DNA of 64,000 bases from Polytrichum commune. Lineage: Eukaryota > Streptophyta > Polytrichopsida > Polytrichales > Polytrichaceae. A program made the position numbers and the translations under genes. The notes below the pieces were generated by a model, which was given only the letters and a program-made list of their open reading frames with translations, ran no database searches and was not told the origin of the DNA. Positions 1-64,000 of the stretch are shown in pieces. Each line of letters opens with the position of its first letter. Within the stretch, counting starts at the first letter, position 1. The DNA is taken from positions 32,858,001-32,922,000 of the forward strand of contig OX485806.1 of assembly GCA_950295325.1 (NCBI GenBank). Reading direction: 5' to 3'.

Positions 1-1610
1 TCCATGCTATTTTATATGTACCACTTAGGTAATTTAATCATGTTTTGTCAAATGCTATATTACATATAATCATGTTTCACAATCCCAAAGCACCCTATAC
101 TACATCTAATAATTTACAAATTTTACGCCAAATTTTTATACAAGACCCTATATTTTATCGCACGTAGTTCCTACGTTTTTCGCCAGTGCCCCCCCCGAGC
201 AATCGGGATCAAATTCAACCCAACCCGCATCCCTTACACCATCTTGAACCTTATCTAACCACCTTAACCGAACCGCCCACTCCAATGCTCTTAATGGTAG
301 GAATCAAACTTCAAAAGATTGCACGTTTAACTCGAAATGATACAACATCACCATGTACGATAACTAAGTGTTTTGAAACCTTCAAGTACGTCCCAACTTA
401 ACCACCATAGGCTCCACCAATACTCAAGTTGCACTCATAACTTATGAAATCATCGATGTTGGCTGCATAGTCACAACCTTGAATCAATACAACAAACCTC
501 ACGTTTCCTCAAACGTTGTCAAATGTCCAAGTATTAAAATAGTTGTTACATACAGTGGATCGTGTGCCTGCTAAACAATGAGCAACATGGATGCATGTTC
601 TCGTGCTCAAGATCCCACGAGACACATTTCCAATGAATTAGATCGTACTCGATACCCACAAAATTCAAAGGCCTGATAAATTTCCTACTACTTCTGAGAC
701 TACAACAAATATCCTAACTTGCTTGATGTTCCTCCATGTGGAGTACAAAAACTGCTTGGTTCACTGACTTGCACAACAAACATACACGAACACTCAATCA
801 CAAAACCCAATGACCTTATCTCCAAACCCACCACCAGACTTCTAATGAAATCCACATACATTATGACATAAAATATCGCACATGTCTGACTCTCAACAAA
901 TGATAGTTAGACCACCAACGACCAAAGCGTTCAACTTCTAAGGCTCTGCTCGTTGAGATCCCACACCTGATTTTCACGACTGTCATTAACATTCAAGTTG
1001 AACTCATAAACATCATATTATTCGAAATAGGGAAACTAAATGGACAGCGATTCACTACGTCCCCTCCAGCATATCTACAGTAGAGGAGCATGGCTATGGT
1101 GCTATGCCACCTTTGAAGGTACTCTATTTGTCGTTGCCCGATCTCAGAGGTCGACTCGTTCCTCAACAAACCCATATTAAGTAGTCCACAACTGTAACTG
1201 CAACATCAAGTTTCTGAGAATGCTCTATACCTCTACAATGGACTTTCTGGATTGCACAAGTAGTTGAACCACAACATATCTCGTCTACCATTTCGCACAA
1301 CAGATCAACAAGCTAGTCTCACAAACAAGACTCTCCGCCCACGAGCACAAAGATAGATCCAGGGAAGAAGACAGAATCTGCGTTCTCTATGAAGCTTCAG
1401 TTGTACGTGCTCACTTAAGATGCAAAAGATGGATCCAGCAACGCGGACAGCAGGCACTAGGAAGTTGGAAGTTGAGATGATTAATACTTTCGACATCACT
1501 CGGGAACGAGAGCGCACTCCATCACATGCAGTGTCTGGAAAATGATTTGCAAGCCATGAGCGAAGAGTTCTAACTTAAGCACAGTAGCAAAGCTAACTTC
1601 CGGACACAAC
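1..1610. other. AT-rich spacer, no gene recognised
   Basis: I see no open frame with recognisable protein character on either strand and no RNA gene. The short open frames here lack family motifs and splice context. Confidence 0.5.
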
Positions 1611-2059
1611 TACACTACCAAATATGATATTTAGTAGCATATGGTGTTTAATGTCACTGTGGTAACTTCTCAGATGACGCTTCTCATGAATAAGCGAAAA
1701 ACGAATAGGTGACGTGGCCGCAGGAGAGGCCAGCATTTCGGAAGGCGGCTCTAGGCCTCCTCCTCGACAAATACTGTCATGGACGATGGATGAGTTCATC
1801 CATGGGCCATAACCCTACCGTCTCTTGTTAGCAACTTGTGATGAAATATTGTCACGGATGATTGAAATTTGGATGAACAATCACTTAGTAGGTGACAGTA
1901 ACTGCATCACTATAAATCTATAATACCCAAACAATTTACAAGGAATGACAAATAATATTGGGTTAACATTTAGTGTCGTGACACTATACTGCAGTTTACA
2001 ATCAGTATTGAGCAAGACAATTAGAATTTATGATACTAAATATCATATTTAGTGTGGTA
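1611..2059. mobile_element. Small inverted-repeat element (TACACTAAAT family), copy A
   Basis: The left end reads TACACTACCAAATATG and the right end CATATTTAGTGTGGTA, an imperfect inverted pair. The interior matches the copy at 60988-61360 over long stretches, including a shared run about a distinctive 'GATGGATGAGTTCATCCAT' hairpin and 'TCTTGTTAGCAACTTGTGATG'. It has no coding capacity, so it is a non-autonomous MITE. Ends with TA suggest a TA target as in Tc1/mariner-type elements, but this superfamily call is inference. Confidence 0.75.
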
Positions 2060-2149
2060 GTCGGAGGAAGGCGAATGCAACTAGGCATACAGACAATTGT
2101 TCCCCCACTCTGTGCCAGGGGGACATGATCAGTAAACTCCAATTTCTAA

Positions 2150-2990
2150 GAGCTTGTGGCGGCCCTCCTTGCACGGCAACCACGAATGTGGCATTGACGT
2201 GATCAAATATACGTAAATTATTCAATCACGTAGTACAAAACATTATTCGGCCATGTGGGTCGGTTCCATGACTCTATACTATGTCAATTGAAATCCATGG
2301 GTCCCCGAACAAAGTGGGAATAAACATTCATCAAAGCTTGTGGCGGCCCTTCTTGCACGGCAACCACAATTACGGCATTGATCTTATCAAACATGTATAA
2401 GTTACTCAATCATGTACTTCACAACATCATTCGGCCATGTGGGTCGGTTCCGTGACCCTGGACTATGTCAATTGAATTCCATGGGGCCCCGAAACAAAGT
2501 GGGAATTGTCATTTATTATTCGTACATTTAGGACGAACTTCAAAACATTTAAGAGCTTGTGGCAGCCAGCCTTGCACGGCAATCACAATTGCGGCATTAA
2601 CCTAATCAAAGATGTATAAGTTACTCAATCACTTAGTTCACAACATTATTCAGGCATGTGGGTCGGTTTCATGACCCTGGACTATGTCCATTGAATTTCA
2701 TGGGCGCTCAAAAAAAGTGGGATTATTCATTTATTATTCATACATTCATGATGAACTTCAAAACATTTATGAGCTTGTGGCAGCCCGCCTTGCACGGCAA
2801 TCACAATTGCAGCATTGCCCTAATCAAATATGTATAAGTTACTCAATCACGTAGTTCATAACATTATTCAGGCGTGTGGGTCAGTTTCATGACATTGGAC
2901 TATGTCAATTGAATTCCATGGGCGCTCAAAAAAAGTGGGATTATTCATTTATTATTCATACATTCATGATGAACTTCAAAATTTGGGTGG
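2150..2990. repeat. Four diverged tandem repeats of about 186-218 bp
   Basis: The phrase AGCTTGTGGC followed by a GGCCCTCCTTGCACGGCAA-like segment recurs near 2152, 2336, 2552 and 2770. Each copy continues with a 'CATGTGGGTCGGTT' segment and a 'CTATGTCAATTGAA' segment. Units 3 and 4 are most alike. No frame is conserved between units, so this is a non-coding tandem array. Confidence 0.85.
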
Positions 2991-3604
2991 AGTTGTACTA
3001 CTGGCACTATGCACAAGAATCACTGTTCAGCCCAGTAAAATTCTCAAGAGCCATTGTTCATCTTAGCATCATTCCTTGAAATTGTTATTCATAGTAGAAT
3101 TATCAATGAAAATGCTGACATTATTCATAATATTCTTATTATTCGTATTGGCATTATTCATGTTGACAGTGTTCATTATTCATTCCAGTGTTAGTTCTTA
3201 ACACTATATTCGTTAATCGGAGACTTTTGAAAGTCTCAAAATAAAATATGCCCATAGTTTGGGATGCCAATATTGTGGGCATATGGAATGTTGGGAACAT
3301 CAAGAACATGACAATTTAAAAATTCGCACGTAAAGAATATTCCTAATACTAAAAATAGAAAATTGCAATTATAATGAAAACGTGAACTCCATGTGGAAAA
3401 TAACAAGCGAATATAAAAAACAAATGGTTTATGTCATTATAGAGTTTGGGGTGCGCATCCCATAAGTAAGGTTCTTATGGTTTTGGATGGCACATCCCAA
3501 ACGTATACCACAATGGAGTGTGACAAATCTACTAAGTCTATTAAAAACCAAGACTACTAAGTACTAATGTTTTTTCCCGCCGTTAACTTTCACCTATGTT
3601 ATGT
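2991..3604. other. AT-rich spacer
   Basis: This stretch runs from the tandem repeats to the stop of the transposase-like gene. It has several ATTCAT-rich words and would include the 3' untranslated region of the minus-strand gene. No gene was recognised. Confidence 0.4.
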
Positions 3605-6600
3605 TTACCCATCTCCATCTTCCGCTTCATATCCATTCTCGGCGTCATTTTCCGCAGCTGCAATACGTGCCAAGTTGTCTTTGGCAAAATGTATATGTTT
3701 TTGGGGGATGGTCATTGCTTCTGTGTTGGAACCTTTGCGCGGCTTCCAAGCACAAAGTATAGTATCCGTGTTTATCCAAACCGGTGTGTACGCTGAGTCC
3801 ACTGTCCACTTAAAATTCTTTTTGGTGTCCCAACCTAAATAAGTGCGGAGCACGTTGTGGTCTTTAGTGCTTGGACGACAATATTCCACCTCAATTTGAC
3901 GAAAGTTGGGGCTAGTTCGAACAAAATTGGGTGAAGACAATGCTTTTACCAACCAAATTGGCTTGGGATGCTCCTCATCCCCAGCTCGTACAAGGACCAA
4001 ATACCCTTCATGGCAATCAACACCTACACGAAACGACGGTGCCGGTCGATTGCGGGCAGGGCCAACGTAATGCTCGTCCATTGCGAACTCTTCACGAACG
4101 TCTCCATTGCTGAAAAACATAGTATCGGACTCGACAACCGTCAAACGACTTTGTGGCCAAAATCCTTGTGTCAAAGTCGTACGGGTGTCGCCACCAAGTG
4201 TCATCAAGGCTGAGCGAATGCGATCCCAATACGCGATCAACGGTTCATGGGTATCTCTAACACATCTTGTGATGTCCTCCTCGCACAACTCTTTCCAATA
4301 TTCAATGAATCCGGATATGCCTTTGATGATTTCCGGCCCATTCCTCATGGGTTCGGGTTTGCAAGGCTTTGGTTCCCCATCCGGGACCAAACATTTCCCA
4401 TCATTGTCTTGACGCCATACGAGTATACCATCATCCGGGCCCCAATTAGGAGATGTGCACAAAAGCTTGAATTGCATGGCCGGGAGACCATCGTCCCTCA
4501 TATAAAATCGGAATTGTTGTGCTTTGGTATGCCCCACCAAACGGTCCCCTCCCTTCAACATGTATGGCTTGATGAAGGCCTTGAAATTTGGTACTTCCTC
4601 AATCAAGTGCGGAATTACTGGCATATGGTCCAAATCCATATACGATTTCATAAGAAGAGGTATGGTTGGAAAATCTTCTTCATGCAACTTCATGCTCCAC
4701 CGTCCGAATGATGCATCAATGTCGTCGTGTGTATGTCCCACCATCAAGAAAGACACAAACACCTCCTTGAAGATTCCTTTCGCCACGAGCAATGACCAAA
4801 AACAAAATACGTATCGACATTTGTTGTCCTTCGCACAATTATCAAGTTGAACGTGGAGAGTTGGAGGCAATGGTTTTGCACAAATGGGCTCTCCGGGTGG
4901 TTCTGGCAATGACGACATACAAACCTCCTTCCCCAAAAGCACTGCCTCATAAAGGGATGTGGTTCCACAACCATCAAAAAGTGCACGGGAAGAATGTACC
5001 GGTGGCTTCTCAAGATCGCGCAACAGTTTTACAAATGAACCCACCGTGTGGTTAGCATCCCCAGGGTAAAAATCCAAACCATAATGGGCATACTTTACGT
5101 CCCCATGGCCGTGGGCAATCATACCTGGAAAAAACAAACGATGCGTGACCAAAATAATCAAATAACCACTAAACGGATGTATGGAGTTGGACATTTGCCA
5201 AACACACCCAAGAAAATTGGATAGACTTTAAACACGTAGTTGTGATTTCATACAAACCTGTGACAGCTACGGGCAACTTGAAAAGACCATCCGTGGCCTT
5301 TATTTTGCGTGCATAACAAGGGCATGCGGTTTTGGCGTGGTCCATTTTATCATGGATGACTGTTAGAACCTCTGTGGGCCTCATTATGGATAGAGCACGA
5401 TTCTTATAGTAATCTTGACGGTGTGCCTCTTGATTGTTGACATGTTCAATATATTTTTTCTGGTGTCTGGAATGAGATTCAGTGCCTATGGGGTGGGCGT
5501 CTCGAAGACCTTTGTATTTTTCACACGTCGTACATCTAGCGAACTTGTCCCCGGGTCTTTTCAGAATGTATTCCGCAAACTGCTGGTTTTTAATCACACT
5601 CAACTTGGACAAAGAAATGGGCCCACATCCCGCTATGCGACCCACTTCATTGATGTCCGTTAAGATGTTCTTCCATTTTGTGCCCGTGGGCAACACCATT
5701 TGAACAACCTTCTCCCCTGACGACAATGTCCTCGTCTTGTGGGGCATTGCATCAGCCAATGGCACTATGATGGTGGATAGTGTCGCGGACGCTTGCAGTG
5801 TAGCCTCCCTAGGTTTCTTTGTGCCCGAGTTGCCATGAAATCGAGAGCGGCGACCCAACGATGAATATTTTCGAAACCTATAAAAGTCAGCCTTGGAGAC
5901 GGCGTGGATGGTATACCACGCTGTACAACACACATCAACATTCTCAAGTGTCACCACCTTATGCCCATGGGTATCAAGGTGCAAATTTCTGTGGACCTCG
6001 AGTTTCTTAGCCGACCTCATACGAAAATCCGCAAGCCACATCTCTTGACGCAGAGATCTAATTTTCTCCCGCGGGAAAAATTGGCAACATTTCCTCGCGC
6101 AACAATCCTTGCCGGACACTAGACGGATAGATTCGTCCCCCAAAAGCCGATCCCGTCGACGCTCCTTATCTCCGCGAGGCACACGGTTTGAATCATATCT
6201 ACGGAGGCCTTTGCGAGGACGTGTTGTGGCCAACAAAGCTAATTGTGTTTGCTTATGCCGCCGCTCATGATCCCACAAACTCACTTCCTCATGTAGAACT
6301 CGACGAAGCGGCCATCGACGCAAGGAAAATCTCCATGTCACCGGGAACTCTACCGGAAGCAAAGAGTTCAAGATGCACACGCCAACATCATCGAGACCTA
6401 GGGCGTTGGCATCGACACAATCACGGGGATTGGAGTTTCTACATATACCATCTGCCACCGGGACACCAACCTCGTTGAGTAGAACGACATCAAGGCCAAC
6501 CCATTGCTCCCTCCCGAAACCGGCACACAACGGAATGTCATCGTGGTCATCTCCGGAATGCAGAGATTGTTCGTGGACTTCCAAAGATTCATGGGAGGAT

Positions 6601-6734
6601 GTATCCACAAACACCCCCCTCACGTTTGGCACACCATTACTATCTGCCGACGGGGAAGACAGTTCACATTCAGCATCGGATGACGATGCATACGTCGACA
6701 ACTCCAATGAACTATCACCCACATGCAACGCCAT
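3605..6734 (-). CDS. DUF7869-type transposase-like protein, two exons
   Basis: This encodes a protein resembling the widespread uncharacterised transposon-associated family with a C-terminal DUF7869 domain, thought to carry an RNase H-like (DDE-type) fold. Exon 1 is 6734 down to 5258 and exon 2 is 5124 down to 3605. The 133-bp intron (5125-5257) has a donor reading ACAG/GTTTG and an acceptor TTCCAG/GTATG, and the frame is kept across it. The start at 6734 was chosen because residues before it in the open frame do not look like family sequence. In the first exon I see the family's cysteine-rich parts (CCARKCCQFF, and CTTCEKYKG with following histidines). In the second I see the conserved QLDNCAKDNK and VGHTHDDIDASFGRW motifs. 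The only break seen is the spliced intron, so the gene may be functional. No terminal repeats were found. Family assignment is from memory of these motifs. Confidence 0.8.
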
Positions 6735-7056
6735 ACAGCCTAGACCAACCACCAGGACATGATCAACCCAACCACCACCGCAATGCATACAAGAGAGGAT
6801 AGAATATATGTGGAGATAAATGGCCCAAAATTGACAAACAAATTTTGGTGCACCATTGGAGAACCTCACGCACAAAGACGAACGCGCGTCCCAAAAAAAC
6901 GTTTTAAGCATACGTCTAGGTTGTTCACTAATGTAAACAATACATGGACAAAGAGGAGAACACTCGTTAGTCGTCCAAGAGGGCCCTGCTGTTCGGACCA
7001 GCGCCTGTCCACATACAACCGACGACGAAATCAGAAATCCGAGAACGCCACATGCA

Positions 7057-8131
7057 TTTACGAACGCGCGTTCGTGACCTCAGTAACTTCTCCATGTACA
7101 TCCGGCGGCCTTTGAGATCCCTCAAATGAGAGCACCCTGAGGAATATCGGTTTTGTAGGTCAAAGTACCATGTTGACTTAGGAACCTGCGCGATATACTA
7201 TCACAAGAGAACACTTGTCCATACGCACAAAATTAGCAAATCTGCAGATGATGCCTGAATCAACTCCAACAATATTTTGAACACTGAGCACCTCCATATT
7301 GTGAATTTGATTATGTTGACTTTTGCGTACCTACCCATTTACGAACGGACGTTCGTAAATGGGTGCGACCCCGTGTTCACATCCTTCACGGACGAGCGAT
7401 GAGCATATTTTTCTTGCTATTCTGTGTTCGTAAATTACTGCCATACTGATGTGCATGAATGAAGATGTGTTGCTGGATGCGTAGACAATAATGACATGTA
7501 TTTACGAACGAACGTTCGTAAATTCCCGACCATCAGGTAACAATAGATACGGGTCAAATAAGTATGTATGATCCTCGAAGGCATATTTACGAACGCACGT
7601 TCGTAAATGACTGTCATGGATTAAGTGCATGTGACTAACCATATGAGTACCTCAATCCAGAACATGCTCTCATGTGGTATTTACGAACGCACGTTCGTAA
7701 ATTACCGACCAACAGGTACCAATAGACAAGGGTCAAATATGTATGTATGAAACTCGAAGGCATATTTACGAACGCACGTTCGTAAATAAATGCCATGGAT
7801 GATGTGCATGTGACTATCCATGAGTAGCTCAATCCAAAACATGATCTCCTGTGGGATTTACGAACGCACGTTCGTAAATTACCGACCATCAGGTACCAAT
7901 AGATAAGGGTCAAATATGTCTGCATGGTCCTCGAAGGCATATTTACGAACGCACGTTCGTAAATAACTGAGATGGATTACGTGCATGTGACTATCCATAT
8001 GAGTAGCCCAATCCAGAACATGCTCTCATGTGGAATTTACGAACGCGCGTTCGTAAATCCTTGCCATGTCCAGGTCCGAATCGTTTGTCTAAACCTGAAG
8101 CTCTTCATCTTTACGAACGTGCGTTCGTAAA
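7057..8131. repeat. Palindrome cluster 1 (ten copies)
   Basis: Copies of the 22-bp palindrome (arm TTTACGAACG, two free bases, arm CGTTCGTAAA) begin at 7057, 7338, 7501, 7586, 7680, 7765, 7857, 7942, 8036 and 8110. Nearly all have perfect arms. The right arm of the first is degenerate. The copy at 7338 is extended to a 30-bp palindrome by CCCA/TGGG flanks. Confidence 0.95.
7501..8057. repeat. About three tandem units of 177-179 bp, each with two palindromes
   Basis: Palindromes begin at 7501, 7586, 7680, 7765, 7857, 7942 and 8036. Every second one is 177-179 bp apart, and the intervening sequences also repeat (for example 'AATAGATAAGGGTCAAATATG' in part, and 'AACATGCTCTCATGTGG'). The unit is therefore a two-palindrome satellite, amplified locally. 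Confidence 0.9.
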
Positions 8132-8655
8132 GTTCCGGTATTTACGGCGGTATATGCGGTAGGTACAGCCTGTACTGTACCTGGGTGGTGTAGGGTTGGC
8201 GCACACGAAATGGCTTGAGCGCGTTCGGTGAGGTCTGTAGAGCGCACACTTGCATGTGCCGCTGAAAAGAGCTTTGTTGTGGGGGGAAGAGCTTTAAGTA
8301 CTTCACCCCGCTGGTTCAAAATCCCTTGGATGCTCTTTAAAAAGCAGATTCCCGCCGCCTTCTTTGACCTAACAATCTCCCATTCCATCCATGCGGAATT
8401 ATATAAATAGCATTGTCATGTATGGAACATGCCTTGCATGCACGCCAACATATTGAAAATATATAAATCGGTTGCACACCTTAGTTGTGACCAAGGTCTC
8501 ATCGAAATATATGTATATACATATATATATATATATACACATAATGTCTAAATATGGAGATGGTTAACATTGAATATTTAATGATTTGCGACTAAGGTAT
8601 GAAGTCCAAGTTAATTGACAATTGATGCCTAATAAAGTTATGAATGTCGAAGTCA

Positions 8656-8703
<48 letters not shown>

Positions 8704-10289
8704 CAATGAGGTCAGAGTGGCTAAGAAACATGTTGCGGACGCCCCTAAAATTATAGGTATCATATGTTTCACATCAAAAAATGACCGTAATATGGTCACC
8801 AAGTGCATGAATACAACTAAAAAATCGGGTTAATCCATAATGGCTTGCACTAGGGTAGATTGAGGACACTATGAACTAATTATACCTAATAATATATGTA
8901 AGTTAGGTCTTCTTTCAAATGGTATCTAGGTGTGAAAATAAGGAATTAAAATGGCATGAGTAGGAAGGATTAATCAATTTGTAATGCTGCATAGTATGAT
9001 AGCGTAATGATCATTGAGACTTGAAACCATACTAGCTACCGTAACGTTGAATCATAGTTACAATTATTATGTGTTTGACGTCCTATTGGAAATTGAATTT
9101 TCGTCCACTTGTTGTAAGGGTACGGATACACATTGGTTAAATGTTTATTAGATCATTGGTGATATTTATAGTGGAATGCATTGTTCAATTGTTAGTTTAA
9201 GTTGACACATGATTAAATGAGTTGAGGTCCTATTGGAAATAGACTTTTAGGGTTTGGGGAAATGCACTATTAATTTGGAATGGTGCATACAATAGTATGT
9301 ACTTACAATTAATATATGTTTTGCATCCTATGAGAAGGATGTGCATCATCATAGCTTAAAGTGTTGATATAAATTGAAGTCTTAAGACATGCATGTTATT
9401 ATAATAAGATCGTGGATTGTGTGATGAAATTTCACTCAGAACTATTAAGGTGAAAGTGGGAATATTTGAAATTTCACTTATCACTTAAACCAAAGTTTTA
9501 TCTCAAATCTATTAATTTGGAATGTGAAATTGACAATTGCCATCATTATCAATTATTATAGTTGTTATGAACGGAATTAAGCATTCTCCATCCAACCAAC
9601 ATTGGTAGACCAATTTGACCTGCCCTCAGAAAACAACATGGCCACATATAAGAAAGGTTGGTAAGATAAAAAGATGCAGGGATGTAGGGTTTAGGGTTTG
9701 CGGTTAGGGTTTAGGGTAAGGGTTTGGGGGTAGGGTTTAGGGGTTTAGGGTTTGTGAAAGTTGTGTATGTGGTATTTGGGTTTAGGTTTTAGATTGTTAC
9801 TAGGATACATTACACACACAAACAATATTGACTCCTCAAAAACCCTTGTAATTGCATTAACTTTATTCATCGCAAGCTCGTAGTTGATGCTAGCAAAATA
9901 GTTGACCACTCCAGAAATGCATTAGTTCAAGCTAACACCTAATATGAGAACTTGAATTGACATCCTATCGTATAGCAACTCTGCGCAATCTCATATTATT
10001 ATGAATTCTTTTTTGCATGTAATATTTATTTGAGGAACCATCGAATTAATTGAAAGATATCTAGCTCTTACATAAACTATATTTTAAAACACCATATATA
10101 TATCTTTGGGGGTGGATTCTACATTGACAACCTAGGGAGTGACATGCATTGTTTATTACGAATTAACTGAGCATATTTTCCTAAAATATGTTTACAAGGA
10201 ATCCAAATGTAGAGGTACTAAGGAAATAAAACGAGTAAAATTCATGTATTTGAACTAAGCTTGTCAAGTTAATGCCTTAAACGCGTCCA
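8132..10289. other. AT-rich spacer with dinucleotide runs
   Basis: No gene was recognised. It holds TA-rich microsatellites near 8509-8540 and 8658-8704, the latter running into a CA run. The telomere-like stretch is listed separately. Confidence 0.5.
9685..9754 (+). repeat. Interstitial telomere-like (TTTAGGG)n, degenerate
   Basis: Seven or so irregular TAGGGTTT units appear, with variants such as GGGGTTTAGGG. TTTAGGG is the plant-type telomere repeat. The array is short and imperfect, as expected of an old interstitial patch. Confidence 0.8.
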
Positions 10290-10294
10290 TTACA

Positions 10295-10530
10295 TATAAA
10301 TATGTCAAAGCATGAGAATAACATGAAGGGTTCCAATATACAACCATCTCCCATCTCCCATCGCATCCCATCCCATCCCATCCCTTCCCATCACCTCCCA
10401 TACCATCCCATCCCATCTCTCTCCCAACCCTAGCCAGTGGAGTTGTGCCACGTGGCAGGTGCTGGGAAACCCTAGCGGCGCACCTACCTCCCCGCGCCCC
10501 TTCCTCTTCTCCTCATTTGTCATTTCGAGG
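10295..10530 (+). promoter_or_regulatory. Candidate promoter of the palindrome-associated gene
   Basis: A TATAAATA word lies at 10295-10302, a CCCAT-rich tract at 10347-10422, and a perfect G-box palindrome GCCACGTGGC at 10447-10456. The stretch lies upstream of the pyrimidine/purine-skewed leader-like sequence and about 1.6 kb from the first coding exon. G-boxes are common bZIP/bHLH sites in plants. Promoter function is inference. Confidence 0.35.
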
Positions 10531-10598
10531 AGAGGAGGAGCGGAGCGTTTAGAGAGCGAAGCTCTTGCTTTTTTTAGTCTTGAAGTTTTAAATTAGTT

Positions 10599-10981
10599 TT
10601 GTTGCAAGTTTTGAGAGATTTCAGATTGAGAGCTTGTGTGAAAGCTTTTGAGTTTGTGAAAGCTTTCATTGTGAAAGCTTTCATTGTGAAAGCTTTCATT
10701 GTGAAAGCTTGTGAGTTTGTGAAAGCTTTCAGTGTGAGAGTTTGTGAGTTTCAAAAGCTTGAGAGCTTGAGTAGGAAAGCTTCAGAGTTTCGGATTGAGA
10801 GCTTGAGGGTGATCTTTAGAAGCTTGAGAGTTTAAGGAAGCTTCAGAGTTGAAGCTTGAGAGTTTAAGGAAGCTTCAGAGTTGAAGCTTGAGAGTTTAAG
10901 GAAGCTTCAGAAGTGAAGCTTGAGAGTTTAGGGAAGCTTCAGAAGTGAAGCTTGAGAGTTTAGGGAAGCTTGAGAGTTTAG
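10599..10981 (+). repeat. AAGCTT-rich leader-like repeats: 15-bp and 32-bp tandem units
   Basis: A 15-bp unit GTGAAAGCTTTCATT repeats about 3.5 times at 10655-10712. A 32-bp unit starting GAAGCTTGAGAGTTTA repeats about five times with starts at 10819, 10851, 10883, 10915 and 10947. The open frame through it encodes only monotonous repeats, and I do not call it a gene. Its position between promoter-like sequence and the first coding exon suggests a 5' untranslated leader. A likely 3' splice site TTTTGCAG/GC is at about 11381. Confidence 0.7.
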
Positions 10982-11496
10982 GGTTTGCTTAAGAGTTCAG
11001 AAGCTTGAGAGCTACAAGGTTGTGAGTTTTGTGTACATAGGAGTATACTAGGGTTTGTATATAAGCTGTGAAGGCTTGAGGTCTGCATTAGAGAGTTATC
11101 TGAGTGTGCATTTGAAAGGCAATTGAGTGTGCAGTTGTGAGGATTTCTGGGATTTTCAGAAAGAGAAGAAGCAGGGATTGCAGTGTGCAGCATTTCAATG
11201 TAATTTGTTATCCTTTCCAACTCCTCTCACATTCTGAAAATGTTGCTTCTTGAATTCAATTTCTTTTGTTACATGCAATGTGAACTATCACTCTTTTCTT
11301 CATGTTTCATTCTGCATCTCATTCTGCATCTCAATTGCTTTATGATTGAAGAATTGCATCATTCTGACCAAAATTTTGCAGGCACGGCTGCAAGCAGAGT
11401 AGCTAATAAGTGAGTTATATACATATACGTATATATACGTATTCGTATATACACGAATACATATATGTACGGACAGGGGATCCCAAAACCATCACA

Positions 11497-12079
11497 TATA
11501 CGAACGCTCGTTCGTAAATGGACATACACTGCATACCGAACCTCCATTTACGAACGTGCGTTCGTAAATACGCACTCCACGTTCTTTGAAATGATCTATA
11601 TTTACGAACGCACGTTCGTAAATATATTCAAAATATCACTCAGAAGGAACCTTAACTTAAATATGAACCTCTATGAATATCTAAAGAACAAATACAATTT
11701 TGCGAACACCAATAAGACAAATCACATGTACTTACGAAAGATAAATCAACCAAATATCCGAAAAGATAGACCAAATGGACATACTTACGAACGCACGTTC
11801 GTAAATGAATCCAAACCTATAAAACCTATATCTTTTACGAACGATCGTTCGTAAAAATAACCAAATATATTACAAACACATTCATGACGAGTAGTCTCTT
11901 TGATCTTCATATCTTTTACGAACGCTCGTTCGTAAACTCAATACTAAAAATTTATATGATCTTGCAACCCCTCATTTACGAGCGAACGTTCGTAAATATA
12001 ATTACATCAATTGCAAAGACGCATTAACACTGCGTAGTCTGTGGGATATGCATGTCACTTACGAACGTTCGTTCGTAAA
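11497..12079. repeat. Palindrome cluster 2, upstream of the ParB-like gene (eight copies)
   Basis: Copies begin at 11497, 11547, 11601, 11784, 11834, 11915, 11975 and 12058. The centre dinucleotide varies (CT, TG, CA, CA, AT, CT, AA, TT) while the arms are nearly constant. Copies at 11497 (TATACGAACG), 11784 and 12058 (CTTACGAACG) and 11975 (an inner AGCG) have one changed base or so. The last copy is about 30 bp before the splice acceptor/start codon at 12108. Unlike cluster 1, spacers here are not repeats of each other. Confidence 0.95.
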
Positions 12080-12107
12080 GTCACTAATTGTTTATATTCT
12101 GTTGCAG

Positions 12108-15100
12108 ATGGCAAGATCAAGCAGAAGCGCCATTGAGATGTTCGCGGTGAAGGTCGATGGCCTCCCAGAGTCGGTGTTAGACGATAACGGCAACGACAAC
12201 TATGTCCCCAAGGAAGACTTCATGGGGGAGTGGACGGCACTGCCAGAGAAGATCGGGGACGGCCTCTTCTGCATGCGCTTCACCTACGAGCTGGAGACAA
12301 GACCGGACCAGCCCGAACAGTGGGTTCAAATGAAGACGTGGGAGATAGAGTCCATAGAGGCCCAGGGGGAGTATGTAATTCTGGACATGAAGAACAAGAA
12401 GGATCATATCAACCTCTTGTTGCATTTTCAGAAAAATACCTTCTCCTACCAATACGCCACCAATAACGTAGCGGAAGATGCCAAGCACTTCGACCTGGAC
12501 GGCCTCTTCTCCAAATATGCGTTGAGCCCATACTGGACTGCAAGGAAATTGACCGCCCTTGCATTGAACATCTCCAAATACAACAGTGTGGTCACTGAGG
12601 CAAACAAGAAGAAGAAGAGCCCCAGGAAACCATCCACATCAGGGGCAGGAGGATCTAGAAGTGCACCCAAGCCTGTGCCTTCCGCTAGCAGGGCGACGGA
12701 GGGCCCCAGTAGACACTCCACGCCATCGAAGAGGACAAGGGAGGAGATGGAGAAATCGGGAGTAACGGAGACCGCAGAGGTGACCTCGCCTGTCGTAATG
12801 CCCACCCCCTTGAAAAAGGGTGAGAACCCTGACGCTGTGAAGGCCACGAGGATCCTTCGAGACTTCAACAACTACTCGAAGGATTGCTGGCCCATGGGAC
12901 GCCACTTCACATTCAACGTGGACTGCTTCAAGTGCGAGATGTCCCCCAACAAATGGGTGGTTCGCTCTCGCGAAAGCGGTGGTGTGAAGTGGCAGATAAA
13001 TAATCTAATGAACAACGTCAAGTGGGACAGGCAGACCGTCTGCGTCATGCCGAAGGGGCTGACATCCCGTCCGACGAAGAAGGACTGGCCACGGATCCAG
13101 AATGGAGAGTTCTGGATCATAGACGGCCAACACAGCTTGGAGGCGTCCCAAATAATTCTCAAGGACGACAACTTCCAGCATGAGCTGAAGGAGGACTTGC
13201 GCTACTGGAAGGCGTTCTTGGTGTGGTCGGACGATTGGGACAAGCTGCGGAAGATATCCACCTTCCTCAACTCCGGCAACAAAATCAAGGCCTTCGAGGC
13301 GTCGTGGGCAGCCAACATAGTGGCTGCAAGGGACGTCTGGGTCGCCCACGGGTGCCCCCCTAAAGAAAGGGAGAACGCGAAGACGCCGTCTCCACAATGG
13401 AAGGTGAGTTTACGAACGAACGTTCGTAAATATCTTTGACATTCAAATTTTCAAGTTCTTTGACATTCAAACTTACGAACGTGCGTTCGTATTTTGTGCG
13501 TTACTGATGTTTTTCTTGCTGCAGGCATTCTGCGACGCGATGGTGGACAAGTTCTCCTCCATCGACATGAAGTCTACAACAACCAAGTCTGTCCTGGAGC
13601 TCAAGGGTGAGCTCCGCCTCATCTGTTGCAACAGGGACACTTGGGAGTTGTGGACACAATTTTTTGATGCGCACAGCTCGGGCGATCTGGTCAACCCCGA
13701 CACCGAGGAGAAGTACAGCGCGGAGAAGACCGGGGAGGCCCCTCCACTACTGAGGGAGTTCTTCAGGTCCCTTCAAGGGTTAACAGAGTCCGAGTTGCAG
13801 AGGTGCGCGGTGCATCTTCTTGGGAACACTGTGGGAAGAACCATCCCATACCCGAAGATATTTTTGAAGAGGCCAAGACACAAGCCCGGCACGTATTCCA
13901 TCAAGGAATGGTGCGAACACCGCAAGCTGAAGACTGCTGCAATGAGGGAGTTGAGCGCCCTAATACCAGAGTACGCACTCATCCTAGCCGACGGGGACAT
14001 TAATTGGGCCAGCTGGAAGATGTTCAAGGTCGACTACAACATCTCCGGACCCTCAATGCGTTGTCTTGTCAAGGAGCACGCCTCCATTTTGAAGCAGAAG
14101 GGGAACAAGAGGACAAAGAAAACCGAGACAGATCCCCAGGAGGTGGAGCAATACAGAAGCTTTTTGACGCGGAAGAGGTTGGCCACATTCGAAGGAGTGG
14201 CCAGATTTTGTCTGTTGACAAAAGGAGTGGAGAGGGTGACATTTTCCAAGTGGGACCGGACCATGAGCAGGGCCGAGGTGAGGGAGGATCGACGGGGGTG
14301 CCCATTTGCCCTGATCGATTTCAGGGGGATCCCCGGTGCGTCGAGGCAGGGGGGGAAGGACATACCTTTCTACGACCCCTTCATGGCCAAGTTCAAGGAG
14401 CACAAGTCTCCGGACATGAGGGAGCCTCACGTTTGGCTGTGGATAGTCGAGCAGGAGAAGCTCTCTGCTGTAGTCGACCTGTACGAGAAGTCGATCAAAT
14501 TTGAGTACAGCATCTTCCACAGCACTTACGTGCCCGCCAAGACGGAAGGGATCGTGGCCATCAACGAGGCCAGGGGGAACAAACAGGTGGGGGCAGTCAG
14601 CCTCGTCTTCTTGACGTACAACGCGCTGCGGAATGGGCGAGCCCCTGTCAAGGCGAACACTACGTTCAAGAAGATCTACAGCATCCCCCATCCCCCTCCC
14701 AAGGATCTGCTGCAGGAGACCTTGTACACTGTCTTCCCGGCGATGGAACTCAGGTTGGAGTTCTACGTCTCCGTTTTGCAGAGCGTGGCAATAAGCGGAG
14801 AGACCGTGTACAACGTTTGTGGCGGCAGCAAGTTCATGTACGCTGCGATGGTAAGCTCTCCAACTAATATTTACGAACGCTCGTTCGTAAAGTTCACCTC
14901 AACTTGTCTTGGGTTTGATGACATTGTTTCTCGTCGTTGATGTTTACGAACGCACGTTCGTATTTTCTAACGTATTTGCTTGAATCTCAGATGCTGGGGC
15001 TGGTCGTCAACAGCTTCATTGAAGCCATCGACGAGGAGGACTTCCACGTGCACAGGGCGAAGGCCTCCACGATGGACCTGGAGGACATGTCCCTCCCGAG

Positions 15101-16439
15101 GACGGACATCAACATGCCCGTCGACGAAGGCATGCCCGCCATGGAGACGGACGACGACGAGCCCGCGCCCTCCTACAACGTCGAGGCGATCCTCCGATCC
15201 TTGGACGTCACTCCTCTCCGCATTTTGGCGCCGTCGGGAAATCCATCCGACGTGCAAGGGACTCCGGGTGGATACACGGGGTCGTCGGCGGGGACAACCC
15301 AAGATGTCCTCCCCGCGAGAACGTCTGGAGCGGAGGCATTCGGCACTCCCGGGGGATGCTCGACATCCGTGTCGCCCAGGCCGATCGTGGTTCCCAAGAT
15401 GGAGAACCTCGACCTTCTGGACCAACGGTCCCGACCGACGTTGGACCAGTACCGCAACACGAGGCGGAGGATGAAGAAGACCCCCTACATGGAGCTGCCT
15501 CCGGGGGCAATCATCGAGGTCTCCGATGAGGACGAGGGCGACATGGAGATCATGGTCGAGCTGGGGGTAGACTTTGACAAAAACAAGAGGGTCAAAGAGG
15601 AGGCGTTGTCCGTCGCCGAGCTTAACGCCAAGCTCGAGCAAAAGATGAAGGAGGACATGGCGAAGGCGGCAGAGGAGAATGCCAAGAAAATGTTCGCAAT
15701 TCAGGAGGAGCTGAGGCAGTCGAACGAGAAGACGGACGCCATCCTCGCCATGCTCCAGCGTATGCAGAGCTTCTCGGCGCCCCCCCAGCCGGCCTACCCC
15801 TTCACTGGAGGATACCCCTCCCAATCCCCTCCACCGGGCATGTTCACCGGAGGGCCTTCCCGCCAGCAGGCGCCCCACCCCACGCCTGTTGGCACTCCTC
15901 CGCCACCAGAGGTTCCCTCGACCACCTCCCACGATGCTGTGGCGGCGGCCATCCAGGAGGACGAGGATTTACGAACGCGCGTTCGTGAATCTTCAGGTCC
16001 TCCAGTCCTCACCCCTCCCCCTTCAAGGGTAGGACTGCCCTCATACACCGATGCATTGTCTTTCACCGTCGTCCCCAGGGTAGTAGACAGACATGGCGAT
16101 GACTCTGCGCGACACACTGACATGGTCATTGTGGAGGACACGCAGGGGAGCCCCAATGACGCACCAGGGGTGCATGGGATGGACGTGGAAGAAACCCATG
16201 CGGCGTGGATGGAGGATGTCAGGATGGACGCGCTCGACCTGGGCGCCGAAGAAGAAGACGCGCTGCGCATCCAGGCGACACAGGCCTCTCAACCGGAGCG
16301 TGAGGCAGAGGCCATGGAGACAGAGGCGGCTGCAGCTGTGGAGGTTACGAACGTGCGTTCGTTAATCGTTGAGGAGGGACCTGCTGCTCGGTCCAGCGCC
16401 GCTACCCCTCCCCCCGATGACGAGGTAACTCTCCTCTGA
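12108..16439 (+). CDS. ParB-like / degenerate methyltransferase-like protein, palindrome-associated
   Basis: Exons are 12108-13403, 13525-14850 and 14991-16424. After 16424 the frame stops at 16439 if unspliced. Splicing to 16515 gives a stop at 16587-16589, and splicing to 17043 would fuse the HAD exon. All junctions are phase 0, with good donors (AAG/GTGAGT, ATG/GTAAGC) and acceptors (CTGCAG, CTCAG). The ATG at 12108 follows a GTTGCAG acceptor. Residues about 330-350 (NGEFWIIDGQHSLEAS) match the ParB/sulfiredoxin/DGQHR type of motif. Residues about 690-870 resemble a beta-class DNA methyltransferase, but the DPPY position reads IDFRG (about 697) and the FxGxG position reads NVCGGSK (about 862), so catalysis is doubtful. 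Residues about 1070-1135 form a charged coiled coil within a Pro/Ser-rich disordered region. The exons are GC-rich, unlike all flanks. Domain calls are my pattern recognition, untested by search. Confidence 0.65.
13409..13493. repeat. Palindrome pair inside intron 1
   Basis: Copies at 13409-13430 (perfect, five bases after the GT donor start) and 13472-13493 (left arm CTTACGAACG, right arm ending CGTATT). Together they occupy about a third of the 121-bp intron 13404-13524. Confidence 0.95.
14870..14964. repeat. Palindrome pair inside intron 2
   Basis: Copies at 14870-14891 (perfect arms) and 14943-14964 (right arm ending CGTATT). The 140-bp intron is 14851-14990. As in intron 1, the perfect copy is near the donor and the copy with the CGTATTTT end is near the acceptor. 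Confidence 0.95.
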
Positions 16440-16473
16440 GAATACCATTTTTTAACGAACGCGCGTTCGTAAC
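15968..16473. repeat. Palindromes in coding exon 3 and the following intron
   Basis: Copies at 15968-15989 and 16344-16365 lie within the open frame, translated as LRTRVRE and TNVRSL, and have slightly degenerate outer bases. A third copy at 16452-16473 (arm TTAACGAACG) lies just after the putative donor GAG/GTAACT at 16425. Its counterpart in the decayed copy is at 7057. Confidence 0.9.
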
Positions 16474-16754
16474 CTCTCTAACATCGCGATGTTTTTCTCT
16501 TCATCGACATCCAGTGGCCTTGCGAGAGCCCTCTTCAGCGGTCCCCCTTAGGGCCGAACAGTTTTGTAGGACACGGCATCATTTTGCCTTAGGAAAATGT
16601 GATAGACTATCACGTGAGAAATGTAAATATTCAACGGATTAATATATGAGCCTATGTTATCTGCATCGCGTTGCTTCAAATTCTCTGCCCTCGACCCCTT
16701 CTCGTATGTTGTATATGTTGATGAGATTATGTTGATTCTTGCATACCCACCTCA

Positions 16755-16910
16755 TTCGCGAACGCTCGTTCGTGAAAGGTTGCGACCCACTGTCCACCTC
16801 ATTCGCGAACGACCGCTCGTAAATGTACGTGTAGCCGCGCTCACGAACGAGCGCTCGTAAATGATGCGCACCGCCCCCGCAGCCTTCATTCACGAACGCT
16901 CGTTCGCAAG
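16755..16910. repeat. Degenerate palindrome cluster 3 (four copies)
   Basis: Copies at 16755, 16802, 16840 and 16889 keep the core CGAACG/CGTTCG or CGCTCG but have mutated outer bases (TTCGCGAACG, CTCACGAACG). They lie between exon 3 and the HAD exon, in the same relative place as the start of cluster 1 in the decayed copy. Confidence 0.9.
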
Positions 16911-17042
16911 TGTGCCCTTGAGCACATTTTCCTTGCACTCTCCTCACTTCCTCGTCTTTCCCCATAATGCACCGTCTTCATTTTCTACGCAAAGTTTCAT
17001 TATTGGATCATAGAATTAAACTAGTCGAGTTGTTCATCACAG

Positions 17043-17810
17043 GACCCCTCGGAGATTGGTCGCAACCCCTCGACCAGTGGACCTCCCACCCGGAACAAAC
17101 CTTTCATCGTTTTTGACCTCAATGGGGTGTTGTGTCACACCCAACACATCCCAAGGGTCCCCACGCGTCCCTTCCGTCACCCCGACGAAAGGGACTACGA
17201 CGGCGAGCTCGACACCCTCATTAACCGCAAGGCTGTCCGCGCCCGTCCCGGCTTGCGTGACTTCCTTCGCGAGGTGGTCGAGTTCGCTCACGTCATTGTG
17301 TGGAGCTCCATGGTCATGGAGAACACCGAGCCCATCGTGCACTTCTTGTTCCGCGATCTCCCGAGCCCTTGCCTCGTCCTCGGCCAAGAGGACTGCGACG
17401 AGCTGCTCGACGAGAAAGGTCAACCGGTGCCCAAGTTTGGCGGTCGGGGCGGAGGACAACAGTTCCTCAAGGTCCTCTGCTCGAGACTCTGGCGAGGCGT
17501 CCCCCGTCTGCAAGGGATGCCGCACGGGTGGTGGCCGACTCCAGAGAACACCGTCCTCATCGACGACAGCCCCACCAAGAGTGTCTTGAACCCCCCGGGC
17601 AACGTCATCTTCCCGGACACTTGGACCGGCGATAGGCAAGACACATTTTTGGTCGATAGGCTAGCCCCCTACCTTAGAAGGCTCGTGCTCCACGCCGGTA
17701 GCATCCCATTTTTTGTTAGGTCCAACCCCTTCGGCAATGCGGCGCTAAGCCCCCGCGATAATGTATTCAAGAGCATCATGAGGCTCGCCAAACTCAATAA
17801 ATTGATTTGA
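17043..17810 (+). CDS. NIF/FCP1-type HAD phosphatase domain (exon or separate gene)
   Basis: The open frame starts after an acceptor (TCACAG/GAC at 17042) in phase 0 and ends with TGA at 17808-17810. It shows the HAD series in order. FIVFDLNGVLCHT (residue about 25 of the exon) has DLNG in place of the usual DxDxT, a variant I recall in plant NLI-interacting-factor-like proteins. Next come VIVWSSM (about 86, motif II), a QQFLKVL lysine (about 143) and VLIDDSPTKS (about 174, acidic motif IV). Members act on phosphoserine, for example in RNA polymerase II tails, but the substrate here is unknown. No start codon precedes motif I within the open exon (the alternative GTG at 17127 would cut motif I). 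The likeliest reading is therefore that it is a downstream exon of the ParB-like gene, whose exon 3 ends in the matching phase. Confidence 0.65.
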   Translation, partial: DPSEIGRNPSTSGPPTRNKPFIVFDLNGVLCHTQHIPRVPTRPFRHPDERDYDGELDTLINRKAVRARPGLRDFLREVVEFAHVIVWSSMVMENTEPIVHFLFRDLPSPCLVLGQEDCDELLDEKGQPVPKFGGRGGGQQFLKVLCSRLWRGVPRLQGMPHGWWPTPENTVLIDDSPTKSVLNPPGNVIFPDTWTGDRQDTFLVDRLAPYLRRLVLHAGSIPFFVRSNPFGNAALSPRDNVFKSIMRLAKLNKLI

Positions 17811-17921
17811 AATGCCTCCATGTCTTTGCTTGTATCATGTGGTTCACATTTACTAATGCTTGCTTCGTTTTTGGATGTCTTTTGTTGTTGTGATTGTTGT
17901 TGTTGTTGTTCTTGCCCATAG

Positions 17922-18910
17922 TCTGCCCCCATATGCGACGCCCCTGTGGTCGACGGCCCTTCCCGTCCCCTCTCGCCCCCTGCCTCCCCTTCCCGCGACG
18001 TCACGGGCTTCCAAATGCCATCCCTCTACCAGTTCTCGGCGGTCGACGCGGCCTCGGCCGTGGATTACTCCCGCGACGTCGGCATCGACGACGGCGTCGT
18101 CAACAGCCCGCCCCCACCACTTGTCGCCCGCGCCTACGCCCCGTCGCCCTCCCCCCTCTCCAAGGAGAAACGGACGCTCGTTCGTTTGGGACACCTCTCG
18201 CCCTCGAGGGACGACGCCGTCGCTCGTCGCGGGCCGAGCCGGCGTCTCCGCATGGAAGGCCCCCGTTGCCACACCTCCCCCGCCGACTCCGTTCCTCCCC
18301 CCGCAACGTCCTCCGCGATCGTGGGCCCTCCACGCCTCGACTCCCCCCCGCCATCCAACATAATTGCAATAGTTCCATCGGCTCCGGATGCTCCCGTCGA
18401 CGCCCCCCTCGTTCCCACCGTTCCCCGCATGGACGTCCCCAAAGCCAAGGTGCCCTCCTCAACCCTGAACCCCTTTCTCGCTTTTGCTTTCCTTGTCTTC
18501 CGTTTGCGTGCCGTTCTCTTTACGAGCACCCATCCCAAACCGCCCTCATTATTTTCCCCACTCCATTCCTATTCTTATCTTCCTATGACGTTGTTTCGCA
18601 GGTGGTTACCCGCTCGCTTGGTGCCCGGCCCTCCTCCACGTCCTCCTTGGATAGGCACGCCCTCAAGGCCGCATCTTCCGAGTCCGATCGTTGTCTGGCC
18701 CTCCGGAGAAGCGCAAGACGTTCCCTTTCGCAAACACCCTCGCATTCTACTTATAATACCACCTCTTACAATTCGGGAGCGCGTCCTGAAACATGCAAGA
18801 ACGACACATATTCCTGTCCAGGCAACACACAAGGATACAGTCGTGGGCCTGAGATTTTTAGAGCCATGGAGGCCGCCAAAAAAAAAGGCTTAGCCGCCAA
18901 AAAAAAATAA
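17922..18910 (+). CDS. Disordered Pro/Ser-rich C-terminal exons of the palindrome-associated unit
   Basis: Two GC-rich coding-like exons are proposed, 17922-18449 and 18602-18910. The acceptor at 17921 follows a long T-rich tract (TTGTTGTTGTTCTTGCCCATAG, quoted in part). The donor is GCCAAG/GTGCCC and the next acceptor is TTTCGCAG/GTGG. Both exons are phase 0, and the reading closes at TAA 18908-18910 after a Lys/Ala-rich tail. The product is low-complexity with no domain recognised. The link to the HAD exon is uncertain because that exon ends in TGA. A phase-0 donor AAT/GTATTC at 17761 could bypass it. An overlapping long frame (17894-18910) in exon 1 looks like a composition artefact. Confidence 0.45.
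18168..18187. repeat. Last, degenerate palindrome copy
   Basis: AAACGGACGCTCGTTCGTTT retains the palindromic core with changed outer bases. It lies in the coding-like exon 17922-18449. It is the most downstream copy seen. Confidence 0.6.
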
Positions 18911-19432
18911 TGGGTCGGACTAGTGTGACGTCTAGAAGCGTACTAGTGGGACGGACTCCCTAAATGGGCTTAGGTGTAGAACATATTTAAGTGCTTACTT
19001 TCTATGCTATTCCAAGTTACTCAAGACATTGATGGTATTTCCATTATAATTGTATTTCAATCCCAATTAATTCATTCAACTTCCATTCATTCTTCGCACC
19101 TTCCCTTCCATTCATAACGAGTTGTGATTTCATACGCAACTATTTTCATGTATGCCTCACATTTTTGTTCACTTCCATGCCTTTATGTATAATAATAGTA
19201 GCATACCATTATACATATGGAATTTTTAGTCGTCATTACTGGTCCAATTTTGAAAGGTGCATCCTTATATAGTCTCATAATCAACAAAAAGTCTCCAAAT
19301 ACCGAATATAGTGTTTCTTCCTAATTTTTTAAGTTTCTTCCCATTAAGGTAAGATAGTGGAGGCCCATGCTAGATGATATATATAGAATGGAACACAACC
19401 ATGCACCTAAATAATGGGGAGTTAGAAGTTTT
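18911..19432. other. AT-rich spacer after the palindrome-associated unit
   Basis: Just after the stop there is a short inverted-looking segment (ACTAGTGTGACG and ACTAGTGGGACG as a direct near-repeat, 18917-18953). Beyond that the composition switches to AT-rich, and no gene was recognised. Confidence 0.4.
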
Positions 19433-19620
19433 TGCACAATCTAATTTTTATCCAAGGCATTTTACATGGGTAAAAATAGGCAACCTATACACAAAGGCAA
19501 CCTAATTGCACATATCGTTGTGCATTAAATAGTCCTATTAGTGCGGGTGGAGAATTATAGTGGAAATAGTTAGTGTGGACCACTCTAATTGTCTAACGGG
19601 GGTGAAAACTACGTGGGTTT
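19433..19620 (+). repeat. Dispersed repeat, copy 1 (partner 24562-24749)
   Basis: Shares ordered blocks with 24562-24749, including GGCAACCTATA, CAAAGGCAACCTAA, AAATAGTCCTAT and TGGAAATAGTTAGTGTGG, in the same orientation. It is an old dispersed repeat of unknown class that abuts the small element at 19644. Confidence 0.85.
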
Positions 19621-19643
19621 GCCTCCGCCACAACATGAATAAC

Positions 19644-19957
19644 TACACTAAATATGATATTTAGTGTTTGATTATAATTAGTGTTGTTACCACCCTATCC
19701 TGCACAACACTAATTTTCAATTCTTTGATAATTAGTGTTAGACATAAATGCGCCGCCACCTTCCCTACCGCCACCTCCCTTCTCCTTTTATCATTGTTAA
19801 TTTTTTTTCATATCCTTACTAACACTAAATTCATGCATGTAACTTCCACATATTACCATAGTTGATTATTAGTATTTGGGTTTACATTGAATGTTACTTA
19901 CTTTCATAGGGTTAGTGATATTTAGTGTATCGAACACTAAATATCCTATTTAGTGTA
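19644..19957. mobile_element. TACACTAAAT-family small element, copy D
   Basis: Left end TACACTAAATATGATATTTA and right end TAAATATCCTATTTAGTGTA are inverted repeats. Each end is itself near-palindromic. The interior is non-coding and only weakly like copies A and B. Confidence 0.75.
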
Positions 19958-20362
19958 CTAGAAAAAGAGGGTCAAGGGGACACCGTAATGACACCGAGAT
20001 GACACCGTTCTAACCAATCTAACAAATATTAGAGTTGAAGTGGGGTAGCCTTGGCCATGTCAAACTCATGTCATCTTGGACACAGTCTATTGCTAGCGTG
20101 GGAATACGTTTACCCTTGAATCATGGTGCATTCATCTAGCTAGGAGGACCACAAGGTTCATAAGTGTTAGTGCACATTCCTTGGAGCCATTCTCTAGGCC
20201 ACCGCTTTTCCATTTATTGTGGACAAACCTATTTCTACCAACGAGTATTCTTCAAAACTCAAAGTTACCTTTGGCGGTATCTTGCATGGAGTTGAAAAAA
20301 ATTGACCGCTCGTCAGGTTACACAATTGTGGGCTTATACATGTCTTCCTCGGGTAAAAACAT

Positions 20363-20589
20363 TACACTAAATATGATGTTTGTTGACACTTGTTATTTGG
20401 AATCATTATGCAATGCTATATCTTTCCATTGTTGATGTAACTCTTCACCAAGTAAAGTTGTTATTGTTTCATAATGTCCAAACAACCAATTTGACATTTG
20501 TTGGTAAAATTTGGGACTTACGGTAAATATATATAGCATTGCATGGATCATACAAATAGTAAATGTTACTAAATATCATATTTAGTGTA
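20363..20589. mobile_element. TACACTAAAT-family small element, copy E
   Basis: Left end TACACTAAATATGATG and right end CATATTTAGTGTA are inverted repeats 227 bp apart overall. Non-coding. Confidence 0.6.
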
Positions 20590-22815
20590 GTAATCGCTTG
20601 CATCCTTGTAGATAGGTTTTCGGTGTGGGTTTTGATTGACAAAACCACACATGGAAGACTAAATATGTGTTACATTTAAATCTAGATGTCATTATTAGGT
20701 TAATTGAGAGGTCACAATGACTTGGGAATGAAATTAGAATGATAATATTAGGGAAAACAACTTCTTAAGTGAGTTCTAGTATTTTATTAAGTTAAGGGAT
20801 AAATTATTAGGGTCACATCAATGCAATACATGGAATTGCTCAGTCTCTCCCTTACCACCATCGCTCAACAGTAACATCTCTCTCTATTATGGTTTTGCAA
20901 TGCAAGGAGTCACGCCTCAACAATAGTCTTTTGAGTAACCAACAACCACAAAAACCAAGGCCAAGGGCACCTTGATTTGATCCATAGTCTCTCATTCATT
21001 AAATGATACTTTAATGAATCAAGACATATTGTAGTTCAACCCCACGGGTTGTTCGGTTCCTTAATTTATCTTTATTTTTAATAAGACAGTGGAACCATCG
21101 TCCTTACCTTTGTTAGGCAACACATCATCCCTGTAAATATCTAGTGACTACAAGCCAAACCACGTTAGTATAGACAACCTAATGATCTTTGGAGTACTTC
21201 TTCAACAAGCTTATCTCAATTGAATAAGTTGTAAGTATTTAAATTGGTTCTCTTCCCATTCCCTTGAATAGCATAAGAACATTTATCTTATTATATTAAA
21301 ATGAATTGTTGCGGATTACAAAAGTCTAATAACGAGTAACAAGAACTGAGTCTACCGATTAATAACCTAAAGGATTGAGTCTACATTCCAATCACCAAAG
21401 CCAAGGAACTGGTCACAAGTAGCGAGTTTCATAGAGTGTAGCGCAAGCCATAGTCTTAGTACCAAGCGACAAATTAAAATGTACTCAAAGATTGACCTAG
21501 CCCTTGGTAGTTATATCCTTGCCCTAGGGTTTCCTACCAAACGATAAGAGATATCTCCTCTCTTACTCCCCAACTTGGTTCGTCTCCTAATTCCGATGCT
21601 TTGTCTTTCTCGGACTATCGTCCTCGCCACATGTTGTGGTGCTTCGCCGAATCGGACGTTGAAGTTACTTCCTCTTGACCATGGTCTCGCCTAATTGACT
21701 ATAATTCGCGTCGCCACAAGATGATGGTTCTCTTACAATTTATATATCCTTTTCACAAGGATCCCTCAACAATTCATGTCCTCGTGTAAGTCCGGTTGTC
21801 AATCCAAAGCACAATCTTTTAAATAAAAACAAGCATTTCATATGAAGAGATGATAAGACGTCTTCAATCTCGGCTTAGGCTTTATGTAAATAGGGAAGGG
21901 CTTCACACCTTGGAAATCAATAGAGACAATCGCCTTCAAATACTATATTTCACTATTTGACTCTATTCACAAAAGTCAAGACAGTTGCCACCCCAATTAT
22001 TAAGCTCAGTGAATATGCTCTCTTCCCGAGAGTCGAGACTATAGGTTACTCAATTTTCACAAGGTAAAGGGTGAAGAATGCCGGTTACTTAGTTGGCATG
22101 GTATCGCTACAAACCAGAAGCCTCACCACCCAACACTACTATCAGACTATGGTCATTCGATAATTAAGCTTTGAAAAGAATCCCACTCCCTTCCTGAAAG
22201 TTAGAGTAAGGATTTCAACAATCATTCATTAACAATAATCAATACTGAATATTATTGATAAACATTACTTTCAAAATGTATTTTAGAAAATGATATGTAA
22301 TCTACTGGCCAAAGATAAAGTTTCCACTCTCTTCTCGAGAGGGATCTGTCCAATAATGAGAGGAAAAATTCCCAAGTCTCCTCTTCTTCTCCAATCATTT
22401 TTCACTTCCCCTATTAATCTCCTCCCTCAAACTATGGTCATTGCAGAGAAAATTGTCCTTTCAAGCGATGTACCCGTCCAGAGCCAGATTCATAAGTCCT
22501 GCTCAATTAATCACATGTCTATTGTTTCTCATAAATCACATGTCTATTGTTTCTCATAGATGAGTCTCAAGCTCTGGATTAAGGTCACCGAGTTGGAGAG
22601 AACTACTTTTACTTTCTATTCAACTAAATAATTACTACTGGCCTACTTCATCATTGTTTCAAGGTTCTAACTACAATTTTGAGTCTTAACTTCATCAAAG
22701 TTCAAAATTTAAACTACTCTATCCAAAAATTTGTATCACAATCTTGTATTGAGGGTCGTCATTTCCTTTCTTACAAGCACCAGCGCGACTATTCACATCA
22801 AATTGTGCAGAAAAA
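20590..22815. other. AT-rich spacer
   Basis: No open frame with protein-like character was recognised. The long stretch lacks RNA-gene signatures I can identify and may be eroded transposon sequence. Confidence 0.4.
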
Positions 22816-22817
22816 CC

Positions 22818-23153
22818 TCGGGGGGGGGGGGGGTAGTCATTGGTTGGAGTAGCAATATACGTGCGAACAAATGATAGGGTATTTTAAAAACATGGGAGCA
22901 AAAAATTATAAATGGACTTAAGAGTAATATAGCGTATCAAAAATGGCATTGGACATCTTTAAAGTACTATAGGGTATGAAATAATAGGTAATTTGGAATT
23001 ATAAGTAATGCAAGCCATTTTTCTATTAACTCAAAGTAGAAAATCACATAATGATAGCATGTGAAAAAAAAAATTGGAAGTAATACCCCCCTATAAAATA
23101 GTGGTTGTTCGCACCTATATCCTTAACTTTTAACACACTGCCCCCCCCCCCGA
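22818..23153. mobile_element. Small element with poly-G/poly-C inverted ends
   Basis: The left end is TC followed by 14 G. The right end is 11 C followed by GA. Inside, the left ATACGTGCGAACAA pairs with the right TTGTTCGCACCTATAT. These make roughly 50-bp imperfect terminal inverted repeats. Non-coding interior. Confidence 0.7.
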
Positions 23154-23469
23154 GAGAAAAACAAAGCTATACTACATTTATACATATAGATATTGTACTT
23201 ATAAGTGGTTGTATACAGGTATAATACACATAGTCCACGTATTTGGAAACTTATCGTTTAAACCACACTAATATATGCAATTTATATATACTCAAGTCTA
23301 CGCGAACACATAAAGTACTTAGCTGATGAGTTGTGCCCATAGCAGATTCAAGAATAAAGTTTCTAGTTGCCGGAATCTCAGTGCTCACATTGAATTTTAA
23401 GTCAAGGCAGTTGAACACAACTCATCAACTGAGTAATGTTATGTAGGTTGGGTCTTTACCCATGCACAT

Positions 23470-24416
23470 TACCGTACGTTAAGGGCAGGTTCGGCACAAA
23501 ATAATTCTAAAATTAGATGCCAAAAATTTTGGAAAATTATTGACATTTTTTGCCGAATATAAAATTAATTATTTTTCAAAATTGCCGAAAAGTAAGAAAC
23601 TTTTACTTCTCACTAGAGTTTTACTTACAGTGGAAGCATATGTGAATTTTGAAAGAGAGAAGGTGCTCCTTTTGTAATCAAGCTCACTTACATTAGTCCA
23701 CAAAGAATATGGGTTAAGAAGTAGCAAGACTCTAGGTGAGGCTTTTCAAATGTGTTGTACACAAAGTTTTGGAGTCCAATTGAGCATAGAAGATGAAGTT
23801 TTATAGAATTTTGTCCAGCTAAGAAAAGTTGAGAAATCAATCCTTCTTCCACCTCCAACAAGTTTTGTGTCAAAATAAGTCTTTATGCAAAAGATATGGA
23901 CAAAACATTGCAGCCATGTAAAGATCAAAAAATTAAAATGCGTTCATAACAGTTTTTCGGAGCTCATTTGTGCATAGAAGATCAACTTTTTTGGAATTTT
24001 GTTGGTCTAAGAAAAGTTTAGAAATCAAGTAATCTTTCACCTCCAAGAAATTTTATGTCATTTGAAGACTCTATGCAAAAGTTATGCGTGTTATAAAAAT
24101 GAAGTCTAACTCGGTGTTTCACCTCAAAGTTTACATATCCCATATGCATTGTTGAACACAACTCCACTCTACTTGCATAAAGCACAGAGCATTCTCAACT
24201 CTTCACTCACATCTTACTTGTCATTCAATGCAAGAGAGATGTACAAGATATAAGCTTAAATAGAAAATTTAAAATGAATTTAGGCTTAATTTTTAAAATT
24301 TAAAAGAGAAAGTTGCCGAAAATATGAATATACTATTTTTAGGTGCCGAACCTACTTTTTGAACTTTAATTAATTATTCGGCTAACATGTGCCGAAGCTG
24401 CCCTTAATGTACGGTA
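23470..24416. mobile_element. Non-autonomous inverted-repeat element, about 947 bp
   Basis: Left end TACCGTACGTTAAGGGCAGG and the reverse complement of the right end (TACCGTACATTAAGGGCAGC) agree for about 29 bases to TTCGGCACA. If the element proper begins at GGGCAG, it is flanked by TTAA/TTA on both sides, as for PIF/Harbinger-type insertions. The interior has two direct repeats (about 23770-23900 and 23960-24090, both with GCATAGAAGAT and TCTATGCAAAAG-like words). No transposase frame was seen. Confidence 0.75.
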
Positions 24417-24561
24417 TCTTGGGTCCAAATTAGAGCATAAAATTCATAACTTTGTTTATGATCCATATGTTTGGAAACCACAGTAAGAAAAAATATTGTT
24501 ATATTTTGCTATTGTGGTAGTAAATATTCAAAATAATGTGAATGAGTGAACACAGTTATAA

Positions 24562-24749
24562 TTTTTTGCACGATTTGATTTTCACTCAAAGTAATTTGCA
24601 TGGATAAAAAGGCAACCTATATGCAAAGGCAACCTAAGTGCACATACATGTGTACACTAAATAGTCCTATCAATGTGGGTGGAGAATTAGCGTGGAAATA
24701 GTTAGTGTGGGCCGCTTTAATTATCTAGTAGGGGTGGAAATAATGTGGG
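24562..24749 (+). repeat. Dispersed repeat, copy 2 (partner 19433-19620)
   Basis: Same orientation and block order as the partner (GGCAACCTATATGCAAAGG, AAATAGTCCTATCAA, GAAATAGTTAGTGTGGG). Confidence 0.85.
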
Positions 24750-27700
24750 TCCAAGATCCGGGGTCATCCCCTCAATCTTTCTTAGGACTTCCGACCATCA
24801 CCTCACATAAAATAAAATACTCATTTTACATAAAAAATAATAGCATAAAAAATAATTTTCATCCACACTAATTTCCTACAAAACCGATTACTATGGCCCC
24901 ACACTCATTTTTCATTATGGTGTTGACGTGGGTTGAAAGTTGACATGGCCCACATTAATATTTATCATGAGATCCTAATGTGGGCTCTAGAGAATTATTG
25001 TGGCCCACACTACTATAATTATTTAGTGTAGTGTGCCCACGATCACACAGGGCTCGTACATGATGTAGATTCAACATGAATGAATGGGATATCCACTACA
25101 TTTCAACCTAATGTCTAACTTATCCAAGCATTTTGCACATAATAACACACGTTATTCATGTGGTATAGGATGAAGGTTGCAAAGCTAGAAAGACAAAAAC
25201 CTTTGTGAAGCAAACTTGTTGTTACTTATCTCAAGGTCACATCCCTAGGGTTGCACAACTTACTAAATATTCAACGAACATCGTTGCAAATCGTCCACTG
25301 GAACTCCAAACGCATGTCTTCATGTAGAGGTATGGTGGACAACTAGCGACCATGTCAAATTCTTGACATGTTTTTCAAGTAAGATAAATAAGGTTTCTCG
25401 TAGCCTTGGATTTGGACATTTTTCTTTGTTGTTGGATATTCAAGTACGCTCTAAACTCCATAATATCGCACTTGTGGCAACCAAAGTGCACGTGATATTA
25501 AGGACTTGAGTAGTGTTCACATGAATGTGTGACGAAAGAGAATTAATGTAGCATGTGACATTATGGAATAACACAAAGTCAACATTGCAATAATGACAAC
25601 ATGATGTGTGTGAGCGTGTGAACATTTGAAATTTTTTGGTGATTTATTTCAATGTCAAAACCTGTGATATATGGAAAGGATACCTGACAACAAGGAGTGA
25701 GATTTACACTGCGAACCTCCGCTCCATAGGGTTTTAGGATATAAGGGAAGGAGTAACATAAAGGAGTTTGATATTACGGAGCTTAGAGTGCACATTCCTA
25801 GTACAATTCATAGTTACTAAGGTACGTAGTAGGGTTTAGGGTTTTTTTTAATAAAAATTTTCATCCAAATTATAAAAGTTCATAGCCTCACCTTCATCTA
25901 AATTAACACCTATCAAGGTGGATTCATTGAAGACGGAAGCATGAATTCTCTTAACACTTAAGAATTAACACTTACTAGTGTATTTTTTGGGGGGAACACG
26001 ATTTTTCATTAACACATATGTGATTTTAACACTTATTGGGATAAAAACAAAAAGGTGGACTAAATGGAAAATTTATGGATAATCTATGCAAGCAAAAAAT
26101 CCTTGAGAAAAGTATATCACCTTTTTCGCATTTTTTGTCGTCTTGTGTAAAACGGCATTTGCTTTACTATCACGTTGTACAAACATACACATTAATAAAT
26201 CCAAATGAACATACATAACAAAGCAATACATGCATTTGTTACTACATTACTTGCCCACCCACCACCCGCCACTTCACACTAATGTTGCATGCACACCAAT
26301 ATCTACAATGATCAATCTCCCATAACCCAATCCCCTCACGGTTTTAACCATGTTTTTCTTGCTCCCCAAATGTAAAGGCCGGTCCCAAGTCCCACTCATA
26401 TTAGCAAGTTCCAACATGGAGGCAAAGTCCCAACTTTTGAGCCTCAATTAATCATTAAAGTATGATTTGTATCCGTTTAAGTAATATCTTGCTTAGTTTA
26501 TGCAAAATTTTGAGGACTTATGTTGTGAATTGGCTCTAGCTTTTTGCTCAACCCAACTCAACACAAGTCTAGAGCCTCACGTCCAAAAGTGCTCTCATAT
26601 AGGCATCCATGACGTACTTGGGATTTAGGACTTGGGACCATGTGTGAAGTGGTAAGTCCCAACTTCCATGTTCTCAATAGTTGAGATTGCACAAATTGAC
26701 CTCAAGTGAACTGGGACTTACGATTTGGGATCCCGTGTCAACCAACCTTGAATATGTAGCCCATATGTGTCCAAATATTCTATGTATCAAGGGCAAATCC
26801 TCCATGAACATTCCCCCCTTTTCCCTATCACCAAATTTGACCATCCAATCCATTGAATTCACTTACTGTAATGACCGTTTGCCAACTTAGTTATTGCCCA
26901 TAAATATGAGACTTATGACATCCTTATACCGCATCTCCAACAACTTGGATGGAATACCCTTCCTCCACTCATTATCACTGCATGATTTGGAGGCAATACC
27001 CATACTACATTCGTTGACCATTGATCAACCTTAAAATCCCAAAAACCATAATCAAAACACTTATGAAGTCTTTCTCACGAAATGTCATTAAATACCTCAC
27101 TTACATCGTCCTTAACAAACACTAATTTGAGAAACATCAAGCCTCAACCCCTTTAGATTAGCGTTTTTCCACACTTCTCTCCCTCTCTCCACCTCCCCAC
27201 CTCTTAGGGTCCACTTATTGACAAGTAGGCATTACACCATCCCCTCTGCCATTGCCCTATTGCAATGACATGAGAGTGGGCAATGGACATAACATCAGTC
27301 AACACATACCTTCAATTGGGTAGGCCATGAAATCCTAGGAGCATAATCACAACATCTTGCAAATTGTTACACTTCACACTACAATAATGTCACCATGATG
27401 ATGTAGGAAGGTCCTTCCTTTGTTGAGTAATGTTATGAACCATCTTCACTTACTACCGACCTTCCTTTTCTTACTTTTTATACAAGAAATATTCTAAGAT
27501 TTGGTGAGGAGTAACTCATACAAATTTTGTTTGTAAGGTATTTTGGTTCATTTTTCATGCTCTCCAACTTCTATTGATTATATGTTGCATTAGCAAATCT
27601 ATAATGAAACATCCACAAAAACCGGATTGAAAATCAAACCTCCCTTGATTTTGTTATGGTTATTGAAAGTGCATGTTTATTGATTTCTAAACTAGATACA

Positions 27701-28143
27701 TAGGTCCTCCAAATTGTGTTTGCTATTGAGTGTAGAGTAATTATTAATGTTTGAAGACGTAGTTGAATTTGTTTTAAACATATGTCTTTATGATGTTTGC
27801 TATTTAATCCTCACCAAACCACATACCAATCAAATATAGGGTCTGATTAAGAAAACAAGCCACTTAAGAACCATCTACCTAGGTGAGTATAGGTTATAGA
27901 TTAAGCCCTCTAAAAGATCATCTTAAAGAAAGGACTCCTCAATAGAGTCATATGTAAAGTAAAGGAAATAAAACCATGGGTTTACTTCCAAACCTCAAGT
28001 TTATGAGAATTAACACAAAGTCACCCAAGTTTTCTTAATGCTTAAATTACCATCATAACATTATTCAGCTGCTATTAGCCATTCCATTCTAATAATATCA
28101 GTGACACTTATTCACCTAAGCTTATCAGGTCGAATCTAACAGT
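24750..28143. other. AT-rich spacer with eroded repeats
   Basis: No gene was recognised. A short imperfect palindrome (CACACTAC ... GTAGTGTG) lies at about 25007-25036. The stretch at about 26480-26760 is an inverted, diverged copy of 61.87-62.07 kb. Confidence 0.5.
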
Positions 28144-28148
28144 ACAAT

Positions 28149-28951
28149 TGTAATGTAACTAGAATTATTAAGGAATATTCTAACTACATGTGCCAGTGTG
28201 TAAGCAGAAAAAGATGAGAGCTAGACAACTCTCGGTTGAGGATGAATGGAAAGGAGTAAGACAACTCCAGATTGACAACATGTGCACTGGAGTTAGACAG
28301 CTCCGCATTTAGTGCATTGGAACTAGACCATTCCAAGTGAGAACAAGTGCACATGAGTTAGACAACTCTCGATGAGGTGCACAGGAGTTAGACCACTCCA
28401 TGGATAAAGCTAGTTGGAATTAGACAGTTCCAACTAGAAGATTGACTAGTTGGAATTAGACAATTCCAACTAAGAGAAAGGTTGGATGAACCAAGTTGGA
28501 ATTAGACAGTTCCAATTGGAATGAAGGATGAATGTATTTAGTTGGAATTAGACAGTTCCAACTAGAAAGAAGAATGGATGAATCCAATTGGAATTAGACA
28601 GTTCCAATTGGAAGAATGGAATTGAGATAAGAGATGAAAGAAGGTTCTAGAAGAACCATAGATAGAAGATTCATAGTAGAACTATGAGATAGAGCTATGA
28701 ATAGAATACTTTTACTATATGTAAATATAGAAAGTAAAAGTAGTGCTTCGGCATAAAAGGAAGCTCGGGGGAGGAGAGAGCATCTTTTTTGTCTCTCTCC
28801 TATGGTCGGGTGGTAGAGCTTCGTTGACCAAACTTTATTTGGTTGCGGTTTGTACTTAGAGGAAGAAATAAAATTGGTGTTGGTTTCAATTCTTTACTTT
28901 GAGATTTTGTGGTCAAGACACAAATTGCCAACCGGTGAGAGGTTCGTAATA
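28149..28951 (+). repeat. 5' LTR
   Basis: Begins TGTAATGTAACTAG and ends GGTTCGTAATA. It carries the hairpin array (about 28216-28700) followed by a segment with AAAGTAAAAG and CATAAAAGG words that may hold the promoter. The same sequence recurs as the 3' LTR. Confidence 0.95.
28216..28611 (+). repeat. Array of eleven TAGACA-loop hairpins in the LTR
   Basis: Inverted repeats around a TTAGACA-like loop occur at 28216, 28253, 28289, 28317, 28355, 28384, 28410, 28448, 28496, 28539 and 28584. Arms differ between units (GAGAG/CTCTC, GGAG/CTCC, TTGGAA/TTCCAA, CTAGTTGGAA/TTCCAACTAG, CCAATTGGAA/TTCCAATTGG), but pairing is kept. Two further short hairpins follow at about 28643 and 28672. The same array is in the 3' LTR. 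Confidence 0.9.
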
Positions 28952-28978
28952 AATTGGTATCAGAGCAGGTTGGATGCC

Positions 28979-31900
28979 ATGGAGAGTTTGGAAGAAAGAG
29001 TTACGAGAGCGGTGTTGATGGCATTGAGAGAAAATCAAGGTGTTCCATTACAAGAGGTCCCACCTCTTCCTAGGGATCCTCCTCCCAATACTCCACCTCC
29101 TCCAAGAGAGGATCATGTAGCTACACCACTTGTCTCGAGGGAGGAGGAGTCTAGTTCAACATCATCTCCAAGGAGGCTATCTCATGGAGATGTGGATATT
29201 TTGAAAGATGTAAAAAAATATCCAATTAAGCCGAGTTTTGGAGGCCGAAACTGCAAACCAGAAGAAGTCATGTCGTTCATTTCAATAGTGGAGGATTTCT
29301 TTCCTTCAAAATACACAGATGCAGATAAAATCAAAGTCACAGTAATTTTCCTCAAGGACAAGGCACGGGTTTGGTTTGACACACTGAAGAGGGACCGAGA
29401 GAATAGGGGACTGGGACCTATTGCAGAGTGGAACACGTTCAAAGAACTTTTTCTTCATCAATTTCTCCCTGGCAATTACGGGGAAGACATGCGCCAAAAG
29501 CTATACGACCTGAAACAGGGAAATCTTTCTGTAACCCAGTTCAAGTTAGAATTCGATGAACACATTGTTTACTTTCCCAATTGGGGTGAGAGTGATAGAA
29601 TTGAATTCTTTGTCCGCAACTTAAAGGATTCAATAAGGTACAAAGTTAGTGCTCATAACCCACGGACTTTAGATGAAGCTTATGGGTTGGCTATGAACTT
29701 TGAGAGAGAAGTCAATAGCAGGATGGAGAGGACAAAAGGTCAATTGGGAAAAAGAACTTCAGAATTTAAATACCCTGCCAATCAAAGCTCCAAGTTTGCG
29801 AAATTTTCCAAGAGTTCTAAACCATCTCAATTTTCAAAGTTCAACCAAGGAAACAAGACGTTGATGCTGAGCAAGGAAGAGCAAGAGGAGCACGTCAAGA
29901 AGGGTTTATGCTTCAGATGTCACAAGCCTGGGCACCGGAGTTTTGAATGCCCAACAGTCAAGAGGAAGATAGCAGCAATCGAAGTAGAACACGAAGACGG
30001 TGATGAGTCAGATGGTGAGCCAACCAAAGAAGGAGTTCCGAGCATCTCAACAGCAGTCATGAACATGGAGGTGGAACAAGAGCCAACAGTGCTACAAATC
30101 AAGGGATTTCTAAATTCTACCTTTTCTTCGATGATCTTGATTGACTCTGGCAGCACTCATAACATGATGTCAGTTTCATTTGCTTATAAGTTAGGACTTC
30201 CCTTAATTCCTATCAAACCATGTTCAATATGGTTGCCGAACAATCAACCAAGTTTTATTACTCACCGCGTGTTGAGAGTGCCTGTAAACATCCAAGGAGT
30301 GGACACTGAAGCGGATTTTGAGGTTTGGGATGGAGCGCGATATGAGGTGATACTAGGGATGGCGTGGCTTAAAGAAGTCGATGCATGGATCGCATGCAAA
30401 GAAGGAGAAGTGCACGGGAAGCTTCTGAACGGTAAATCTTTTTCTATCAAAGGTAAGAGATCTTTGCCGAACACTCCTACTCTTTCACATCTACAAATGA
30501 AAAGATGTGGTAGAAAAGGTCATCAAGTATTTTTGATACATATAAGCGAAGTTGAGAATGAATCTAAAGATGACGCTTTGAGTAATAACGGAGTGAAGAT
30601 ATTCTTGGATGATTTTAAAGATTTATTTCCTGAAGAGTTAAATGAGCTACCACCTACTAGAGAGGTTGATCATGCTATTGACCTCGTTGCCAATGCTGCT
30701 CCTGTGGCTAAGGCACCATATCGTCATTCTTTAGCTCAAAATGTTGAGCTTGAAAATCAATTAAAGGATTTGTTAAACAAAGGATATATTAGGCCAAGTA
30801 AATCACCTTGGGGAGCTCCTGTTCTTTTTACTAAGAAGAAGGATGGATCTTTAAGATTGTGTGTAGATTATCGGGGTCTCAACAAACTAACTATAAAGAA
30901 CAAGTTTCCTTTGCCCCGCGTTGATGATATTTTTGATCATCTATATGGATCAAAAATATTTTCCAAAATAGATTTGAGAAGTGGATATCACCAAATTCGA
31001 ATAAAAGAATCTGATATTGCGAAAATTGGATTTAGGTCATGTTTGGGTCATTACGAGTATGTGGTAATGCCTTTTGGTCTTACAAATGCTCCTGCTACAT
31101 TTATGACTTTAATGAATTCAATATTTCGTGATTATTTGGGTAAGTTTGTACTTGTGTTTATTGATGATATCCTTATATATTCTAAAAGTGAGGAAGAACA
31201 CAAACAACACCTTAAACAAGTTTTTGAAATTTTGAGAGAACATAAGTTATACGCTAAACTAAGTAAATGTGTTTTCTTTACTTCGCGTGTTGAGTTTCTG
31301 GGTCACGTTATCTCTGATGAGGGAGTCTCCGTTGACCCTAGAAAGGTTACGGCCGTTGCTGAGTGGCCAATACCAAAAGATAAGACTGAGGTTAGAAGTT
31401 TTTTAGGTCTTGCAAGCTATTATAGAAGATTTGTAAAAGGATTTTCTAAAATAGCTGCGCCTATGACCAACTTGCTAAAAGGCAAAAGTAATGCGATAGA
31501 TTGGACCCCGGAATGTGATTCAAGTTTTCAGACTTTAAAATCATTGTTAACCCAAACTCCTGTTTTAACTATTATGGATCCTTTGAAAGGAAACATAATA
31601 CTATGTACCGACGCTAGCGATTTAGCTATTGGTGCAGTTTTGATGCAAGATAAGAAAATAATTGCTTACGAATCTCGTAAATTGAATTATGCTGAGTTGA
31701 ATTATCCGGTACATGAAAAGGAATTACTAGCAGTAATCCATTCGCTAAAGGTTTGGAGACATTACTTACTAGGGGTAAGGTTTAAGATTCAAACAGACCA
31801 TGAGTCTTTAAAATATTTGTCAACTCAACCTCATTTGAGTAGAAGACAATGTAGATGGATGGAATTTTTACAAGAATTTGATTTTGACATAGAGTATATT

Positions 31901-33436
31901 AAAGGAAAAGAAAATGTGGTTGCTGACGCTTTGTCTAGAAGACCGTTAGCAAATGCCATCTCATGCATTAGAAATCCTTTAATGGATGAAATTAAAGGAC
32001 ATTATGCTACTGATGATTTCTTTAATCTTTCATTTGAAAGTTTGTCTAAGGAAGCTAGGACCGCAGATGAAATTGAAAAATTTAAATGTTTTGAAGTGAA
32101 AGATGAAATTTTATATTATAATGGTAAAGTTTGTGTTCCCAAGTTTGGAGAACACAGACTCAACATTATAAATAACCTTCATGACATTCCAATAGCAGGT
32201 CATCCAGGGTTTCAAAAGACTTACATGGCGGTTAAGCGTCATTACTATTGGCCAGGAATGAAAAAAGATATTAAAGAATATGTTGAGAGATGTTTAAAAT
32301 GTCAAGTCACTAAAACAGAACAAGTGAAGGACCCTGGATTGCTCCAACCACTTGGTGTGCCTAACTTAAAGTTTGAATCAGTCAGTATGGATTTCATTGT
32401 AGGATTGCCAAAGACTCAAAGAAATTTTGATAGTATCATGGTAGTTGTGGATAGGTTGACAAAGATTGCTCATTTTATTCCCACAGTTACTACTGTTACT
32501 GCTTATGGAGTTGCTGAACTATTCATGAGAGAAATTTTTAAGCATCATGGAATTCCACGAGAAATTATAAGTGATAGAGATCGTAAGTTTGTGAGTGAGT
32601 TTTGGACTACTCTATTTAAATTGTGTGGAACTAAGATTAAGTTAAGCAGTGCATATCATCCTGAGACGGATGGACAAACTGAACGGACAAACAGAACTCT
32701 TGAGGATATGTTAAGGATGTATGTTGGCCAGAGACAACAATCATGGGATAAGTGGTTGCATATGATTGAATTTGCTTATAATGATCATATTCATAGTAGT
32801 ATTGGGGTAAGTCCATTTTATGTTCTATATGGTCAGGAATGTAGAACCCCAATTACACTTTCTACTCCTAATACGAGATTTGAAAGCATTAATGCTATGA
32901 TTAGGGAGATGAATGAAATTAGAGAAACGGCAAAGTTGGCTATGAAAAGTGCTCAGGATAGAGCTAAGCATTATGCTGATAACAAAAGAATTTTTCGTGA
33001 ATTTGAAGTTGGTGATAAGGTGTTTTTAAAGGTAGCACCTAATCGATCTGGACTTAAGCTTGGCAAGTCAAGAAAGTTATCACCTAGATTTTGTGGTCCA
33101 TTTGAAATTTTGAAACGGATAGGCAAAATAGCTTATGAGTTAAAATTACCAGAGGATTGGAAGATCCATAATGTTTTTCATGTGGGTTTATTAAGAAAAT
33201 ATGTGTCTGATCCTAACCATATTTTGCCTGACCTTCCCAAAGTTGCTCCAGAGGGAGAACTTCTTGCAGAACCTGAGAAGATTTTGAAAATAGAAAATCA
33301 ATATCTAAGGAATAAGACTTTCTGTAGATTTTATGTGAAGTGGAAAGATTATCCTGAAGAAGAAGCTTCTTGGGAAAGAGAAGTTGATTTCAGAAAGGAC
33401 TATCCTAATTTTGTCATTGAGGACAATGACTTTTAA
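28979..33436 (+). CDS. Gag-pol polyprotein of the Ty3/gypsy element
   Basis: The ATG at 28979 lies just after the primer-binding site; the open frame extends upstream into the LTR, but that part is not protein-like for Gag. Length is 1,485 residues. Domains in order: Gag; a CCHC zinc knuckle (CFRCHKPGH, about residue 311); aspartic protease (LIDSGSTH, about 387); reverse transcriptase with FIDDIL (about 727); RNase H beginning LCTDASD (about 875); integrase with an HHCC zinc-binding part (about 1065-1110) and the core starting SMDFIVG (about 1137); and a C-terminal chromodomain with [16 protein letters not shown] (about 1450). No stop or frameshift was seen. Gag and Pol are in one frame. A chromodomain typically steers integration to marked chromatin. 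Confidence 0.97.
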
Positions 33437-33450
33437 TGGAAGGGGGAGAT

Positions 33451-34253
33451 TGTAATGTAACTAGAATTATTAAGGAATATTCTAACTACATGTGCCAGTG
33501 TGTAAGCAGAAAAAGATGAGAGCTAGACAACTCTCGGTTGAGGATGAATGGAAAGGAGTAAGACAACTCCAGATTGACAACATGTGCACTGGAGTTAGAC
33601 AGCTCCGCATTTAGTGCATTGGAACTAGACCATTCCAAGTGAGAACAAGTGCACATGAGTTAGACAACTCTCGATGAGGTGCACAGGAGTTAGACCACTC
33701 CATGGATAAAGCTAGTTGGAATTAGACAGTTCCAACTAGAAGATTGACTAGTTGGAATTAGACAATTCCAACTAAGAGAAAGGTTGGATGAACCAAGTTG
33801 GAATTAGACAGTTCCAATTGGAATGAAGGATGAATGTATTTAGTTGGAATTAGACAGTTCCAACTAGAAAGAAGAATGGATGAATCCAATTGGAATTAGA
33901 CAGTTCCAATTGGAAGAATTGAATTGAGATAAGAGATGAAAGAAGGTTCTAGAAGAACCATAGATAGAAGATTCATAGTAGAACTATGAGATAGAGCTAT
34001 GAATAGAATACTTTTACTATATGTAAATATAGAAAGTAAAAGTAGTGCTTCGGCATAAAAGGAAGCTCGGGGGAGGAGAGAGCATCTTTTTTGTCTCTCT
34101 CCTATGGTCGGGTGGTAGAGCTTCGTTGACCAAACTTTATTTGGTTGCGGTTTGTACTTAGAGGAAGAAATAAAATTGGTGTTGGTTTCAATTCTTTACT
34201 TTGAGATTTTGTGGTCAAGACACAAATTGCCAACCGGTGAGAGGTTCGTAATA
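33451..34253 (+). repeat. 3' LTR
   Basis: Same length as the 5' LTR with one base difference seen by eye (GAAGAATG versus GAAGAATT context). Followed by the ACAAT target duplication. Confidence 0.95.
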
Positions 34254-34402
34254 ACAATGCTCTATTGAGAGAACAAACAAAGTATAATTCCGAATAGAAC
34301 TTGGCTTACTCCCGGCCCCACCCAACATACAAACTCACCTGGATAATGTTACGAGAGTGGTGTTGAGCTATTAAAAATCAACTTTCTAGCTTGTCCTACT
34401 TA

Positions 34403-34734
34403 GGGCCGGTTTACACTATGGTGGAGAAGTCCACCGGTCATGAAAAAAAGGGCGTTTCTCAATTGTGATTGGTCGAAAATGCAACTCTTGACCGGTGGGT
34501 GTTTACACTAGGTGAAGAAAACAATGGTGGTGAACTTTTCTCATGGATGATAAAATGACATGGCCGCCTACATGGTGGCACTTTTTGGAGTTGGGCTTCT
34601 CCGGAGGAGGAGTTTCTTGTCCGGCCTCAAGAGGCCGGAGAAGCCCAACTCAATAAAAAATCAATTTTCAAAAACAGTTTTCTGGACCGTAGATTTCAGA
34701 TCTGGTTTTTTTCAAAACCTAAGGTGGTGGCAAG

Positions 34735-34791
<57 letters not shown>

Positions 34792-35624
34792 TGTAGTAGC
34801 TCCTTAGCGATTTTTTTTTTTGCAATTTTTTTTCGCAATGGCTGGTTATTCACAATTTCAGTTTGGTAGTAGTCAAGATGAGGATGACCTCATTGGTAGT
34901 GAGAATTATTTTGAGCCCTCAAGGCAATTTCCAGGAAGTGCTTTTAGGGCTTATGTTCATGCCATCATCATAATTGAAGCATTATGGTGATACATGATGG
35001 TTTTTTGTATCGCCATAGTTGAAACGATAAAATACTTCAAAACCATACAGATCATAAGAGAGCACAAAATCTCTCTTCTTCGATTATCCATGATTGAAGA
35101 TCAAAGATAAGAAGAGAGAAATTGACGAGGATGATTAAGAGGAGAGCATGTCTTAAATAATACCAAAGAGTAGTGCTTTGTCCAATGTGTATGGGTTTTC
35201 CCCTCTTCATTCTTAAACACCCAAGAGACATTTATTTCCTACATGGGCCAAACTTGACAATTGGCAATTTGGCAATTTTCATTATCTTTTGAATAAAATT
35301 GAACATTATATTACATAATTCTTATGAAAACAATTCTTGTTGAAATCTTTTGATACAATGTGAATGTAGAGAATTATGGTTTTTTATCACAAAAAATATT
35401 CACCATTAGGTGAACTTCTCTTCACCGGTGGACTTCTCCGGTGGACTTCTCCGCTAAACTTCTCCTCTAGGTGTTTAGACTTCAACCGGTCAAGACTCCT
35501 TAAGAAATATTTTATTGCCTTTAATTCTTCTCCGGCACATCCACCATTTGCCTCATATAACCATGTCTTGGCCAAGCATTCTTGACCGACCGGAGGCCTT
35601 CTCCACCGTAGTGTAAACCGGCCC
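34403..35624. mobile_element. PIF/Harbinger-like non-autonomous element, 1,222 bp
   Basis: Ends GGGCCGGTTTACACTA and TAGTGTAAACCGGCCC are inverted and continue into GGTGGAGAAG/CTTCTCCACC. A TTA target duplication flanks it (34400-34402 and 35625-35627). Inside are a long TC microsatellite (about 34735-34788), subterminal CACCGGTGGACTTCTCC-like repeats at both ends, and a short coding-like remnant starting at ATG 34838. That remnant could be a decayed protein of the autonomous partner. No complete transposase. Confidence 0.85.
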
Positions 35625-35917
35625 TTAGGACGGGTGAGCCAAGATAACCTTGCATAGGTCAATTTGGGATTTAAGATGACAGGTCCCATGTGCAATGCCC
35701 TAAATCCTAAAATTGTCTCAAAGTTTGAAAGATGGGAAGAGGAGGTCCCAAAGTCTACACCCAACTTTCAAAATAGGGTCCAATGTATGACAAGCTAACA
35801 AGCTATTAATAGAAAGTATTATTAAAGAAGGATCAAACCCATGGATTCATTTCTCTTTGACGGACTTTATGGATAACTCTAATGTTTATAAATATTTTTA
35901 TACTTGTTTGTAGAATG

Positions 35918-35970
35918 AAACCCTAATTATGTATGGTCCCTGCCTTCAACATGTCAAGGGTTTAGGGTTT
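35918..35970 (+). promoter_or_regulatory. Telo-box motifs upstream of NOB1
   Basis: AAACCCTAA at 35918-35926 and TTTAGGGTTT at 35961-35970 lie about 340-395 bp before the NOB1 start codon, in opposite orientations. Telo-boxes are a known promoter element of plant ribosomal-protein and ribosome-biogenesis genes, which fits the gene's role. Function here is inferred. Confidence 0.6.
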
Positions 35971-36312
35971 AAGGTACTGGTGAGATCCGCCCTATGGCAG
36001 AGGTGTAGAGATTGTGTTTCCGAAATTGAGTCTCCGAAATTGTGGAGACTCTGCTGATTGTGACACATTGGAGCTTCGGAAATCATTTCATTGGTTATCG
36101 ATTGAAGGTCAGTGAAGGGAATGCACAGCAAGATCGGACAGAGGTGCGAAGGGTTGAAGGAATTTGGCTATACCGAAGCACATTGCTCACGTAACCTAAT
36201 TATTACTCTCTTGCGAAGCATTGAGGAAAAGTTAAGATTCTCGTGGAGCTCCCGCTGTGCCTTTGTTGTTGGCCTTGTTCAGGGTTGATTCAATTGTGGA
36301 TTGATTTGAGTG

Positions 36313-39300
36313 ATGGGGACGGAGGACGCCCCTGTGGTGGCTGCTGCTGCGGCATGGTCCGCCATAGCCAGGAAAGATGCCGTGGTGCCAGAGCCAACGA
36401 AAGTGGTCACCAGCGCCGTTCGCTCTCGCAGCGGGCTCAGCACTCTCGTTGTGGATGCTAATGCTATCATCGGTGGTGGCACTCATCTCCTGGGCGTCGC
36501 CGACCGCTTCTTCACAGTGCGGGAGGTGTTGGAGGAGGTGCGTGATCCGCAGTCGCGAATGCAGCTGGCTGCATTGCCTCTCACTCTGGAGGTTCTGGAG
36601 CCGGATGCAGAAGCCATGACCAAAGGTAGGATATTCGCGAAGCTTCTGTGTTATGATTCTCTTGTGTGAGGATTATTGTCCGAGTTTTATTGAATTCGAA
36701 GGATTACCTGGAGGCCCTAGAATCATCTGTGTCCTGTTCAGGATGCTGATGAGGGTTTGCTGTGGCAGTGGTGCAGTTTTCCAGGGCAACAGGTGACTTG
36801 CAATCCTTATCGGAGGTGGATTTGAAGCTCATAGCTTTAGCTTACACTCTGGAAAGCCAGGTTCATGGCACTTCACATCTCCGAACTAAGCCTCCTCCTC
36901 TGCAGGTGAGCACTTCACTCCACTGACTTTCCATTTAGCAGGTTCTCCATTCAGCTAAGAAATAGTCTTCCATTTCAGTGCTGAACTCTTTTGTGTGGAT
37001 TCTATTTTTGAAACAGCATTTTGCCTTGCAAGAGACTGATTTTGGAGGAATATTGTTTGCCAGGTAACTCCTGTGCAAAACCATCGGATACGGGACCCCC
37101 CAGGATGGGGTAAAAATGTTTCCAACCTTGAGGAATGGGAATTGTTGCCAGAGGAAGAGAATAGGGCCGCAAAAAGTAATGTGGAGAACCAATCTAAAAT
37201 TCTTGGGTTGAAGTATTTAAATTTGGATGGGACAGAATTGGAAAGGGATCCTGCATCCAACAATCTTGAAAAGAATGAAGCAGGGGAAGGAAGCGCTAAT
37301 GTAGTGTCAGAAAAGGAGACTGCAATATCAGTGGTTGAGTCGGAGAATGTGAGCTTGACGACACACTCTACCATCACTGAGTCGGATGTCTCAACAAGTA
37401 CAGGAGTTGAGAGACAAAGAGAACCGAGGTCTGGATATAGAGGTGGAAGATCACGCAGAGAGAAACCTGCACGTGAGCCAAAGCCAGTTGTGAACATTGA
37501 GGGAAAGCTGAATGTGGCAGTTGGAGTGGACGCTTCCAAGACAGAACTTGAGGAAGAAGAGGACAGCTCGGATTGGGTGAGAGCTTGCAGTAGAACAACT
37601 CGCCGGAAGTATTTGAAGAGAGAAGCAAGGCGGCAAGCACGTGCAGCCAATCCAGAGGCTTCACCCTCTGTTGCAGGGAGTGAAACCTTTGAGTTAAAGG
37701 AAGTATGTCAAAAAGGCTTTTTTGATGAGGATGTTGCACTTCCATCTGTCAATGAGGTTATGTCAGAAGAAATAGCTGATATGCTTAGTGAGGATGGTGA
37801 AGGGACAGACGACAATCATGTAGCTCATTCCCAAAGTGATGGAGTGATTAGACATGAGGAGAGCCTTGATCCCACAGAAGAAAGTGGAAAATTGTTGGAG
37901 GAGGATGAAAATAGGGGTCTAGGCAATGACGGTGATGAAGAGGACACCAGAGCTTTTGCAGCTGAACTGGCTGCACATGAGGCATCAAGAGGTGAGAGAC
38001 ACTTCCAAGTATCACCTCTTTGATTTTATTCATTTTTTGGGTTGATGCTGGTATATCCATGCAGCAGTACGATCCTCAGAGTCAGTGCTTATTTATTATG
38101 ATCACAGGAAACCATTGTGAGGATGATGAAAAGGAGAGTATTGCTGGTACAGAACCATCAACACAAGCTGACAGTGAACAGAGCTGGTCAGTTCGCCCTC
38201 TCTGGCAATCTACGGTGGCTTGTGCTACAGGAGATTTTGCAATGCAGAATGTCATTCTTCAAATGGGTTTGAGATTACTTTCACCAACAGGAGTCCACGT
38301 GCGTGAACTCCACAGGTGAGACTTGAACTTTTGTGTTCTTAAGTTATTCCAGTTTGACTTAGCAGATATGCAATTAAGTTGGAGTGGAGAGGCCATGACC
38401 ACCATCTAGGATGAGGTGATGATTTAATTGTCCAATTTGTAATCTTGCCAGAGCTGAAGTGCTGTTGCTGAGCTGAAACATATTGAGTAAGACATTCTTT
38501 CTGTTCGTTACATTTTGCATTTATACTAAACTTAGACCTCTTTCATGTGCTTTCAGGTGGGTATTAAAATGCACAGCGTGTGGCAAGATCACTCCTGAGG
38601 TTGGGCGTATCTTTTGTCCCAAGTGTGGAAATGGAGGCACTTTGTACAAGGTTTCTGTGACAGTTGGAGCTAATGGTACACTTCATGCTGGCCGCATCCG
38701 GCGTGTGAATCTTCGTGGCACTCGGGTTTGTTCTTCAGCCCCTCCATTTTCTGAAAATACAGTGCCCCAATAGATACAAAAGTCAATAACCTTGTTTTGC
38801 TCATTAGTGCTGCATGCTGACACCTTGAAAGTTTACTAATGTTTAATCCACAGTCTGGGACATCAGAACTTTGTATCAAGTGTTTGGTGACTCACATTCC
38901 AATACTTGACTTCAATGACAAACCACAGCGGCCTATTAGCTTGCAGTGATGCATATGTCTATCTACAATTAAACTCTAAATATGTAAAACATTAGTTGGT
39001 GTACCTTCTGTTAGAGCTATGTGAATAATATTCACACAATCACAGCATCTGATTTGTTTGTTTTTGTCATGGATTGTAGTATTCGCTTCCAAAGCCAAAA
39101 GGAGGCAGGCAAGGAGTAGCTGAGAATCCTATTTTACGTGAAGACCAGCTGCCACACAGAGTCCTTCATCCAAAGCAAAAGAAATCATCTGCTGTAAGAA
39201 TCTGTTTCTGGATTTGTACAAATGCAATGAGTACCCTAACAACTATGTTTTTGCGGAGTCCTTTAAAGTACAGGGCACTGGACGTCACCATGTCAACCCA

Positions 39301-39826
39301 CTTGTCTATTACACTATAACAACTTTTGCTATGGTCATTTGAAAATCTTAGTTTAATTGTGGTGCACCCTTTCTTTATTAATATTATAACTTGTGAAGGT
39401 TGCTAGGGATAGATTTGGGTTGCACTAGAGAATCAATGTTTCCAAATGTCTGCATATAGAAACAAATGTATCAAATAGAAACTTTTTCTTAACAAGTAGA
39501 GTAATTGTATCAACTGTTTGGTTTCTATTCTTGTTATCTACACCAGAAATACTGGTAGGGACTCCTTAATAGTGTCATTCACCACCCTGAGGTTCATGCT
39601 CATTTCATATTCTTTGTATACAATATCTATATCCTGGACACTGCTATGAATGTAAATTTTGGTTCTCTTTGTTTGGCAGGATGGTGATGCATTTGTGACG
39701 ATGGACACTGTTTTCTTGGACAATAAGTCTCAAATGTTTGGGAAGAGTCCTCAAGTGCAACAGGCAGCTGCAGTGTACGGAGGTCGGCGGAACCCAAATG
39801 AACGCAGAGTGGCCCGGAAGCACTGA
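36313..39826 (+). CDS. NOB1: 20S pre-rRNA D-site endonuclease NOB1
   Basis: NOB1 cuts the D site of 20S pre-rRNA to mature the 3' end of 18S rRNA in late pre-40S particles. Exons are 36313-36625, 36769-36905, 37064-37991, 38108-38315, 38557-38725, 39080-39193 and 39680-39826. All junctions are GT-AG and in frame, giving 671 residues. The PIN domain has LVVDANAII (Asp about 48) and EVDLKLIALAY (Asp about 122), plus upstream acidic residues. PPGWGKNVSNLEEWE opens a long acidic linker (exon 3). After WQSTVACATGDFAMQNV comes the zinc ribbon with cysteines at about 534, 537, 549 and 552, then LRGTRYSLPKPKGGR and a basic C-terminus. It is somewhat longer than I recall for Arabidopsis NOB1, owing to the acidic linker. 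The ATG at 36313 gives the expected N-terminus. Exon borders are my manual reading. Confidence 0.95.
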
Positions 39827-40639
39827 TATGTTCATGTTTTCTTCTGTTCTAATAACACCATGTGTTATTTACTCAAAAAATTATCTATTGGGAAATGTGT
39901 GATGATCTAGCTTCCCCTGCATTAAACTTTTGCCTACATTGTGAGCATTGTGGTCCCTCATGGCTTTTAATTCTATACAGCTCTCTGGGGCTGGAAGTCA
40001 TGGTCGAAGTTGAGGTTTTGGTTGATTGCTGTTTGCCAGTGTTGATAGTGTAATTTGAGATGTTTCAAACGAGAATATAGATTTGCATCTGTAAAGAAAT
40101 TACAGTGATGGTGTGAGGTAACCTCTTGAAAAATTGTTTCCTAGATCATGGATGCCTTCTTGTTCTCATTAATTGGCACATGTACACAGGCTTCCTTCTA
40201 TGCAGACATAGTCACATGCAAAAAGAAAAAAATTAACTTTTGGGAGAGCATGGTTCAGAGTTTGTAGCTTTGCAGCAACTAAATCTGCCTTCAAAGTGAT
40301 AATGTTTACTAGGCCCTAAGACCCATCCAAGCTTATTTGATTCATTAGCACTAGTACCTGTCTTGCATGCCAGAATCATTTAGTAAAAGGAAACTTGAGA
40401 AGGGTTCCATGTCTTGACAAAAGTGGAGTATTCCATGGTCACATGGCTGGAATGCGGATCTATGATTGCACATGTGCAAAGGATCCTTGTGAAGAAGGTT
40501 GCTCTCTTGTATGTGCCCGCACATCTGCCTTCCATTTCGCAAGCATTTAAGTCTTGTGTTGACCAACCTACTTGCGAGCCAATTTCCTCACTTTCTATGG
40601 GCAACTATCCACACCTGCAAGTAGTACTTTCTCTCCGGA

Positions 40640-40958
40640 TTTCACATGGTCAGACACCCTTCTCCGAAACCTCTCCACTTGTATTCCCCTGTGACTTCAT
40701 GATCGTCGTCAAAGACATGGGAATCATCAAATTTTGCTTTGGCTGTCTGGAGAAGTGTGCTGCTATGCCATGACATCTGTGCGCAGAGTGGGGTTGTTGC
40801 CCACCATATTGTAAATTCGAATTGGCCATTGGCCCGGGGAAGTCATAGCAATAGCTTTGATGATCACTTGGCAAATGTCTGCAAAATGAATTCGCACTGT
40901 GAAGCGTTTCCTCCCCCTCCGTTGCTGTCTGTCACGCAAAGCAGAATTACCGAGAATC
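40640..40958 (-). pseudogene. Broken tandem copy of the 3' end of the SDR gene
   Basis: Reads in parallel with 41.09-41.41 kb of the neighbouring SDR gene. Shared protein blocks are GRKRFTVRIHFADICQVIIK here against GRKRFTARIHVADICQVIIK there. Equivalents of the 'CTGGAGAAGTGT' and 'CATGACATCTGTGCGC' blocks are also present. It covers only the C-terminal third and lacks the Rossmann part, with indels downstream, so it is a non-functional tandem duplicate fragment. Confidence 0.85.
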
Positions 40959-41000
40959 ACTGAGGATTCACTTGTGATTCATCCAGCTCTGCTTCTGGGC

Positions 41001-42182
41001 TCAATCGGAAGGGTTGGAAGAACCTCTTGCTATCGCTCGCAAACCCGACCTAAAGGAAGGGTACAACAACTGTACTTGGAGTTCTTCCTTCACACGCTTG
41101 TTGGAAACTCTCTTCTCCGCAACCCTTCGACTTGTGATCCCCTCCCTCTTCACGCTCGAAGCATCGTCGTCTTCGGAAGCACAGGAACCCTCACCCTCCG
41201 CATTCTTGGCAGTCTGGAGAAGTGTTTGCGCGTATGCCATGACGTCTGCACGCGGAGTGGGGTCATCATCCACCACATTGTAAACCCTAGTTGGCCATTC
41301 ACCCTGCGACATAGCCATAGCTTTGATGATCACTTGGCATATGTCTGCAACATGAATTCGTGCTGTGAATCGTTTCCTCCCCCTCTGTTGCTGTCTGTCT
41401 GACAGTTTTTCACCACGCAAAATCGTGTCCAACGCACTCCGACCAGGCCCATATATACCTCCGAGGCGAAACACGCGCGTACAAATGCCCGCTTCCTGAC
41501 CAAACTGCAACCATTCTTTCTCCGCCTCCCACCTTGAGATGGCTCGCCTTTCGACAGGCTGTGGCTCAGTGTCCTCGCTCACCCAGTCGCCTTGCCAGTC
41601 ACCATAAACACTCGTAGACGAAAGGTACCCTATCCATCGCAACGCGTGCGACTGAAGCACCTCGTTCTTGAGGTTCGCCAGCACAGGATCTACGCATGAG
41701 AGACCCCCAGGGGGGATCGAGCTCACAAGGTGAGAGGAACTCAGCAAATCTTGCGTTGCTTCTCCCTCCAGACACTCCACTTCGCCCTCGGAATCAAACA
41801 AATGAGCTTTAAGTCCACGAAGCTCCAGCGCCGCGCGTTTCTCTTCGCTACGGCACGTTCCGCTCACCTGCCACCCTTGCCTTTGCAATGCCGTCGCCAG
41901 CTCCAGAGTGGTGAATCCCAGTCCGAAAACGAACACTCTCTTTCCACTTCCATTTCCATCCTCGCTAAAACAACCGTCCTGTGCAACTTGTGCAGTTTTG
42001 ACACATTGAATTGATGATGCCCTCTTCTTCCTCGACATCCGCCACCATGCCTTGCCTGTGTTGCCTCCGTCGTAACAATGTCGCAGCGCATGTGCCCCCC
42101 ATGGTTGTAGAGGATTTGAGACGTAATTGGTGGCTGCACTCAGCATAATTGCTAACGCCATAGCTCCAGATGTCTCGGCCAA
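41001..42182 (-). CDS. SDR/NAD(P)-dependent epimerase-like protein, probably plastid-targeted
   Basis: A single-exon frame of 393 residues. The N-terminal about 75 residues are Ala/Ser/Arg-rich and transit-peptide-like. A Rossmann glycine motif follows (VFVFGLGFTTLELATAL, Gly 87-89), then SSIPPGG, and the extended-SDR YLSSTSVYGDWQGDWVSED segment, then FRLGGIYGPGRS and RIHVADICQVI. This set matches the YeeZ-like NAD(P)-binding family found in plants and bacteria, whose substrate is not settled. The C-terminal Lys/Arg-rich portion is typical of the plant members I recall. The start at 42182 gives the longest frame; an internal Met at residue 8 is possible. A decayed duplicate lies just downstream. 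Confidence 0.85.
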   Translation of the reverse strand: MAETSGAMALAIMLSAATNYVSNPLQPWGAHALRHCYDGGNTGKAWWRMSRKKRASSIQCVKTAQVAQDGCFSEDGNGSGKRVFVFGLGFTTLELATALQRQGWQVSGTCRSEEKRAALELRGLKAHLFDSEGEVECLEGEATQDLLSSSHLVSSIPPGGLSCVDPVLANLKNEVLQSHALRWIGYLSSTSVYGDWQGDWVSEDTEPQPVERRAISRWEAEKEWLQFGQEAGICTRVFRLGGIYGPGRSALDTILRGEKLSDRQQQRGRKRFTARIHVADICQVIIKAMAMSQGEWPTRVYNVVDDDPTPRADVMAYAQTLLQTAKNAEGEGSCASEDDDASSVKREGITSRRVAEKRVSNKRVKEELQVQLLYPSFRSGLRAIARGSSNPSD

Positions 42183-45100
42183 CTCATCCCAATCCCCTGT
42201 TCATGATGTTCTTCAACCTTCCGAGGTCGGGAATCGGGATAGAGAGCGAAACAAACCCTTAAAAAACAAAAAAAAACGACACACAGTTTCAATGTATTTC
42301 TGCTACCCGTGCTGTCCTGGCCTATTGCACCGTTTCTCATCCAAGAGGAGAAGGGTTAACAAAACTTGTCGTAAATTTTTAATCCATGGAGGCACAATAT
42401 CATTCATAATTCCTAGATTATGTTCATGTGTTGATCGATTATGAGTGATAATCGGTTCGAGTAGAGGAATGACTTGTCATTTACTCTTCTCTCGTCCATA
42501 ATGGTGGACAACGGTGGAGAACAATATGGGCAACAGTCTCGCGAGTCGCTAACACTACCAACACCACCCTCTCATGGTGCACTAGTATGTATACTTTTTG
42601 TATACTTTTCTCTCATGTGTTAGGACTTGTAAACAAACATAGGTTCAAAGAGTTTTCCCTCCTATCATCCGCCTCACCGGAATTTAGTCCCAAAGTTCAA
42701 TTGTTTTCTCTTGGGAGCATGTGTATTGAGTTTGGGAAGTCCTTGGGAATGACAATGTTGATGGATCTACCACGTCTAATATATCCAGATAATGATTGGA
42801 ACCAGAGAGTTTCCGATGAACACACCAAAGCTCTCTCTCTCTCTCTCTCTCATGGAAGGCGTTGGTGACAAAACCTTTTACCACGTAAGACACGTAGTGT
42901 TGACCATCTCAAATTCCATTGATGTGTCATATCTTCATGGGACATGAACACAACGAAATACAAACTGTAGGACATGGCCCTCATGAATCACCATTATGTC
43001 TGATATCGTACACATGTCGCCCTCGTGTACAACATCCAGTCCTTAATAGGCATAAGCTTTGCAGCGGAGGGAGGCTAAAGGTTGAGTCCTGCTACACTAA
43101 TTATTCCAATTAGTGTGTGTGGTATAAATTCCCGAAACACACACTATATTGCCAAGTCCCAAAATTAGTGAGGGCTGAAATCTTTACTGAGTGATGCTAA
43201 ATTCATGCACACATGCTCATTTACCATACATTTCAAGAAAATTAATGCATGCTCTAAGACACTTGGAGAGTGAGAAAAAATAAAAATAAAATTACATGCA
43301 ACTCATACTTGTCAATGAATAATGCTAGGATAAGTAGTGTCGATACTTTCAATGAATAATGCTGCAATGAATAATATTTTTAGTGAATGGTGTTGAGATG
43401 GACAATGCTTCCGAGATCTTTTGGAGGCACTAATTTCGTAGTGTAAAGAAATTTAGTATGGCCTTCACTAATTTCCCACATGCACTATTAGCCCTCCCTC
43501 ACTATTTGGGATCATGAGTGTAGCTAGGCTCGAATTGGCGCCCACTTCATGATCGGCGGAGGCTCCACTTCGCAATGCTGTCCCTTCGGCCTCCCTTCGG
43601 CCCCTCCCGCGCTGCTTGCTTGCCATCCTCGAACTCTCCCTCTGTGCATAGCGGGAGGATGTGATTTGTTGCACCGGACACGGATCGGACGTGATAACGT
43701 GTTGTTGTCCTCGCGCAATACGAAAACAATGATGTTAGCGGCCAAGGGCTGCGTGGAAGGAAAGAAGAGTTCCCGGATTGTGGATGGAGGTTTCTTGGAG
43801 TTTGTAGATGATTCGAGGAACCTGGAGTACATCAGTGGAGAGGTGGATAGCAGGACCGTTTTTGTAAAGCGGTTCATGATATGAAAGTTCCGGAATGTGA
43901 GGAAGATCTTTATCAGAATATAAGATTGATTTACCAGAAAATGATTACACTTTCTGCGTGGGAAAGGAAATAGGCTCGCGAATAAGTGTTTGCATATAAT
44001 TACGCTGACGACATGCAGCGGCAAGTCATCAGAAAAATGAAGGAGACGTAGACCGCGTGATATTGGATCATGACATTAGGATATGAATCTGCGAAGAAGA
44101 GCGGCAACAACAGCGGAACTCTTTGAATGTGCACAGGAGTTTTGCAGGAAGTCATCAGATGCTGGAGAGATTGGAATGGAACTGTCACCACATGATGATT
44201 CCATAGCCGCTTATCAGATTTCAAATTTCCACCTCAACATGTACAAAGCTCCTGATTCTCATTGGCCTCCGTAGACTGCAGCGCTCATTTCTCTCTCTCC
44301 GTCACATCCCCGCCACTTTGTGCGCGACGAGGCCGCATGAGTAGCTGATGTGTTCTTCATCGTCAATGCCAACATCAATAGTGTACGCAGTGCTTCACAG
44401 ATTTTGAAACGACGATTGTGAGATGTCCATTGAATCAAGGTAAATCGGTGCACACCTTTGTGTTCGTTCCAATATACTGTAAGAAATAACTGTACACCTA
44501 CATAGCACGGTGACCGACGAACCTACGGTGGACAACCTGTTGATGCTCACACCGATTTCAATGGTCATATTCCACGCTTGCAATATTTTTTCTGAAAAAA
44601 AAACTACTGGGAGCAAGGATTTTCTCCTTATAGACGGTGCAATGGCTGTAGCATTTCGCCTATTAAGGACCAAAAGCATCACGTTCTGTGGAACCTCCTT
44701 CAAAAGATGTCATACAATCGACGGTGGATATGCTCGATGTTGCACTTACGGCCAAACCTATTCACCAAAGATTAGGTCACCTTGGTGAAGATGCCAAACT
44801 TGGCGACCTGGGCCAATCATTGCATATGAAGCTTTGCACTTAGTTTTACTTTCATGAAATTTCGTGAAAAGCACGCTCAGATATTGCTCTGCTTAAATTC
44901 TACCATCTAATGGCATATCTGGTGCTGCAAAGTACGATGACAGTGCTATGTTGTAACCCTACTGCATGATCTTTGCAACGTATTTTAGTGTGACACACAA
45001 TGAATGCCAAGTCTGTAAAGTTTAAGAGGATGTTGGGTCGTGTGTTCCATTAAGTATATCACATCGGCAACTATTCTATAAACGCAGTAAAGTTCATTGA

Positions 45101-45407
45101 AGAGTTATGATTATGCAAATCACATTCAGATCAATAAGTTGAGGTGTATGCTGGAAAATATTTGCCTAAGTGAGTACTGTCCTCGCCCATGCCCAAGTTG
45201 AAGGAGAACTTCCTTCATTCAGATCAGCTTGACATCTCTGCTCTCGCCCTTTTGTGGTCAGGACTCCATGCAGGAAGGAGACATCAGCCAGAACCCTAAC
45301 GAGGAACGGACTCCATGAGCCTCACTTTGAGGGAGAGAATGACAAACTTAAGCATAGAGCTCTAAGCATAGAACGGCAGTCGAGGCTTGGGATCAATTCG
45401 CCACAGC
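42183..45407. other. Spacer between the SDR gene and the large gene; possible 5' exons
   Basis: No confident gene. A short TC run is at about 42833-42851. One coding-like plus-strand frame (43729-43884, MLAAKGCVEGKKSSRIVDGG at its start) and another short frame (44083-44274) could be upstream exons or noise. A 16-codon upstream ORF (ATG 45268, TGA 45316-45318) precedes the large gene's first ATG. Much of 42.4-43.5 kb is AT-rich with short TACACTAATT-type words. Confidence 0.35.
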
Positions 45408-48400
45408 ATGGCTGCTGCCCTTGCCATATCTCGAAGTGATACATTGTCCAAGCATAATTGGGGATATTCAGACAGGGTGGGTTCTGCTGGTTTGAAGTCC
45501 CCTGATATCATAAGTCTGCAAGGGTCCAATCCAGTACTGGAGTCTCCTAGTGGTTCAACTATATGTGAAGGTATAGAGGATGCAATTAGAATTGTTGACA
45601 CACGTGACACAGTATACAGAACACCTTTGAATCTGGAGAAAGAAATGTTACATTCTGGTATGGTTGATCACATAAAGTTTGTTGAAAGAGTTGAAGATGG
45701 CAAGGATGGAGTGGATTCTCGAAAATGTCCTAGGCAAAGTGATTGGATGGTGACTCCAATCGACCTTGGGCCTTTAAAGGGAGATGATCGGTATCGTGGC
45801 TGCAAAAGGATAGAGAATGATAAACACGGTACAGAAGAACCAAGATTTCCCTTGAAGATCAGTGTCGTTCCTGTTCACTATACCAATACTGCCATCAACG
45901 AGGTAAGCTTCTAATCAGAGCTTTCACCAAGAATTCCAGATTACACGTAAGTACAGATTTTGGAGCAAATTTGTGAATTGGAGAAAGCAAGCCATCACAT
46001 CATCATCACATCATACAGGGTCAGAGTATGCCAGCATGTAAAACATTACTATAAAAAGACGGAGATAATTTGATGTGACTGCTCTATAGATTTGAAAGTG
46101 TTTGAGCTCATGTAAGAACAACAATGTAATGCAGGTTTCCTTCCTAGATTGCAAAACTACCAGGGTGAATATGTCCTCGATGCAAGCAAATCGACCTTTC
46201 AGACCAACCCCTTGCAATACAGTGATCGACCATAGTCAATCTACTGTTGAAGGTGCAGATGATAGCAGTGATGAAGAGGTGAAGGGCCAATGCTGCCGGC
46301 TAAAGTGTAGAATGTTTAGTAAACGACAGCCAGTTGCTAGAAACTGCGATGCTCAAATAGCCAAGGTTTCACAGTACAGACGACATCCGGATCTTGCCAT
46401 ATCAAATAAGACTACGCAAGGTATAGGTGTAGAGGATGAAGCATATCTTTGTCCAGATGAAAGATTTGGTCAAGCACGGGATGTAGATATTACCGCTCAC
46501 AATACTTTACTGGATGATGACGAAGACAAGATTTGGGAAAGAAGATCTTCAAGAACCTCAAGAACTGTCGAATCTGGATTTGTCGGTAGTGTAGACTGTG
46601 ATCTCAGTGCCGCTGGTCAGCCAGTAAATAAAATACGCAAGAGACCTTGGGAAGGTTCAGAAAAGAAGACGGCTCCTGAGGGCTCTCGACTTCCAGAATT
46701 GAGTCATACGGGGTGTAGTTTCTGTATGACGGTTAATGATGTTCCTCTGCACAAGACTAATGAGGATAAATTGTTCGCTCATGGAAAGGCGGAGAAGGTC
46801 TCTGATGATAAGGCCTGCCAAATCACAACTGATATTGAGGGGATGAAGGTAGATGCCAACAATTGGTTTCCGAGGCAACACACAGAGGATGATGAATATG
46901 GGGAAGAAACGGACTCTGTACACAATGAGGTTTCCTATCATGATACCGACATTGAACCAGCGGTTTCCAAGGTTATCGATCACAAGACACTATGTTCAAA
47001 TGGAAGTCCAAGGGGACATGGAGCGTCCAAGTACGTCTCTGACCGGCATCCAGAGGAGAGGGCTAATGAAGGTAGCAATTTGAGACTTCCCAAAAAAGAT
47101 GTATCAACTGAGACTGTTGCAGAGTTTTCACAAGACCTGAATTACCCTCTTGTCAAAGACATTGGTGTTGGAGCTAAGGAAGGACTTCCAAACGTGGCGG
47201 AATCACGAGACTTGAAAACCTTAGAAGAGATAACAGATTCGGACGTGGTGACTAAGAGGTCAATTCGCAGGCAGGTGGATCGCGAATGTGATGTGAAAGT
47301 GCCAGAATCTGTTGAAGGAGGAACCATAACTCGAATGGTTGTGCCCAAGGCTCGATCCAAAGAAAATGCTACCATCCATGCTCAGTTTCTGCCAGATGGA
47401 GCCTCTAATGTGGTAGAAGAACGCAAACTCAACTCATCTAGTTCCACCAGATATATTGAGGACCAGGAGGATCCCGCAAGAGTTAAGGGATCAAGGAGAA
47501 GCGAACATGGCCACAGTGACCTACCTGTTAATAATATCAGCGAGAGAGAGAGAATGGAATCGTCTAAAGCGGTTACCACCAGAGAAAACTTTCACAGTTG
47601 CTTGCCTATGGGTGCAACAGGGGAGGTTCGGGGGCTTAAGAGGAGGGGAGCTCTGAAGGTAACTGAGATAACTACCGCACCAATGAAGCGTGGCAGTAGC
47701 TCTGAGAAGGATGCAGATCGAAGTTCCAATAATAATAACGGTGTTTGTGGCAGTTGTGTATCACATTCTGTGGGAAATAGAGCCTGTTTCAACGCCGGGG
47801 AAAGTCTAGGTGCTGGCGGTGATAATAATCAAGAGGTCATTGCTGCGCAGCCCCATCCCAATGCTCAAGTTCTTACAAGGGTAGAAGATCAAAAGTCGGC
47901 GTACTCCAAGGACAGGACAGGTTGTCATGACAAATCTGGTCACGACAGTAAGTTTCACACCCTTGACAACGATATCGAGGTTAACATGTGCTTGTCCGAG
48001 AAAGTGAAATTCTTCATTCGGAATTCTTGGGATGGAACCACTGGGGAGTCGGGATTAGTCTCTCTTCTTAAAGGATTTTCTTCCCCTTCCGAAGCCTTAG
48101 AAGAACCATCAAAGCAAGAATGGGACCAAAACCTTCCAAATGCACATGATTATGTCACCAAGTCATGGGCATCGAGCTTGGCTGGCCATAGCAATCAACT
48201 TGCCCAGGCACAGAATGAAGGAGTTGCAGAATATAAAGAACTCCTGCCCAAGAGGGGCTCACAAATCACAGATGCAAACCAACCTCGTTCGTTTCACGAT
48301 CAGGGAGTAGAAGAGCAGTCCCCAGACAAGGGCTCCATGTCACACAGATGCCTACCTGAAACGGTAGTGCCAGAGGTCTTTCCTTCTGAAAAGCTCTGCG

Positions 48401-51400
48401 GTACTTTTACAAAACAAGGTCATGTGAATAAACAAGACAAATGTAACCTTCCTCAACAACAGAAACAACATATTTCTGAGAGAGATAACTGCATCCATCT
48501 AATTGAGTCTGATTCAGAAAGGGAGACATGGTTAGTGTCGGCTGCACATGCTGAAAACGAAGCCACCCAGGTCAGCGTGGGTTGTATGGGAACCACTGAG
48601 GCTTTTGCTGAGTACCCGACAAGTACGATGACGCCTTCCCCTAACAGTCAGGAAAGATGCGAAGACAGCCAGTACTTTTCTGACCACGACAGCATTTCAG
48701 AGCAAAGTGATGTCGAAGAAACGAAGACATCGAACAAGCCACACAAGGAAAAAGTACTCTCTGACAGGTCTGAGGATTTTCACACCTGGAAAGCTGTACG
48801 GGCGGGTACCGCGCCTCCTGGGATCGGTTCTTACAAGAAACAGTTAGCCACCAGAGCCGATTGCATGAAAGCCACAATAAGCATTTCCCCTACTAGGCTT
48901 TCAGAAGCAAGCGATGCAGAGAAAATTGGTTGTCTTATTGAATTGAGAAAGTCTCTCTCAAGACTGGCAAGAGAGAGCGGAAAAAAGGACAAGCTTGAAT
49001 CTAGAAAATCCTCTGAAAAGAAGGAAGCATCCTCTGCTGTCCGGCCACTTCAGGTACAAACTGAATGTAGGTTGAACTTATGTGGGATTTCATTGCCCTA
49101 GGCTCCAACGCACAAGATTGCGGTGATTGTGTAGGTTTTACATGACAGCCCTTGATATATACTTTTGAAATATTGTCAATAATACCTCCAGTGCACAGAC
49201 TCTTCGTTGCAATTATGCAGGTCGACGTTGAGCTCTCAAGCAATAACAAAGCATAAACTTTGTTATAGAACCATAATTTCAGGCACTAGTTTAAATTCAT
49301 TTTATGCAAGCAAATAAGATCAATAGTAACGTGTGTTTGACCCACCCATTTTGAATCTTTTAGCAGAGGCAGAGAATAAAACGGAGTATGAGAAATTCGA
49401 GCACATCAGGTACTCTGCAACAAAAGGAGGGAAGGGTAATAAAAAAGCATACCTTCAAGATGTTGGACAGAAGGAAAGAAATTGCTCAGTCTGGAATGCA
49501 ACTGATTAACAGAATCCAAGTCCCTGACAGTCCAGAAAGGATCGACGGCTCAACACCATCAAGAGTTCACGAACGTAGTTCACTTCTTTCCTCTGAGCCC
49601 AGACAGCAGCCAGAAGGAGAGGAACTTGGGGAATCATCGGGTTCTCATACAGCCACGACCGAACCAGATTTTCCAGATTCAGAAACTTCGAATGTAAACT
49701 GCACCAGGACGCATGCTGAAGCCGCAGCTCCTACTCGCTGTAAGGTATCTTTGGGCTCGCTTTCTTCCAATGGTGCACAGGACCCAACAAACTCAGGTTC
49801 AATGTCATCTTTATGTGAGCACTCCACGGCAACGGAGAGTTGCACTGATGATAATGTACCACCTCAGCTGGTATACGAGGAACCTGTAAAGGCCAGAAAG
49901 CAGACTGCAGGAGTTCCTAGACTCGTGATTTCTGCTGAAAAGGATGAGGAAACTACTGGACTGGAAGGAGATCTGATAACGGACTCTAGCTCATATCGAC
50001 TCAGAAGAAAGTGGAGGAAGTCTTTTCCGTCAAAGAGAACAATCTCTACAGAAGATGGAAGCGAGGTGACACGTGGAGTAAATACTAATGATGACCCATG
50101 GAAAGCACAGAGTCCCATTGAACTAAATGTAAAGTCATCGTCTTCAACAAGTGGGCAAGAGAGCATTGTATCAGAGGTTGAGAGAATGAGGCCTCAAACT
50201 TGTAATATTGTTCAGATTGGTCCAATAAACGAAAAGTCACACTGTGATGCATCCTCACAGTGCGGGTTCCAGAGCTTGGAGGAGAACAGCAGGAAAGTGT
50301 CAGAAGTAAGTACAGGTATAGAACACACAGGTCAGCCTGAAGGTCAGGAGATGATACTTGCTATAGAGAGATCCGATAAGCAAGCGACGATGGGTTCCAC
50401 GGAAGAGAAGATACTTCATTGTCAGAATCCTAAGTGCCTCAGAAGTTGGAAAGAGGCAAAATCACCCTCACCACAACCCAGGGCACTCACACCTACTGCA
50501 GAAAGTATGAGAGACCATCGCTCTGTTAATAACCCCACTGAAAGCGTCAGCCAACATGGTACTCAAACAGAGCTTCCTAAGAGCGAATCAATCGACCAAG
50601 GTTTCACATCTGCAACCTGCTCTTTCGGTGAGAATCTGTCGCCCTCCAAGGGACTAGATAGCTCAGCAGATGCTGAAGGGTTAAGTCCGGAAGCTGGTTA
50701 TCCTCTTGCTCTTAACACGCGCACTGAAGAAATGCATTTTGGAAGTCACAGCATAAGCCTTGTTGGAAGGCCATTGCGGAAGGATCTTCAGGACGAATGC
50801 CTTATCGTCAGGAGCAAGACAAGTAAGACAATATCATTCTACACAGCATAGGACACAGCATGTGACGTTTAGTTCATCAAACAGAGTTGGTTCGTTTAGT
50901 CCCACCAGAGTTTGGCTGCTGAGGCTACTTTGGTAAGGATAACTTCTATATACTAATTCCAGACTTTCACCTCTTTTCCATTCAAATCCAATGAAATTCC
51001 ATTTTAACTTAACTACTGCAGTCCACCACCTTACCCTTTTTTCAAATAGATCTGACACAGCTATTTCAATTAATAATACAGAGTCTCAATTGGAGCGCAA
51101 CGACAGCCTGAACAACCCCAAAGCTATACGCGAGTGCAGGACTTTGCCCACTCTCTTGTCGCCAAGAAATATTCGTGTTAAAGCTTTATTGACGTTTGGG
51201 ATGGAACGACCTAGGGCTGTTGCTCAAGAAAAGGAAGAAAGTTTCAATGAAGCAAAACAGAATAGTGGCGACATGGAAGACAAATCAGCAACCCAGACCA
51301 GAAGGCGAGAGATTCTAAGCCCCAAGGCACAGAGATTTTCCAAGGCCACCGTCTCTGCAGTTAAGTCATTACTACTAGTGAACAGAATCTACTGTGGATG

Positions 51401-54400
51401 AAAGGGAGACACTTGAACTTCATGAATCTATACCAAATAATTGTGTAAATCTAAATTTACAATATTGGATGGGGCACATGGACCCACGAAGTTTTCCACG
51501 GGATAGTCAATGCAGATTATGGTAGAAACATGTAACCCTGAATTTCTGTGCAGCTCCTTGGGATGCTTGTAGAACCCAAATTTGCACCTCCTTTGGAATG
51601 CTTGTAGAACAATCTGCTCTCAACCTCTTTTCACCGAGTAGGGTGATCTGACAGGGACACTTTTGAGACTCTTAAATGTATCAAATGATTTGTACAAATC
51701 TAAATTTGTTCCGAGTGCAATAATTTGCAGATAAACCAAGCGGTTGCAGCTCAGCTTGCCGAAGAGAGAGTTCGTGTGAAGAGGCAGAAAATCTCTCAAC
51801 GCCAAGTCCGCCAAGTTCACAAGGTGGAAGATCAGCACAAGAAGTTGCCCTCTCCCAATTGCATATTTATCTTGCAGGAGTGTAGCAATATTGAGATTTT
51901 TGTAGTTTCGGCATTAGGGCGAATTTGAGTATAGGGTATAACTTGTAGGATATTGTTTGCTAATAGGAATTTACTAAATGAGCTGGAAAAGAGCATCTGA
52001 AACACAAAGACCTTGATATGCCAAAACCACCAAGAATAAACGGTGGCCTGGTTTACTTGGCTTAATGATCATCCCTAATTCACTTCCAATCCACTCATTA
52101 AAACATAGATTGGAAGCTCAAATCGATCCACTTTGTTTATTTATTATCTGGCAAGTAATATCCAATTTTGCAGACCTGGATTTAAGGCAATCACTGAACA
52201 GGGAAGAACAAATAAGTTCTTGTTGAAAATCATCAGTCTTGATCGTTATAAATCAATCCTAGTTCGCAATGAAGAGGTGTAACTTTTCGTGATGATTGGA
52301 CTCAATAATCACTGACAAGATAATACTATGGCTGTGTGGAACCCAGGCATTGAAGTCAGCAACAGGTCAAGCACATCAACGATCTCTCTCCATTTCTGAG
52401 AAGACCTTGTATGATCTGGAAGCACTCAAACCAGCTGCTATCAACAAGAAACACCGCCACCCAAAGGAATCATGCTGGCATTACAAAGTACGTCTTCAAG
52501 CATTCAGGGTGTCTTTTGAGCTCTGGGGCTTACTAAACTTTTTAGCTGATGTACCTTATTATTTTGCCCCATAAATAAGAAAGCTCAAGAAGTCAACACT
52601 ACAAACAGAAGGCACATGCACCGTCTCCTGAATCACTAATTGAGATCATTTATTTTCCCAAACCTTCTGAATGTCAGTAAACATCTAAAGGGTAACCCTC
52701 AACAAGGATCACTTCCTGCCAGTTTTATCCGCCACTAACACCAATATATTTTATGTAGGCGGCAGAGCTGGAACGTGTGAATGAAGACTTGTCTGGCCAA
52801 ATTCGTGAGCTACAAAATGAGGTGCCCTAAAGGCTTTAAAAAGAATTGATATGTATCAGTCATTCAAGTTTTTTGACATGGGGCTGAACAATACGATAGC
52901 TGCAGACACATAATTACTCTTTATCCTCAGAATTGATTTGGTCCTAGCTACTTGTTAGTCACAAGAGGACAACATGGGATCTGGCCAAAGTGCAATCTTA
53001 TTGTTGTTCTGTGGCAGATTGATAGCTATGGATATCTACCAGATTTCATTGGTCCGGAAATCAACAATGACACATTCAACTCAACTTTGGATCAAAGGGG
53101 GACTTCACCAAGATGCCTGCTAAAACAATCGAGGACTTTTGACTCGACAGAAGGTTTTGACAGTCGATTCGCTTTCCCAAGTAATTGTCAATCATTGATT
53201 CCATTTCTAAGTTATATATTCTTGGATGAAAATATGGTGACCACTTCAACCCTAACATTAAGCAGTATATTGGAGGAACTGTCGGTAGTGTGACGTGCCA
53301 CAACACAATAATGAAGCATAGTGGATACCTTGTATGAACAGGAGCCAAGCTACCTGATCCAGATTATGATGTAGACATCAGCAGCAGAAAGATCCATTCA
53401 GTGAAACCTGTATCCAATAAGAAGAAGAAAAAACGGGTCGAAAACTTGCATGCCAAATTGGAATGCAACAATTCGAATGCAATGAATATTGTTGGATCTA
53501 TGAAAGAGTTAGGGGCCTTTTATGGAGAAATGCAAGAGAAAGTCAATGGAACACTCCCATCCTGGGAAATGGTGAGAGACAAGAGTCCAAGTATAAACAT
53601 CTGGGATACAAGAAAATGTACCCAGGAAGGGCACCATCTTTGGCTAGTTCATCCTGAGGAGCAAGTTCACACAGCAGAACGAAGGAGGTCTGTTCCCAAG
53701 TTAAGACCAGCAAGCCCATGCAGTCATAGAAGGCACCAAAAGATGCAAGAAAGTCTATTTACTAGACCTCAAGTGCCCCAGAAGTCTCGTCCCACTCAGC
53801 AGGAACTCAGAGACATAGATGACCCTTATGTGCATTACCCTTCCGAGAGATGGAGAGGTTCTTACTTGGAAAAGCCTCCAGGAATAAAATCTGGCATGCT
53901 ATTCCAAACATGCACAAACTTGAGAGACGTAGATAAATCAGCTGCATACAACATTTCACGACTTGACAAATTCAATGAGACAGATGGGTGTGGAGCTTTA
54001 CATGACTTGTTGGGTCCAACATACACCAGAGCAGGTTCCACAGAGAAAAGCCGACGAGGAGGGAGTTCTTGCAATCATCCTAGTTGTGCACCAACAAGTG
54101 TCTATCCTCCAAGGCGAGGTTTGTTTGGAGGTGGGAGGTTGCCGAAGAGATGTGCTCGCCGGTCTCTTTCACCAAAGAAGTGGGGGCCAAATGGGCTGGT
54201 AGTGGATCACAGGTATGGATGCGAGCCACAAAACCATCCTTCAGAAATATTGATTCATAACTTTTGATTCATCTATGAAAGGCTGCTTACACAAGTCGAT
54301 TGCTGCATGATTTAACAGAGGAGGATTATCCAAAGACAACGTTCTTAGAAAGGATATGTTAGGAAGATCGGCTGAATTTGAATGCAACGATTTTTCAACA

Positions 54401-55721
54401 CTGGAACAAAGTGTTCTTGTCCCAAGTGGCCAACTGCACAATCCTGCACGTCATCAGTCAAATACTCAGTAAGATAGTGAACAAAACGCTTAAATCCACT
54501 ATTTGCAATCAATGGCATCTGTTTGAACATTCCTAAGCTTTGGACGAAGGTTACAGAAATCGTTCCAATACATTAAACTGCACTATGAAGAAGTTCCTCT
54601 TTTTAACCAGCAGGAATCTATTGGCTTAGGTAGTAGTCCTGCCACCAAGAGTGTCACATGTGTGTCACGCTTGTGAAGAAAGGTGTCTATGTCTACCATC
54701 ATAGACACTTGCCAGCAGAAAAAGAATCCCGTGTTTTATCCTTATAAATATATTTATTGTTGGACACTCGCTGCACAGCTTTGTCGTTTATCATCTGTTT
54801 CACATACCAAATTTTGATGCCACAGCCTTCTTGCTTCCTAACTGTGAGTACAATTTGCCTTGGCAGACATAAAACGGAGCACAATACATCAGATTCAACA
54901 GACTGCTGGTCCCAATCAGCTAGCGGTACAGGGACAAGTTCTCCTGATGAAAGCATGATGCAAAATAACCCAAAGGCATCTGAAGGAAAACAAGGATATC
55001 TTGAAACAGCCCATGGATACAAGGTTATACGCCCAGCTATCTCAATAAAGAGAGAGGTAGGCTTTCTCAAACTGGTCACGTACATAGATGTCTTAATATG
55101 CCCATATATATCATTAGCCCACATTCTGTCCCTCAATGTGCTCCATGATAAGGAAATGGTGCACACAGCTACCAATATAGATTCTCAACACCCATAAGGA
55201 GTCACATTGTTAACTTGTCTCTTCAGGTATAGCAGGTGAGTTAAAATGGGTAAAAGACCTGCTCTAAAAATGTAAAGGCACATCTTTCAGTCATCAATTC
55301 TTATCCTTGAGGGAAAAAAAGACCTCTAAAGGGTTTCAATGACTCTCACCAACACTTTTAACGACATTCTTCGTAAGACTGAGCTTGACGAGACAATCAT
55401 GATTACACTCACCAAGACCAAGTGATTGATGATTAGTAAGTTCCTTGGTGATCAGTCCTTGATAAAATGCTGATGGTAAGTCTTTTTATGAGACTATTAT
55501 CGTGAGGCTAAGTGCATTCTTGCCCATATCTGCTGGTGAGTTGAACCCATCTAGTGCACAACACTATGTAATATTATTGTTTCCCCCTTTTTTCTGTGCT
55601 GCAGAGGAGTGGCCCTGTTGACCACAGGGGTTGTGCATCAAGTGGAGAAGCTCCAAGACATGCCTATACGACCGCAGTTATTGCTCCACACATTACAAAA
55701 CTCAAGGCATCTCACAAATAA
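45408..55721 (+). CDS. Large unrecognised gene: disordered Ser-rich protein with coiled-coil patch
   Basis: I join eleven exons that keep frame with GT-AG borders: 45408-45902, 46135-49053, 49364-50822, 51022-51377, 51731-51823, 52347-52487, 52759-52821, 53018-53180, 53342-54212, 54867-55056 and 55605-55721. Phases match at each junction, including non-zero ones. The product is about 2,288 residues. Exons 2 and 3 (about 970 and 486 codons) encode Ser/Glu/Lys-rich, apparently disordered sequence without a domain I recognise. Exons 5-7 read INQAVAAQLAEERVRVKRQK and AAELERVNEDLSGQIRELQ, a heptad-like coiled coil. Exon 9 has a basic KKKKKR run and Arg/Ser-rich end. A structural or chromatin/cytoskeleton-associated role is possible but unsupported. 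The last exon ends at TAA 55719, and the same frame continues coding-like to 55901. Confidence 0.7.
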
Positions 55722-55923
55722 CTGGTTTCAAAGTTCATGACCCCAGTCCTGACCAAAGAATCAGCCCAGTCACCTCCTCAAATGAGCATCGCACATACAA
55801 AGTCTTCAGAAGGGAGAACTCTGATCAGTATTCCAACATCTAAGCATCACGTCTCTCTTCATGACCAATTCAGAAAATCGAAGTGTTCGCGAGCTTTCTG
55901 AAAAGAGAAACTAATTACCAAAG

Positions 55924-57492
55924 GGCACTCACCATGGGTCCTGGGTGAAGGAAGACAAAGGAAGCAAAAGACTCAGATACGGACTCCCCTCTGGGCACGA
56001 TGTTCCGATAGAGTTGAAGCTGACCTCTTTGATTTGTATTTACCACGGTAAGTTGGTTGCAGAAACCCTAAACCACTTTCTTGATTGCACCTTTCTTCTT
56101 TGTTTGTCTATCCCTACCAGTCCCTACCAATCTCCAATTCTCACCAAAACTCGTACTGCTATATGGCCCAACTGCTTGTACAGGAACAGTTTGAAGGTAT
56201 TCAAGAAGTTATCGAATTGCCCATCTCAATATTGGGGAATCCCAAGGCCAGTATGCTCCAACCAATGAAAATGGCCGTTTCCTATCTTTCGATCACTGGG
56301 CATTTAGCACTATGATTCAATGAGGACATATCATGGATCTTCTTAAGCAGCTCACATACAGAAATTGGGGCTCAGCATGCTGATTGGTATGGCTCTGCAG
56401 TAACCTCTTTGACAAAGACATGGTGTATAGACATCAACAGCAGCGATTTGGACAGCATAAAGCTTGCGTAAAGGTGTGGTGGACATGGTTGCAATTTTGG
56501 CGGCATGTAGAGTTTTAGGTTTAGAGTACCTGGTTATTTTTTGTACCATTCCACTGCAAGTTTCTGGTAGGATGTCTTCAATTGCCACTTGTCCAAATAT
56601 CATGTAGATGCTACCTTAGTGCAAAAAGTGCGTTAAGTCCCAGAATGTATTGTATATTCAGTATGCTACAACAAGCTAGAAAATACTAACAAAACCCTGC
56701 TCGAAGATTTAAGGTACATTACCCTCTCCTTTGCAGGAAGATATGCACTGAAGACTGGCAACTGGTAAGGTGATACTTCTAAACCAAAGCAACCCCCTCT
56801 ATCAATCCCTAAGTGGCAGGGCAGGCTATGTCAATTTTCTTAGTACTGACAACTGCAATATTCTTAGAATGTTGGACGAGAGACAGGACTAGCACAATCT
56901 TGACAGACAAGGCTGACAACTCAAAGTTGAAAAACAAATTTAAGTGGCGAGAGGGAAGCATCATCGTGGTGGGAATGTCAACAATTGTTTCAACTGCAGA
57001 GGGTGCAAAAATAAGACCAGATGACGAGCACCAAACCATTTTCGTCAACTTGGTAAGTCTATTTTCATTTTCTCTGTAACATTTGATTACATGCCTCAAC
57101 TTTACAAGACAGAAACAGTTCCCATGAGCCAAAGAGACTGCAGTGTCGAGCCTATTGTACAAGATATCCTTGTAAGTATCAATGTTCGAAGAACACGTAG
57201 AGATAAAGGTAACAAGTATATAAAAATATGAAAATTAAAGAGAGATAGTGAATCCAGTGCTCTTAGAGTGACACACTCAATACAAAGCAACCAACAGGAA
57301 GCAAGAAGAAATTAGAATGAAACAGAAAATGAATCACACATGCCGCAATAGACATTTGATCAGGGACCATTCCACAACAATCTATCTGCATGGAAGAAGT
57401 CAACTTCCACAAAATCCCTACTGACTTCAACTCCATCAGTTCCCAGCAGTGGATCCTTGTCTTTTAGTTTGGTCTTAAGAGTCTGCAACTGA
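55924..57492 (+). other. Coding-like stretches after the large gene (further exons or second gene)
   Basis: Four stretches read like protein next to usable splice signals. The first, ending at a CACG/GTAAGT donor near 56047, contains SKRLRYGLPSGHDVPIELK. One after TGTACAG near 56180 contains FEGIQEVIELPISILGNPK. One at about 56869-57051 contains KFKWREGSIIVVGMSTIVST and ends at a GTAAGT donor. One after TGATCAG at 57363 ends at TGA 57490-57492 and contains FHNNLSAWKKSTSTKSLLTS. The last two join in phase 0, but I could not find a consistent frame through all four. Confidence 0.4.
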
Positions 57493-58086
57493 TTTCGAGA
57501 GGGAATGGGAAGAATCGAGCAAATTGTTGTATAGCAAGTGTCATACTTAGACTTCAATTTCGACATAATAAAAACCAGCAGAGATAAGACAAAACCCTGA
57601 AGTAGGAAAAATAGAAGCCAGAAGTTTAGTATATTCGATAAAACACCCTATTTTAGCTATTATACGAAGGATTAAAACCTCAATCACCGTGCACTTTGAC
57701 GCTCTCGACAAGAGAGGGAAGGGGGCACACAGCTGTTGAGGAAACACACTTGTAATGGTGTGCGGGTACGTTTAAAATTCTCATGCCATCCGACACAATG
57801 CGAATCTTTACAGAAATTCCTCTCCTTCAACGTTACACTACATATACAAATCTCTCAAACGTGCATTGCTTGTATTTGCCAGTTGCACCGAACTCCTCGC
57901 CGCTCATCCAAACTCATCCATCAGAATTTTGTGTCTCAATTTCTCGACCCTCATGTTTCCCTCCTCCTCAGTTGTCCCCAGACATTCTTGATATTCACGG
58001 ATTCGCTCTCGGAAGAAAAACCCTAACCCACAAACTTCCTCCTTGTCTGCAATAACCCATAACCCATTGACCCCTTTCCTCAGTGC

Positions 58087-58770
58087 TCAAAACCCTCTCG
58101 TCCACGACTTCGCAAACTCGCTGCTCCCATTGAAGACGTTGTCCGAGAGCTCGGCCAAGATGGCGTTGACGGTGAGCAACAGGATGGACGACCCGAAGAT
58201 AATGGCCACAACAACACCTGTGGTGCCCAACACTTTGCGAAACTCCGGCCACTCCACCAGCTTCGTCTCCTCCCAGACGCCGCCCCAGAAATCCTGCGTT
58301 GTGGAAGGGCCATCCAACCCTTGGGCCACTCGCTCGCTCCGCAGTGTCTTCAACGCTTGCCCTATTTCCTCTTGACTCATCTCCTTCTCCTTTTCCGCCT
58401 GAGGCCCACTCTCAACCTCCGAACTCACCACTCCCTCATCAGCTTGCGCAGAAGGTTGAGCTTCCTCCTCTGTTGCTGCCGAGCTTTCCAAGGGGCCGGT
58501 TGGGTTCGGCGAGGGTGGGGAGCTGAATTTGGAAGTTTCTGTGTTTTCTCGTTTTTGTTTCTGCGCAGATGCACGCACATTGGTAACCCACCTGACGGCA
58601 CCGGGGGCATATCTCTGAGGCCTGAAAGTCGAGAATTTCCGAGATGGGGAAGAGAGGACGAAGGAGGATTGCGCAAGGCAGCATTGCGAAATTGGCCTTG
58701 CTGTGGACATCGACCCAGCTCCTGCTAGGCCTACTGCGGTTGTTGCCATGTCGCCTCCACCTGAATTCAC
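58087..58770 (-). CDS. SECE1: Chloroplast preprotein translocase subunit SecE
   Basis: SecE is the small membrane partner of SecY in the thylakoid Sec translocon. The 227-residue intronless frame has a Ser/Arg-rich N-terminal chloroplast-transit-like region (to about residue 65) and a long acidic linker. It then has the SecE hallmark around FWGGVWEETKLVEWPEFRKV, followed by one hydrophobic segment (about 185-206, VVVAIIFGSSILLLTVNAIL). An internal ATG at 58749 could be the start instead of 58770. Bacterial-type SecE ends shortly after the membrane segment; here about 20 residues follow. Repeats begin about 50 bp upstream of the start. Confidence 0.92.
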   Translation of the reverse strand: MNSGGGDMATTAVGLAGAGSMSTARPISQCCLAQSSFVLSSPSRKFSTFRPQRYAPGAVRWVTNVRASAQKQKRENTETSKFSSPPSPNPTGPLESSAATEEEAQPSAQADEGVVSSEVESGPQAEKEKEMSQEEIGQALKTLRSERVAQGLDGPSTTQDFWGGVWEETKLVEWPEFRKVLGTTGVVVAIIFGSSILLLTVNAILAELSDNVFNGSSEFAKSWTRGF

Positions 58771-58819
58771 ACAACCATCTACTCGACTCGACTCACTCCA
58801 GCTACACTACGAATCGACC

Positions 58820-60480
58820 ATGGGCTGGCATTGGCAATCCAATCGCCGACGATTGCCGTCCCTCGGTGACGCGAATCTTCGAACCTCAACAGCCCAACCA
58901 AAGCCCAGCCGTGGAAATGGATATGGGCTTGCAATTCAGGTCCCACGTGCCAAGCTGAAGTCCCTTGTCACATGTCATAATCCACATCTCAAAGGGGGGA
59001 GGTCTCAAGTTACCTCCAGTTATTAAAAACGGTGTGTGGCGTGATTTGGTAGTGGTAGTAACGGTGGTTGTGGTTTGGTTCAATGCAATTGATTGTATTT
59101 TCATTGACCACTCACATTGTCAATCGTCGACGATTGTTTTCCCTCTACAAAGTGATATTTCAAACTTTGACAACTTAGTTACAACTACGGAAATGGATAT
59201 AACCTACAATTTAGGTCTTGGGCGTCAACTTGAGGTCCCTTCTTACATGTCACAATCCACATCTCAAAGGGGGTGTCAATTTATCTCAAGGTTATCAAAA
59301 ACTATGGATGTTGGTGATGGTGATTTACTTTCGTTGGTCCAATACAATTGTCCCACCGTCGACCATGCACATTGCTAATTGTCGACGGTTTCCCATCCTC
59401 AACAACGCAGATTTTCAAACCTTGACAACCTGGTCACAGTCGTAAGGTGCAATTCACGTCATGCTAGGTGACACTTGAGGTCCCATGTCATATGTCATAT
59501 GTCAAACGTCACAATCCACATCTCAAAGGGGATCTCAAGGGAGTGGTTGTGTTTTGGCTCACTCCAACTACATGAATATGAGCATTGGCAATCCAATTGC
59601 CAACAATTGCCCTCTTTCAACGACACGAATCCTCGAACCTTGGCAACCTAGCCTTAGCCATGGAAATGGTTATGGGATTCATGTCCCACACACCAAATTG
59701 AGGTCCCCTCTTGCATGTCATTATCCAAATCTCTAAGAGGGTACTATAGAGGCTCTCTATTCCAACACAAATAATTATTTTCCCCTCAAAATCTGCCACA
59801 TGTCATGCTCACATTCACCAAAATTAACTTGTATCTCATGTGAAACTACATTCCGGCACATGTAAGGATGAATAGGGAGCCCTCTATGATATTCAAGGTC
59901 CGTATACCATTGGGATTGGTTGTGGTTTACTTTCTTTTTGCTTGATCAAGCTCCAACAACATTGAACATGGGTAATGGCAATCCAATCAGATGTCACATG
60001 TCACATGACTATTGATCGAATTCCATGATGAAGTTATGCGACACAAATAAATTACATTGCGACACGCAAAGTGTTCAACGTGCCACCTACTATATGATTG
60101 AACATGCATGGTGAGGTTGTCGCCTTCCGACCATTCTAAAAATAGTTCCACATGGGCAATGGCAATAGTGGCATATGAGCAAAGGGGTGGAGAAACCAAC
60201 ATGGGAAGCAACACCATGCAAACAAGGAGCATGTGACACTAGGTGGTCATAAGGTTGTATCCATGGTTTATAATCTTTGATTCAATTTGGTTGCACTATT
60301 GTTGACCATTGGCATTGGGAATCAAATTGCCGACAATTGCCATTCTTCATTGATGTAAAACCTCAAACTTCAAAATCCTAGCCATGGCTTTGGAAATGAA
60401 TATGGATTGCAATTCAAGTCTTGGGTGCCCAATTGAGGCCATGTCGTGAACCACATCTCAAATGGGATCTCAACTTCCAA
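58820..60480. repeat. Five diverged direct repeats upstream of SecE
   Basis: The order 'CATTGGCAATCCAAT(C/T)GCC ... ATTGCC' then 'GAACCT... CCATGGAAATGG', 'TTGAGGTCCC', 'CATGTCA..ATCCACATCTCAAA' recurs near 58830, 59120, 59375, 59580 and 60305. Spacing is irregular (about 205-725 bp). Short frames in them are not conserved. The first unit overlaps the likely SecE promoter. Confidence 0.85.
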
Positions 60481-60987
60481 CCAATCTTTTGGGTGCATTT
60501 TGTAACAAATGAAGCATATATGAAATGCTTGTGTCATCAAGAATCTCCATGAACAACAACTTTGAATACAATTTCTACCCCTTCCACCTTGTCCTATTGG
60601 TGTTACAAAGTGGACATTTGAAGGTTAAGCCTCTACATAATATAGTACCTATTAGGGTACTACACTAAATTGTCTAATTAGTGTGGGTTACCGTTCGGAG
60701 TTGCGTGTTGTTATAACTTTTTACCATAATTATCAAATTTTACCAACTATGTTATATCATATTCTTTGGTGTACATACTAAGTACTCATGTTATTTGGGT
60801 AAAACATGGTACTCTCAGTAAAATATTATAGCAATGCATTACTCCAAATGCATGGTAATCCACACCAATTAGACAATTCAATATAGTATTATGTTTCAAC
60901 TTTGTGTCACAAGGAAACGTTGACTTGTTCCATCAATCAATTGTAGAGCACACAAAGTCAATTTTTCATGATTCTCTTGCAATTTGC

Positions 60988-61360
60988 TACACTAAATATG
61001 ATATTTAGTGTCATATGGTATTTAATGTCATTATGGTAACTTTTCGGGTGATACTTCTTATGAATAAGTGACCAAGTATTGTCATGGATGGATGAGTTCA
61101 TCCATTGGCCAAAACCCTACCTTCTCTTGTTAGCAACTTGTGATGACGTATTGTCATGGAGGATTGGAATATGGATGAAAAATCACTTGGTAAGTGACAA
61201 TAATTGCAACACTGTAAATCTATAATCCCCAAAAACAATTACGAGGAATGACAAATAATGTTAGTTTAACATTTAGTGTCGGTGACATGACACCCCGATT
61301 TACAATTAGAATTTAACAAGACGATTAGAATTGGTGACACTAAATATCATATTTAGTGTA
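60988..61360. mobile_element. TACACTAAAT-family small element, copy B (best preserved)
   Basis: Left end TACACTAAATATGATATTTA and right end TAAATATCATATTTAGTGTA are perfect inverted repeats over 20 bp. Interior matches copy A at 1611-2059 but is about 75 bp shorter. Non-coding. Confidence 0.9.
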
Positions 61361-62390
61361 GTTTTTCGAGAAATTCCATGGAATATTTTTGAACATGGTG
61401 AAGGGTTTCAATTACATAAAGTGCCCATCAAGGTGTGTGTGATCACTCTTCTTAAGTACTTACCTATATTTAAGTGGCATGTAGCCAAGCTCATAGTCAG
61501 AAACAATGCCAAAAGGACACATGTTATGACAATATTAGAATATGTGCTCAAAACACAAACTTTATCATTCTAGGTCCAATACTTAACACAATTGAAAGGA
61601 CCTATGCAATCACTTAAAGAACAGAAAAAAAAAATCTTCATTTTGACCTCCCATACCTTTTGCATGACAATCTTCGTGATTTGCAATTGCTACCAGATGA
61701 AGCGATTCCCAATTTGATCCAACCACCACAAATTATTTGTGGACTTAGAAAGTGTACACAACACCTAGGGCCACATTCCTTATAAACATTATTCTCTACC
61801 TTAACCAAATCGAATGTGGATAAATTCCATTTACATTTGGACTCGAGCCGGTCACACATGTCCCAAGTCCCATGTCACTTGAATCAATTCATGCAATCTT
61901 AGCCATTGAGAGCATGGAATTCATGGAGTTATCACTTACACGCAGCTTCCAAGTCTTAACTCCCAAGTATGACATGGATGCTTACATGACAACACTTTTT
62001 AGAGGTGAGACTCGGGACTTGTACTGAGAGTTGGGTCTAGCCAAAAAGCTAGACCCAACTCTCAACACGAAACCCAAGAATCTTTACAAAAAAATTAATC
62101 AAAGACCTGATGTTAGTGGATGTAAACCATGCTTGAAACTAATCATTGATGTCCCACGAGTTTCTTTTTTTTTCTTTCTCTTTGACATAAGAAAATGTAC
62201 AAATTAGGATTTCAATCCAATGAATATAGAAATTACGATGTGCATCAAGGGCATGCATTAGTTCCTTGCTATGTTGTGAGCACTTCCACAATGTTGATTG
62301 TTTGATGAAATCGGAATCATCGCCTCAAGTTTTGGTGTCAAAGATGCAAAAGTCATGAGGCCAAAGTGAAGATACCCTCTTTTAAGTTGT
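61361..62390. other. AT-rich spacer including an inverted copy of 26.5 kb repeat
   Basis: No gene was recognised. The part at about 61870-62070 pairs in inverted orientation with about 26480-26760. It contains the hairpin listed next. Confidence 0.5.
62025..62064. repeat. Perfect 17-bp-arm hairpin
   Basis: TGAGAGTTGGGTCTAGC, a six-base loop CAAAAA, then GCTAGACCCAACTCTCA. The equivalent place near 26535-26575 has a decayed version (GGCTCTAGCTTTTTGCTCAA and AAGTCTAGAGCC nearby). Confidence 0.95.
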
Positions 62391-62493
62391 TGGGTTAACA
62401 TCTACTGTTGGTGACACTATACCATTGTTTACAATTAGTATTGAGCAAGACAATTAGAATCGGTGACACTAAACATCACATTCCGTGTAGTAT
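62391..62493 (+). mobile_element. Truncated TACACTAAAT-family element, right end only
   Basis: Matches the last about 100 bp of copy A (TTACAATTAGTATTGAGCAA and AGACAATTAGAAT) and ends with a mutated right terminus. The left part is missing. Confidence 0.8.
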
Positions 62494-62983
62494 TGGGATT
62501 TGAACATATTCCATCTGCCATTAAAGGACAAGAAATTAGAATTGGATTGATTTAAAATGAGATTTGATTTTTTAAAGTTCAAATTAGCTATCGTGAATTC
62601 CAAGATGAGAGCACCAACCGCAATTATGTTAATACAACACCCAAACCCTAATTAAGGTGTGAACAATTAATTAAACCTTGGCTTCTTAGCAAGATCCCGT
62701 CGGATGGGAAGACAATGAAGAAATGTCTTGCGGGTTCTTCCCGGCCTTTGCACAATAAAGAACGTTGGGTCAAATAGAGGTCATGGCCTAGAAGTTGTCC
62801 ACGTGTATCAAAGTGGACAAGTTTGAAGACTCGTACAATATGGCAAAGCAAACACAAGGTTATTCTAGGAGATAATGGAGGTACTATGGTTCCGATTTCC
62901 ATGCTTTAAAAAAAAATAGAGATAAAAATAAAATGGCGTAAAATGGCATTAGACAAAGACACCGTGGATAATTGAGTGAATGA

Positions 62984-63457
62984 GGGCCACTTCACACACG
63001 AGCCAAGAGCCGTGACCATGAGATTGTGAGAGCCCAAAAGAAAGTGTCCAAAGGCCGTCCGGAGACACTTCCAAAAATCATGTAGTGTGGTCACGGACCC
63101 TCGAGTGTAGTGTGAGGTCATACGTGACCGGGCCCTCAACCAAATGCTATTTCAATGAATTTCTATTCACGCGGGTCCTCACACATGATAAAATGAAACA
63201 AATCAACGGTTGTGAGATTTCGTAGTTTTCATGGTCTCCAGGTGGTTTTTGAAAATAATCCAAATGACCATGAAACATGATCCATTCAATGCCATGTAGG
63301 AATCCATGTCAACTTTATGTCCATCTTGCATTCACACACTCCGTTTGTTCCTCAAGCGTAGTGTGAAGCGAACTTGGACCGGCTCCGCCTTTTCCATCAA
63401 TGAGAGTGCTTGAAGTGTAATGGTCACGGGCTCTCAGTCTCGTGTGTGAAGTGGCCC
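62984..63457. mobile_element. Small GGGCC-ended inverted-repeat element, 474 bp
   Basis: Left end GGGCCACTTCACACACGAG, and the same sequence appears inverted at the right end. The inverted similarity extends about 38 bp to AGAGCC(C)GTGACCAT. TGA flanks both ends (62981-62983 and 63458-63460), a likely 3-bp target duplication of the Harbinger type though not the usual TWA. Non-coding. Confidence 0.75.
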
Positions 63458-63538
63458 TGAGACTATTTCGCCCAGTTCAGATTGTGTAATTGCATCTCCG
63501 CCCACAAAAAAAAAAATCTTCACCTACCATGAAGAAAA

Positions 63539-63778
63539 TTGTCTCAAGGTCACGGGAAAGTGATTGAAGATGTTGTGGAGAATAATGGGGCATCGTTTTA
63601 TTTGGATGACCTTCCCCACAAGGATGGTGTGATTATCCACAACTTGTTGATCATTTTGTATATACATTTGTGGGCACAAATTGTCCCATTTTTTCAAAAA
63701 GAGGGAAAGCCGACTATGTCATTTATTACCTTCTTAGATAAAGCAAGGTTTCAAGTAGATGAGGATCTATGTTGGTAA
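63539..63778 (+). other. Weak coding-like frame, no family recognised
   Basis: The frame has fairly protein-like composition (for example NNGASFYLDDLPHKDGVIIH) but no ATG start in the open stretch that I favour, no splice support and no recognised motif. It may be a transposon remnant running toward the window end. Confidence 0.25.
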
Positions 63779-64000
63779 CTTGGTATTTGCCCAAAGCAAC
63801 CAACATGCGGAGGGATAAAAACTAGGGGTAAGTTGATACGTTTGAACGTATGCGACGGAAATGGGTGCCATCAAAAGAGAAGGCGGAATACGTCGATATG
63901 GACGTTGTGATCTCAACGTGTAAAAAGGCAATAGATGTGTTGAGTGTTATTATATATTGAAACAAAATTACAAAAAACTGCGTGGATATGTTTACTAGTT

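What the first reader, a model, noticed from the sequence alone, without database searches (positions are those of the whole stretch)
12108..18910. ParB-like protein encoded amid a dense set of 22-bp palindromes: possible self-recognising element
The first exon carries a ParB/DGQHR-type motif (residues about 330-350). About 30 copies of one palindrome fill its leader, introns, part of its exons and 3' flank, between 7057 and 18187, and none were seen in the remaining 52 kb. In bacteria and phages ParB binds clustered palindromic parS sites, and ParB-like domains are fused to DNA methyltransferases. A plant-genome unit with the same pairing (binding-type protein plus palindrome clusters) is not something I know described. 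Binding of these palindromes by this protein is inference.
Basis: partly seen in the sequence, partly recalled or inferred. Interest (0 to 1): 0.93.

Follow-up and report, generated by a model that had tools for sequence, protein, structure and literature searches.

The report
Jumping gene with palindrome address tags
A large plant jumping gene carries about thirty copies of one palindromic DNA tag plus a gene for a protein built like a bacterial palindrome-binding (ParB) protein joined to a DNA-methylase fold, and related jumping genes in the same genome carry differently spelled tags beside their own version of the gene, which suggests that each family recognises its own DNA.

Summary
The window has 29 sites of TTTACGAACGNNCGTTCGTAAA (15 exact), all at 7057-16910. 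The plus-strand gene (four exons, 12108-17810) encodes a ParB/sulfiredoxin-fold domain, a DNA amino-methyltransferase fold lacking the DPPY motif, and an NIF phosphatase domain. The genome has 2909 exact sites (reversed control 0); of the first 86, which are all that were listed, 85 lie in copies of the element. Of 119 database homologues in three clades, many read on into introns; the palindrome these stretches can encode differs by clade (arms TACGAACG, TACGGACG, TTGGGTCG; shuffles max 1). The predicted second and third palindromes then turned up in this genome beside genes of the matching clade (one locus each inspected). Best reading: a transposon-encoded ParB-methylase-like protein binds its own family's palindromes, most likely to resist silencing, as VANC does in Arabidopsis. 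Binding and anti-silencing are inferred. ParB-methyltransferase accessory genes in algal transposons, including Ectocarpus Sola1, are in print; my searches listed no description of palindrome arrays with clade-specific codes.

The parts
3196..3199 (.). 4-bp target-site duplication TCTT, left
   Evidence: 4-bp duplications in 4 of 4 copies with both ends held (TCTT, CATA, ATCT, TAAG)
3200..3228 (+). left terminal inverted repeat, AACACTATATTCG...
   Evidence: 29-nt inverted repeat with 19287-19315, 90%; same ends in other copies
3605..5124 (-). transposase exon with DUF7869 (PF25273)
   Evidence: hmmscan E 2e-40
5125..5257 (-). transposase intron (inferred from splice-like ends and reading frame)
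5258..6911 (-). transposase upstream exon (5' limit not determined)
   Evidence: ORF; 86-98% identical in four of the five C1 copies
7057..8131 (.). 10 palindromes between the two genes: 7057, 7338, 7501, 7586, 7680, 7765, 7857, 7942, 8036, 8110; six of the spacings are 85-94 bp, within a ~178-bp repeat
11497..12079 (.). 8 palindromes in the leader of the ParB-like gene: 11497, 11547, 11601, 11784, 11834, 11915, 11975, 12058
12108..13403 (+). exon 1 of the ParB-like gene: N-terminal all-beta domain (weak PH/PTB-like match), then the ParB/Srx-fold domain (about 12885-13310, DGQHS at 13122-13136)
   Evidence: fold from homologue P0002
13409..13430 (.). palindrome, start of intron 1 (exact)
13472..13493 (.). 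palindrome, intron 1
13525..14850 (+). exon 2: helical region, then DNA amino-methyltransferase fold (about 14188-14850); motif IV replaced by DFRGIPG (14317-14337)
14870..14891 (.). palindrome, intron 2 (exact)
14943..14964 (.). palindrome, intron 2
14991..16424 (+). exon 3: presumably the end of the methyltransferase-like fold, then a low-complexity Pro/Ser/acidic region
   Evidence: reading of the sequence
15968..15989 (.). palindrome inside coding exon 3
   Evidence: kept in a diverged copy
16344..16365 (.). palindrome inside coding exon 3
   Evidence: kept in a diverged copy
16452..16473 (.). palindrome, intron 3
16755..16910 (.). 4 palindromes, intron 3: 16755, 16802, 16840, 16889
17043..17810 (+). 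exon 4: NIF/FCP1-type HAD phosphatase domain (PF03031); joined to exon 3 by splicing inference only
   Evidence: hmmscan E 2.9e-16; phase-0 GT..AG join
19287..19315 (-). right terminal inverted repeat
19316..19319 (.). 4-bp target-site duplication TCTT, right

Best explanation
This is a 16-kb cut-and-paste DNA transposon, probably of the Sola superfamily. It carries a transposase on one strand and, on the other, an accessory gene whose product joins a ParB/Srx-fold domain, a DNA amino-methyltransferase fold without the usual catalytic motif, and (by inferred splicing) an NIF-type phosphatase domain. About 30 copies of a 22-bp palindrome (10-bp arms, free 2-bp centre) sit mostly in its noncoding parts. 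SHOWN by sequence: the transposon anatomy, the folds by prediction, the palindromes' place in element copies where examined, constraint on the palindromes, and the clade-by-clade co-divergence of palindrome spelling and protein. INFERRED: the accessory protein binds the palindromes as a dimer, like ParB on parS; each family reads mainly its own spelling; and the bound protein keeps its own family open and mobile by excluding or removing host silencing, as VANC proteins do for VANDALs. Spreading from the palindromes as a clamp, as ParB and VirB do, is possible but unproven, and the DGQH motif lacks a following arginine.
For: TIRs and 4-bp TSDs in 4 of 4 copies with both ends held. DUF7869 transposase 2e-40. 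2909 exact sites in the genome, reversed control 0; 85 of the first 86 (all that were listed; my count) lie in five copies of the element. Exon 1: 97 scored matches among 1090 candidates, 87-100% identity; of the ten best, which include the window itself and are near-identical, 10 of 10 have palindromes in leader and introns and none in exon 1. Constraint: 19 palindromes 90.5% identical between window and one diverged copy, against 68.0% for other noncoding and 61.6% for third codon positions. Folds: ParB/Srx and DNA amino-methyltransferase. Co-divergence without a preset motif: best encodable arm A 19/29, B 11/43, C 15/37 proteins with overhangs; maximum 1 in 10 shuffles per clade. Frames that tell the codes apart (code list drawn up after looking): clade A 16/29 A only, clade B 15/43 B1 and 4/43 B2, clade C 23/37 C-type, no crossing, 0 of 119 protein bodies. 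Predictions met in the own genome: 1147 exact B sites, control 0; one B cluster holds a clade-B gene at 68.7% identity to P0002; five C sites, three exact, precede a clade-C gene at 76% identity to P0007 over 228 residues. A 9.5-kb derivative with its genes nearly gone keeps 46 palindromes at <=4 mismatches. Precedents: VANC binds motif arrays in noncoding parts of its own VANDAL family and the motifs differ between families (PMC5735166, Results read); VirB, a ParB relative, is an antisilencer (PMC10770331, abstract).
Against: No binding, methylation or expression data. CpG gave no clear trace of hypomethylation: a first look favoured it (o/e 1.14 in leader and introns against 0.50 in the palindrome-free middle), but in three copies CpG near palindromes (0.83-0.92) was only a little above CpG far from them (0.72-0.79) and TpG/CpA was higher near them too. 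DGQH is followed by S in 35 of 36 proteins with the motif and N in one, never R. No Foldseek match reached E 0.001 (best 2e-3 and 7.6e-3). The clade-B copy is not purely B: of 16 sites, one (6188) is an A-type site with 1 mismatch and two (9102, 9148) are 2 mismatches from both. Clades B and C were each checked at one locus only. More than half of clade-B overhangs show no code (24 of 43, RTxVR aside). Co-divergence could also arise if another protein of the element, such as the transposase, reads the sites.
Confidence: 0.58

Rival explanations
1. Self-marking: the protein is an active DNA methyltransferase that modifies the palindromes or the element (N6-methyladenine or N4-methylcytosine), and the mark controls expression or silencing. 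The Ectocarpus authors suggest binding and epigenetic modification of the own transposon for related proteins.
Against: No DPPY/NPPY/SPPY-type motif in any of 119 proteins; DFR..P is found in 70, and D265, F266, R267 are at 90% or more in A5. Many of the 119 are exon-1 or partial sequences, so 119 is not the number that cover the site.
Confidence: 0.14
2. The palindromes are autoregulatory sites: the protein binds them to tune transcription of the two genes, with no effect on silencing.
For: Dense sites in the leader and between the two divergent genes.
Against: Sites also lie in introns 1-3 and exon 3, and a derivative with its genes nearly gone keeps 46 of them, which autoregulation of the own genes does not need.
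Confidence: 0.15
3. The palindromes are transposase-binding sites (internal or subterminal repeats) needed for transposition.
For: A gene-poor derivative keeps them, as cis sites for a protein supplied in trans would be.
Against: They are not near the ends: in the window 3.9 kb from the left TIR and 2.4 kb from the right (about 0.9 kb in the short derivative); they sit in introns of the ParB-like gene in all three clades.
Confidence: 0.1
4. RNA hairpins acting in splicing, or a small selfish palindrome that inserts itself.
For: Symmetric changes between clades would also keep RNA hairpins; many sites lie in introns.
Against: The arm sequence itself is kept (2909 exact sites), where a hairpin needs only pairing; sites also lie between the genes; 85 of the 86 listed sites are inside element copies, not scattered.
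Confidence: 0.03

Closest known systems
Ectocarpus Sola1-1_Ec32 ParB-methyltransferase accessory gene (PMC12477816, passages read)
   Same: Large transposon (21.5 kb); accessory gene on the strand opposite the transposase; ParB-like plus N4C/N6A methyltransferase domain; the authors suggest recognition of the own transposon.
   Different: The word 'palindrom' does not occur in that text; there the methyltransferase is predicted to make 4mC or 6mA, here DPPY is missing; here an NIF phosphatase exon follows. Their protein was not compared by sequence.
VANC / VANDAL21 and VANDAL6 of Arabidopsis (PMC5735166, Results read; PMC10398659, abstract)
   Same: Transposon-encoded accessory protein; motif arrays, often tandem, in noncoding parts (introns, intergenic) of the own family; motifs differ between related families.
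   Different: VANC motifs are short (8-9 bases) and arrayed in one orientation, not 22-bp palindromes; VANC has DUF1985/DUF287, not a ParB or methyltransferase fold; VANDALs are Mutator-like (recalled).
ParB/Noc/KorB/VirB on parS, NBS or virS (PMC12704722 passages; PMC10770331 abstract)
   Same: ParB/Srx fold; clustered sites beside the gene; VirB is an antisilencer.
   Different: Not prokaryotic; DGQHS lacks the following arginine; ParA was not sought; nucleotide binding untested.
Phage ParB-N6/N4-methyltransferase fusions (PMC12704722 passages)
   Same: Same two kinds of fold in one protein.
   Different: Eukaryotic transposon, altered catalytic motif, extra N-terminal and NIF parts.
Sola DNA transposons (PMC10741241 passage)
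   Same: 4-bp TSD, some over 15 kb, present in the moss Physcomitrella.
   Different: No Sola transposase sequence was at hand to compare.

Membership tests
TIR DNA transposon | Terminal inverted repeats with target-site duplication of fixed length | tested here: met
   AACACTATATTCG ends; 4-bp TSD in 4 of 4 copies with both ends held
Sola superfamily | 4-bp TSD | tested here: met
   definition from PMC10741241 passage
Sola superfamily | Sola-type DDD transposase | not tested
   Only DUF7869 was identified; no Sola reference sequence was compared
ParB-CTPase / Srx fold | Structural match to ParB/Srx | tested here: met
ParB-CTPase | P-motif arginine for nucleotide binding | tested here: inconclusive
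   DGQHS in 35 of 36 and DGQHN in 1; which residue is homologous was not established residue by residue
ParB-parS partition system | Clustered palindromic sites near the gene | tested here: met
ParB-parS partition system | ParA partner | not tested
   No ParA search was made
DNA amino-methyltransferase (beta class) | Fold | tested here: met
DNA amino-methyltransferase (beta class) | Catalytic DPPY/NPPY/SPPY motif | tested here: not met
   0 of 119 proteins have it; DFR..P in 70
VANC anti-silencing proteins | DUF1985 or DUF287 domain | tested here: not met
   Pfam scan of the four exons listed neither at E<=1
VANC-like function | Sequence-specific binding to own noncoding motif arrays and loss of methylation | not testable with these tools
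   Only motif arrays, constraint and co-divergence are shown

The most novel reading that the evidence does not exclude
Plant transposons use a captured prokaryotic-type ParB-methylase protein as a self-versus-other address system: the protein loads at family-specific palindromes spread through the element, coats the element, and shields it from host silencing. Sister families in one nucleus stay separate by respelling both palindrome arms in step with the protein, giving a natural set of orthogonal protein-DNA codes.
Probability: 0.38. Interest if true: 0.93.

Novelty: new variant of a known kind. Interest (0 to 1): 0.82.

Why it matters
How transposons escape silencing without disturbing the whole genome is open. 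The well-studied case cited here is VANC in Arabidopsis. This would be an independent solution built from ParB and DNA-methylase folds, with target sites readable from sequence alone and at least three spelling codes in one genome. That makes specificity switching directly testable by binding assays and could yield a set of mutually exclusive palindrome-binding proteins.

Tried and rejected
Rejected: 'parS-like cluster around a host gene' (it is a transposon); 'palindromes as subterminal repeats' (too far from the ends); 'chance' (controls). CpG depletion as a trace of hypomethylation: promising at first, not borne out by the near/far comparison. Pattern scans of public collections led nowhere: viral contigs 0; genome contigs two isolated hits in bacteria, taken as chance. 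PDB sequence searches with exon 1 and exon 4 found nothing. Literature: nine searches, listings only except for the six papers opened; none listed described a ParB-type transposon protein with palindrome arrays; bioRxiv and most subscription papers are not held. The genome-wide count of clade-C palindromes and the genome search with P0002 were asked for many times and never answered.

Full report
OBSERVATION. The palindrome TTTACGAACGNNCGTTCGTAAA occurs 29 times in the window (<=5 mismatches, all <=3; 15 exact), from 7057 to 16910, and at no other place in the 64 kb at that threshold; 100 shuffled-arm palindromes gave at most one hit at <=3 mismatches. 27 of the 29 are outside the coding exons. 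A repeat of about 178 bp at 7500-8058 (three copies) carries two palindromes per period.

THE UNIT IS A TRANSPOSON. A 29-nt inverted repeat joins 3200-3228 with 19287-19315. The flanks carry TCTT on both sides. In four copies with both ends held the ends are AACACTATATTCG and the duplications TCTT, CATA, ATCT and TAAG; five further copies had one end missing, mutated or not held. Minus-strand exons encode a DUF7869 transposase, E 2e-40. 4-bp duplications and sizes above 15 kb fit Sola elements (PMC10741241, passage); Sola membership of the transposase was not tested.

GENOME-WIDE. The own genome (408 Mb) has 2909 exact palindromes, control 0. Only the first 86 distinct sites were listed (my count; all on the first 2.6 Mb of C1): 85 fall in five stretches that proved to be copies of the element; one, C1:2485595, was not examined. 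Exon 1 has 97 scored matches from 1090 candidates at 87-100% identity, six at 100% counting the window's own. The ten best, window included, all have palindromes in leader and introns and none in exon 1. One copy (C1:639070-648560, 9.5 kb) has nearly lost both genes yet carries 46 palindromes at <=4 mismatches, many at regular spacings.

CONSTRAINT. Between the window and a copy with 86% identical exon-1 protein, 19 palindromes are 90.5% identical with 9.8% gaps; other noncoding sequence is 68.0% with 21.4% gaps; codon positions 1, 2, 3 are 87.5, 91.8 and 61.6%.

CODES. Three protein searches gave 119 homologues from public collections, organisms not named, in three clades by best hit (A 31, B 48, C 40). 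Many reading frames run on into introns. Asking which palindrome arm (8 nt, free 2-nt centre) these stretches could encode, with no motif given, the best arm was TACGAACG in 19 of 29 clade-A proteins with overhangs, TACGGACG in 11 of 43 clade B and TTGGGTCG in 15 of 37 clade C; in ten shuffles per clade the maximum was 1. With a list of codes drawn up afterwards, the reading frames that tell codes apart show no crossing: clade A 16/29 A; clade B 15/43 B1 and 4/43 B2; clade C 23/37 C-type; 0 of 119 protein bodies. The inferred codes change both arms alike and keep CG-NN-CG at the centre.

PREDICTIONS MET. The B palindrome, inferred from proteins only, has 1147 exact sites in this genome, control 0. 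One of seven listed clusters was fetched: it holds a clade-B gene (68.7% identity to P0002) with 13 B sites at <=1 mismatch and no exact A site, upstream, in the leader, intron 1 and intron 2; three of its 16 sites are not clearly B (one is A-type with 1 mismatch, two are 2 mismatches from both). On C1:2473714-2474164 five C palindromes (three exact) stand in the leader just before a clade-C gene (76% identity to P0007 over 228 residues), whose match then breaks off for about 3 kb. The genome-wide C count did not complete.

MECHANISM. Best supported: the accessory protein recognises its own family's palindromes. Most likely purpose: anti-silencing, by analogy with VANC, which binds motif arrays in introns and intergenic parts of its own VANDAL family and causes loss of methylation, with motifs that differ between families (PMC5735166, Results), and with VirB, a ParB-family antisilencer (PMC10770331, abstract). 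Against: no clear CpG trace and no arginine after DGQH in 36 of 36 proteins with the motif.

PRIOR ART. ParB-methyltransferase accessory proteins in algal transposons are in print: Ectocarpus Sola1-1_Ec32, with the suggestion that they bind and modify their own transposon (PMC12477816, passages). A survey of the ParB fold covers eukaryotes; its main text has no word beginning 'transpos' (PMC12704722, passages). New here, as far as the nine searches reach: the DNA side (arrays of constrained palindromes), their clade-specific codes co-diverging with the protein, three codes in one genome, the altered catalytic motif and the NIF exon. Hence 'new variant of a known kind'.

On re-reading the calls I mended: the VIA-align rows (25 of 26, not all), the capped listings, the ten loci (the best ten, window included), the sites in the clade-B copy that are not clearly B, the first CpG look, and 'metagenome' (the sources do not say so).

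Noticed in passing
28287-28612 and 33589-33914: Two near-identical stretches 5302 bp apart, probably LTRs, each carry 7 copies (<=5 mismatches) of a different imperfect palindrome, TTGGAATTAGACAGTTCCAA: possibly another element with its own array.
   Followed up: no
1615-2055, 19645-20588, 60989-61359: Paired hairpins ACACTAAATATNATATTTAGTGT (up to 5 mismatches), probably palindromic ends of small MITE-like elements, two of them flanking the transposon.
   Followed up: no
7057-7400 and 16452-16800: A diverged (about 66%) direct duplication within the element that includes palindromes: upstream of the transposase and intron 3 of the ParB-like gene.
   Followed up: partly
L011 (C1:2258001-2268000): A second, more distant relative of the transposase (45-63% identity) next to a copy of the element.
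   Followed up: no
L007-L008 (C1:639070-648560): 9.5-kb derivative, genes nearly gone, 46 palindromes (<=4 mismatches), many regularly spaced: a possible parasite of the parasite.
   Followed up: partly
17946-18893: A 315-aa low-complexity open frame between exon 4 and the right end; a weak palindrome copy near 18170. Unknown whether it is a gene.
   Followed up: no
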